In this document: positions 1 to 42,430 of the stretch, in pieces | How the letters are laid out: every line of letters starts with the position of its first letter | Numbering within the stretch: position 1 is the stretch's first letter | Source of the DNA: Phocaeicola plebeius | GTDB taxonomy: Bacteria > Bacteroidota > Bacteroidia > Bacteroidales > Bacteroidaceae | Reading direction: 5' to 3' | NCBI GenBank assembly: GCA_022767125.1 | Contig: JALEPZ010000011.1 | Span: 1-42,430, forward strand | DNA: 42,430 bases | Notes under the pieces: model-generated | Databases searched by the model: none | Seen by the model: only the letters and a program-made list of their open reading frames with translations | What the model was told of the DNA's origin: nothing | Made by a program: the position numbers and the translations under genes

Positions 1-141
1 GACAACCTCAATGGCTTGTTACCCGTTGCACTGTCACATCCATTGGCTACCTCTGGAAACTCGGTGTACTGTCTGTTGGAACCTTTTATCGCTTCCCTTA
101 TTGACCAAGGTTTATCAATACTTAGAGTCGATTTTGAGTAA
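1..141 (+). CDS. C-terminal 46 codons of an unknown protein (cut by window edge)
   Basis: An open frame runs from base 1 to a TAA at 139-141 and encodes 46 residues ending in LRVDFE. The gene starts outside the window, so neither its start nor its family can be set. The next gene begins only 17 bases downstream on the same strand and is a lipoprotein. A member of the same surface-protein cluster, such as another beta-propeller lipoprotein, is possible but not shown. Confidence 0.45.
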   Translation, partial: DNLNGLLPVALSHPLATSGNSVYCLLEPFIASLIDQGLSILRVDFE

Positions 142-158
142 AACGTGATTTGATAAGA

Positions 159-704
159 ATGAGGAGGATACAGAACATAATTGCTATTGTCGCAGCTTGC
201 TTGCTGTTTTCGAACTGCGATTATGTGCTTGGGCTACAAGTTCAACGAATGTATGGGAAAAAGGTGACTTTCCCATATATTGTTTCTCAGATCTTCTATG
301 GCGAACTTAAGGAAGACGCTGAGGTCCCCTCTGGTATGAAGAGAATGGTATTGCTATTTGAAGACAGGAATTGTTCCCGGTGTCAAGCAAGTCGGCTTTA
401 TGAGTTTTATGATCTTATTGACTCTTGTCAGAATCGCTCCATCCTTCCCATCGTTTTGTTTTCTGGCGAGTCTTTGGCAGCGGCTCAAGATGAAGTTTTA
501 GTTCAAGATTATCCTTTCCCTGTCTATTTTGATGAGGGCGGATTATTTTTAAAGAGGAATCCCTATTTAAGTAAAAACCGTCGCCTATGTTATTTTCTTA
601 TTGATGAACAAGATACCATTAAATTCATAGGGAATCCTATTCAAAGTACAGCCATGCTTTCTGCTTTTGATTCAATCGTACTGAATCTTTCCGATAATCG
701 CTAA
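159..704 (+). CDS. Thioredoxin-like lipoprotein
   Basis: This 181-residue protein begins with a lipoprotein signal: a short basic start, a hydrophobic run, then LLFSNC with the lipid-bearing Cys near residue 17. A CSRC (CxxC) motif follows the hydrophobic stretch MVLLFEDRN, which is where a thioredoxin fold carries its redox pair. Later segments (PFPVYFDEGG, LCYFLIDEQDTIKFIG) fit the remaining strands of such a fold. ATG 159 is preferred to the in-frame TTG at 150 because it puts the signal peptide at the very start. The protein should sit in the cell envelope facing the periplasm or surface. It precedes a LuxR-type HTH gene by 8 bases and lies near a cysteine-containing NVEALA peptide. A role in thiol chemistry on neighbouring secreted products is inference. 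Confidence 0.6.
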   Translation: MRRIQNIIAIVAACLLFSNCDYVLGLQVQRMYGKKVTFPYIVSQIFYGELKEDAEVPSGMKRMVLLFEDRNCSRCQASRLYEFYDLIDSCQNRSILPIVLFSGESLAAAQDEVLVQDYPFPVYFDEGGLFLKRNPYLSKNRRLCYFLIDEQDTIKFIGNPIQSTAMLSAFDSIVLNLSDNR

Positions 705-712
705 TCTTAGTC

Positions 713-1375
713 ATGAAAGAGTTAAACAAGTTACAGTTTTCATCCACAGAGAAGCGACCTGAAATATCATACGTTGTCCCGGGATTCTATCGTGTGCGTT
801 TTTACCTTGACGATAATAATATTGAAGTCAATGGCGAAACAATCAGCCTTTTCCCCCATGGTGACCTCTCTTTCTATTTCGGGGATTATAAGGTAATTGT
901 GCCGGAGAGTGCTTTCCTGAAGTTCAAAAACAGGCTCGATAAACACAGGGGCGGGAACCGTTTTTCAGAAATTTGGCTTCCTGTCTTTGTCGAACTTGGC
1001 AAAGACAAGTTGCCTTTTCTTCTTGATGTCTGCTCTTTTTCAGAATCACTTGACAATGAAGAGCCTTTGCTTGTCTATCCCCGTCCTTATCAGTGGAAAG
1101 ATGCTTCCTTAATAGAGAGGTTAGATGAAATAAATTCATTCCGTGTAACATACAAAAGTGGCCATTATGCAAATTTCATATATCCGGAGTTGACCAAGGA
1201 TGAATGGACATGTATCCTTCTGTCTTATTTTGGGAAAAGTGTTTCAGTCATTTCAGGTGATATGAATTGTTCGGAGTCACGAGTGAAGCATCTTAGACAG
1301 TCAATCTGCGGGAAACTGGGAATGTCAAATATTGAATCTGCTATTTTACAGGTGAGTACTTTCAGGTTGCGGTAG
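713..1375 (+). CDS. Putative regulator with C-terminal LuxR/GerE-type helix-turn-helix
   Basis: This 220-residue protein has an unrecognised first 150 residues without signal peptide or membrane segment. The last 60 or so align with the GerE/LuxR DNA-binding fold: ELTKDEWTCILLSYFGKSVS, then SGDMNCSESRVKHLRQSI, then CGKLGMSNIESAI. These match the usual pattern of LT..E..VL.L...G.S..EIA, then S..TVK.H...I, then KLGV.N..EA. It has no receiver domain with a phosphorylatable Asp that I can see. It follows the thioredoxin-like lipoprotein by 8 bases, so the two are probably co-transcribed. A promoter-like site then separates it from the NVEALA gene, which it could regulate; that is inference. Regulator identity is moderately secure and the signal is unknown. 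Confidence 0.6.
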   Translation: MKELNKLQFSSTEKRPEISYVVPGFYRVRFYLDDNNIEVNGETISLFPHGDLSFYFGDYKVIVPESAFLKFKNRLDKHRGGNRFSEIWLPVFVELGKDKLPFLLDVCSFSESLDNEEPLLVYPRPYQWKDASLIERLDEINSFRVTYKSGHYANFIYPELTKDEWTCILLSYFGKSVSVISGDMNCSESRVKHLRQSICGKLGMSNIESAILQVSTFRLR

Positions 1376-1515
1376 CCTGCACAAGACCCCAAGAATATTT
1401 CTATGCTTTCATGCAAACACATGCTTTGGAGAGTATCTGCCGGCCAATCCCGTTAGAGGCCATCATTCCAAAGGCCAGGGTTAATCCGGAACGGAAATTA
1501 ATGTACTTTCGTTCA

Positions 1516-1545
1516 TTGGATATTGGAAATTAACATCCATATTTG
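1516..1545 (+). promoter_or_regulatory. Predicted Bacteroidetes-type promoter for the NVEALA/propeller pair
   Basis: TTG at 1516-1518 (-33-like) stands about 19 bases upstream of CATATTTG at 1538-1545, seven of eight bases of the Bacteroidetes -7 box TAnnTTTG. Transcription would start near 1552, about 50 bases before the NVEALA start codon. Confidence 0.45.
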
Positions 1546-1602
1546 AGCTATTAATAACAATTCCCGTCTTGGAAGGGAGTCATCAAAACAGATCAAGTAC
1601 TT

Positions 1603-1848
1603 ATGAAAACAACAATGAAAAGAACTCTCGTAGTATCTGTTTCCTTCTGCCTGGTCTTATTTGCATCAGTCAGTATCTGGCATTTGTCTACACACTCAAA
1701 AGCTTCCAATTTGCTTCGGGAAAATGTTGAAGCTCTTTCTGATTCTGAAGGAGATGTGGGGGTAACCACATGTCTTGGTATCTGGGGTACATGTACTCTT
1801 CCAGACGGAACTGAGAGTAAGGCCCCTGCCGTTCATGTAACTTTGTAA
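1603..1848 (+). CDS. NVEALA family secreted peptide
   Basis: An 81-residue small protein with an N-terminal hydrophobic segment (about residues 8-28) followed by the motif ENVEALSDSEGD. NVEAL plus a small residue is the signature of the Bacteroidetes NVEALA family, whose members are short exported peptides of unknown function, often next to 6-bladed beta-propeller lipoproteins. The part after the motif is about 35 residues with two Cys (TTCLGIWGTC), a typical size. The stop codon is 3 bases upstream of the propeller gene start, so the two are surely co-translated. An in-frame ATG at 1615 is an alternative start. Cleavage near the NVEAL motif, lipid or disulfide modification, and binding of the peptide by the partner propeller are untested ideas. 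Confidence 0.75.
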   Translation: MKTTMKRTLVVSVSFCLVLFASVSIWHLSTHSKASNLLRENVEALSDSEGDVGVTTCLGIWGTCTLPDGTESKAPAVHVTL

Positions 1849-1851
1849 TGT

Positions 1852-2880
1852 ATGAAAAAGGCCGCACTTTTCTTGGCGGTACTGCTGGCTCTGACCGGCT
1901 GCCGCAACGGGTCTTGGCTTGATTCAGGAGTCGATGTCTCCGAGATTGATTATGAACAGGGAGTATCCTGGGTGGATATTCCGGACTCATTGATAGCAAA
2001 TCCTGAGATAATTGCGCTTTCTGGCAGTTATTTCGGATGGTCCGAGCAGTCCGGAGAGACACCTTTCATCCTGGTTGACAGGAAAACTGGCAGTACGCTC
2101 ACCAACGTCCGAAGGGGAAGACAGGAAAATGAAGTCCTGAATGTCAATCAATTTCTTGCGACCGGTGACAGTTCTTTCGCCGTCATGGACAACTTCAAGA
2201 AAAGAATGACTGTGTACAGTGTCGGGAAAGGTGGACTCGTTCCTGTCCAGTCTGTGCCGATTGATGAGTACACTACGGCTTGCGCTCTTGGAGATACCCT
2301 GGTTGGAGTACTGTCAGGCGGTGATGCGCGTTACCGGACCAGGAAGATGGACGGGACCGTACTTTCCGATTTCGGCGATTATTCACAATACGGATTGAAC
2401 ACCGAAGTGGGTAGCGGGCTAATGCAGGGCCATTTGCAGGTGAATGGAACACTCGGCAGGATGGCATCATATTCCTACTATGCCGGCTGCTACGAGATTG
2501 TCGATTTCGTCAAAGGTGAAACTGTCTGCTCCGTCCTTCTTGAGGAAATGCCTTTTGATGAGAACGAGGGCCATTTTGCGACCATGCGACCGGATTCCAA
2601 GGTCAGTTTTGTCTCCTTGTCTTCTTCTGGGGACTATCTTTTTGCCCTTTATGACGGTAAGGAACTGAAGCACTACATTGAACATCCAGGTCTTGCCCCT
2701 TCCGGCAATCATGTCTGCATCTTCGATTGGAATGGGAAGTATCTGGCATGCCTGCATTCTGCACTTCCTGTCCGTAGTCTGGCGTGGGACCAGGTGACAG
2801 GCCGCCTTTGCCTTTGTGTGTTGACAGAAAGCGGACAATACAGGTTCTGTTTTGTTGATATCCCAGCTTTGCTGAAATGA
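1852..2880 (+). CDS. 6-bladed beta-propeller lipoprotein (BF3164-like)
   Basis: A 342-residue protein with a lipoprotein signal (LLALTGC, Cys at residue 17). The rest consists of repeating beta-rich units of about 45-50 residues, such as GSYFGWSEQSGETPFILVDR, FLATGDSSFAVMDNFKKR and HVCIFDWNGKYLACL. This is the layout of the TolB-like/BF3164-like 6-bladed propeller family of Bacteroidetes, which is usually 330-400 residues long. It is expected on the outer membrane. It starts 3 bases after the NVEALA stop, and this pairing recurs in the family. Its end faces the end of ispE, 35 bases away. The ligand is unknown; the neighbouring peptide is a natural candidate. Confidence 0.7.
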   Translation: MKKAALFLAVLLALTGCRNGSWLDSGVDVSEIDYEQGVSWVDIPDSLIANPEIIALSGSYFGWSEQSGETPFILVDRKTGSTLTNVRRGRQENEVLNVNQFLATGDSSFAVMDNFKKRMTVYSVGKGGLVPVQSVPIDEYTTACALGDTLVGVLSGGDARYRTRKMDGTVLSDFGDYSQYGLNTEVGSGLMQGHLQVNGTLGRMASYSYYAGCYEIVDFVKGETVCSVLLEEMPFDENEGHFATMRPDSKVSFVSLSSSGDYLFALYDGKELKHYIEHPGLAPSGNHVCIFDWNGKYLACLHSALPVRSLAWDQVTGRLCLCVLTESGQYRFCFVDIPALLK

Positions 2881-2915
2881 AATAGCTCCGATTGGCTTTG
2901 CGAGGCGGCCCGTCA

Positions 2916-3761
2916 TCAATAACGGTAAAGTCCGAACAGGGCTGAGCCGGAGCCTGACATGGATGCATAGACGGCACCGCTGTCATAGAGACTCTGCCTG
3001 ATTGCGGCCAGTTCTTTGTGTTCGGAGAAAACAGTCTGCTCGAAATCATTGACCAGCAAGCCCTTCCATCTTTCCGGCGGCAAGGCGAGGATGTCCCTGA
3101 TCCGCATTTCCGGCTCTTTCGGGACAATCCCGCGGTAGGCCTGCGCGGTGCTGACGGAAATCCCTTCCGGAACCAGGACCTTCATCTGGAGTCCGAGCCT
3201 CTCAAGATCAAAATCCACGCTCTCCAGAACCTCTCCCCTGCCGGAACCCAGCATCGGAGTGTTGAAGACAAAGAATGCGCAGTCGCTGCCCAGACGGGAC
3301 GCATAGCGGGCAAGAGTCTCATCGGAAAGCGAAAGGGAGAAAAGTTCATTCAAGGCTTTCAGGGTGAAAGCGGCATCGGCGCTGCCTCCTCCGAGACCAG
3401 CCCCGACAGGAGCCTTCTTCTCCAGGAATATCTTCACCGGCGGCAGGTCGAAGTCCTTGTCCAGCAATGAATATGCCCTTGCGCACAAATCCTTTTCCGC
3501 AGCCCAGTCCACGCCCTCTTTCCGGGCGATGGTGATCATCAGTTTCCCGTCCACCGCCTGTGCCACCTGATCTTCGCCGTACCTTGCGAAGAGCGATGCC
3601 GAGGTACGGCTGTAGTCATCGCCAGTGATTACCTCGAGGACGTCGGAATATTCATGGCAAGGCAGAAAAAGGGTCTCGATGTCGTGGAAACCGTCCTCGC
3701 GCTTGCGCAGGACGTTGAGTCCGAGGTTGACTTTGACATTGGTCTGAAGTATCATCTGCAA
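2916..3761 (-). CDS. ispE: 4-diphosphocytidyl-2-C-methyl-D-erythritol kinase
   Basis: A GHMP-family kinase of the non-mevalonate (MEP) isoprenoid pathway that phosphorylates CDP-methylerythritol at its 2-position. It shows the N-terminal TNVKVNLGLNVLRKREDGFH block, where most family members read NAKINLGL, the ATP-binding glycine loop VGAGLGGGSADAA in the middle, and a C-terminal MSGSGSALFG motif. Its 281 residues are close to the usual 270-290. ATG 3761 is used; an in-frame ATG at 3755 is equally possible. It is the last gene of the aroC-suf operon and starts 8 bases after sufD ends. Linking an isoprenoid gene to Fe-S assembly makes sense because later MEP-pathway enzymes (IspG, IspH) carry Fe-S clusters. 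Confidence 0.93.
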   Translation of the reverse strand: MQMILQTNVKVNLGLNVLRKREDGFHDIETLFLPCHEYSDVLEVITGDDYSRTSASLFARYGEDQVAQAVDGKLMITIARKEGVDWAAEKDLCARAYSLLDKDFDLPPVKIFLEKKAPVGAGLGGGSADAAFTLKALNELFSLSLSDETLARYASRLGSDCAFFVFNTPMLGSGRGEVLESVDFDLERLGLQMKVLVPEGISVSTAQAYRGIVPKEPEMRIRDILALPPERWKGLLVNDFEQTVFSEHKELAAIRQSLYDSGAVYASMSGSGSALFGLYRY

Positions 3762-3769
3762 TCAGTTCT

Positions 3770-4495
3770 TCATTTGGCCATTGCTCTGACGGCAGCTTCC
3801 ACGGTGGCAGTGACCTGCTCGCGGCATGGCCGTCCTGTCTCGTCATATTCAGGCAAAGCGGCAAGCACCGGAGCGACGAAGGAAATCATCTGCAGGATCC
3901 TTGCTTCCTCTTCCGGGATGCCTCTCGTACGCATGTAGTACTGTTCTTCCTCGTTGAGTCTGCCCACTGTGGCTCCGTGCGAACACTGCACGTCGTCGGC
4001 ATAGATTTCCAGCCTGGGCTTCGTCTCGATCCTGGCCGAATCGCCCAGAACGATGTTGCGGCTCGTCTGGAAGGCCTCGGTCTTCCGGGCATCGGGAGCG
4101 ACCACGATTTTTCCGGCGAAAGAGCAGCGGGCATTTCCGGCCGCTACGCCATTGAACAGCTGTGACGACCGGCATCCCCCGACCCTGTGGTTCATGGTGA
4201 TGTCGAAATCGACCTTGTCTTCTCCGTTGCTGAGGAATATTCCGTTAAGATTGATTTCAGCACCTTCTCCGACCAGGTCCACGGTCAGCGGAATGCTGGC
4301 GGAAACACCCGGAAGGACAATGACTGTCAGTTCAAGCTTCGATCCCGCCTCGGCCGTGTAGCACCTCGGAGGGATTCCTCCCCCGTTGCCCCCGAGCACG
4401 CAGAGCCTCCTGACAGACTGTCCTGCCTCAATCATCTCGCCGCCACAGAGTGGAGCGGGTACATAATTACCGTGGTCTGTCTTGTTTCTGTCCAT
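3770..4495 (-). CDS. sufD: Short SufD-like Fe-S scaffold component
   Basis: A 241-residue protein matching the C-terminal beta-helix core of SufD/SufB: GGCRSSQLFNGVAAGNARCS, VAPDARKTEAFQTSRNIVL, IETKPRLEIYADDVQCSHGA and TVGRLNEEEQYYMRTRGIP are standard blocks. The family normally has 400-450 residues; here the N-terminal helical part is absent and the reading frame has no room for it before the phosphoesterase gene. The start was set at ATG 4495, because the longer frame would run into the upstream gene. The conserved His of the C-terminal HGAT block is present. SufD pairs with SufB and SufC to form the SufBCD scaffold. It lies 7 bases after the phosphoesterase gene and 8 before ispE. Confidence 0.85.
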   Translation of the reverse strand: MDRNKTDHGNYVPAPLCGGEMIEAGQSVRRLCVLGGNGGGIPPRCYTAEAGSKLELTVIVLPGVSASIPLTVDLVGEGAEINLNGIFLSNGEDKVDFDITMNHRVGGCRSSQLFNGVAAGNARCSFAGKIVVAPDARKTEAFQTSRNIVLGDSARIETKPRLEIYADDVQCSHGATVGRLNEEEQYYMRTRGIPEEEARILQMISFVAPVLAALPEYDETGRPCREQVTATVEAAVRAMAK

Positions 4496-4502
4496 CGTAG
4501 AA

Positions 4503-5360
4503 TCATTCGTTGCTCTCTTCCTGTCCTCCGTCAACCGGAATGATGTTCCAGGTGGCTTCGGAAGGGGTGACGTCGACCACATTCAGACAATGTGTGTTCG
4601 GCGTGCCGTCCGCATTGTTCTCACCGAGAGGAATGCCGCTGGCTCCGCAGTTGACCAGGCTGACTCCGTCGACTTCAAGTTCTGCGGTCCTGTGGCAATG
4701 CCCGGTGAAGACAGCGGTGACACCATTGTCGGCAAAAAGCTTCAGATACTTGGAGCGGTAAGGCTCAGGGAAGTTGGAATAGGTGTCCTCTTCGTCAACA
4801 GATGTCGACACAACAGGGCAATGATGGAAAACGAATATGTGGTCTGCTCCAGGCCCGAGTTCCCTGAGCTGTGTCTGAAGCCACGCGAACTGCTCAGCTT
4901 CCTGGTCCACAAGCCCCTCCTTGACAAGGTTGGAGTCGAAGCCGATGAACAGGGAACCTTTGTGCATGAAGCAGAAAGTGCTTTCTCCGTAGTGCTCTGC
5001 ATAGAAATCACGGCTGCCAGGCCATTCCTTTGTCCTGTAGTCGTGGTTGCCCGGCGTGAAATAGACCGGGATGGATTCCGGCATCCTTGCCAAAAGCGAG
5101 TCGAAGGCTGCAATCTGCCAATTGTTGTCAAACATGTTGTGGGTCATGTCTCCGGTACAGATCACGAAATCCGGCGCAAGCTCTTCAATCCTGTCGACGG
5201 TACGGGAGAACCAGTCGATGGTTGCCTTTTCATCGCCGGGATTGAAACCGATCTGCGGGTCTGAGATCTGGATGAAGCGGAATGACTCTGATTTAGGTGC
5301 GCAAGAGGCAGCCAGCAGGAGGGCTGCTGCACAGATGATGAGGTAGCTTATGCGTTTCAT
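4503..5360 (-). CDS. Calcineurin-like metallophosphoesterase lipoprotein
   Basis: 285 residues with a lipoprotein signal (LLAASC, Cys about residue 20) and the full set of calcineurin-like metal-binding motifs: ISDPQIGF (D-x-Q instead of the usual D-x-H), CTGDMTHN, TPGNHDYR, FHHCPV and GHCHR. The order and spacing fit an active dinuclear metal hydrolase, nearest in style to CPPED1-like phosphoesterases. The lipid anchor places it in the envelope. It sits between sufC (17 bases away) and sufD (7 bases away), so it is transcribed with the Fe-S machinery, although an envelope enzyme cannot take part directly in cytosolic cluster assembly. Its substrate cannot be told from sequence. Confidence 0.85.
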   Translation of the reverse strand: MKRISYLIICAAALLLAASCAPKSESFRFIQISDPQIGFNPGDEKATIDWFSRTVDRIEELAPDFVICTGDMTHNMFDNNWQIAAFDSLLARMPESIPVYFTPGNHDYRTKEWPGSRDFYAEHYGESTFCFMHKGSLFIGFDSNLVKEGLVDQEAEQFAWLQTQLRELGPGADHIFVFHHCPVVSTSVDEEDTYSNFPEPYRSKYLKLFADNGVTAVFTGHCHRTAELEVDGVSLVNCGASGIPLGENNADGTPNTHCLNVVDVTPSEATWNIIPVDGGQEESNE

Positions 5361-5377
5361 TGTCTTGTATCTGTTTG

Positions 5378-6124
5378 TCAGAATTGTTCGAAACCGTCCT
5401 TTTCTATCATCTCGACAATCTCCCTGCCTCCGGTCCTGACGATACGTCCCTCCTTCAGGACATGGACGATGTCAGGCCTGACATATTCAAGGAGCTTCTG
5501 GTAATGAGTGATGACGATGGCTGATTTTTCAGGTGTGTGGAGTGAGTTGACTCCGTCCGCGACTATCCGGAGCGCGTCCACGTCCAGCCCGCTGTCCGTC
5601 TCGTCAAGAATGGCAAGACTCGGGTCGAGCATGGCCATCTGGAATATCTCGTTGCGTTTCTTCTCACCTCCAGAGAAGCCGACATTGACCTCCCGCCTGG
5701 CGAACTCAGGCTTCATCTGAACCAGGGCCATCTTCTCCTTCATCAGCTTGAGGAAATCACCGGCTTTCATCGGCTCGAGTCCCTGCGCCTTGCGCCTGGA
5801 ATTGATTGCGGTCTTCATGAAGTTCGTGATGGACACGCCCGGGATTTCCACCGGATACTGGAAGGACAGGAACAAGCCGGCCCAGGCTCTTTCTTCGGGT
5901 TTCATTCCGAGCAGATCCCGACCCATGAAGGTAACGGAACCGGAAGTGACCTCGTAGCTCGGCTTTCCGGTCAGGACTGCCGACAGGGTGCTCTTGCCTG
6001 CTCCGTTCGGCCCCATCACCGCGTGGATTTCGCCTTTGCGGATTGTCAGATTGATGCCCCGGAGTATTTCCTTTTCACCTGCTTTGGCGTGAAGGTCTTT
6101 GATTTCGAGAAGGATATCGTTCAT
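5378..6124 (-). CDS. sufC: Fe-S cluster assembly ATPase SufC
   Basis: 248 residues of a soluble ABC ATPase. Walker A is GPNGAGKST, the signature motif is VGFSGGEKKRNEIFQM (typical of SufC rather than of transporters), and Walker B is LAILDETDSGLD, followed by a switch His in VITHY. SufC drives conformational change of the SufB/SufD scaffold. In this window it starts one base after pnuC ends, so it is separated from sufB by a membrane transporter gene, whereas suf genes are normally contiguous. Confidence 0.96.
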   Translation of the reverse strand: MNDILLEIKDLHAKAGEKEILRGINLTIRKGEIHAVMGPNGAGKSTLSAVLTGKPSYEVTSGSVTFMGRDLLGMKPEERAWAGLFLSFQYPVEIPGVSITNFMKTAINSRRKAQGLEPMKAGDFLKLMKEKMALVQMKPEFARREVNVGFSGGEKKRNEIFQMAMLDPSLAILDETDSGLDVDALRIVADGVNSLHTPEKSAIVITHYQKLLEYVRPDIVHVLKEGRIVRTGGREIVEMIEKDGFEQF

Positions 6125-6125
6125 T

Positions 6126-6764
6126 TCAAGCTTTCTTTCTGTAAAGTTTCATCCAGCCTACCAGGGCCGAGATGCCATTGATGAGATAGAGAGTGCAGAC
6201 AATCGGCATGAACACATGCCCGACGCTGATGTGGAGTATGAGCTGTGTGATGTTGACCAGCAGCCAGGCAATCCAGCAGTCCCATTTCTTCTGGGCGCTG
6301 AGGAACTGGGCAACCAGAATCAGCACGGTCACACAGGAATCGAGGTAAGGGTGGGGATCGCCCGGAAAGAGGGTGTCAAGGATCCATCCCCAGACTCCGG
6401 CAATCAGGAAGACCATCGCTATCGCAAAGGCTCTCTCAGTCCAGGAAAGCATCGAGACTTTAAGGGAGGAGGCATCCTGGCTGCTCTCTTCCTCTTTTTT
6501 CGGATGAGTCCACCGGTAATGCCCGAGGATGTTGATCCCCAGAGAGATGGGCTGCAGGAGGAGGCTCGCATAGAGGTTCTTGTTCCAGAACATCAGGAAA
6601 AGAGCGACCGTGTAGAGGTAGCCCACCCAGAAATTGTATTTGTTGTTGCGGCCCGCGAGGAAAACGCAGGTAAGGCCGAGTACCGAAGTGACCAGGTCGA
6701 TCAGAAGTACCGGACGGTCTCCCGCAAATGTAAACAGAGTATAGTTAATCCAATCCATGTTCAT
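6126..6764 (-). CDS. pnuC: PnuC-family nicotinamide mononucleotide/riboside transporter
   Basis: 212 residues with about seven hydrophobic segments. Family-type blocks include GLTCVFLAGRNNKYNFWVG, LLLQPISLGINILGHYRW and YLDSCVTVLILVAQFLSAQ followed by a KKWDCWIAWLLVN helix. PnuC proteins are facilitators that bring NAD precursors across the inner membrane and rely on intracellular phosphorylation to trap them. No NadR or other nicotinamide kinase gene is in the window. The gene lies 25 bases after sufB and one base before sufC. ATG 6764 is used; ATG 6758 is possible. PnuC paralogues for thiamine or riboflavin exist, so the exact vitamin is uncertain. Confidence 0.83.
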   Translation of the reverse strand: MNMDWINYTLFTFAGDRPVLLIDLVTSVLGLTCVFLAGRNNKYNFWVGYLYTVALFLMFWNKNLYASLLLQPISLGINILGHYRWTHPKKEEESSQDASSLKVSMLSWTERAFAIAMVFLIAGVWGWILDTLFPGDPHPYLDSCVTVLILVAQFLSAQKKWDCWIAWLLVNITQLILHISVGHVFMPIVCTLYLINGISALVGWMKLYRKKA

Positions 6765-6789
6765 TCAGTCCTTTCGTGACATATTCATT

Positions 6790-8244
6790 CTAGCCTATCG
6801 ATCCCTCCAGTGAGACCTGGAGAAGTTTTGTGGCCTCAACCGCAAATTCCATCGGAAGCCTTGCGAGGACTTCATGGGCATAGCCGTTGACTATCAGCCC
6901 GACGGCATCTTCGGGGCCGAGGCCTCTCTGGTTGCAGTAGAAGAGCTGTTCGTCACTGATCTTGGAGGTTGTCGCTTCGTGTTCGACCGTGGCGGTCGGA
7001 TTGAGGCTCTGAATCTCAGGGAAGGTATGGGCACCGCAGAGGGAGCCGATGAGAAGACTGTCGCACTGCGAATGGTTCCTGGCGCCTTCCGCCCCTGGAT
7101 TCATCCTGACCAGTCCCCGGTAGCTGTTCTGGCTGTGTCCGGCCGAGATGCCCTTGCTGACAATCCGGCTGGTGGTTCCGCGCCCCAGATGAATCATCTT
7201 TGTGCCGGTGTCCGCCTGCTGGTAGTTGTTCGTCACTGCCACCGAATAGAATTCCGATGAGGAGAAGTCTCCCTTGAGGATGGTGGAGGGGTATTTCCAT
7301 GTGATCGCCGAACCTGTCTCGACCTGGGTCCAGCTCAGATGCGCTCCGCTGCCCCGGCATATTCCCCGCTTGGTCACAAGGTTGAGGATGCCTCCCTTGC
7401 CGTCCGCGTCTCCGGGGTACCAGTTCTGCACCGTTGAATATCTGACGTCGGCATCCTTCTCGACTATTATTTCCACGACTGCGGCATGGAGCTGGTTCTC
7501 GTCGCGCATCGGGGCGGTGCAGCCTTCCATGTAGCTCAGGGAACTCCCCTCGTCGGCGATGATCAGAGTCCTTTCGAACTGTCCCGTGCCTGCGGCATTG
7601 ATCCTGAAGTAGCTGGAAAGGTCCATAGGGCATTTTACGCCTTTGGGAATATAGCAGAAGCTCCCGTCGGAGAAGACTGCGCTGTTCAGGGCCGCAAAAT
7701 AGTTGTCTCCGGCCGGAACGACCGAAGCAAGGTACTTTCGGACAAGGTCCGGATGTTCCTTCACCGCCTCTGAAAAACTGCAGAAGATGATGCCCTTTTC
7801 GGCAAGAGAGGCCCGGAATGTTGTGGCCACGGACACGGAATCGAACACAGCGTCCACTGCCACTCCTCTGCCACCGGCCAGTGCCTGACGCTCCCTGACA
7901 GGGATTCCAAGCTTCTCGAAGGTCTCCTCAAGTTTAGGATCGATCTCCTTCGGCTCTGTGGAGTTCTTCTTCGGTGCAGCATAGTAGATGATGTCCTGGT
8001 AGTTGATTTCGGGCAGGTCGAGATGGGCCCATCGCGGCTGCTCCATCTTCTCCCAGCGCCTGAATGCATCCAGACGGAACTCCAGCAGCCAATCAGGCTC
8101 TTCCTTGAGGCGTGAGATGGTACGGATGATTTCCTCATTCAGCCCTTTCGGAATGAACTCCTGGCTGACGTCAGTCACGAAACCATCCTTGTACTCCTGC
8201 CGGGTTATCTCCCGGATTATGTTGTCTTCTTCTCTTTGATCCAT
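6790..8244 (-). CDS. sufB: Fe-S cluster assembly protein SufB
   Basis: 484 residues, the usual SufB length. Recognisable blocks include an N-terminal [20 protein letters not shown], the central [20 protein letters not shown] and [20 protein letters not shown], and the C-terminal [19 protein letters not shown] and FYCNQRGL segments. SufB carries the nascent cluster with SufD and SufC. The gene lies 68 bases after aroC and is the first suf gene of the operon. No sufS, sufE or sufU gene is present in the window. Confidence 0.96.
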
Positions 8245-8312
8245 TTCTTCAGATTCTTTGCGCGCGGCTTCCTGCCGTCAACTTTTCTCAGCCCCTGTCT
8301 TGCACCGTCTTC

Positions 8313-9293
8313 TCAGCGACGGGCCACAAGGTCGGCCAGGACGATCGCCGCCATCGCTTCCACGATGACCGGCGTCCTGAGGGCAAAGCACATATCGTGC
8401 CTTCCCGGGACATTGAGGGAGACGGTCTCCCCTGTCCTGATATTCAAAGTCCTCTGCTCCCTGCAGATGCTTGCTGTCGGCTTGAAGGCCACCCTGAACT
8501 TGATTTCCGAACCGTTGGTGATGCCACCGTTGATGCCGCCGGCGCCGTTTTTGACGGTCCTGACCGTCCCGTCCTCAAGGGTCAGGGCATCATTGTGCTC
8601 GGATCCCTTCATCCGTGCGGCCGCAAATCCGTCACCGAACTCGACCCCGCGTACTCCAGGAATCGAGAACAATGCATGTGAAAGAAGAGACTCGGCCGAA
8701 TCGAAGAACGGCTCTCCCAGACCGGCGGGAACTCCGCTGACGGTGCACTCAACGATGCCTCCGATCGAGTCCCCTTCCCTGGAAGTCCTGTCAAGCAGTC
8801 CGTTCCACTTCTCCCTGTCGGTCTCTCCTCCTATCTCGACCAGTTCCGCCCTGAAGTCCATTCCGGTCATCTTCCTGGCGATGGTGCCCGCAGCCACAAC
8901 CGGCAGGGTGATTCTTCCTGAGAAATGCCCTCCACCGCGCGGATCGTTGAAACCGTTCCATTTCACTCCGGCGACATAGTCGGCATGTCCCGGACGCGGA
9001 ACAGCCTTGAGGGCCTCATAGTCCGACGAGCGGGTGTTGCCGTTTCTGAATATGATGGCAATCGGACTGCCGGTGGTCCGCCCTTCAAACACTCCGCTGA
9101 GAATCTCCGGCTCATCCGCTTCGACTCTCGGGGTAGTACCCTTGGCCCCGCTCTTGCGGCGGAGGATATCCGCCATCAAGTCCTCGGCGCTCAGGCATAT
9201 TCCAGCCTTGACCCCGTCTACAACTATTCCGATCCCGGTCCCGTGGGATTCTCCGAATATGCTGACTCTGAAACTGTTTCCGAAACTATCCAT
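8313..9293 (-). CDS. aroC: Chorismate synthase
   Basis: 326 residues converting EPSP to chorismate, the last step of the shikimate pathway, with reduced FMN. Conserved blocks are SFRVSIFGESHGTGIGIVVD at the N-terminus, the RPGHADYVAGVKW region, DPRGGGHFSGRITLP in the middle, and GRHDMCFALRTPVIVEAMAA near the end. Length is slightly below the common 350-360 residues. It is the first gene of the operon and is preceded by a perfect -7 box 36 bases upstream. sufB follows after 68 bases, so a second promoter there is possible. Confidence 0.95.
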   Translation of the reverse strand: MDSFGNSFRVSIFGESHGTGIGIVVDGVKAGICLSAEDLMADILRRKSGAKGTTPRVEADEPEILSGVFEGRTTGSPIAIIFRNGNTRSSDYEALKAVPRPGHADYVAGVKWNGFNDPRGGGHFSGRITLPVVAAGTIARKMTGMDFRAELVEIGGETDREKWNGLLDRTSREGDSIGGIVECTVSGVPAGLGEPFFDSAESLLSHALFSIPGVRGVEFGDGFAAARMKGSEHNDALTLEDGTVRTVKNGAGGINGGITNGSEIKFRVAFKPTASICREQRTLNIRTGETVSLNVPGRHDMCFALRTPVIVEAMAAIVLADLVARR

Positions 9294-9328
9294 CTTTCGT
9301 CAATTTTTGCCGACAACATTCATACTTG

Positions 9329-9336
9329 CAAATATA
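9329..9336 (-). promoter_or_regulatory. Predicted -7 promoter element of the aroC-suf operon
   Basis: On the minus strand the bases read TATATTTG, a perfect match to TAnnTTTG, 36 bases before the aroC start. No clear -33 TTTG was seen at 19-21 bases. Confidence 0.5.
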
Positions 9337-9417
9337 CCATTTTTTCGGCAGTCAGTCACTATATCTGTTTCAAGCTGACAGCCAGATTGTCGCGGAAGAA
9401 ATCAACTGCTGACAGAG

Positions 9418-9576
9418 CTATTCACTATCCGGTCGACGTACAGCCTTGCGGCGGAGGGCGAAGACGGGCAGGACGAGGATGATGGCAATCAGGGAGAAGG
9501 CCATGCCTGAAATGGTACCGACTGCGAAGTCGAACCAGAAGACCTCCTGGGGACCATCAGAAAGGAACGGGAGCAG
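9418..9576 (-). pseudogene. C-terminal remnant of a membrane protein
   Basis: Fifty-two codons are open on the minus strand before an in-frame TGA at 9577-9579. They encode PFLSDGPQEVFWFDFAVG, a hydrophobic transmembrane stretch (GMAFSLIAIILVLPVFAL) and a basic tail RRKAVRRPDSE before TAG at 9418-9420. The stretch has no start codon of its own and looks like the tail of a larger gene whose body is gone. It abuts the broken start of the queH fragment on the other strand, which marks a rearrangement point. The parent family was not recognised. Confidence 0.4.
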
Positions 9577-9956
9577 TCAAAGGGCTTGAGAAAGAACCGG
9601 AGAGAGGTGCACGATGTACCATGTGCTTCAGATTCAGGTTGACCAGGGCTGCAGAATATGCCCTTGAAAACGGCTATACGCTTTTGACGACGACCCTGGC
9701 TTCATCCCGGTGGAAGGACCTTCTTCAGGTCAATGCTGCCGGAGCATGGGCTGTGGAACAGGTCAACAGAAAAGCACAGGAAGAGTCATGTGGACTGACA
9801 TCGGGGGCTGTTTGTCCTCCTTCAGGGCAGAAAGTCACCTGGTGGGCACAGAACTGGCGGAAAGGGGGCCTGCAGGAAAGGCGCAACTTCTTGATCAAGG
9901 AATTGAATATGTACAACCAGAACTGGTGCGGTTGCGAGTTTTCACGAAACCGATAA
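9573..9956 (+). pseudogene. queH: N-terminally truncated epoxyqueuosine reductase QueH
   Basis: The open frame begins in mid-protein: AVKGLEKEPERGARC, then CTMCFRFRLTRAAEYALENG, TTTLASSRWKDLLQVNAAG, NWRKGGLQERR and NMYNQNWCGCEFSR. These are consecutive blocks of QueH (DUF208), which reduces epoxyqueuosine in tRNA modification. The N-terminal third, with the metal-binding adjacent Cys pair, is missing, and the frame upstream of about 9570 belongs to a different sequence. The internal CxxC and final CGC are kept. About 20 extra residues between VEQ and WWAQNWRK may reflect two compensating frameshifts. An ATG at 9621 could start a 111-residue product, but it would lack essential cysteines. Confidence 0.72.
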
Positions 9957-9959
9957 ACA

Positions 9960-11012
9960 TCATGCAATATTATCCAAACCAAACGTATAAATTACTACTT
10001 TATCAACATCTTGTTTAATGCAATATAACAGATTTTCCGTGGCAATGATTCTGGATACGGCAAATGGCAAAACTAAATCTTCAAGATGCCTTCCGTTCCA
10101 ATCATAAACTTTTATATAATTCGCTTCATCTTTTTCAGAGTATTCTGAATAGGAAACATCAGAATAAAGGAAGTATATTTTATCTTTGGTTGTAGTAACA
10201 TTCACATTTCCAGCCAAACTTTTATCGTAATCTATTGTATATTCTGTTCCAATTTTTGCTTTAATGTGTACTTGCGGCATTGTAGCATCCTTATGCTCAT
10301 AAACACGATGAACATGGTTGTTATCAATATTAAAGATCTCGAAATAATCAGATGACAACAAGGATATCACGAATGAATTCCCTAATGGATTAGATTGCAT
10401 TATTGATTGATATACACTTCCTACATATATACCTTCAATAAATTCAGAATGTGGCATATAGTAATTATCATGCGGTATGATCCGGCCTGTTTTACAATCC
10501 AATAATCCAAAACGCATGTCTTTGATTGCGCCCAAACATATTACATAATCTTTCAAAGCCAGGAATTTGGTTGGACGAAAAACCTCGGTGTATGGATAGT
10601 TCACACCATCATTCTGTTCATTACCTGAACTTAATAAAACATCAATTGGAATCGAATGGAGCGTTTTTCTTCCGTTATCTGAGAAATACAATGATGAATC
10701 ATTGATGGATAACTGTCTCCCTATACGAATGTACTCACCTGGACCACGTCCTTCATGCCCCCAACTTTTAATCAGATTTCCACTTCCTGTATCAATTATG
10801 TGGAAGCAACTATTTGAATTATCTGCTGTTATAATTATATTCTTTTGATATATAATGGCATCCCGAATAGTGCCTATTGTATCAAAATCATATTCATTCA
10901 GCACTTGATAATTATCCAATTTGTACTGTTTTACATTGCTGTTTGTCCCGCCATTCATACACGACACAAACAACAATGCAAAACCAATGAATGCTAGTTC
11001 CTTTCTTACCAT
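9960..11012 (-). CDS. 6-bladed beta-propeller lipoprotein (second copy)
   Basis: 350 residues with a lipoprotein signal (ALLFVSC, Cys about residue 18). Repeated beta-rich blades include KSWGHEGRGPGEYIRIGR, a hallmark NHL-like turn of the BF3164-like propellers, plus SINDSSLYFSDNGRKTLHSI and YIKVYDWNGRHLEDLVLPF. It appears full length, unlike its neighbours. Its ATG overlaps the stop codon of the preceding peptide tail by a few bases (AGATGGTAA), a coupling like that of the NVEALA/propeller pair at 1.6-2.9 kb. The DNA is clearly AT-richer than the flanking backbone, which suggests recent acquisition. The ligand is unknown. Confidence 0.75.
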   Translation of the reverse strand: MVRKELAFIGFALLFVSCMNGGTNSNVKQYKLDNYQVLNEYDFDTIGTIRDAIIYQKNIIITADNSNSCFHIIDTGSGNLIKSWGHEGRGPGEYIRIGRQLSINDSSLYFSDNGRKTLHSIPIDVLLSSGNEQNDGVNYPYTEVFRPTKFLALKDYVICLGAIKDMRFGLLDCKTGRIIPHDNYYMPHSEFIEGIYVGSVYQSIMQSNPLGNSFVISLLSSDYFEIFNIDNNHVHRVYEHKDATMPQVHIKAKIGTEYTIDYDKSLAGNVNVTTTKDKIYFLYSDVSYSEYSEKDEANYIKVYDWNGRHLEDLVLPFAVSRIIATENLLYCIKQDVDKVVIYTFGLDNIA

Positions 11013-11097
11013 CTTGCTCCTTCGCGATATTTATCTTTAGTCGGATCAGTTGGGTGCAATGCTTCGCAATCATAATTCGGATCGGGAATGCAATCAT
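11006..11097 (-). pseudogene. Tail of a probable NVEALA-type peptide gene
   Basis: In the minus frame that stops at 11006-11008 the codons read DCI, PDPNYDCEALHPTDPTKD, KYREGARW, stop. I recall this kind of Cys-containing, DCEALHPTDP-type ending from NVEALA peptides, but that is memory, not a search. The signal peptide and NVEALA motif are missing: an in-frame stop lies just upstream and the DNA there belongs to a truncated ATPase gene. Position immediately before a propeller gene, with stop/start overlap, supports the call. Confidence 0.5.
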
Positions 11098-11250
11098 TCA
11101 CATCTGGAAATCAAATCGGTTCTCAAAGGTTTCTCTGATAAGAAAAGTCTTACCAACACGACGTCTTCCATATACGGCAACAAATTGTGAGTACTCTTCG
11201 TAGATAGTGTTTTGTAGTATCTGTTTTTCTTTATCTCGACCTATGAGCAT
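11098..11250 (-). pseudogene. First 50 codons of an AAA-type ATPase gene, body deleted
   Basis: ATG at 11250 opens a frame reading MLIGRDKEKQILQNTIYEEY, then QFVAVYGRRRVGKTFLIRE, with a complete Walker A (GRRRVGKT), and stops at TGA 11098-11100 after ENRFDFQM. This is the N-terminus of the bacterial/archaeal ATP_bind (DUF234-associated) ATPase family, whose members have about 380-480 residues. The break is at or next to the stop, where the peptide-tail remnant begins. The upstream promoter is intact. The 50-residue product would have no function I can name. Confidence 0.75.
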
Positions 11251-11275
11251 AACATTATTGTTCTAAATGACACCA

Positions 11276-11305
11276 CAAAGATAGTAACATTTCGTAAGAA
11301 AACAA
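11276..11305 (-). promoter_or_regulatory. Intact promoter of the truncated ATPase gene
   Basis: On the minus strand TTG (11303-11305), a 19-base spacer and TATCTTTG (11276-11283) give a good -33/-7 pair, with the ATG about 25 bases after the -7 box. Because the ATPase body is lost, this promoter may now drive the propeller gene. Confidence 0.55.
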
Positions 11306-11410
11306 GCGGAAAGCGGTAAAACTATGCAGTTTCCGCTGATTTATTAACGAAATAATCGAAATTAGGGTATCATTATAGGAATTTTTCAGCTTCATTCTAC
11401 GGAATAAATC

Positions 11411-11449
11411 TCGGGCTGAATCTTGTCATCAATGCAAGTTTCAGCCCGA
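11411..11449. terminator. Strong hairpin, likely bidirectional terminator
   Basis: TCGGGCTGAA (11411-11420) pairs perfectly with TTCAGCCCGA (11440-11449). After one T-T mismatch the stem continues with CTTG/CAAG, leaving a 9-base loop. It lies 57 bases past the stop of the small acidic gene at 11507. Confidence 0.6.
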
Positions 11450-11506
11450 AATTATTTGAACGAAGTCAAGCAAATTACTCCGTCACAATATCATACCTGA
11501 AATGAA

Positions 11507-11842
11507 TCATTCCACCTCGCCGAGAGAATTCCCGTACTCCATTTCGCCCTGCACGACGAAGAACACGTCTTCAGGGTCGAACGGTCCCATACCATCCTTC
11601 TGGGCCGCCTTGATGACGAAATCCACGATCTCGTCCTGGTCGATGTTGATGAACCCTTCTTCGTCAGGCTCCACATCGAGGCAGCCGCTGGTGGTATAGT
11701 AGTCCACAATCACATCCAGGATATAGTACAAATCCTCGTCCGTGAACTTTTCCTTCAGTTCCTGCGGCAGATACTGCTTGATGAACTCAATGGTCTTCTC
11801 GTCGTCCTGGTCGTCCAACAAGAAATCGTCTTCCATTCCCAT
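11507..11842 (-). CDS. Conserved acidic hypothetical protein downstream of thioredoxin
   Basis: 111 residues, very acidic, no signal peptide or membrane segment. The N-terminus is MGMEDDFLLDDQDDEKTIEF, followed by FIKQYLPQELKEKFTDEDLY, a helix-rich middle and EEGFINIDQDEIVDFVI. I recognise the type as a small protein kept next to thioredoxin in Bacteroides-like genomes but know no function. It starts 31 bases after the thioredoxin gene and is probably co-transcribed with it, ending before a strong hairpin. Confidence 0.7.
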   Translation of the reverse strand: MGMEDDFLLDDQDDEKTIEFIKQYLPQELKEKFTDEDLYYILDVIVDYYTTSGCLDVEPDEEGFINIDQDEIVDFVIKAAQKDGMGPFDPEDVFFVVQGEMEYGNSLGEVE

Positions 11843-11873
11843 TGTGGTCTGTCTTTAGAAGTGAAACACCGGC

Positions 11874-12188
11874 TTACAACAACGCCTCCACCTTGGCCTG
11901 CAAGGCAGCCTTCGTAGTGGCTCCCACCTGCTTGTCCACAATCTCGCCGTTCTTGATGAACAGTACGGTCGGAATGTTGCGGATACCGAACTGAGCGGGC
12001 AGCTCGTCGTTCTCGTCCACATTGCACTTGCCGATGTTCACCCGGTCCTTGTACTCCTCTGCCAGTTCCTCGACATAAGGAGCAATCTGCTTGCAAGGTC
12101 CACACCAAGTGGCCCAAAAATCCAACACTACGGGCTTTCCTTCAGCCACGATCGATTCGAAATTGCTGTCTGTAATACTTAATGCCAT
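11874..12188 (-). CDS. trxA: Thioredoxin
   Basis: 104 residues, standard thioredoxin size. The active site WCGPCKQ follows VVLDFWAT, with the conserved cis-Pro segment [19 protein letters not shown]. It is cytosolic (no signal peptide) and acts as a general protein disulfide reductase. It lies 45 bases downstream of dnaE, with its own promoter overlapping the dnaE stop codon, and is followed by a small acidic protein gene. Confidence 0.96.
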
Positions 12189-12225
12189 AATCTATGTCTT
12201 TAAATGATTTGTTGTTTTTACTGCG

Positions 12226-12254
12226 CAAATATACTAATTTATTTTATAGGCCAA
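12226..12254 (-). promoter_or_regulatory. Predicted trxA promoter
   Basis: TTG (12252-12254), 18-base spacer, TATATTTG (12226-12233) on the minus strand, 38 bases before the trxA start. The -7 box is perfect and lies at the dnaE stop codon. Confidence 0.55.
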
Positions 12255-15200
12255 CCAGGATTGGCTCTTTAAATAATTCATCAGTTCCTTGCCCACCCTG
12301 ATTTTCTGCGTATGCGAGAGCAGGTTCACGTGCATCTGCCCGTCCTCGTCCTGGATGTGGAACGCCAGTTCGGCCGTGCCGGGACTCTTCTTCACCAGGG
12401 CCGAAAAGTCGGTGATGAACTCCTCGTTGACGGCCGACAGCGACAGCGACACCGTGAGTTTCTCGATCAGCCGGTCCTTCACCTCCGGGAGGAGTTCGAT
12501 GGAAGTCACCTTCACCTCCCATTCGTCGGGCTTCCACTGGCGCGGCTGGCACTTGCCGTGCATGAGCAGGAACATGCCGTTGGCGAAAAAGTTCTTCTTC
12601 TCCACCCAGTCGTTCCCGAAGAAAGCGAACTCCGCCACCCCCGAATAATCCTCCACCTTGGCCACCCCGTAGGGCTTGCCCGTCTTGGTGTAGCCCTCGC
12701 GCACCGCGGTCACGATGCCGCCCATCAGCAGCTCGCGGTTCTGCAGCGGCGTCAGGTCGGCCAGTTCGGCCATGTGCACCGTGCAGACCTCCTTCAGGAT
12801 GACGGCAAACTCGTCGAGCGGATGCGCCGACAGGTAGATGCCCACCAGGTCGCGCTCGCGGTTCAGGCGTTCCAGGTCGCTCCAGGCCGGGGCCGGACAG
12901 ATTTCCGGCGTAGCCACCTCCACGGCATGTTCGCCGCCGAAGAGGGAATTGGCAGCCGCAGCCTTGTCGATCTGGTACCGGTTGCCGTAGCGTATCAGCA
13001 CCTCCGAGAACTGCTCGTCTTTCGCGTTCTTCACGAAGAAATCCTCGCGCTTGATTTCGCCGAAGCTGTCGAAGCCGCCGGCCAGCGCCAGGTTTTCGAT
13101 GTTCTTGCGGTTGCAGGCCGAGAGGTTGACCCGCTGCACGAAGTCGAAGATGCCCTTGAACGGTCCGTTCTTCTCGCGCTCTTCCAGGATGGCCAGCACC
13201 GCCCCCTCGCCGACCCCCTTCACGGCTCCCAGCCCGAAGCGGATGCTGCCGTGGGAGTTGACGGAGAACTTCAGGCGGCTTTCGTTGACGTCGGGTCCCA
13301 GCACCTGGATGCCCGTCGCCTTGCATTCGTCCATCAGCTTGGTGATTTCGTTGATGTTCGAGATGTTGCGGCTCATGGTGGCCGCCATGTACTCCGACGG
13401 GAAGTTGGCCTTGAGGTACGCCGTCTGGTAGGCCACCCACGAATAGCACGTGGCGTGCGACTTGTTGAAGGCATACGACGCGAACTTCTCCCAGTCCGCC
13501 CAGATTTTTTCGAGCACCTTGGGGTCGTGGCCGTTCTTCTGCCCGCCGCTGATGAACTTGGGCTTCATGTGGTCCAGCTTGTCGCGCAGCTTCTTGCCCA
13601 TCGCCTTACGCAAGGCATCCGACTCGCCACGGGTGAAATCGGCCAGCAGGCGCGAGAGCAGCATCACCTGCTCCTGATACACCGTGATGCCGTACGTGTC
13701 CTTCAGGTACTTCTCCATGATGGGGATGTCGTACTCGATGGGCTTGCGTCCCTGCTTGCGGTCGATGAAATCGGGGATATAGTCCATCGGGCCGGGCCGG
13801 TAGAGGGCGTTCATGGCAATGAGGTCCTCGAAGGTGGTGGGCTGCAGTTCGCGGAGGTACTTCTGCATCCCCGCCGACTCGAACTGGAAGGTGCCGATGG
13901 TGCGGCCCTCCGTATAGAGGCGGTAGGTGGCCGGATCGTCGATGGGGATGCTGTCGATATCGAGCACGATGCCCTTGCTCTGCCGGATGTTCTCGATGGC
14001 CTCCTTGATGATGGAGAGGGTCTTCAGGCCCAGGAAGTCCATCTTGATCAGGCCCGTGTCCTCGATGACCGAACCTTCGTACTGGGTCACCAGCATCTTC
14101 TCGCCCGTCTCCTTGTCGTCGGCGGTGCTCACCGGTACCCAGTCGGTAATGTCGTCGCGGCAGATGATGGTGCCGCAGGCATGCACGCCCGTGTTGCGCA
14201 CGTTGCCCTCCAGCATCTTGGCATACTTGATGGTGTCGCGCAGCACCGGGTCGGACGACACTTCGGCCTGCTGCAGTTCGGGCACATAGGCAATGGCGTT
14301 GGGCAGGTTCATCTTCTTGTCGGGAATCTTGTCGGGAATGAGCTTGCACAGCCGGTCCGACTCGGGCAAGGGCAGCTTCTGCACCCGCGCCACATCCTTG
14401 ATGGCCAGCTTCGTCGCCATCGTGCCGTAGGTGATGATATGGGCCACCTTCTCCTGGCCGTACTTTTCCGTCACCCAGTTCAGCACGCGGCCCCGGCCGT
14501 CGTCGTCGAAATCCACGTCGATATCGGGGAGGGAGATACGGTCGGGGTTCAGGAAACGCTCGAACAGCAGGTCGTACTTGATGGGGTCGATCTGCGTGAT
14601 GCCCAGGCAGTAGGCCACCGCCGAACCGGCCGCCGAGCCACGGCCCGGACCCACGGACACATCGAGCTGATGGCGGGCCGCGGCGATGAAGTCCTGCACG
14701 ATGAGGAAGTAGCCCGGGAAACCCATGGTCTTCATGATGTGCAGCTCGAACTTGATGCGCTCCTTCACTTCGTCGCTCAGTTCCTCGCCGTAGCGCCGCC
14801 GCGCCCCGTCATAGGCCAGCTTGGCCAGATAGTCGGCCTCCAGCTTGATGCGGTAGAGCTTGTCGTACCCGCCCAGGCGGTCGATCTTGGCCTGTGCGGC
14901 CCCCTCCTCCATCACCACGTTCCCGTTCTCGTCGCGGGTGAACTCGTCAAAGAGGTCCTTCTCGGTATATTTCTTCCGATACTCCTCCTCCGTGCCGAAA
15001 TCCGCAGGGATGGCGAAGGTGGGCATAATCGGGGCATGGTCGATGCTGTAGAACTCCACCTGGTCGCAGATGTCGCACGTATTGGCCAGTGCCTCCGGCA
15101 CATCGGCAAACAGTTCGTTCATCTCCTCGCGCGTCTTCATCCACTCCTGCTTCGTGTAGAGCATCCGCGACGGGTCGTCGAGGTCCTTGCCCGTACTCAG

Positions 15201-16031
15201 GCAGATCAGGCGGTCGTGGGCCTCGGCGTTCTCCTCCTCCACGAAGTGCACGTCGTTGGTACACACCAGCTTGATTCCGTAGCGGCGGGCATATTCCGTC
15301 AGTTTTTCGTTCACTGCCTGCTGCAGGGGGTAGGTCTCATGGTTCGCACGGGGCACCGTCGCCTTGTGGCGCTGCAGCTCCAGGTAGAAGTCGGGGCCGA
15401 ACACCTCCTTGTACCATCCGATGGCCTCCTCGGCCTCGGCCAGCTCTCCCGCCGTGATCCGCCGGGGAATCTCCCCGCCCAGACAGGCCGAGCAGACAAT
15501 CAGGCCCTCGCGGTACTTCTTCAGCTCCTCCCGGTCGGTACGGGGACGCATATAGAAGCCCTCCGTCCAGGCCTTCGACACCAGTTTGATCAGGTTGTGA
15601 TAGCCCTTCTCGTTCTTGGCCAGCACCACCAGGTGGTAGCCGCTCTGGTCGGGTTTTCCTTCCTTATTATATAGACGGCGGCGGGCCACATACATTTCGC
15701 AGCCGATGATGGGTTTGAACAGCCGCTTCCTGGCGGCCTGCAGCTGCTCGCGGCAGGCTGCCAGGTCCTCCTCGGGATGCTCGGAAGCCTCCTTGCCGCT
15801 CTCCAGGGCGGCGATGCGCTTCTTCAGGTCCTTGATTTCCCCGTTCGTCCCCCCGTTCTTCTTGTTGACGTAGTTGAAGAACTCCTTTATGCCGAACATG
15901 TTGCCATGGTCGGTCACTGCAATTCCCCTCATGCCGTTGGCGATAGCCTTGTCTACCAGCCGGGGGATGGAAGCCTGTCCGTCCAATATGGAATACTGGG
16001 TATGGACATGCAAGTGAACAAAATCCTGCAT
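12234..16031 (-). CDS. dnaE: DNA polymerase III alpha subunit
   Basis: 1265 residues, the replicative polymerase of the Bacteroidetes. The N-terminal PHP domain begins HLHVHTQYSILDGQ. The polymerase core shows VGPGRGSAAGS (about residues 460-470), the catalytic PDIDVDFDDDGR (about 502-513), MNALYRPGPMDYIPDF and KSHATCYSWVAYQ. An OB-fold region with GGIVTAVREGYTKTGKPYG lies near the C-terminus. The start was set at ATG 16031 because the family begins at MQDFVHLHVH and a good promoter lies just upstream; the open frame extends 37 codons further without support. An insertion of roughly 30 charged residues (about 62-100) in the PHP domain looks like a coiled-coil loop. Confidence 0.97.
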   Translation of the reverse strand: MQDFVHLHVHTQYSILDGQASIPRLVDKAIANGMRGIAVTDHGNMFGIKEFFNYVNKKNGGTNGEIKDLKKRIAALESGKEASEHPEEDLAACREQLQAARKRLFKPIIGCEMYVARRRLYNKEGKPDQSGYHLVVLAKNEKGYHNLIKLVSKAWTEGFYMRPRTDREELKKYREGLIVCSACLGGEIPRRITAGELAEAEEAIGWYKEVFGPDFYLELQRHKATVPRANHETYPLQQAVNEKLTEYARRYGIKLVCTNDVHFVEEENAEAHDRLICLSTGKDLDDPSRMLYTKQEWMKTREEMNELFADVPEALANTCDICDQVEFYSIDHAPIMPTFAIPADFGTEEEYRKKYTEKDLFDEFTRDENGNVVMEEGAAQAKIDRLGGYDKLYRIKLEADYLAKLAYDGARRRYGEELSDEVKERIKFELHIMKTMGFPGYFLIVQDFIAAARHQLDVSVGPGRGSAAGSAVAYCLGITQIDPIKYDLLFERFLNPDRISLPDIDVDFDDDGRGRVLNWVTEKYGQEKVAHIITYGTMATKLAIKDVARVQKLPLPESDRLCKLIPDKIPDKKMNLPNAIAYVPELQQAEVSSDPVLRDTIKYAKMLEGNVRNTGVHACGTIICRDDITDWVPVSTADDKETGEKMLVTQYEGSVIEDTGLIKMDFLGLKTLSIIKEAIENIRQSKGIVLDIDSIPIDDPATYRLYTEGRTIGTFQFESAGMQKYLRELQPTTFEDLIAMNALYRPGPMDYIPDFIDRKQGRKPIEYDIPIMEKYLKDTYGITVYQEQVMLLSRLLADFTRGESDALRKAMGKKLRDKLDHMKPKFISGGQKNGHDPKVLEKIWADWEKFASYAFNKSHATCYSWVAYQTAYLKANFPSEYMAATMSRNISNINEITKLMDECKATGIQVLGPDVNESRLKFSVNSHGSIRFGLGAVKGVGEGAVLAILEEREKNGPFKGIFDFVQRVNLSACNRKNIENLALAGGFDSFGEIKREDFFVKNAKDEQFSEVLIRYGNRYQIDKAAAANSLFGGEHAVEVATPEICPAPAWSDLERLNRERDLVGIYLSAHPLDEFAVILKEVCTVHMAELADLTPLQNRELLMGGIVTAVREGYTKTGKPYGVAKVEDYSGVAEFAFFGNDWVEKKNFFANGMFLLMHGKCQPRQWKPDEWEVKVTSIELLPEVKDRLIEKLTVSLSLSAVNEEFITDFSALVKKSPGTAELAFHIQDEDGQMHVNLLSHTQKIRVGKELMNYLKSQSWLAYKIN

Positions 16032-16059
16032 AATCTCTGTGTTTAATTGGAAACGGTAA

Positions 16060-16090
16060 CAAAGATACCATCCTTCAGCGAAACCACAAA
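16060..16090 (-). promoter_or_regulatory. Predicted dnaE promoter
   Basis: A full consensus pair on the minus strand: TTTG (16087-16090), exactly 19 bases, then TATCTTTG (16060-16067), 29 bases before the dnaE ATG. This supports the shorter dnaE start. Confidence 0.65.
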
Positions 16091-16158
16091 ACCCCAGGCG
16101 AAAAGAATCTTCCGAGGGCACTTTTTTGGCCCCGAAAGGCAATTCCGGAGGCGATTTC

Positions 16159-16189
16159 TTGCAGAATTGTCAAAAAAGGCTTATTTTTG
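16159..16189 (+). promoter_or_regulatory. Predicted psd-pssA promoter
   Basis: TTG (16159-16161), 20 bases, then TATTTTTG (16182-16189), a perfect TAnnTTTG. The psd ATG at 16211 follows 22 bases after the -7 box. Divergent from the dnaE promoter about 70 bases away. Confidence 0.6.
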
Positions 16190-16210
16190 CCGGATAAAAC
16201 GCAACTTTGT

Positions 16211-16906
16211 ATGGCCCAACTGAAGAGAATAAAGAAAATAAAGAAGATACGACTGCACCGTGAAGGCACACATATTCTGATTACCAGCGCTCTGTTATTG
16301 CTTCTGGCCAATGCGGCCATCTACTGGGGAATCGACATGAAAACGCCTTTCTACGTGACAGCCACCGTCAGCCTGATTGTCTATCTGCTGATGGTGAACT
16401 TTTTCCGTTGCCCTATCCGCCTGTTCGAGGGGGATACGGAACGGATGGTCGTGGCGCCTGCCGACGGAAAGATTGTCGTCATCGAGGAAGTGGACGAAAA
16501 CGAGTATTTCCACGAGCGGCGGCTGATGATTTCCATCTTCATGAGTATCACCAACGTACATGCCAACTGGTATCCGGTGGACGGTGTGGTGCGCCACATT
16601 GACCACCACAACGGTCGGTTCATGAAAGCCTACCTCCCGAAAGCCAGCACCGAGAACGAACGTTCGATGGTGGTCATCGAAACGCCCCAGGGACACACCG
16701 TCATGGCCCGCCAGATTGCCGGCGCCATCGCCCGCCGCATTGTCACCTACGCCGAAGTGGGCGAAGAGTGCTTCATCGACGAGCACATGGGATTCATCAA
16801 GTTCGGTTCGCGCGTGGATGTCTACCTGCCCCTCGACAGCGAAGTCTGCGTCAGGATGGGCCAGCGCACCACGGGCAACCAGACCGTCATCGCCAAGCTA
16901 AAATAA
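16211..16906 (+). CDS. psd: Phosphatidylserine decarboxylase proenzyme
   Basis: 231 residues of the short (type II-like) Psd family, which decarboxylates phosphatidylserine to phosphatidylethanolamine at the inner membrane. A basic start ([17 protein letters not shown]) precedes two hydrophobic segments (about residues 22-65). Family blocks are [35 protein letters not shown] and the self-cleavage site [10 protein letters not shown], where Gly199-Ser200 should yield the pyruvoyl group. ATG 16211 is chosen over the in-frame TTG at 16187 because it follows the promoter at normal distance. pssA starts 13 bases downstream, so substrate-making and substrate-using enzymes are encoded together. Confidence 0.94.
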
Positions 16907-16919
16907 GGAGAACCTGCCT

Positions 16920-17624
16920 ATGGCCAACCTCATTACGAGAAACATTCCGAACCTGCTGACCAGCTGCAACCTGTTCTCGGGCTGCGTGGCGGCGGTCATG
17001 GCTTTCCAGTTCCACTACCGGACGGCCCTGCTGTTCATCGTCATCGGGGCGGTGTTCGATTTCTTCGACGGGATGAGTGCCCGCCTGCTCAAGGTGTCCT
17101 CGCCCATCGGCAAGGAACTGGACTCGCTGGCGGACGACATCACTTTCGGCCTGGCCCCTGCTGCCATTGTCTTCTCGCTGTTCCATGAAGTGCAATGCCC
17201 CGGCTTCCTGCAGGGAGCCGCCTGGCTTCCCTATTCGGCCTTTCTCATCGCCGTCTTCTCGGGCCTGCGCCTGGCGAAGTTCAACATCGACACGCGCCAG
17301 ACGAGTTCGTTCATCGGTATGCCTACCCCGGCCAATGCCCTGTTCTGGGGGTCGCTGGTGGTGGGGCAGCACGATTTTCTCGTTTCCCCCTCGTTCAATG
17401 CCCTCTACCTGCTGCTGCTCGTGGTGGTGATGTCGTGGCTGCTGGTGGCGGAGATACCGATGTTCTCGTTGAAATTCAAGGACCTTTCCTGGAGCCACAA
17501 CCGCGTGAGCTACCTGTTCCTGCTGGTGTGCTTCCCCCTGCTCATCGTCTTCCGGCTGAGCGGTCTGGCGGCGGTCATCGTCTGGTACATCGTCCTGTCG
17601 TTGCTGACCCGCAAAAAAGCCTGA
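16920..17624 (+). CDS. pssA: CDP-diacylglycerol-serine O-phosphatidyltransferase
   Basis: 234 residues of a CDP-alcohol phosphatidyltransferase with about seven to eight hydrophobic helices. The catalytic signature DG..AR...G...D...D is seen in FDFFDGMSARLLKVSS followed by PIGKELDSLADDITFGLAPA. An N-terminal NIPNLLTSCNLFSGC motif is typical of bacterial PssA. It makes phosphatidylserine from CDP-diacylglycerol and serine, the substrate of the adjacent psd. A small DUF4834 gene starts 4 bases after its stop. Confidence 0.94.
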   Translation: MANLITRNIPNLLTSCNLFSGCVAAVMAFQFHYRTALLFIVIGAVFDFFDGMSARLLKVSSPIGKELDSLADDITFGLAPAAIVFSLFHEVQCPGFLQGAAWLPYSAFLIAVFSGLRLAKFNIDTRQTSSFIGMPTPANALFWGSLVVGQHDFLVSPSFNALYLLLLVVVMSWLLVAEIPMFSLKFKDLSWSHNRVSYLFLLVCFPLLIVFRLSGLAAVIVWYIVLSLLTRKKA

Positions 17625-17628
17625 TGCC

Positions 17629-17886
17629 ATGTTCCATCTGATCGGCTTCCTGTTTTTCCTGGTCCTGGTGGTGGTCGTCCTCGGACTGGCCTTGGTCTCC
17701 AGAGTCATCGGCACGCTGCTGGGCTGGGGCCGCAAGGCATCGGATGCCTTTTCGGGCCGCTCTTCTGCCGGTGCTTCCTCTGCTTCTTCGTCGCGCTCGG
17801 CCACTCCTCCTCCGTCTGCCTCCTCGAAAAAGAAGGTCTTCGATGACGATGAGGGCGAATATATCGACTTCGAAGAAATCGATTAA
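17629..17886 (+). CDS. DUF4834 family small membrane protein
   Basis: 85 residues: one N-terminal transmembrane helix (about residues 2-28), a Ser/Ala/Pro-rich linker (about 40-68), and a conserved acidic end KKKVFDDDEGEYIDFEEID. The helix plus DEGEYxxFEEI ending is the pattern of DUF4834, which I know as the companion of pssA in Bacteroides-like genomes. Its function is unknown. The 4-base gap to pssA points to co-transcription and a possible membrane-lipid role. The stop codon touches the first copy of a short dispersed repeat. Confidence 0.78.
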   Translation: MFHLIGFLFFLVLVVVVLGLALVSRVIGTLLGWGRKASDAFSGRSSAGASSASSSRSATPPPSASSKKKVFDDDEGEYIDFEEID

Positions 17887-17994
17887 ACACAGAGGCACAG
17901 AGGGCACAAAGGTTCTTTTTATTGTCATTCTGTTCGTATCTGTAAGTGCCTGCGGGGGTGATTGATGAAACACAGAGGCACAAAGACCACAAAG
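17885..17994. repeat. Two copies of a 27-base cacagaggcac-type repeat
   Basis: Near-identical 27-base units beginning AAACACAGAGGCACA lie at 17885-17911 and 17968-17994, in the same direction and 83 bases apart. The first overlaps the DUF4834 stop codon. The whole gene-free stretch 17887-18283 holds only these repeats and the palindromic element at 18051-18123; no gene was seen. Confidence 0.7.
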
Positions 17995-18050
17995 TTGTTT
18001 TTTTTAATATCTGATGAACGTTGTTTCTTCGCTCCCCATGACGGAAACGG

Positions 18051-18123
18051 TAGGGGCAGACCCGTGTGTCTGCCCGGAAACATCCACCGCGGCATTCCGG
18101 GCGGACACACGGGTCCGCCCCTA
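18051..18123. repeat. Dispersed palindromic element, copy 1 (two tandem hairpins)
   Basis: Left arm 18051-18079 and right arm 18095-18123 are inverted copies with two mismatches. Each arm is itself a small hairpin (GGGCAGAC or GGGCGGAC facing its complement across 6 bases). Copies 2 and 3 are at 26320-26392 and 32012-32043. All three lie between genes, which suggests a REP/MITE-like repeat family. Confidence 0.75.
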
Positions 18124-18283
18124 CAGCATTACCATCGAACCGGTTCGCACAACGTGTGATGGTCTCTACAGAATGACCGTCGGACAGGGTCAGGACGAAA
18201 GGAAGAAGCGCCTGCAGGCACCGTGTATAAAATGTCTGCAGACGCTTCATCCATTCAGTGGGCGTCTATAAAAACTATGGGTA

Positions 18284-20773
18284 TTACTTTATTTTCAGTT
18301 TTCCGTCGGCCATCACCAGCTCGTACTGCTGGCCCTTCTTCGTCTTGAACGATACTTCCGCTCCCTGGTAATGCACCTTGCAGGGCACACCGGCCTTCGA
18401 CAGGATGACCGCCTTCTCCAGGCGACCCTCCTTCCATTCGATGGACACCTCGAAATTACCACGGGCACACAGACCGCTCACCTGACCTTCCGACCAGCGG
18501 GCAGGCAGGGCCGGCAGCAGCTGGATGAAGCCCATGTGGCTCTGCATCAGCATTTCCGTCACACCGGCCGTTCCGCCGAAGTTGCCGTCAATCTGGAAAG
18601 GCGGATGCGTGTCCCACAGGTTATCCATCGTTCCGTTCTTCAGCAGGTTGCCGTAGAGCACATACGCATGGTCGCCGTCGTGCAGACGGGCCCACTGGTT
18701 CAGTTTCCAGCCCATGCTCCAGCCCGTGGCACCGTCGCCACGATGCTCCAGCACCACCTTCGAGGCCTGGGCCAGTTCGGGAGTGGTCACCGGCGACAGC
18801 GTATGCCCCGGATGCAGGCCGAACAGATGGTTCACATGGCGGTGCTCGTCCTTCGGGTCGTCAATGTCGCGCGACCATTCCATCAGCTGTCCGTAGCGGC
18901 CGATGCGATAAGGCATCAGCTTGTCCAGCACCTCGTTCCACTGCTTGCGCAGTGCCTTGTCCGTCCCCAATGCTTCGCTGGCGGCGATGGCATCGAGCAG
19001 AATTTCGCGGATCACGGCATGTACGAACGTCGTTCCCTCGTCGATGGGTCCGTGTTCGGGCGAGGTGGAAGGAGCCGCAGTGTACGTCCCGTCGGGTTTC
19101 TTCCACAGGTAGTCCACGGCGAAGATGGCACTGCTCTTGATCAGGTCGTAGCCCACCTCCTTCAGGAACTTCAGGTCGCGGGTATAGTCGTAATAGTTCC
19201 ACACGTGCGTAGCCAGCCACGGTCCGGCCATGGGATTGAAGTTCCACGACATGTCCTCACTGATCAGCGGAGCCGTGAATCCGAAGATATTGCCGGAGAT
19301 GGAAGCCGTCCAGCCACGGGCACCGAAATACGCCTTGGCCGTCTTCTCGCCCGGCTTCACCAGCGTACGGATGAAGTCCACCAGCGGCAGTTCGCATTCG
19401 GAAAGGTTCGTCGAGCAGGCCGGCCAGTAGTTCATCTGCACGTTGATATTGTTGTGATAGTCCACGCGCCAGGGGCCGTCCACATTGTTGTGCCAGATGC
19501 CCTGCAGGTTGGCCGGCAAGTTGCCGGGACGGGAACTGGCAATGAGCAGGTAGCGTCCGAACTGGTAGTACAGTTCCTCCAGATACGTGTCCTTCGCCCC
19601 CTTGCGGTACTCCGCCAGCCGGCGGGGTGTCGGCAGGTCCTTGACCCCTTCCTGCGGGTTCAGCGACAGCTGCACGCGCCGGAACAAGGGCTGGTAGTCG
19701 GCCAGATGGTCCTGAAGAAGTCGGTCGAAACCTTTGGCGGCGGCTGCGTCTGTCCAGGCCTGCGTCGTCTTCAGCGGCTCCACGCCTACATAGGCCTTGG
19801 GGTCGTTCATGTCCGGGTCGAAGTTAATCAGATAGTCCGTGTCGGCCGTGATGTAGAACACCACCTCGTCCGCCCCCTTGACGGTCAGCTTGCCGTCGGC
19901 ATTCGAGAGCGTTCCCCCCTTCAGTTCGGCGCGGATGCGAAGAGCATATTCCATGCCGTTGTTGTCGAGGCGGGCGTGCCAGAGCAGTCCGTCCTTGCCG
20001 TCGGCCGCCATGGTCCCCTCCGACACCGGGTTGGGCTGGTAGCTCAGCACCAGGTTCTGGCTGGCCGCCTTGTCGGCAGCGAAGCGCATCACCATCACGT
20101 TGTCGGGATAAGAGATAAAGGTAGTGCGGCGGTAGAAGACCCCGTCCTTGCGGAACTGCACGGTGGCCACTGCCGAGTCGAGCGAGAGGCTGCGCCGGTA
20201 GTCGCTCGTGCCGATGACGCTCAGGCCGGTCTCCACATAAAATTCGCCCATCGTCGTGAAGTTGCCGAAGCGGAACGGATCTTCCGCCCACGATTCATAG
20301 GGCACGGGGCTGTTGAAGTTCTTTCTGGTCAGGCGGTCAGCCTTCTTCAGGTCGCCGTCGAGGAAGGCCTGCCGGATGTCTGCCAGCACGTGGGCCGACT
20401 CCTTGTTCACGTTCCAGTAATAGCCGGGGCCCTTCGCCGTATTGGGGCCTCCCCGCCACAGTGTCTTCTCATTGAAGGTCAGACGCTCCGCCTCCACCGA
20501 TCCGAAGAGGCTGGCACCAATACTTCCGTTTCCCAAGGGGAGCGACTGCGTCTCCCAGTCCTGGTCGGGGTTACGCGCCTGGTCACCGCCGGCAGCAATC
20601 GGCTTTTTGTCCGCATTCTGCCACAGGTCGGGACGGCCGTTGTACCAGACGGCCCTTCCCTTCAGGGTAGTGGGCGTGTCAAACCACACGGACAACCCGG
20701 GAGGGTCTGCCGCAAAGGATTTCGGTGGGAAGATGCTGACAAATGCCAGGCAAAGCAAATAAAATCTTTTCAT
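18284..20773 (-). CDS. GH95 family alpha-L-fucosidase
   Basis: 829 residues with a Sec signal peptide (MKRFYLLCLAFVSIFPPKSFA, cut before ADPPG). Family GH95 blocks are present in order: QSLPLGNGSIGASLFG near residue 80, then YHNNINVQMNYWP (about 439-451), APSTSPEHGPID (about 567-578), DEHRHVNHLFGLHPG (about 642-656) and PPFQIDGNFGGTAGVTEML (about 724-742). The Asn-x-Asn pair, the Glu of SPEHG and the Asp of QIDGN correspond to the known catalytic set of GH95 inverting enzymes. Expected activity is release of terminal alpha-1,2-linked L-fucose in the periplasm, though some relatives prefer L-galactose. It stands alone with no SusC/SusD genes nearby. ATG 20773 was chosen over a longer frame since it starts the signal peptide. 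Confidence 0.93.
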   Translation of the reverse strand: MKRFYLLCLAFVSIFPPKSFAADPPGLSVWFDTPTTLKGRAVWYNGRPDLWQNADKKPIAAGGDQARNPDQDWETQSLPLGNGSIGASLFGSVEAERLTFNEKTLWRGGPNTAKGPGYYWNVNKESAHVLADIRQAFLDGDLKKADRLTRKNFNSPVPYESWAEDPFRFGNFTTMGEFYVETGLSVIGTSDYRRSLSLDSAVATVQFRKDGVFYRRTTFISYPDNVMVMRFAADKAASQNLVLSYQPNPVSEGTMAADGKDGLLWHARLDNNGMEYALRIRAELKGGTLSNADGKLTVKGADEVVFYITADTDYLINFDPDMNDPKAYVGVEPLKTTQAWTDAAAAKGFDRLLQDHLADYQPLFRRVQLSLNPQEGVKDLPTPRRLAEYRKGAKDTYLEELYYQFGRYLLIASSRPGNLPANLQGIWHNNVDGPWRVDYHNNINVQMNYWPACSTNLSECELPLVDFIRTLVKPGEKTAKAYFGARGWTASISGNIFGFTAPLISEDMSWNFNPMAGPWLATHVWNYYDYTRDLKFLKEVGYDLIKSSAIFAVDYLWKKPDGTYTAAPSTSPEHGPIDEGTTFVHAVIREILLDAIAASEALGTDKALRKQWNEVLDKLMPYRIGRYGQLMEWSRDIDDPKDEHRHVNHLFGLHPGHTLSPVTTPELAQASKVVLEHRGDGATGWSMGWKLNQWARLHDGDHAYVLYGNLLKNGTMDNLWDTHPPFQIDGNFGGTAGVTEMLMQSHMGFIQLLPALPARWSEGQVSGLCARGNFEVSIEWKEGRLEKAVILSKAGVPCKVHYQGAEVSFKTKKGQQYELVMADGKLKIK

Positions 20774-20821
20774 CGTAAAAATAGGAATTACCAAAGGTTA
20801 AACATTATCTGATTATAGGGA

Positions 20822-20829
20822 CAAAGATA
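20822..20829 (-). promoter_or_regulatory. Predicted -7 element for the GH95 gene
   Basis: Minus strand TATCTTTG, a perfect TAnnTTTG, 49 bases before the start codon. No well-spaced -33 box was found. Confidence 0.45.
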
Positions 20830-20928
20830 TTGTTTTCCATCGACAAATCCTATCGTCCATCGATTTTTTTCGTCCGCCTTCCCTTTATTTCGTCGCCTGC
20901 GGCACCCGGAATGGCCCGACTGCACCGC

Positions 20929-21309
20929 TCACCGCTCGGACTTGCCGAACCATTTGTTTTCTATGATATACGAAACGAGCAGGCCTGTCCCGCCTCCCAG
21001 AAGGACGCAAGAGCCGTAGACGATAGAAGAGGCCGAGCAGGAATCGCCGGACGTGGTGAGCCACACAATGAAATAGCCCATCAACAGTCCGATTCCCAGC
21101 CCAATCAACAGGCATCCCAGCCGCAAGCCGCTGAACGACGAATGCGAGGGCATATAGAGCGGCTTCCGCGCCAGCTGATCGGGCGACAACTTCTCGCACA
21201 ATTTCTCGATCAGCATGATCCGTTCTTTGCGGCCGGCAAACAATTCGAACAACTTATAAGTGACTCCAAACACGATAGCCACATTCGCAACAATCATCAA
21301 TTCATCCAT
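20929..21309 (-). CDS. Small membrane protein, DUF6249-like
   Basis: About 126 residues with an N-terminal hydrophobic stretch (IVANVAIVFGVTYKLFELF), a basic/charged loop (AGRKERIMLIEKL) and two further transmembrane helices (LGCLLIGLGIGLLMGYFIVW, VYGSCVLLGGGTGLLVSYII). The TYKLFELFAGRKERIMLIEK pattern recalls the DUF6249 proteins of Bacteroidetes; that assignment is from memory. The start may be ATG 21309 or two codons upstream. Function unknown. It stands alone between the GH95 gene and cvfB. Confidence 0.6.
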   Translation of the reverse strand: MDELMIVANVAIVFGVTYKLFELFAGRKERIMLIEKLCEKLSPDQLARKPLYMPSHSSFSGLRLGCLLIGLGIGLLMGYFIVWLTTSGDSCSASSIVYGSCVLLGGGTGLLVSYIIENKWFGKSER

Positions 21310-21440
21310 TATCAATCAATTTAAGGGGTTTTCTTTACTTCTTTAGACACCTCTGAGGGGAAAAGGTTACACCCTGAAGAGCGAAAAAAGCGAAAGAATG
21401 TTTCCAAAAAACAGATGACGAATGTCAGGAGTCATGAACG

Positions 21441-22283
21441 TCAGTTCCCCGTCAAGCGGAGTCCGTCGGGCTCCAGTAGGATGCAACGTTTCTTGTACAG
21501 GTCGCCCACCGCCTTCTTGAAGGTCTTCTTGCTGACCCCGAACGTATCGTAGATGACGACGGCATCGCTCTTGTCGGTGAAGGGGATGAACCCGCCGTGC
21601 CCCTGGATGTAGGCCAGCAGCGTGTCCGAGAAATCCTCCACTTTCCTCATACCGCCCTTCTGCAGCACAAGGTCGACCTTGCCGTCCTCGCGCACCTGCT
21701 TGACGAAGGCCTTCACGCGCATCCCCGGCTGCAGGCGGCAGAACACCTCGTTCTTGAAGAGCATCCCGGCATAGTGGTTGTCAATGATGACCTTCCAGCC
21801 CAGGTCGGTCTGCTGCCACACCAGCACCTCCACTTCCTCGTTGTGGGCATAGGCGGGCGGTTCCTTCGAGAGGTAGCGCTCCACCTTGGCAGAAGCCACG
21901 ATGCGGTAGCTTTCCTCGTCGAGATGGACATGCACCACGTAGTAGCGACCCTTCTCCATCCGCACCTTCTGTTCGCGGAACGGCACGAAGAGGTCCTTCA
22001 TCAGCCCCCAGTCGAGAAAGGCCCCGTACTCGTTGGTCCAGGCCACCTGCAGGCAGGCGAACTCGCCCACCTGTACGTAAGGCTCCAGCGTCGTGGCCAC
22101 CAGCCGCTCGTCCATATCGAGGTAGATGAACACATTGAGCCAGTCGCCCGGCTTTGTCCCTTCGGGCACATAACGTTTCGGCAACAGGATTTCGCCGTCT
22201 TCATCGCCGTTGAGATAAAGACCGAAATCGACTTCTTTCACTACTTCCAACTGATTGTATCTTCCTAATGCAATGTGACTCAT
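21441..22283 (-). CDS. cvfB: CvfB-family S1-like RNA-binding protein
   Basis: 280 residues matching the CvfB/YitL family: tandem S1-like OB folds ([59 protein letters not shown]) and a C-terminal winged helix ([19 protein letters not shown]). Family members bind RNA and affect gene expression in Firmicutes; the role in Bacteroidetes is not established. The start codon overlaps the stop of the LolD-like ATPase by 4 bases, so it is the third gene of a translationally coupled operon. Confidence 0.88.
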
Positions 22284-22981
22284 ATTGATGGTTCTTGTTT
22301 GATTGGTTCTTCTATGGATGCCGCCACCGCCCCGTCCACCAGATGGATGGTGCGGTCGGTCTGGGCGGCGAGGGCCTCGTCGTGCGTCACGATGACGAAC
22401 GTCTGTCCCAGGCGGTCGCGCAGCTCGAAAAACAGGCGGTGCAGTTCCTCCTTGTTGCGCGTGTCGAGACTGCCCGACGGCTCGTCGGCCAGTACGACGG
22501 ACGGGCGGTTGATGAGGGCACGGGCCACTGCCACGCGCTGCTTCTCGCCCCCCGACAGCTGGGAAGGCTTGTGGCCGGCCCGGTCTGCCAGTCCCAGGAA
22601 CTCCAGCATCTGGCGGGCCTCCTCGTTCGACTGTCTGGCGGCCTTGCCCTGGATAAGGGCAGGAATCATCACGTTCTCTAAGGCCGTGAACTCGGGCAGC
22701 AGCTGGTGGAACTGGAACACGAATCCGATGTGGCGGTTGCGGAACGCCGAAAGGGCCTTTCCGCCCAACTGCCCTACCTCCGTCCCGTCGATCCGGACGC
22801 TGCCGCTGTCGGGACGGTCGAGGGTGCCCATAATCTGCAGCAGGGTGGTCTTGCCCGCCCCGCTGGGTCCCACAATGCTCACCACCTCTCCACGGGCGAT
22901 GGACAGGTCGATGCCCTTCAGCACCTGCAAAGAGCCGAAGCTCTTGGTGATGCCTTCCATGTGAATCATTTCTTCATTCAT
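22280..22981 (-). CDS. LolD-like ABC transporter ATP-binding protein
   Basis: 233 residues. Walker A is GPSGAGKTT (about residues 38-46), the signature is LSGGEKQR and Walker B is [12 protein letters not shown], followed by IVTHD. The overall pattern ([29 protein letters not shown]) is that of LolD/MacB-type ATPases, which power lipoprotein release or related envelope export with FtsX-like permeases. No permease gene is adjacent, so the partner must be elsewhere. ATG 22981 overlaps the antiporter stop, as does the 3' end with cvfB, giving a chain of ATGA-type overlaps. Confidence 0.86.
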
Positions 22982-25128
22982 GTATTCTTCTTCAACCATT
23001 TGTAGATCCAGTTGCCCACCCGGTCGTAGTACTGTGTCTCCGCCCATCCGCGCGGGTCGGCGAAGGTGAGCGTCTCGGTGGGGTCGCCTTTCTGCTCGGG
23101 ATAGAGCAACAGGATGCTGTTGTTATTGAAATAGCTTGATATCTGTACCGGCAGCCGCTCGAACGACGAATCGTAGGAGATGGAGCCGCGGCGGGCACTG
23201 ACGATGACCAGGAGGTGGTCGTAGTTGACCTGCCCCGTGAGGAGGAGCAGGTCGTCCCAGTCCTCCAGTTCGGAGTAGACCGCACGGGTGTCCTTGTGGC
23301 GCTTGAGGATGAAGCCGCTGATGTAGCCCAGTGTCTGCGGATGGGCAAAGAAATGCAGGCGGCAGCCCAGCTGGCCGCTCATGCGGCAGAGATGGGTCAT
23401 CCAGGTCATGAACCCGTGCTCGAACTCCGCCTTGGGGGGCACGGCCACGACGATGCGCCGCAGCGTGTTCACGGGGATGAGGAAGCGTGCCACCATTACC
23501 TGCACGTAAGTGGCCTTCAGCAGGTTCTCCGTCAGGTTGCCGTAGAAGGTATCGACGATGCTCGACTTGTTGTGGAGGCCGATGACGATGGTCGTGGCTT
23601 CGCACTCCTTGGCCGTATGGAGGATGCCGGTGGTGATGTTCAGGTCGAAACGGGTGACGGTGCGCAGTCCGACATTGGCCGCCGCCGAAATCTGGGCCGC
23701 CTTTTCGAGGCTCCGCCGTCCGCGCAGCTCCTGCTTCACGGAGTCGCTGCTGTCGTTGACGACACTCAGTGCCACCAGGTTGTCGGTCCGTTTCGGGTCG
23801 CGCACAGTGAGGGCCAGCCCCATCAGTCCGTCGAGGGTCTCGGGGTTGGCCACGGGGATGAGGAACCGCTCCTGCTCTTTCCGCTTGTCGTCCTCCAGGT
23901 CCACATCGCCCACAGCCATGCGCTTGGCCGCATGTTCGGTGATGAACGAGCTGATGACACAGGTAACCAGGATGAGCAGGATGGTGCCGTTGAGCACGTC
24001 CTCGTTCAGGAGCCGCTCGCCCGAGGGGAGCACGATGCTGTAGCCCACGAGCACGGCAGCCAGGGTGGCCGCTGCCTGCGCGTTGCTCAGGCCGAACATC
24101 ATCTCGCGCTCCAGGGCCTTCATGCGGTAGATTTTCTGGGTAAGCCATGCGGCCAGCCATTTGCCGGCCAGGGCCACGACAATCATCACCGAAGCCACCT
24201 TCAGCGAGTCCACGTTGCCGAAGAGCACCTTCACGTTGATGAGCATCCCCACCCCGATCAGGAAATAGGGGATGAACAGGGCATTGCCCACGAACTCCAG
24301 GTGACCCATCAGGGGCGACACGTGGGGAATGAGGCGGTTCAGCACCAGACCGGCAAGGAAGGCGCCGAGGATGCCCTCCATGCCCACGAACTGCATGAGG
24401 CCCGCTCCGAGGAAGACCATGGCCATGACAAAGATATACTGCACCACCTGGTCGCTGTAGCGGCGGAAGAACCACCGCCCGATGCGGGGGAAGGCGTAGA
24501 CGATGACCAGGCTCAGCACGATGACCTTCAGGATGAGCCAGAGCATGAAGTAGTCGGACATTTCGCCCTTGTACATCCCCGACACGACGGCCAGCACCAG
24601 CAGCGTCAGGGTGTCGGTGACCGCCGTACCGCCCACGGCAATGCTGACCGACCGCTGGCGGTTGATGCCGTAGCGGATGACGATGGGATAGGCTATCAGG
24701 GTGTGCGAGGCATACATACTGGCCAGGAGGACGGAAGTGGTGAGTCCGTAGCCCAGGATGCCGAGGTTGGTCCAGATGCCGATGCCGAGGGGCAGGACGA
24801 AGGCCAGCAGTCCCAGCACCATGGCCTTGCCACGGATGCTCTTGAAGTCTTCCATGTTCATTTCCAGACCGGCCAGGAACATGATGTAGTAAAGGCCCAC
24901 CTTGCCGAACAGCTCGAAGCTGCTGTCGCGGGCCAGGAGGTTGAACCCGTGTTCGCCCACCATCACGCCTGCCAGAATCATGCCGATGATGTGCGGGATG
25001 CGCAAGCGTTCCAGCACGATAGGGGCAAACAGGATAATCACCAGCACCAGGAAGAAAATCCAGGTGGGGTCGGTGATGGGAAAGGCGATTTCCGGCCTCA
25101 GCGTATCGATCAGATGGTCCATGCTCAT
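22978..25128 (-). CDS. CPA2-type cation:proton antiporter with C-terminal USP-like domain
   Basis: 716 residues. The first 400 form about 12 transmembrane helices of a Na+/H+ exchanger of the CPA2 type, with [37 protein letters not shown] and the [19 protein letters not shown] ion-path helix. The soluble half carries two universal-stress-protein-like segments ([18 protein letters not shown] with [13 protein letters not shown], and [17 protein letters not shown] with [15 protein letters not shown]). The likely role is monovalent cation and pH homeostasis, with nucleotide sensing in the cytosolic part. ATG 25128 was chosen because the longer frame opens at a TTG. It heads the antiporter-LolD-cvfB operon. 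Confidence 0.88.
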
Positions 25129-25240
25129 GTCAAAAAAGGGCAATTATGTTTTTAGTGCTACAAAAGTAGCAAAATAATCCGAATCCCCCAATCTCTTTAA
25201 AAAAAGTTTCGGATGTTACTGGTTTTACGGAAGATTGTTG

Positions 25241-25248
25241 TAATTTTG
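25241..25248 (+). promoter_or_regulatory. Predicted -7 element of asd
   Basis: TAATTTTG, a perfect TAnnTTTG, 36 bases before the asd ATG. The -33 region is weak. Confidence 0.45.
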
Positions 25249-25284
25249 CGCCCAATTATTAACATCATTATAAAAGTAAAGAAA

Positions 25285-26292
25285 ATGAAAGTAGCCATTG
25301 TTGGTGCGAGCGGAGCGGTAGGCCAAGAGTTCCTGCGCGTGCTCGACGAGAGAAATTTCCCGATTGACGAACTGTTGCTGTTTGGTTCTTCCCGCAGTGC
25401 CGGCCGCAAATACACGTTCCGCGGGAAGGAAATCGAAGTGAAGCTGCTGCAGCACAACGACGATTTCAAGGGAGTGGACATTGCCTTCACCTCAGCCGGT
25501 GCCGGCACGTCCAAAGAATTTGCTGAAACGATTACGAAATACGGGGCTGTGATGATCGACAACTCCAGCGCGTTCCGTATGGATGCCGACGTGCCTTTGG
25601 TGGTGCCCGAATGCAACGCCGAAGATGCGCTGAACCGTCCGCGCGGCATCATTGCCAACCCCAACTGTACGACCATCCAGATGGTGGTGGCCCTGAAGGC
25701 CATCGAAGGGCTGACGCACATCAAGCGCGTGCACGTGGCCACCTACCAGGCAGCCAGCGGTGCAGGTGCAGCCGCCATGGACGAGCTGTACGAACAGTAC
25801 CGCCAGGTGCTGGCCGGCGAGCCGGTGAAGGTGGAGAAATTTGCCTACCAGCTGGCGTTCAACCTGATTCCGCAGATTGACGTGTTTACGGACAACGGCT
25901 ATACGAAGGAAGAGATGAAGATGTACAACGAGACCCGCAAGATCATGCACTCCGACGTGCAGGTCAGCGCGATGTGCGTGCGTGTGCCGGCCTTGCGGTC
26001 GCACTCCGAAAGCATCTGGGTGGAGACAGAACGTCCGGTATCGGTGGAAGAAGCCCGCGAGGCGTTTGCCAAGGGCGAAGGACTGGTATTGATGGACAAC
26101 CCTGCAGAGAAGGAATACCCCATGCCGCTGTTCCTGGCGGGCAAGGACCCTGTCTATGTGGGCCGCATCCGCAAGGACCTCGCCAACGAGAACGGACTGG
26201 CCTTCTGGATTGTGGGTGACCAGATCAAGAAGGGTGCCGCACTGAATGCCGTTCAGATTGCGGAATACCTGATCAAGGTGAAGAACGTTTGA
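25285..26292 (+). CDS. asd: Aspartate-semialdehyde dehydrogenase
   Basis: 335 residues converting aspartyl phosphate to aspartate semialdehyde with NADPH, for lysine/diaminopimelate, methionine and threonine synthesis. The nucleotide-binding start is [17 protein letters not shown], the catalytic Cys lies in [11 protein letters not shown], and [16 protein letters not shown] and the [12 protein letters not shown] segment are conserved. The start was moved from the open frame's first ATG to 25285, where the Rossmann strand begins. It stands alone, with the palindromic repeat copy 2 just downstream. Confidence 0.96.
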
Positions 26293-26319
26293 TTGGGAAA
26301 AAAAAGAATTGTCATTCTG

Positions 26320-26392
26320 TAGGGGCAGACCTGTATGTCTGCCCGGAATGCCGAAGTGGGTGTTTCCGGGCAGACACATAGGTCTGCCCCTA
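26320..26392. repeat. Dispersed palindromic element, copy 2
   Basis: Arms 26320-26348 and 26364-26392 are inverted copies with two mismatches (TGTA against TATG in the loop of each arm). Each arm is a hairpin GGGCAGAC/GTCTGCCC. It lies between asd and the PorV-like gene, which converge, and could also act as a terminator. Confidence 0.75.
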
Positions 26393-26432
26393 TGGTGTTC
26401 GTCGTGGGTAGCGAATGCCCCACAGGCCCTTG

Positions 26433-27359
26433 TCAGAACGCGAACTGGAGGGAAACGGCCGTGAGGTTCGTATCGTTGTCCCCCACTCCCCGCTGGTGGC
26501 TGACCGCAGCAGTAAGCCCCCAGTGGCTCACTCCCACGCCGAAGGCGACGGCACTGTTGTCGTTCTCTCCGTAGCGGAAACCGGCACGGAGGGAGAGCAG
26601 ACGGTCGTAGGTATATTCCGCCCCGACACTGCCGAGAAACATCTCCGAACGCTTGGGCAGACAGTAGTACTGGCCGGCCAGCGAGAAGCTCAGGCGATGG
26701 CGGGCAGCGAGGTCCAGCCCCATCTCACCGCCGCCCCCGAAGAGGGCCGGCAGCTTGGCCTTCACATAGCCGTCGCCGTAGTCGAGGGCAGGACCCATGT
26801 TCTCCGCACTGAGTCCCACCACGTAGTCCATGTGCTGGCCGCAGCGGTTGCGGTAGTAGGCAGCGGCCTGGAAGCCCACCGTGGTGGCCTTGGCATACAG
26901 CTCGCTGTGGAGCAGCGAGACACCCACAGAGGCGGAGAAATGGTCGGCCAGACGCAGCGAATAGGCCGCATCCACCGTCCAGTCCTTCGGACGGAGCTTT
27001 CCTCCCTCGTCCATCGGGAAACTGTAGCCGCCCTGGTAGCGGAAGCCGAGGCTGACCCCGTGCTGCCCGAAACGGCGGCCGGCAGCCAGCCCGTAGTACA
27101 TCAGCTGTCCGGCATCGGTGTCGGGATAGATCTGGGTGGCGGCACTGACCGTGGTCGCCTCCTCGCCGTAGAGCAGGGTGGTGGGATTGGCGTACAGGCC
27201 CATCGTGGCCGCTTCGCCATAGGCATTGCCGCCCATGGCGGCCGAGCGGGCATCGGAGTTCACTTCGAGCAGTGCCATCGAATGGCCCTGCGCCATGCCC
27301 GCCAGGGGAGCGGCACACAGCAGTGCGCCGCCCAGGATATGTCTGATAATGTTGTTCAT
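26433..27359 (-). CDS. PorV/PorQ-like outer membrane beta-barrel protein
   Basis: 308 residues with a signal peptide (about 23 residues, ending GMAQ). The mature start HSMALLEVNSDARSAAMGG and the segment EAATMGLYANPTTLLYG match the PorV/PorQ/UPF0164 barrel family. Alternating beta strands fill the rest, ending in TAVSLQFAF with a terminal aromatic, as expected for an outer membrane barrel. In type IX secretion PorV shuttles substrates bearing a C-terminal signal. The gene lies 25 bases downstream of a subtilase that carries such a domain, so a dedicated partner role is an attractive inference. The longer frame upstream of ATG 27359 lies within the subtilase gene. Confidence 0.75.
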   Translation of the reverse strand: MNNIIRHILGGALLCAAPLAGMAQGHSMALLEVNSDARSAAMGGNAYGEAATMGLYANPTTLLYGEEATTVSAATQIYPDTDAGQLMYYGLAAGRRFGQHGVSLGFRYQGGYSFPMDEGGKLRPKDWTVDAAYSLRLADHFSASVGVSLLHSELYAKATTVGFQAAAYYRNRCGQHMDYVVGLSAENMGPALDYGDGYVKAKLPALFGGGGEMGLDLAARHRLSFSLAGQYYCLPKRSEMFLGSVGAEYTYDRLLSLRAGFRYGENDNSAVAFGVGVSHWGLTAAVSHQRGVGDNDTNLTAVSLQFAF

Positions 27360-27384
27360 AACGAATGATGGTAGAATCCTTTGC

Positions 27385-30111
27385 TTATTGTTTGACAATC
27401 GTTTTCTTGTAGATGCCCTGGCTGCTCTCCACGTGCAGGGTATAGACACCCGGCAGGATGCGGACCCAGTCGAAGCGGACGGGGTCGGTGGTGCCTGCCG
27501 TACGGCTTTCCTCCCACACCCGCTCGCCCGAGGGGCTGCGCAGGCTGAAGGTGGCCTGGCGGACCGAAGGATTGAGCACGATGTGGACGGTGCGCGTCAC
27601 CGGAATCGGATAGACGTCATAGACCATGTCGGCCGCGTTCTTCACCACCCGGACACTGACCTGTGCCTGCGTCTCGCCGCCCTCGCTGCGGGCGGTGACG
27701 GTGACGAGGGCCGTACCGGGCTGCACGGCCTTCAGCACTAAGCGGCTGCCTTCCGTGGCGGCGGTCACGACGCGGGTGTCACTGCTCTCGGCGGTGAACA
27801 CGGGTTCCTCATCGGTCCAGCTGAAATGGTCGGCCAGCGTCACCGTCTGCTGCGGACTGTCCATGCCCACCACCTGGGCGGCGATGGCCTGGGTGAGCGC
27901 CGGGGCGGTCATCTTATAGATCTGGTAAGGCAGAGTGTAGGTGGCCGTTGCGCCGTAGGCATCCGTCAGGCGGAGCTGGAGGGAGTAGCTGCCCGCCTCG
28001 TACACGGTGCGGAAGGTCAGGCGGAAGCCGTTGTCGGTCTTTGTCACGGTGATTCCCTTCATGTCGCCGTCCAGCTGGTAGCTGACTTCGTCGCCGTCGG
28101 GGTCCTGCAGCGCCAGTTCCAGCTGCCGCTCAGTGCCCCGGGCGATGCGGAACGGTTCAGCAGGCCATCCTTCCGGAACAGCCGGTGCGGCATTGGGCAG
28201 GGGGTCGGTGGTGAAGCTCAGCACGTCCGACTTCTTTCCGCCGGCCGTGACGGCCCGCAGCGAGACGAGGTAGCTGCAGCCCGGAGTGAGCTGGCCGATG
28301 GCCACCTGCATCGGGGCTCCGGCGGTGTAGGAAGCCGTGCTGTAGCGGCGGGTGAGCAGCGCATCTCCGCCCTGTTCTTCCAGTCCCAGCTCGTAGTAGG
28401 ACGGCTTCTCCTCGGGCAGGGTCCACTGCAGGGTGAAGCCCGTATGGGCCAATGCCACTACCTGCAGGCCGGCCGGCACCTCCGGCTCCGCCTCGGCGGC
28501 AGGCTGCTCTTCGAGGGCACGGGCCGCATCCAGGTAGCCCACTCCCAGCAGCCCCTCCACGTCCGGGTTGTGGGCATTGATGTCTTCCGTGCTCACTCCG
28601 TTCATCAGATGGCGGCGGAGGTCATCGCAGGTGAAGCCCGGCCCGCCGAACTTCGAGACCACCAGGGCGGCTACGCCCGACACGTGCGGACAGGCCATGG
28701 AAGTACCCTGGTAAGCCGCATACTGGTTGCCGGGGACGGTGCTGGTCACCTTACCGTTCTGCAGGTTCGTGTCACCTCCCGGGGCACAGATATCGACATA
28801 GGACCCGTAGTTGGTGTAGTAGGCATGCTTCCAGTTGTAGGCGAAGGAACTGACGGCAAGGGTGGTCGGCAGGTTGGCAGGAGCCGCCTCCGAGGAAGTT
28901 TCCTCATTGCCGCAGGCAAAGATGACCATTCCCCCCTTCATGGGGGAACCAGGCAGCTGGTTGCCCTCGTTGTCGCAGCCGGCATAGCGGACGAAATAGT
29001 CGATGGCCACCCTGACCGCTTCCGGGGTCGTCGGAGAGGGCGTTCCATCGAAATTCGTATACCCCCACGAATTCTGGCTGATGACCGCCCCGTTGTTGGC
29101 GGCATAGACAAAGGCGGATGCATTATTCCCACTCATATTACCCTTTTTGTCGGCCATGTCACTGCTCATCAGCCGGACTCCGGTTGCGGGAGAGCCGTTG
29201 CCCCCGGCAATGCCGCATACGCCGATGCCGTTGCCGTTGACTGCCGCCACCGTGCCCGCCACGTGCGTACCGTGGTCATCAGGAAGCAGGGTGCCGTCGC
29301 CATAGACAAAGTTGACCCCGTGCACATCGTCCACGTAGCCGTTGCCGTCGTCGTCGATGCCGTTGCCGGGAATCTCGCCGCTGTTCACCCAGAGGTTCTG
29401 CCGCAGGTCTTCATGGGTCACGTCGATGCCCCCGTCGTGAATGTCGACGATGACCTCCGGCCGGCCCGTGGTCTGCCGCCAGGCCTCGAAAAGGCGGATG
29501 TCGGCCCCTGCCACCGAGCCGGGAATCGAGCCGTCGTTGTGGTAGTGCCACTGGTCAGGGAGCAGCGGGTCGTCGAAGGGCAGGCTGCCGTCGCCGGCGG
29601 CCTGCCGGGAGGCGGCCATCAAGGCCCCGCGCCACACCGGCACCGGCTTCCCGGCACCGACGGTGCGGGCAACGGGAACGGCCTCCACCAGTTCGAAGGC
29701 ATCGTCCTGCTCCTGGAGGGCATCGACGGTGGTCCTCACGGCCAGCTGTTCATCGAAGCGGACCACCAGCCAGCGGTCCAGCCCCTCGCGCCGCATCCGC
29801 TGCTCCCAGCGGGGGTCGATGGGGAAAAGCGGACGTACCGCTTCGGCACGGACGGCCGAGAGGGCACGGGACACCGCCGCGGGCAGCTGTCCCGTCGCCA
29901 CACGTGCTCCCGTCACCGCCAGTCGCAGCTCCGCCGTCTGCGAAGCCGCCACCTTCACGTAGGCCATGCCCGGCACGAAACCGCTGTCGTCCACCGCCTG
30001 AGCCGGTGCCTGCGGTTCCGCCTGCGTCTCCTCCCATTCGTAGCGGCTGCAGCCACAGAGGGCCGCCGCTGCGAGGAGGGTCATCATAAGGAGGGATTGC
30101 TTGTTGTTCAT
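27385..30111 (-). CDS. S8 subtilisin-like serine protease with FN3 and type IX-like C-terminal domain
   Basis: 908 residues. A lipobox-like LCGC at residues 18-21 ends the signal peptide. A propeptide-like region runs to about 180. The S8 domain shows the triad Asp226 (HDGGID), His280 (DDHGTHVAGT) and Ser471 (QGTSMACPHVSG), with Asn402 (ACGNEE) as oxyanion residue. An FN3 domain (about 542-640) and Ig-like segments follow. The last 75 residues (YPIPVTRTVHIVLN, FSLRSPSGERVWEESR, LPGVYTLHVESSQGIYKKTI) resemble the T9SS type A sorting domain. A lipid anchor and a type IX-like tail in one protein is unusual. It lies 12 bases after the BACON gene and 25 before the PorV-like gene in one operon. Confidence 0.9.
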   Translation of the reverse strand: MNNKQSLLMMTLLAAAALCGCSRYEWEETQAEPQAPAQAVDDSGFVPGMAYVKVAASQTAELRLAVTGARVATGQLPAAVSRALSAVRAEAVRPLFPIDPRWEQRMRREGLDRWLVVRFDEQLAVRTTVDALQEQDDAFELVEAVPVARTVGAGKPVPVWRGALMAASRQAAGDGSLPFDDPLLPDQWHYHNDGSIPGSVAGADIRLFEAWRQTTGRPEVIVDIHDGGIDVTHEDLRQNLWVNSGEIPGNGIDDDGNGYVDDVHGVNFVYGDGTLLPDDHGTHVAGTVAAVNGNGIGVCGIAGGNGSPATGVRLMSSDMADKKGNMSGNNASAFVYAANNGAVISQNSWGYTNFDGTPSPTTPEAVRVAIDYFVRYAGCDNEGNQLPGSPMKGGMVIFACGNEETSSEAAPANLPTTLAVSSFAYNWKHAYYTNYGSYVDICAPGGDTNLQNGKVTSTVPGNQYAAYQGTSMACPHVSGVAALVVSKFGGPGFTCDDLRRHLMNGVSTEDINAHNPDVEGLLGVGYLDAARALEEQPAAEAEPEVPAGLQVVALAHTGFTLQWTLPEEKPSYYELGLEEQGGDALLTRRYSTASYTAGAPMQVAIGQLTPGCSYLVSLRAVTAGGKKSDVLSFTTDPLPNAAPAVPEGWPAEPFRIARGTERQLELALQDPDGDEVSYQLDGDMKGITVTKTDNGFRLTFRTVYEAGSYSLQLRLTDAYGATATYTLPYQIYKMTAPALTQAIAAQVVGMDSPQQTVTLADHFSWTDEEPVFTAESSDTRVVTAATEGSRLVLKAVQPGTALVTVTARSEGGETQAQVSVRVVKNAADMVYDVYPIPVTRTVHIVLNPSVRQATFSLRSPSGERVWEESRTAGTTDPVRFDWVRILPGVYTLHVESSQGIYKKTIVKQ

Positions 30112-30123
30112 GGTGCCGGCAGT

Positions 30124-31845
30124 TTAGGGTTTCACTTGAAATTTCTGACGAACCGACTGCCAGGGGACAATGGGGGCGTCCTGCTGCCGGGCCGCATTGC
30201 AGTTCTTCACGAACTCGATGGCCTTCGCCGTCATCGCCTGTTCCACCTCTTCGACGGAGGCACCGGCAGAGGGCGTTTCGGGCGCTTTTTCCGTCCGCCA
30301 GGCCTGATGGTCTGCATGCATCTCCCACGTGCCGTCTTCCAATTTCCCTCCGACCGGCCTTACCACGTAGGCGATTCCTTCCGAAGAGTTCAGATACATG
30401 TAAGCATTGGAAAAGATGCCGTCCAGTTCGAATCCGTTGTCGTAGAGCAGCTGGTCCATTTCCCGGGTCACGTACCACTTTCTATTTTCGAAGGGCCCGT
30501 CGAAAAACAGCAGCCGATGGTAGTCGTCATACACCGCCTGCACGGTGTGGATTTCGCCGAGGAACGAGGGATCAAGTCCCTTCACCACATCTGCCTGCGA
30601 ATAGACCCAGGCGCCGTAAAACAGCACGTCCGGATGGTCCATCCCCGACAGGCTCAGGTAGTTGTTCGATTCCAGGAACTGGTCGTCGTACGTATAGCCC
30701 TTAGCCTCGCCCCACTTCTGAAGCTGTTCCGGCGTCCAGCCGTGCGAGCCTTTGGCAGGGTCAGCACTGCCATAGGCCAGCCAGTTCCATTTGTCCGTCA
30801 GCTCCAGCTGGGCCGTCGTAGGATAGCTTTCGGTCTGCAGGTTGCGCCAGGTGTATTCGCAATATAAAATGTCACCCCAAAATGAAATGCTGATACGCAG
30901 CCAGATGGGATAAGTGGTATGGGTATAGAACTTGTCGTTGATACGCTGGAAGCCCTTCCGGACCAGTTCCTGGTCGATGGGCGTGTCTGCTCCCAGCTCC
31001 CAGCTGCCGCTGACGACAGTGATGGCTTGTGTGTAGACTTTATCAGTGGGACTTTGATAAAAGTACGACAGGCTCTGATCATTGGGATGGGTGGTGGTAT
31101 ATTCGAACCAATAATACTCGTTGTCGCTAAACGCCTGGCAGCTGATGACACTGCCCCGTGCGGCTTCCGCCCGCTGGACATCGACGAAAGAGAGATTCTC
31201 ATCCAGAATAGGCATCAGGATGCGGTCGTGTCCCTTCTGGGTGACAGCGAGTTCGTAGGCGGCGTCGCCGGCATGGATGTACACTTTGGCCGAGTGCGAA
31301 TAGCTCCTGTTTTCCCCGCAGCTCAGGGTGAAGTGCTCCCAGCCTTCGGCTGTCTCCACCTGGAGCCAACCGGTCTCCTCGCCCACCACTTCAACGGAAC
31401 TGACGGGATAATTGCTCTTCACGCAGATGTGCTGCTGTCCGCCCAGCATGGGCAGTTCCACCTCGTCGGGGCAGTCCACCTGAATGTAGGCGTCGCCTGC
31501 CGACTGGCTAACCGTCACCTTCTCGACGGCACCGCCTGCCTGAATCAGGATATATCCTTTGCGTTCCACTCCCTCGGTGTTGGTTTGTGCGGTGGCATTC
31601 AGGGTATTGCCGTTCTGGGAGATGGTCAGCCAGCTGCATTCCTCGGGCGACGATGCCACCCATTTGTCCTGGTTGGTCTGGATGGTGAGTGTCTGCTGCC
31701 CGCCGTTGTTGGCAAAGGCCAGTTGTGTTGTAGAGACTTCGAGGGTAGCTTCCTCGGCGCCAAAATACTCGTCGCCGCACGCTGTCAGCGTCAGCGAAAT
31801 CACGGCCCATAGCAGGAGGCCGGTCAGTTGAAACAGTTTTTTCAT
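30124..31845 (-). CDS. BACON-domain lipoprotein
   Basis: 573 residues with a lipoprotein signal (LTLTACGDE, Cys about residue 23). Two BACON-type beta-sandwich domains follow: about 35-115 (LEVSTTQLAFANNGGQQTLT, CSWLTISQNGN, VEKVTVSQSAG) and about 118-205 (VELPMLGGQQHICVKSN, YELAVTQKG). The remaining 350 residues are an unrecognised domain rich in Trp and Tyr. BACON domains are found in surface proteins of Bacteroidetes and are thought to bind glycans or mucin. It is the first gene of the BACON-subtilase-PorV-like operon. Confidence 0.82.
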   Translation of the reverse strand: MKKLFQLTGLLLWAVISLTLTACGDEYFGAEEATLEVSTTQLAFANNGGQQTLTIQTNQDKWVASSPEECSWLTISQNGNTLNATAQTNTEGVERKGYILIQAGGAVEKVTVSQSAGDAYIQVDCPDEVELPMLGGQQHICVKSNYPVSSVEVVGEETGWLQVETAEGWEHFTLSCGENRSYSHSAKVYIHAGDAAYELAVTQKGHDRILMPILDENLSFVDVQRAEAARGSVISCQAFSDNEYYWFEYTTTHPNDQSLSYFYQSPTDKVYTQAITVVSGSWELGADTPIDQELVRKGFQRINDKFYTHTTYPIWLRISISFWGDILYCEYTWRNLQTESYPTTAQLELTDKWNWLAYGSADPAKGSHGWTPEQLQKWGEAKGYTYDDQFLESNNYLSLSGMDHPDVLFYGAWVYSQADVVKGLDPSFLGEIHTVQAVYDDYHRLLFFDGPFENRKWYVTREMDQLLYDNGFELDGIFSNAYMYLNSSEGIAYVVRPVGGKLEDGTWEMHADHQAWRTEKAPETPSAGASVEEVEQAMTAKAIEFVKNCNAARQQDAPIVPWQSVRQKFQVKP

Positions 31846-31876
31846 CACGTGTGTTGTTATTGGTTTGATATTTTTT

Positions 31877-31884
31877 CAAAATTA
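31877..31884 (-). promoter_or_regulatory. Predicted -7 element of the BACON-subtilase operon
   Basis: Minus strand TAATTTTG, perfect TAnnTTTG, 31 bases before the start codon at 31845. The gene-free stretch 31849-32193 holds this site, a half repeat element and a terminator; no gene was seen. Confidence 0.5.
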
Positions 31885-32011
31885 TGCTAACTTTTCTAAT
31901 AACCGATAATTGCCCCTCACAATATTATGTATCATTAACAGTTCAAACGGTTTCAACGTTCATTGCAGAGTCCTCCTCGCACGGGGTGTGAAACAATCCG
32001 ATGATGGCGCA

Positions 32012-32043
32012 TTCCGGGCAGACACACAGGTCTTGCCCCTACA
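32012..32043. repeat. Dispersed palindromic element, copy 3 (half copy)
   Basis: Only the right arm of the element is present, with one extra base (GGGCAGAC ACACAG GTCTTGCCC), preceded by the same GCATTCCGGGC junction seen in copy 1. Confidence 0.65.
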
Positions 32044-32135
32044 GGTTTCGTCATGGGCAGAAAAAGAATTTGCTTATTACACGTAAGGCTTACCCAGAAT
32101 TGCGCAAATACAGCCCGAAGAAATATAATCGGTAA

Positions 32136-32173
32136 ACAAGTCGGGGCGGACAGAACTGAACGACCCGACTTGT
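32136..32173 (-). terminator. Hairpin terminator after the amidase gene
   Basis: ACAAGTCGGG (32136-32145) pairs perfectly with CCCGACTTGT (32164-32173) across an 18-base loop. It lies 20 bases past the amidase stop and marks the left end of the VapE-amidase cassette. Confidence 0.6.
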
Positions 32174-32193
32174 CAGAGAGTCACCCAAGCATC

Positions 32194-32712
32194 TTACAGC
32201 CACCCGTTCGCCACCTCCGCCCCCACATCGAAGCAGGGGCAGGCCTTGGGCGTGGCGCCCGGCAGGTCGCGATGGCCCACCACACAGGCCTCGGGAAACA
32301 GCTCCCGCAGCAGGGACAGCAGCTGGCGGAGCCGCTCGCGCTGCACCGGGGTACGCGTGTCGGCGGGACGGCCCTGAGGGTCGAGACCGCCCTCGTAGCA
32401 GATGCCGATGGAGCACCGGTTGTAGGGACGGGCGTGCGCCCCCACCTCCAAAAGGCGGCGGTGCTGGGTCAGCGTGCCGTCGCGACGGAGGTAGAAGTGG
32501 TAGCCCACGGTGCGGAAGCCACGGGCGCGGTGGTCGCGCAACAGCCGCTCCACGGGGTAGGAACGGTCGGAGCGCGTGGCGGAGCAATGGATGACGAGGA
32601 AGCGGACACTGTCCGGTCCCGCCATCAGCGTCCCGTCCTCCACGGAGGACAGGAGCTGGCGTTCATTGGCGATGATGTCGCCCACGGTGACGGGGAACTG
32701 GTAGTCAATCAT
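32194..32712 (-). CDS. N-acetylmuramoyl-L-alanine amidase (amidase_2 / PGRP fold)
   Basis: 172 residues. The zinc-amidase pattern is clear: VRFLVIHCSATRSDRSYPVE (first His ligand), RGFRTVGYHFYLRRDGTL (conserved Tyr-His), RCSIGICYEGGLDPQGRP, and VVGHRDLPGATPKACPCFDV (second His and Cys ligands). It cleaves the amide bond between muramic acid and the stem peptide. No signal peptide is seen, so it would need lysis or a helper to reach the wall, as phage endolysins do. A 30-residue N-terminal extension precedes the usual start. It lies 12 bases after the smalltalk gene and ends the cassette with VapE, DUF4248 and HU genes. Confidence 0.92.
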   Translation of the reverse strand: MIDYQFPVTVGDIIANERQLLSSVEDGTLMAGPDSVRFLVIHCSATRSDRSYPVERLLRDHRARGFRTVGYHFYLRRDGTLTQHRRLLEVGAHARPYNRCSIGICYEGGLDPQGRPADTRTPVQRERLRQLLSLLRELFPEACVVGHRDLPGATPKACPCFDVGAEVANGWL

Positions 32713-32724
32713 GGCCCTGCGACT

Positions 32725-32832
32725 TTAAAGAAGGACACACGAGGTCATGGTGATACCTGCGATAACGGTGGTCAGGATGGTGCAGATGGCGTTGATGATG
32801 GTACGCCACTGGTCGGAATTCAGTTTGCTCAT
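32725..32832 (-). CDS. Smalltalk family micro-protein
   Basis: A 35-residue product starting MSKLNSDQWRTIINAICTIL and ending in a hydrophobic run with TVIAGITMTSCVLL. Tiny proteins of this form, a short polar start followed by one hydrophobic helix with TSC near the end, are annotated as smalltalk proteins next to HU and amidase genes in Bacteroides. It could be a single-span membrane peptide or a very short lipoprotein. Next to an amidase without a signal peptide, a holin-like job is conceivable but untested. The stop is 12 bases upstream of the amidase ATG. Confidence 0.7.
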   Translation of the reverse strand: MSKLNSDQWRTIINAICTILTTVIAGITMTSCVLL

Positions 32833-32849
32833 AGTGGTTTCAAGTTTAA

Positions 32850-32898
32850 AAATGAAGAATCAGGAATCTGAAATGAGAAATGAAGAATCAAGAATCAG
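32850..32898. repeat. Short direct repeat between smalltalk and HU genes
   Basis: AAATGAAGAATCAGGAATCT (32850-32869) recurs with two changes at 32878-32897, spaced 28 bases. It lies in the 127-base gap between the two genes. Confidence 0.6.
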
Positions 32899-32959
32899 GG
32901 ATGCCGGGACGGAGAGCGGACGGAGCCACGGGTCACGGCTGTGGCCCCGTCCGCTGGAC

Positions 32960-33460
32960 TCAGACAATCGGGTCGGTCGGCTCCTCTGACGGGTCAGCAG
33001 GCTCGCCGGTAGAGCCGGACGACGGATCACTCCCGGACGGCAGCGAGCCGCTGTACTTCACCAACTGGATCTTGTCCGGCAGCAGGTCGTACTTGCGCGA
33101 GCCGTTCACCATGGTGAACGAGGGCGAGAAGCTGGGGATGAGTCCCTTGATGAGCGAGGCGTTCGCCTTGTCCGCGCTCTCCACCGTCTTTCCCTTCAGG
33201 AAACGGATGTTCAGCACTCCGAAACCGAGGAGCTGGACGGCATAGCCCTTCTTCAGGTTCTCCACTACGTAGTGGGCGTAGCGGTCGAGCACGTTCTTCA
33301 CGTCGCCCGGGGTGGCGGACGATTCGGAGGCAATCTGCTTGGCCACATCGTCGGTGGTCAGCGTTCCGTAGGTCACGGGAGCCACACTGTACACTTCGCG
33401 GGGGCTGCTCTCCATGTTGAACCGCACCGCACGTTTGGTTACTCTATACGCTTTAGGCAT
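32960..33460 (-). CDS. HU-like DNA-binding protein with acidic Ser/Pro-rich tail
   Basis: 166 residues. The core has the HU/IHF-like layout of the Bacteroides HU-HIG family: TLTTDDVAKQIASESSATPG, DVKNVLDRYAHYVVENLKKG, then the beta arm AVQLLGFGVLNIRFLKG. The last 35 residues are low-complexity (SGSDPSSGSTGEPADPSEEP) and acidic, absent from ordinary HU. The expected role is binding or bending DNA. It is flanked by a 23-base repeat array upstream and a smalltalk gene downstream, within the VapE cassette, so a function at the structured DNA in this locus is a reasonable idea. Confidence 0.85.
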   Translation of the reverse strand: MPKAYRVTKRAVRFNMESSPREVYSVAPVTYGTLTTDDVAKQIASESSATPGDVKNVLDRYAHYVVENLKKGYAVQLLGFGVLNIRFLKGKTVESADKANASLIKGLIPSFSPSFTMVNGSRKYDLLPDKIQLVKYSGSLPSGSDPSSGSTGEPADPSEEPTDPIV

Positions 33461-33509
33461 GTTGAAATAAGAATTAAAAGGTTAATGAACAATTGTTTAT
33501 CTCACATTG

Positions 33510-33517
33510 CAAAGGTA
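33510..33517 (-). promoter_or_regulatory. Predicted -7 element of the HU-like gene
   Basis: Minus strand TACCTTTG, perfect TAnnTTTG, 49 bases before the ATG. The 23-base repeat array starts about 60 bases further upstream of this promoter, a natural place for a regulator to bind. Confidence 0.5.
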
Positions 33518-33578
33518 CGGAATCCGGCCGGCGCAAATGTCGAAAGGGGTCGCCAAGTGTCGTTAACGAAGGGGGCGG

Positions 33579-33693
33579 CCTGACGAACGGGTCCGTGATG
33601 CCCTGACGAACGAGTTCATGATCCTCTCACGAACGAAGTCGTGACACCCTGACAAACGAAGTCGTGGGACCGCCACAAACGCAGTCATAAGAC
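33579..33693. repeat. Array of five 23-base tandem repeats (iteron-like)
   Basis: Five units begin at 33579, 33602, 33625, 33648 and 33671 in exact 23-base register, with a partial sixth at 33694. The shared core is CCTGACGAACGAAGTCGTGA, with a few changes per copy. The period is not a multiple of three and no reading frame is kept, so the repetition is at DNA level. It has no spacers, so it is not a CRISPR array. It lies in the 412-base gene-free stretch 33461-33872. Confidence 0.85.
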
Positions 33694-33750
33694 CGTCACA
33701 TCCGGCATCTTCGCGGCGTCCCGACCTCCGCCGGCGGAAAACCAGCTTCT

Positions 33751-33860
33751 ACCCTCCGCCAGAAGAAAGACCCCGGGGACCGCCTCCACCGGCAGGAAGC
33801 CGAAGCCAACCCTCCGCCGGAAGAAGGACCGGGGACCGCCTCCACCGAAGAAGGCCGGAA
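33751..33860. repeat. Tandem duplication of a 58-base GC-rich unit
   Basis: The block at 33751-33808 (starting ACCCTCCGCCAGAAGAAAGA) is repeated from 33809 (starting ACCCTCCGCCGGAAGAAGGA) with small gaps, including the shared GGGGACCGCCTCCACC. No conserved protein frame was seen. Confidence 0.65.
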
Positions 33861-33872
33861 GGAGGGCCAAGA

Positions 33873-34112
33873 TCAAGGCTCACCGAGATGACGGTAGATG
33901 AGCCGGACCTCCCGGATGGTGAGGTGGCGGCGGCGGTCGAATGCACGGCCACCCGCCGTGAGCTGGGCATAGAGTTCGTCACAGCCATGAATCCAGGCCG
34001 TGAGACGGCGCACGGCCTGCGAAGGCTTGGCGCCGGGAAAATACTGTAAGGCAAGTTCTCTTCGGGTCATAATTCGATACGTTTTTATTATCAACAAGTT
34101 TACATTATCCAT
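33873..34112 (-). CDS. DUF4248 family protein
   Basis: 79 residues. The signature is RRELALQYFPGAKPSQAVRR followed by LTAWIHGCDELYAQL and, near the end, HLTIREVRLIYRHLGEP. These match DUF4248, in which SELAxLYFP opens and a PxxVxLIxxxLGEP motif closes the domain. The form suggests a small helix-turn-helix-like DNA-binding protein, but no function is known. ATG 34112 gives IKTYRIMTRRELA, resembling family starts; ATG 34070 is an alternative. Its upstream region is the 148-base dyad, with the nearer arm 33 bases from the start codon, so it may be controlled by or act on that structure. Confidence 0.78.
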   Translation of the reverse strand: MDNVNLLIIKTYRIMTRRELALQYFPGAKPSQAVRRLTAWIHGCDELYAQLTAGGRAFDRRRHLTIREVRLIYRHLGEP

Positions 34113-34144
34113 CAGTTCTATTCATCCATCAGTCCGAGGCAGGA

Positions 34145-34292
34145 CCTTGACACCCTTGACACCCTTGACACCTGTTTTACCAACTTTCCGGGAAAAAAAT
34201 TAATTAGGGGGTCCCTGTACAGGGAGGCCGGAAATAAATAAATTCCCATAACTTTTGCAAAAAGGGTGTCAAGGGTGTCAAGGGTGTCAAGG
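34145..34292. other. Origin-like dyad: inverted 28-base arms of three 10-base repeats around a 14-base palindrome
   Basis: Left arm 34145-34172 is three copies of the 10-base unit CCTTGACACC (slightly overlapping at the end); right arm 34265-34292 is its perfect reverse complement. The 92-base middle holds the perfect palindrome TCCCTGTACAGGGA at 34212-34225. The midpoints of the arms and of the palindrome coincide exactly (between 34218 and 34219). AT-rich tracts (GGGAAAAAAATTAATTAGGG, AAATAAATAAATT) lie on both sides. Short repeats, dyad and AT-rich DNA beside a primase-helicase gene are the classical parts of a replication origin; a complex operator or a transcription hairpin is also possible. 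Confidence 0.7.
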
Positions 34293-34302
34293 TTTCACCC
34301 CG

Positions 34303-36765
34303 TCAGAAGGGCAGTACCGGGTCGCCGCCGGAGCCCGACGAAGGAGAAAATCCCGCATCAGGCAGGACATGGTCCACCTCGAACCGCGAGCGTTCACACA
34401 CCTGCCACAGCCGGCCACGATACCCCCGCTGCTGGTCAAAGCCGAGTTCGGACATCACCATGCCCACCTGCGTAGGCGTGATGTGCAAGTGCGGGGGAAA
34501 ACGGGAGGCAATCTGCGAGGCGGAGAGCAGCAGGAAGCTCTCCCTCTCGGCAGGACGGCGGTAGTAGGCCATCACCAGCTCGCGGGCGGCGTTCGGGGCC
34601 TCGAAACGGCGGTTGCGGCGGTTCAGGCGGTCGATGTCCACTCCTTCAAACCAGTAGCGGAAGCCGTGCTCCAGCAACCATAGGGCCTGGGCGAAGAGGC
34701 CCTCGTAGGGGATGCGCGCCGTCCATGGGTTCTCGATGCGCTCCACCTCGAAGGGCAGCCAGCGGCGGCTGCCGGTGTCATCGGTGAGGAACTGCAGGTT
34801 GTTGCCCGTGGCACAGAACGAGGCCACGTGCGGGCGGCGCACCTTGTTGCGCCCGTAGGCGGGCCGCTCGTTGATGTAGGTCACCGTGGTCATGGCCTTC
34901 AGCTGGTTCAGTTCGGCGCTCTGCATCGAATCGATTTCCTCAAAATTCAACAACAGGTTCTCGGCGATGGTGAAGAGGTCATCCTTCGTCAGCCGCTGCG
35001 AGTTGGTCTTCGACACGTAGTAGGGGCGCAGCTCGGGAGGCAGGAGGTTCTCGAAGAAGGAGCTCTTGTAGCTGCCCTGCGGGCCGAGGAGCACCAGTAT
35101 CTCGTGGTTCACCACCTTCTCGTCGAGGGCGGCGGCCAGCAGGGCCACGAACCAGCGGCGGAAGTAGTAGTCGAACTCCTCGGGCGGTGTCTGGCGGCAG
35201 TGCACGCGGTCGGCCAACCAGCGCAGGTGGTCGGTCACGCCGTCCCAGGGCGGCAGTGCGGCAAGGTACTGGCGCAAGGGATGGTAGGTGGGCACAAAGT
35301 CGCTGAGCAGCACGTTGTGGAGCGAATAGACGTCGAAGCGCAGCCCCTCGTGCTCCAGGGCGCGCCAGAGGGAGTTCTCAAAATTGTCGTCTATTATGCG
35401 CCACACACCGGCCTCCACCGGCCGAGGCCCCGCCAAAGCGTTTTCCGCCGGAAGGTTCTCCACCGGCCGGGGTGCCCCCGGAAGGTTCTCCACCGACTCG
35501 GGAGTTCCTTGGTGCTTCTCCGTCGGCAGGGCCTCTCCCTGGGTGTTCTCCACCGGGGCGTACTCCACCTGCCGACTAAGGAGGTTGCGGCGCAGGCGGA
35601 AGCGGGCGCTGATGAACGCCTCCACCTCGGACAAGGAGGTGCGGCGGCCCGAGGGACCGGCACCGGCAGCCACCTTCGCCGGGAGCCGGCACGTGGCGTG
35701 CTCGTGGGTCAGGGCATAGCAGCTGCGCAGGGTGGCGGCGATGCTGCCAGGGTGCGTGGCCTCGTAGTCGGCGAAGGTGGTGAGCGCCCAGCGCAGCGCG
35801 TCGTCGGCCTCCACCCCGAAGCGGTTCATCTGGTAAAGGCAGCGAGAAATATAAGAATTATGGGTATGCGGCCCGTAGCTGCCGCCTTCCAGCTCCACGA
35901 GACGGCGCACCTCCGCCTCGGCCCTGGCCGCCGTGGGCTTGCGTCCCGTCTTCTTCAAGGCACGGGCGGTCTTGCTCCCGGGACTGAAGGGAACGGGCTG
36001 CGCGTCGGGATGAAAGACGGCACGGGGCGCGTGGCAGAGGGCGGACATGCGGGTGGCGTTGCTGCACTGGCGGTCGTAGTCCAGGCCGGTGAGACGGGCA
36101 AAGTATTCGTTCACCGTCCGCCACGCCACCGTGAAGGTACGCGCGTCCACCTGACCCTCCACCCAGGCCACCACGCGGATGCCGCGGCCCGACACGGTGG
36201 GATAGGCCAACAGGGTGTGGGGGTCGGCGGCGATGCTGGCATAGGCCTCGTCGAAGCGGGCGGGCGGCACGTGGTCGAAGTCGGCCATGAAGCAGCCGGT
36301 GTAGGCGCGGATGTGGCGGTTGGTGCGTCCGCCCTCTACGGTCACGCCGCAGATGAAGGCGGGCAGGTTCATCTTGAGCTGGCGCAGCTCCTGCTGCAGG
36401 TTCCGCACGCGGACGGAGGCGGAGCTCCCCTCCGGGGCGGTCGTTCCCCCTGGAGCGGCTGTCGTGGAAGCCGTTCCTTCCGGGGCGTCCTTCCCCTCCG
36501 GAGAAGCCGTTCCTTCCGGGGCGTCCTTCCCTTCCGGAGCGGCCGTTCCTTCCGGGGCGGCTGTTCCTTCCGGAGCGGCCGTTCCCTCCAAAAGCGCTGC
36601 CGCTTGTGCGGCCTCCAGCCGGTCCAGTGTCAGTTGGTAACGGGCGGTGATAGGAGCCAGCACCCCGTTCCGCAGTTCCTCGTACAGGGCCTCGATGTCC
36701 ACCGCCTGCGGCCGGCAGGCAGTGAGGCTGACGAAGCGCGAGAAGATTCTTTTCTGTCTTTCCAT
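34303..36765 (-). CDS. Primase/VapE-type helicase fusion (BT4734-like + VirE/VapE)
   Basis: 820 residues. An N-terminal part (about 1-58) precedes six-residue repeats of the EGTAAP/EGKDAP type (about 60-100). A BT4734-like, primase-type domain (about 118-260) has the metal motif FMADFDH (Asp162, Asp164) and SGRGIRVVAW. A helical linker with a Pro-rich repeat (about 403-452) leads to a VirE/VapE superfamily 3-like ATPase: Walker A GPQGSYKSS (561-569), Walker B LLLNFEEIDSM (604-614) and CATGNNLQFLTDDTGSRRW. Such fusions serve replication of phages, satellites and plasmids. The start at 36765 follows a strong AGGAGG; the longer open frame would run into the operator. DUF4248, HU, smalltalk and amidase genes lie downstream on the same strand. 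Confidence 0.85.
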   Translation of the reverse strand: MERQKRIFSRFVSLTACRPQAVDIEALYEELRNGVLAPITARYQLTLDRLEAAQAAALLEGTAAPEGTAAPEGTAAPEGKDAPEGTASPEGKDAPEGTASTTAAPGGTTAPEGSSASVRVRNLQQELRQLKMNLPAFICGVTVEGGRTNRHIRAYTGCFMADFDHVPPARFDEAYASIAADPHTLLAYPTVSGRGIRVVAWVEGQVDARTFTVAWRTVNEYFARLTGLDYDRQCSNATRMSALCHAPRAVFHPDAQPVPFSPGSKTARALKKTGRKPTAARAEAEVRRLVELEGGSYGPHTHNSYISRCLYQMNRFGVEADDALRWALTTFADYEATHPGSIAATLRSCYALTHEHATCRLPAKVAAGAGPSGRRTSLSEVEAFISARFRLRRNLLSRQVEYAPVENTQGEALPTEKHQGTPESVENLPGAPRPVENLPAENALAGPRPVEAGVWRIIDDNFENSLWRALEHEGLRFDVYSLHNVLLSDFVPTYHPLRQYLAALPPWDGVTDHLRWLADRVHCRQTPPEEFDYYFRRWFVALLAAALDEKVVNHEILVLLGPQGSYKSSFFENLLPPELRPYYVSKTNSQRLTKDDLFTIAENLLLNFEEIDSMQSAELNQLKAMTTVTYINERPAYGRNKVRRPHVASFCATGNNLQFLTDDTGSRRWLPFEVERIENPWTARIPYEGLFAQALWLLEHGFRYWFEGVDIDRLNRRNRRFEAPNAARELVMAYYRRPAERESFLLLSASQIASRFPPHLHITPTQVGMVMSELGFDQQRGYRGRLWQVCERSRFEVDHVLPDAGFSPSSGSGGDPVLPF
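36466..36588. repeat. In-frame 18-base tandem repeats in the vapE-like gene
   Basis: About seven copies of an 18-base unit encode EGTAAP, EGKDAP or EGTASP in the linker before the primase-like domain. The unit length keeps the frame, so copy number can vary without breaking the gene. Confidence 0.8.
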
Positions 36766-36774
36766 GTTTTCTTT

Positions 36775-36780
36775 CCTCCT
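36775..36780 (-). promoter_or_regulatory. Consensus Shine-Dalgarno before the vapE-like start
   Basis: AGGAGG on the minus strand lies 9 bases before ATG 36765. Strong sites like this are rare in Bacteroidetes, and it decides this start over longer frames. Confidence 0.6.
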
Positions 36781-36852
36781 ACATATTTGGTTCGTAATAA
36801 AAGTATTTGTAACTTTACCCCCGATGGCGGTCTTCCGGCCCCACCGGTTTTG

Positions 36853-36860
36853 CAAATGTA
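36853..36860 (-). promoter_or_regulatory. Predicted -7 element of the vapE-like gene
   Basis: Minus strand TACATTTG, perfect TAnnTTTG. The 20-base palindrome begins 20 bases upstream, where a -33 box would be, so a bound repressor would block the promoter. Confidence 0.5.
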
Positions 36861-36880
36861 GTTCATTGAAAATTGCGGAC

Positions 36881-36900
36881 TGTACATCCATGGATGTACA
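36881..36900. promoter_or_regulatory. 20-base perfect palindrome, probable operator
   Basis: TGTACATCCATGGATGTACA is its own reverse complement. It lies between the vapE-like gene and the divergent HTH gene. A second perfect palindrome, AATTAACGTTAATT, is at 36923-36936. The TGTACA element also occurs at the centre of the 34145-34292 dyad. Confidence 0.7.
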
Positions 36901-36980
36901 ACGGACCATGTCTGTTAGAAAGAATTAACGTTAATTGGCTTCTAATGCATCGGGTAGTAACCGATTTAATCCTCAGCGTT

Positions 36981-37382
36981 ATGAAGCATCCCCATCCCCA
37001 TCTTTCTACCGACAAGTCATGGGTTTATGCGGCGGCTCATGAGTTCCAGTCCATTCTGGAAGGAATCGGCTGGAAGCGTTCCTGGTCCGAGGCGTCCAGG
37101 CTGCTGGGGATTGACCGGCGCACACTGCGGAAGCTGGACCCCAAGCGGGTCGATACTTCCCTGTCGCTGGAAACGCTCGATGTCATTTTCCGGGCCGCAT
37201 ACCGATGCATGCTGGCTGATTCCGAAGGTAATGAGGACCCGAAGGAGATATTCAGACGGCTGGCCGACGCGCGCATGCGCATCCTGCTGGCACAGCCGAC
37301 CAGTCCTGCACTCGAAGCGAAATTTGTCGATGAGATGAACCAGCCCCGTTTTGGAACGCCTGCTACTGACAAGACAGGGTGA
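36981..37382 (+). CDS. Putative HTH regulator of the cassette
   Basis: 133 residues from ATG 36981 (ATG 36945 is also possible). The segment WKRSWSEASRLLGIDRRTLR looks like a helix-turn-helix, followed by KLDPKRVDTSLSLETLDVIF, which resembles the second half of a Cro/CI-type domain where helix 5 packs on the motif. The C-terminal half (DPKEIFRRLADARMRILLAQ) is helical and unrecognised. It is transcribed away from the vapE-like gene across a region with two perfect palindromes, the usual layout of an autoregulated repressor. Assignment to a named family is not secure. Confidence 0.55.
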   Translation: MKHPHPHLSTDKSWVYAAAHEFQSILEGIGWKRSWSEASRLLGIDRRTLRKLDPKRVDTSLSLETLDVIFRAAYRCMLADSEGNEDPKEIFRRLADARMRILLAQPTSPALEAKFVDEMNQPRFGTPATDKTG

Positions 37383-37447
37383 GGGCCGGAAGCCACTGTC
37401 GGTCATGACACCCCGAGAATATCCCTGATTTCCGAGGCTTCATGTCC

Positions 37448-37488
37448 GACAGCCAAGAATTATTCTGACGAATAAAGAAAGAAGAAGC
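37448..37488 (+). repeat. Leader repeat, copy 1, before the AAA/PD-(D/E)XK gene
   Basis: GACAGCCAAGAATTATTCTG followed by A-rich GAATAAAGAAAGAAGAA lies directly before ATG 37491. A near copy is at 38465-38500, after the gene. The 107-base gap 37383-37490 holds nothing else recognisable. Confidence 0.65.
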
Positions 37489-37490
37489 GC

Positions 37491-38396
37491 ATGTTGAACG
37501 GAATCAAGAAACTGCCCTACGGGGTGTCCGACTTTGTGTCGGTGAGGGAGGAGAACCTCTATTATGTGGACAAGACCATGTACCTGCCCGAATTGGAGGA
37601 CCAGGCACACACACTCATCTATATCCGTCCACGAAGGTTCGGGAAGAGCCTGTTCATCAGCATGATGGAGGCGTACTACGACAAGCTGGACGGAGACCGC
37701 AAGGGACTGCTGCGGCGCATCATCGACGACGGACAGATACTGGGAACTGTGGCGGAGTCGTTTCCCGCCATCGAGATGGTGAAGCCGGAGATGTTCGTCA
37801 GCCTCCTCTTCTACTACGGCATGCTGACCATCCAAGGAATACGGGGAATCCAGTTAGTGCTGGGCATCCCGAACAACAACGTGCGCGTGCAGTACTACAA
37901 CTACCTGTTGGAGAACTACAGGCCACTCATCGACCTCTCCGAGTTCCACCTCCGGGAACTGTTCATGGACATGGCCATCAGGGGCGACTGGAGGCCCGCC
38001 TTAGCGTACATGGCGGAAGCCTATGGCAACCTGTCGTCAGTGAGAGACCAGATAGAAGGCGAGCGCAACATACAGGGATTCTTCATGGCCTACCTGAGCC
38101 TGAACGACTACTACCTCGTGGCACCGGAGCTGGAGATGAGACACGGCTACTGTGACTTCTTCCTGCTGCCCAACCTGACGCACTACCAGGCGGCGCACAG
38201 CTACATCCTGGAGCTGAAGTACCTGGCTAAGGGCGCTCCGGCAGAAGAGGCGGACAAGCAGTGGGACGAGGCGATGGAGCAGGTGAAAGGTTATGCCGCC
38301 GCCCCGCGCGTGGAGGCCCTGCGACAAGGCACAAGGCTCCACCGCATCGTGGTGCAGTTCAGGGGCTGGAAGGCGGAACGCATGGAGGAGGTATGA
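37491..38396 (+). CDS. AAA-ATPase-like/PD-(D/E)XK nuclease family protein with internal deletion
   Basis: 301 residues, where this family (AAA-ATPase_like plus DUF1703) usually has about 500-530. The N-terminus is typical (LPYGVSDFVSVREENLYYVD, then IYIRPRRFGKSLFISMMEAY with the GKS of Walker A). After YYDKLDGDR the sequence jumps to KGLLRRIIDDGQI and MFVSLLFYYGMLTIQGIRG, which belong to the region past the ATPase core. Walker B and the rest of the ATPase domain are gone. The C-terminal nuclease fold remains, with YCDFFLLPN and YILELKYL giving a D...ExK set. The frame is open throughout, so a short product is possible. These genes are often multi-copy in Bacteroidetes; near-identical leader sequence also follows this one. 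Confidence 0.75.
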   Translation: MLNGIKKLPYGVSDFVSVREENLYYVDKTMYLPELEDQAHTLIYIRPRRFGKSLFISMMEAYYDKLDGDRKGLLRRIIDDGQILGTVAESFPAIEMVKPEMFVSLLFYYGMLTIQGIRGIQLVLGIPNNNVRVQYYNYLLENYRPLIDLSEFHLRELFMDMAIRGDWRPALAYMAEAYGNLSSVRDQIEGERNIQGFFMAYLSLNDYYLVAPELEMRHGYCDFFLLPNLTHYQAAHSYILELKYLAKGAPAEEADKQWDEAMEQVKGYAAAPRVEALRQGTRLHRIVVQFRGWKAERMEEV

Positions 38397-38464
38397 GGCT
38401 GCGGCCTCACTCCGGGAACCGAGACAGCTCCTTGTAGAGCCGCTGAACCTCGTGACAGCATGAG

Positions 38465-38500
38465 GACAGCTAAGAATTATTCTGAAAAAAGAAAGAAGAA
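38465..38500 (+). repeat. Leader repeat, copy 2, without its gene
   Basis: GACAGCTAAGAATTATTCTG plus an A/G-rich tail repeats the sequence that precedes the gene at 37491. No related gene follows. The stretch 38397-38672 otherwise holds two hairpins. Confidence 0.65.
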
Positions 38501-38571
38501 AAAGATAGTTCCCAAGCGAACTTTCATAGACAAGCTGGGGGCTAATGCATGGATGAAAATGCAAGATGTAA

Positions 38572-38612
38572 AAAAGTCACATCGGAATCCACGGGACGCC
38601 AATGTGACTTTT
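38572..38612. terminator. Hairpin, probable bidirectional terminator
   Basis: AAAAGTCACAT (38572-38582) pairs perfectly with ATGTGACTTTT (38602-38612), with A/T tracts on both ends, between convergent genes. Confidence 0.6.
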
Positions 38613-38617
38613 AGCTA

Positions 38618-38641
38618 TTTTCACACTAAATTGTGTGAGAA
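38618..38641. terminator. Second hairpin beside the first
   Basis: TCACAC (38621-38626) pairs with GTGTGA (38633-38638) across TAAATT, and the stem extends through one T-G wobble and A/T pairs. It lies 30 bases after the end of the 38673 gene on the minus strand. Confidence 0.5.
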
Positions 38642-38672
38642 AATTTGGTCATGTCATAGAAACAACATGCCT

Positions 38673-38996
38673 TTACTTCCGCCTTCCCTGCGGCCGCTGG
38701 TTCAGCTTCTGGTACTTCTTGTACTGTTCCTCGGTCAGGATGGCCTTCACCTTCTTGTCCACCGCCTCGCGCTTCTTCTGCATCTCCTCCCGGGAGGGAC
38801 GTTCGCCGCCGGCAGCCGGTTTCATTTCTTCCATGGCGGCACGGAACTCCTTCGCCTTGGCTTCGTCCAGTCCCAGCTGCTTCACCATCTGTTCGATGCG
38901 CTGCGAGGGGTCCATACGTTCACCCCTTTGTCGGTTGGAGTCCTGTGCCATACCTGCAGCGGCTCCCATCATGCAGAGGACCACCGCCAAACTCAT
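38673..38996 (-). CDS. Small secreted helical protein, DUF4890-like
   Basis: 107 residues. A signal peptide (MSLAVVLCMMGAAAGMAQ) without the usual basic start is followed by a charged helical region: QRIEQMVKQLGLDEAKAKEF, MKPAAGGERPSREEMQKKRE and ILTEEQYKKYQKLNQRPQG. The alternation of helical pairs and TEEQYKKYQKL recalls DUF4890/Spy-like periplasmic proteins of Bacteroides. Its ATG overlaps the stop codon of the broken C13 peptidase gene (ATGA), so translation depends on ribosomes finishing the last piece of that gene or on internal initiation. Frameshifts upstream may therefore lower its expression. Confidence 0.6.
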   Translation of the reverse strand: MSLAVVLCMMGAAAGMAQDSNRQRGERMDPSQRIEQMVKQLGLDEAKAKEFRAAMEEMKPAAGGERPSREEMQKKREAVDKKVKAILTEEQYKKYQKLNQRPQGRRK

Positions 38997-40142
38997 TTCA
39001 CCAGGAACTCGCTCATCCGCTCGGTAAACACATTCCCGTAGTTCGACTGGTTGAACATACAGGCATGGCTGCCCACCGTCTGCGTCGCCACAAAGTAGAA
39101 CAAGTCCCGCAAGGTCACGTCCGGATTCTCCGTAATCTTGGTCTGGAAGGCACGGGTAAAGCCGTTGCTGAGGAACACATGCAGGTTTTCGTCCTTCATG
39201 TCCGCCTTAGACGTTTCCGAATTGTTGGCCGCCGTGATGAACAGCATTCCCTTGTTGCCCAGACATTTCTCGAACACCGAACCCGAATAGCACGCCTCGA
39301 TGACCATCAGCAGCTTCCGGTAACGCTGCTGCTCCGCCATCCGCTGGTGGCCGCCACCACCAATGCATAATGGTCCTTCAGTTCCGGATAGACCAACTTC
39401 ACCTCTTCCTCCTTGATTTCCTGCACCACCTGCGCCTGGGTGGTCCAGTTCTCGATGCTCGACACCGTATGGTCGCTGCCGTTGGCCGTAACGTACTCCA
39501 GCGTATGGTACTTTCCGTTGTAGAGCCGCCAGTGGCGGTAGGTAGAGGTCGTGACGGCACAATGGTATTTCGGGTCGAACGTCCAGTCGCTCGAAGCACC
39601 GCTCACATTGGGATAGATGCCTGCTTTCAGGCAGATGAACACCGCCAGCGCATCGTCGGGCAGCCAGCTCAGCGACGCATCATCAAGTCCTCCTGCTCCG
39701 ACTCGAAGAGCAGCACCTGGAAACGGTCGTTCGGTACGGCTGAACGACTCAGGGCCAACGCTTCGTACTCCGAAGCCGCCAGCACCACCAGTGTCTTTCC
39801 TTGCTCCCGCTCCCCATAGATCGACCACAGTACGTCCAAGTAGTCGTTCACATCGCTCATGCTGTTCGGCTTCGACAGGTGCACGCCCACTTCCCGGCTG
39901 AAGGCGAACTCCGACACCGCTTCCACAATCTGGTCGTTATATCCGTTGTCGCCCGGTCCGTTGGGCGACAGGAACACATAGATATTATCCTCGTGCAGCG
40001 TCTGTACTTCTTCCGGGTCGGATGTCGGGGCATCATCGTCCGAACACCCCGCCGGGCAGCAGGCCAGCATCACGGCCAGCATCCGGATCAGCCCCTTCCG
40101 GCAGCATTTCCACGCCTTATCCTGTAATGTTTTCCTTCTCAT
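38993..40142 (-). pseudogene. C13 (legumain-like) peptidase lipoprotein gene, frameshifted
   Basis: Three frames in series make one broken gene. Frame one (40142 to about 39690) encodes a lipoprotein start (LACCPAGC) and a domain reading GPGDNGYNDQIVEAVSEFAF and KTLVVLAASEYEALALS. Frame two (about 39690-39340) continues with DALAVFICLKAGIYPNVSG to YPELKDHYALVV. Frame three (about 39335-38993) has YRKLLMVIEACYSGSVFE, LFITAANNSETSKAD and VGSHACMFNQSNYGN, matching legumain's EACESGS (catalytic Cys), TTAANPRES and SHxxxYGN blocks. About 20-25 residues that should carry the catalytic His-Gly before the Cys motif are missing at the second junction, so this is loss, not just a sequencing slip. A full promoter remains upstream. 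Confidence 0.72.
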
Positions 40143-40168
40143 AACTCTAACTATATTTATACAAAGAG

Positions 40169-40200
40169 CAAAGATAATCTATCCTACGCAAATCCCCAAA
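40169..40200 (-). promoter_or_regulatory. Predicted promoter of the C13 peptidase gene
   Basis: TTTG (40197-40200), 20 bases, then TATCTTTG (40169-40176) on the minus strand: a full consensus pair, 27 bases before the start at 40142. Confidence 0.6.
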
Positions 40201-40329
40201 CAGAACGCACATTGTCTCACGCAGACAGCATCGGGCACCGCCCGGACCGGATGTCCAGACGATGCCCGAATCTGCTACTGACAGGCGGCCCGTGTCCCGG
40301 AAGCCGTCTGTCCTTTCGCTATTTACCGA

Positions 40330-40899
40330 TTATTCCCCCTCCACACTGATGCTATACGGTTCCTGGCTATTGCCGGTTTCCTTGACCGTGAAGACCAACT
40401 TGAAGGGGAAGAACTCGTTCAGCAGTCCCTTGATGCTCTCCGGATCCGTATTGTATTTGCCGGCAGGAAGCACCGAGCCTGTTCTTGACACAGAAGTCGG
40501 CACCATGTCCCTGTCATCCACCACCGACACTTCGTAACTGTACTTCACGTTGAAGTTGTAGTCCTTCCCTTCTACGGGCGTGAAGTCCGCCTTCGGTTCC
40601 GCCGTCATCTCCAAGGTGAAGGTGGCAGGCAGTTCGAACGCAGAGATCGACATCGTCGTTCCCAACGAGAACTCCGTCATCAGGCTCACCTTTTCTCCGT
40701 CGGGCTTGGTCAGCACCGTCTTCAGCGTAAAGGCATCCCGGCAGTCGGCATTGGCTTCTACGGCTACCGCGCCTTTCACCATGTGGAATTTCGGGCCTAC
40801 TTCCTTGTCATCGTCGTCGCTGCAGGCAGGCAGCGTGGCCGCCATGCACAGCGCAGTTGCCATCAGCAGGCAACTTCTGAAAAGATTCTTGATTTCCAT
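40330..40899 (-). CDS. Lipoprotein of unknown function
   Basis: 189 residues with a clear lipoprotein signal: MEIKNLFRSC, hydrophobic run, LPACSDDDD with the lipid Cys near residue 26 and an acidic +2 region typical of surface export. The rest is beta-rich (FTLKTVLTKPDGEKVSLMTE, ELPATFTLEMTAEPKADFTP, KYSYEVSVVDDRDMVPTS) and I do not recognise the family. It lies 56 bases downstream of the FISUMP fragment and 187 upstream of the C13 gene on the same strand, so it may belong to a surface-protein operon. Confidence 0.7.
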   Translation of the reverse strand: MEIKNLFRSCLLMATALCMAATLPACSDDDDKEVGPKFHMVKGAVAVEANADCRDAFTLKTVLTKPDGEKVSLMTEFSLGTTMSISAFELPATFTLEMTAEPKADFTPVEGKDYNFNVKYSYEVSVVDDRDMVPTSVSRTGSVLPAGKYNTDPESIKGLLNEFFPFKLVFTVKETGNSQEPYSISVEGE

Positions 40900-40955
40900 T
40901 TCTGTTTACTTTTAATTAATATTTCGGTTTACTGTTAATTAATGAATCGTCATTC

Positions 40956-41549
40956 TTATTCAATCTTCTGATAGAAACGCACAGGGATGCGCAACCCTTC
41001 TAACGGACCCAGCAGTCGGGAGGACACAACCACGCCCGATTCGGGATTGACAACGGCTGCCGTACCGTACTTCCAAGCTGTCGGACCACCTTGACTCATA
41101 TTGGTAGGATCGTCCAACAAGAGGTAGGCCTTACCGCTATCTTCCTGCGTATAGTTACCGCCTGAGGTCTCCTTCAGATAGCCCATCGGAACCATATCCA
41201 GTCCCAGCACTCCCCCTTCCGAGAAGCCCTGTCCGGGAATGATGTTATTATCCTTCAGCAGGCTGACCATGGTATTGATATCCGTTGCCTTGGGAAGGTT
41301 CCAGCCGTCGGGAATGAACGTCGAACGCGCTTCCTTCACCGCGCCGTAGGGGTAATAGTAGCAGTCGTCCCCCATCATGCCACACATGTGACCCAGATAG
41401 TCCGTATCGTTCTTGTCCGAACGGAGGGCGGCAAAGTTCTCACGCATCCATACCTTGTCCTCGATCTTCACCACGGGATAGTAGTCATATGATATGGCGA
41501 AGATAGCAATAAAATCCGAGAAACTCACTCCTTTTGGAGGAATATTTTC
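40956..41549 (-). pseudogene. FISUMP-domain surface protein, 5' part lost
   Basis: The frame carries the Fibrobacter succinogenes major paralogous (FISUMP) pattern: VVKIEDKVWMRENFAALRSD, YYYPYGAVKEARSTFIPDGW, NLPKATDINTMVSLLKD and the final GPLEGLRIPVRFYQKIE. It has no start codon or signal peptide of its own. Upstream of 41550 the open frame (to a GTG at 41603) is transposase DNA and an inverted scrap of the transposase start, so the gene's true beginning has been replaced. FISUMP proteins are usually lipoproteins of 200-600 residues with several such domains. Unknown function. Confidence 0.65.
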
Positions 41550-42053
41550 AATTATGGAGCAATTTGACTCCAGACTCTCATCTGTAATAGACTTGATTGC
41601 CACGCCCGGACGATAGCCAAGGAACTTCTTGTATGTAGGTTTTGCATCATACTTCTCTGTCTCTATGAACTGTGGTCGAAGTCAACATCATACATTTCTC
41701 CTACCTTCAACTGCCCCGTTGCAAACAGACAGTTCAGGAGCAACGTGTTCAGTTTGTCTGCCGTGTTGAAGTCATGGGTCTTGCCTGTATCTGATGTATA
41801 TGATATGTTTTCCTGAGTCAGTTCCTTTATGGCTCTGAGAATCGTGTCGGCACTACAGGTGCGAAGTGTCGGATGAAGCGAGAGATGGCTCATCAAATGA
41901 GTAGTTACATCCTCAATACATGAGCTGCCACAGAAGTAAACGCTCATTAGCGAACGGATGATTTCGCTGTATTGATACCCATACTGCTTGCATCTTAGAC
42001 CAAGGGTTGAGTCTATTACAGATGAGAGTCTGGAGTCAAATTGCTCCATAATT
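41550..42053. repeat. 44-base perfect inverted repeat (fold-back of the IS1380 5' end)
   Basis: The 44 bases at 41550-41593 (beginning AATTATGGAGCAATTTGACT) are the exact reverse complement of 42010-42053. The second copy contains the transposase start codon; the first is the same segment reversed and joined to the end of the broken transposase. Confidence 0.85.
41594..42049 (-). pseudogene. IS1380 family transposase, N-terminal third, frameshifted
   Basis: ATG 42049 opens MEQFDSRLSSVIDSTLGLRC, YSEIIRSLMSVYFCGSSCIE, HLSLHPTLRTCSADTILRAI and GEMYDVDFDH. This is the N-terminus of the IS1380-type transposases common in Bacteroides, about 430 residues when whole. One missing base near 41672 shifts the frame: the next frame continues FIETEKYDAKPTYKKFLGYR, PGVAI. 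At 41594 the sequence breaks off and turns into an inverted copy of its own start. The catalytic core is absent, so it cannot move by itself. Confidence 0.8.
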
Positions 42054-42179
42054 CACGGCTCTTTCATTTAAGATTGCGTTGCATTCTCAATGAGAGGGGT
42101 ATTTTTATAGTGGATGCTATGGTCTTATGGATAGGGCTATTTTGCTGATTTTCAACAAAAAAATAAGTGTCAGAAAATT

Positions 42180-42258
42180 TGGTCAAGTGGCAATTTTTTT
42201 CGTAACTTTATAAGGTGAATAACAAATAGTTACGTTAAAAAATGATGCCACTTGACCA
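42180..42258. repeat. Long inverted repeat between the two IS fragments
   Basis: TGGTCAAGTGGCA (42180-42192) pairs with TGCCACTTGACCA (42246-42258). Inside it T7 faces A6 and CGTAACT (42201-42207) faces AGTTACG (42228-42234), so nearly 28 pairs form with small bulges. It may be abutting IS ends or a hairpin that blocks read-through. The stretch 42054-42346 holds this and no recognised gene. Confidence 0.7.
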
Positions 42259-42346
42259 TAGACGTTCGATTGACGCGTATAAGTTCAAGCACACTGCAAA
42301 TGTAATAAAATAAATCGTACCACAGGGAAGTATCCTGGAACAATTG

Positions 42347-42430
42347 ATGAATTTTGCAGGCTCAGTTCCCGATTTCCGTAGAGGCGACAAAGGAAATATC
42401 CGCCACCGTCTCAGCGACATCATCATTCTG
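42347..42430 (+). CDS. ISAs1-type transposase, first 28 codons (runs off the window)
   Basis: The frame reads MNFAGSVPDFRRGDKGNIRH then RLSDIIIL to the window end. The SVPDxRR...RHxLxDIIxL pattern is the DDE_Tnp_1-associated N-terminus of ISAs1/H-repeat transposases. In-frame codons upstream (GSILEQL) also fit the family, so the true start may be earlier, after the stop at 42311-42313; ATG 42347 is the first ATG. Confidence 0.6.
   Translation, partial: MNFAGSVPDFRRGDKGNIRHRLSDIIIL

Follow-up and report, generated by a model that had tools for sequence, protein, structure and literature searches.

What is the function of a perfectly symmetric 150-bp dyad (34144-34293) that occupies the gap between vapE, a gene for a primase-helicase, and the gene for a DUF4248 protein? 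The question was raised by a 42,430-nt stretch of Phocaeicola plebeius DNA (hereafter, the window), for which a first-pass annotation, made from the letters alone, had proposed a replication origin or a Rep-type binding site. The elements concerned are the following, the parts of the dyad having no strand:

32194-32712, minus strand: N-acetylmuramoyl-L-alanine amidase (PF01510, 7.5e-17; phage lysis family phrog_822, 1.4e-45)
32725-32832, minus strand: smalltalk-like peptide of 35 aa, a weak match (NF033879, E 0.0072, 16.1 bits vs a curated cut-off of 24.7)
32960-33460, minus strand: HU-HIG family DNA-binding protein (PF18291, 5.7e-13; TIGR01201)
33879-34070, minus strand: DUF4248 protein of 64 aa (PF14053, 3.4e-19), the nearest gene across the dyad from vapE
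34144-34172: outer arm, three 9-bp iterons CCTTGACAC (plus strand) and flank; perfect inverted copy of 34265-34293
34173-34264: core between the arms, 92 bases, with A/T tracts flanking the central palindrome; a candidate for the region that unwinds
34212-34225: central palindrome TCCCTGTACAGGGA, 14 bases
34265-34293: outer arm, three 9-bp iterons GTGTCAAGG, mirroring 34144-34172, at a distance of 9 bases from the vapE stop codon
34303-36909, minus strand: vapE, with BT4734-like primase-like N-terminal domain, VapE/D5-type helicase and C-terminal winged helix (residues ~793-839); proposed initiator

Anatomy of the dyad and its cassette

Direct reading and a repeat search confirmed the two perfect 28-base inverted arms (34145-34172 and 34265-34292) that had been annotated around the 92-base core, and one extra matching base on each side extended them to 29 bases. 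No other perfect inverted repeat in the window with a loop of 60-130 bases is as long, and three single-base shuffles of the window gave longest inverted repeats of 11, 12 and 12 bases, which agrees with the earlier view that such symmetry is unlikely by chance. The 14-base palindrome was also rightly placed exactly at the symmetry centre, 34218.5 being the midpoint of palindrome and arms alike, with AT-rich tracts beside it. The description of each arm as three 10-base repeats held for the number of copies but not for the unit: the period is 9, and the 10-base word CCTTGACACC recurs because adjacent copies of the 9-base unit have a C in common. A search of the same genome for the 19-base core of the arm, allowing up to 2 mismatches, returned this dyad and a single-arm copy (1 mismatch, another contig) that looks like coding sequence by eye. 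The genome holds a second vapE copy (contig C35, L032), followed at ~2160-2280 by GGTGACAGAT-type repeats that, by eye, are opposed at a shorter spacing. No Rfam match and no tRNA were found in the window, and a terminator scan detected no terminator-like site inside the dyad. A promoter scan found no sigma-70-type promoter-like site in 33700-34700; Bacteroidales promoters are unlike the sigma-70 type.

Along the minus strand, the cassette reads vapE, dyad, DUF4248, HU-HIG protein, 35-aa peptide and amidase. It is flanked by ordinary genes, with BACON and subtilase proteins to one side and, to the other, a PDDEXK/AAA gene and a gene for a C13 peptidase. Integrase and relaxase families had no Pfam match in the 40 window ORFs scanned (some being alternative readings of one stretch), the integrase gene of a whole phage-inducible chromosomal island being thus among the families without a match. 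Two further observations were made around the cassette. The gap between the HU and DUF4248 genes contains at 33579-33700 a degenerate array with units of ~22-23 bp (CCTGACGAACG...). The AAA-ATPase/PDDEXK_9 gene beside the cassette (37491-38396, plus strand) encodes 301 aa vs the 580-aa open frame of the copy in the sister genome (G013:C93), and ~800 bases of that sister region are missing from the window.

Dyads of constant architecture recur beside vapE

The vapE loci fetched from other genomes were the best-scoring among the matches listed, and loci whose 3′ sequences were identical were merged into one; two loci in which the vapE end is absent (L010 and L028) were left out of the counts. 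We read directly the region after vapE in 17 named-genome relatives that include the vapE 3′ end (L011-L027). Ten of these (L011, L012, L015, L019, L021, L022, L023, L025, L026 and L027) contained inverted outer arms, 11 bases or longer, with a span of 116-150, the arms being composed of short repeats of locus-specific sequence. The middle was AT-rich, and its centre was often of the CCTTTAAAGG type. In several relatives the centre was CTGCCTTTAAAGGCAG-like or purely AT-rich, unlike the window palindrome, and in some the central palindrome was GC-rich. The dyad was weak or irregular in L013, L017 and L024, and the available sequence stops less than 130 nt after the vapE stop in L014, L016, L018 and L020.

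The search was then scaled to 187 distinct loci (best-scoring matches), 175 of which were analysable. In 46 loci a dyad began between -50 and +110 nt relative to the vapE stop, vs 25 dyads in the remaining 869,561 bp, that is, a density of 1.64 per kb at the vapE stop vs 0.029 per kb in the rest of these loci, a position that is partly built in because the loci were chosen by vapE. Several of the 25 dyads found elsewhere were displaced dyads of like kind. A matched-window test gave 47/162 vs 7/324. Of the two outcomes that had been named as fatal to the origin proposal, absence from related vapE loci was not what we saw; the other, presence at unrelated loci as a simple terminator or repeat family, is disposed of by this distribution together with the missing terminator-like site within the dyad. 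In addition, 18 loci without a curated dyad were re-fetched with wider flanks: in six (L334, L335, L336, L339, L344 and L346) the dyad lay upstream of vapE and had a core of 52-79% AT, and no recognisable dyad was seen in the other 12.

For a closer description, 65 dyads were aligned and 56 were kept, the window included, nine having been dropped by judgement as not iteron-like or as duplicates (L013, L049, L085, L090, L099, L124, L163, L164 and L209); near-identical pairs are still present among the 56, as merging was applied to identical 3′ ends only. The set corresponds to a curated dyad in 55 of 174 distinct vapE loci (best-scoring matches, window included) plus one further locus. The remaining 119/174 did not pass the dyad test; failures included 87 loci from the two classes with lower VapE similarity and 24 of the 54 in the most similar class. 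Thus, the expectation that the dyad would be kept in related vapE loci was borne out for its architecture, in roughly the proportion just given, and not for the 10-base word; a search for that word near vapE would mostly fail because what is conserved is the architecture.

The curated dyads were uniform in several respects. The dyad started between -43 and +22 nt relative to the vapE stop in 43/56 (9 bases past the stop in the window), and the total span was 110-160 in 55/56. Self-match at lag 9 reached 0.535 vs 0.272 expected (z ~10), lag 9 was the best in 33/56, and no other lag from 3 to 15 gave a comparable excess. The DNA between the outer 24-nt arms averaged 74% AT vs 49% in the 400 nt preceding the dyad, being higher in 53/56. 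A universal inner box, TATAACTTT, was considered and found to be enriched, not universal: 10 of 112 arms matched it at 9/9 vs 0.2% of shuffled arms, and both arms matched at 7/9 or better in 15/56. Taken together, dyads that recur at vapE stops with constant architecture and drifting sequence favour the proposed reading as a replication origin or Rep-type site, as far as sequence comparison can speak to it.

The two arms change together

We compared each left arm with its own right arm and with the right arms of other loci. A match at 14 or more of 16 positions was seen in 51/56 dyads within a locus vs 9 of 1,120 comparisons across loci; therefore, the two arms change together, and the fact that they stay matched while their sequence changes suggests selection. 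Structured RNA or a terminator should tolerate G-U pairs and not A-C, but the mismatches in the outer 26 columns of the 56 dyads comprised 35 of G-T type vs 32 of A-C type, and over all 65 dyads the figures were 88 vs 89. Compensatory pairing of the G-U-tolerant type was therefore not seen, and the RNA-hairpin reading was rejected on mismatch types. The lack of a G-T excess, together with the 9-bp direct repeat within each arm, points to a site that is read as double-stranded DNA.

VapE and the specificity of the iterons

VapE of the window matched PF08800 (7e-24) and PF05272 (3e-29), whereas its NCBIfam PrimPol_Db match falls under the cut-off of that model. BT4734-like domains form a primase family of their own with defined motifs (PMC5862659). 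Motif I (hhhDhD/E) and motif III (hD/E) are both present in the PF08800 region, and D210, D212 and D279 are nearly invariant across 41 VapE proteins. Relatives of the window VapE are common in Bacteroidales: they were present in 65 of the 199 related genomes searched, distant matches counted, and 172 of 399 family members, which partly overlap the 199 relatives, gave matches at 1e-40.

If the C-terminal region of VapE recognised the iterons, both might be expected to vary in concert. The domain analysis covered 54 of the 56 dyad loci (L027 and L185 were omitted for their short frames). Over all pairs, iteron similarity was almost uncorrelated with VapE identity (Spearman 0.10-0.14, 1,223 complete of 1,431 pairs), although at least 12 of 14 iteron bases were in common in 77/1,431 pairs vs 0/300 shuffled pairs. 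We then took close pairs, with helicase identity of at least 0.75, and used helicase divergence as the yardstick, a comparison that superseded an unmatched sliding-window test; 7 pairs had the same iteron and 18 different iterons, with 5 intermediate pairs omitted. Pairs with different iterons showed extra divergence at residues 801-850 (+0.28, t 6.5), and also at 30-110 (+0.27, t 5.1), in the primase (+0.23, t 4.9), at 751-800 (+0.16), at 360-470 (+0.12) and at 511-575 (+0.09), in a small sample with only 7 same-iteron pairs and with pairs that share loci and are not independent. Because these other regions also diverge more, the assignment of iteron specificity to the C-terminus is not unique. 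Individual pairs illustrate both sides: L057 and L146 have identical helicases and different iterons, and diverge by 2% at 751-800, 24% at 801-850 and 20% in the primase, while L035 and L037 have iterons in common despite 40% primase divergence and differ by 12% at 801-850. Iterons differed in 6 of the 7 curated dyad pairs that could be placed in one genome.

Viral contigs, plasmid and phage records

The best 80 among the matches listed in IMG/VR with a VapE profile, all with a VapE identity to the query of at most 38%, yielded 61 distinct testable loci on viral contigs. A dyad lay near the vapE stop in 15 of them vs 0 of 120 control windows. Dyads after vapE on viral contigs were observed at L229, L230, L233, L243, L266, L273, L274, L281 and L291, some with a period of 10, not 9. 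Matches to the literal arm word in viral contigs (L006-L009) were set aside, three of them looking like coding sequence by eye and L007 having repeats without a mirrored partner in the stretch read.

Records labelled as plasmids were not accepted as proof of a replicon. L123, L124 and L130 (OY725823, OY725958 and OY725909) carry pflB, proC or a TonB-dependent receptor and are probably chromosomal contigs; no integrase or relaxase appeared among the genes listed around them in incomplete gene tables. Another plasmid-labelled record, L125, carries priA and an IS1182 transposase. In L126, a plasmid record of Prevotella nigrescens (NZ_CP072340), a distant vapE has toprim and relaxase genes as neighbours, with no dyad by scan; its place beside a relaxase gene implies that some VapE relatives reside in mobile elements. 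Three small phage records (L127-L129) had no dyad by scan within 110 nt of the vapE stop, and in L127 a mirrored pair with closer spacing was visible by eye outside the spans scanned.

A putative origin of the adjoining primase-helicase

We consider it likely that the dyad is a cis-acting replication origin of the adjoining VapE primase-helicase, organised like the origins of SaPIs and PICIs. This reading rests on the anatomy of the dyad, its recurrence beside vapE, the concerted divergence of the arms and the lack of an RNA-pairing signature, and also on the resemblance of VapE to island-type replication proteins and on the dyads that follow vapE on viral contigs. We infer that VapE binds, melts, primes and fires at the dyad. 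In the mechanism that we propose, the C-terminal winged helix would bind the 9-bp iterons of both mirrored arms, a pair of helicase assemblies would form in opposite orientations and melt the AT-rich core, and the primase-like N-terminal domain would then prime synthesis. Several results weigh against this reading: the dyad test failed in 119/174 vapE loci, 24 of them in the most similar class; six of the re-fetched loci had the dyad upstream of vapE and 12 had no recognisable one; iteron similarity hardly tracked VapE identity overall; and the window ORFs scanned gave no integrase.

An origin could have outlived its use. That the dyad is the fossil origin of a decayed satellite or plasmid and no longer fires is compatible with the origin reading and quite possible, although we lean somewhat against it. 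Neither the 40 window ORFs nor the genes listed around L123, L124 and L130 include an integrase or relaxase, several close vapE loci have no detectable dyad, and a stop lies inside the expected vapE length in six dyad loci. However, the vapE frame is open for at least 680 aa in 47/56 dyad loci, the catalytic residues are nearly invariant, the arms have been kept matched through sequence change, which suggests selection, and the distant vapE of L126 has a relaxase gene as its neighbour on a Prevotella plasmid.

It is improbable that the dyad instead serves another DNA-binding protein of the cassette, DUF4248 or HU-like, in gene control, partition or local DNA architecture. Mirrored iterons are typical of operators and partition sites too, and in the window the dyad separates the DUF4248 gene from vapE. 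In 48 dyad loci the sequence extended 1,350 nt or more downstream; of these, DUF4248 was present in 28 (in three of these upstream of vapE) and an HU-like gene in 22, but 12 showed neither DUF4248, HU nor amidase within the stretch examined. Moreover, the dyad keeps its place at the vapE stop whether DUF4248 is co-directional or convergent, such dyads also occur beside vapE on viral contigs, and no sigma-70-type site was found in the surrounding kilobase. Thus, DUF4248 and HU do not look like obligatory partners of the dyad.

A large perfect dyad with a central palindrome may also call to mind a mobile element, as its recombination end or a hairpin-telomere-like site, all the more as synteny breaks just outside the cassette. 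The sister genome G013 is 98.9% identical to the window up to 32068, just outside the amidase, and has other DNA beyond; the 5′ part of its vapE is on another contig, which ends inside the gene. The break fits rearrangement or mobility, neither of them proven, and since the G013 assembly is in pieces neither insertion nor excision can be claimed from it. We regard a recombination end as very unlikely: the dyad lies between two cassette genes and not at the cassette edge, the break coincides with one copy of a dispersed repeat of ~45 bp (32020-32068, 18032-18079 and 26317-26408), and the ORFs scanned include no recombinase. We give least credence to an RNA or single-strand hairpin between the vapE and DUF4248 genes, whether as a bidirectional terminator or as a structure in a 3′ untranslated region. 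In its favour, the dyad folds as a single strand with -45.1 kcal/mol (z -10), and the central palindrome of some relatives is GC-rich. Against it, there is no excess of G-T over A-C mismatches, a hairpin needs no 9-bp direct repeat in its arms, terminator and Rfam searches gave no match at the dyad, and six loci have the dyad upstream of vapE.

Returning to the origin reading, a wider and rather doubtful extension of it is that Bacteroidales chromosomes harbour a large family of integrase-less minimal replicons, each consisting of vapE and a private origin. The 9-bp iteron word might change fast, both arms in step and the initiator C-terminus with it, so that copies in one genome avoid cross-firing, and firing in place, for example on phage infection, might amplify the amidase and small-peptide cassette. 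If the origins are real, vapE cassettes become testable replicons and PICI-style initiation extends to a major gut lineage. Dozens of natural initiator-origin pairs in which both arms change together would then be available to study the evolution of initiator specificity and the firing of chromosomal copies.

Comparison with known replication systems

Titles and abstract openings of the open-licence literature held no description of such origins in Bacteroidales that we recognised. Several of the closest parallels come from staphylococcal elements, and iteron sequences differ among SaPIs as well. PriRep1 (7pds) and the SaPI5 primase-helicase (7ola, 7om0) align to the predicted model of the window VapE in the helicase core and C-terminal region, with ~10-14% sequence identity over the aligned part. 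The PDB molecule name of PriRep1 is 'Similar to D. nodosus vapE', and we take the protein to be from a staphylococcal island. Both differ from the window VapE in that the N-terminal domain of the latter is BT4734-like, which PMC5862659 treats as a separate primase family.

The putative origin of SCCmec Cch2 resembles the dyad in that its direct-repeat iterons follow the gene for a helicase related to SaPI5 Rep and are bound by the C-terminal domain of that helicase (PMC7581432). That system differs in its separate primase and its three 5-nt iterons; deletion of its inverted repeats was without effect on binding (PMC7581432), whereas in the window the iterons themselves are the inverted repeat. 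The vapE modules of viral contigs in IMG/VR share the mirrored iteron dyads just after vapE and differ in having other iterons, some of period 10.

The origins of SaPIs and PICIs (Ubeda 2007 as cited in PMC7581432; PMC6092414) directly follow the 3′ end of the gene that encodes a self-loading helicase initiator. The window shows the same arrangement, with the dyad immediately 3′ of the gene for its cognate VapE-type helicase, in which a C-terminal DNA-binding domain is predicted. Here, however, the dyad sits in a Bacteroidales chromosomal cassette (vapE-DUF4248-HU-small peptide-amidase), and the window ORFs scanned yielded no integrase, excisionase, repressor or terminase. The iterons mirror each other almost perfectly and repeat every 9 bp, and some cassettes have the dyad upstream of vapE.
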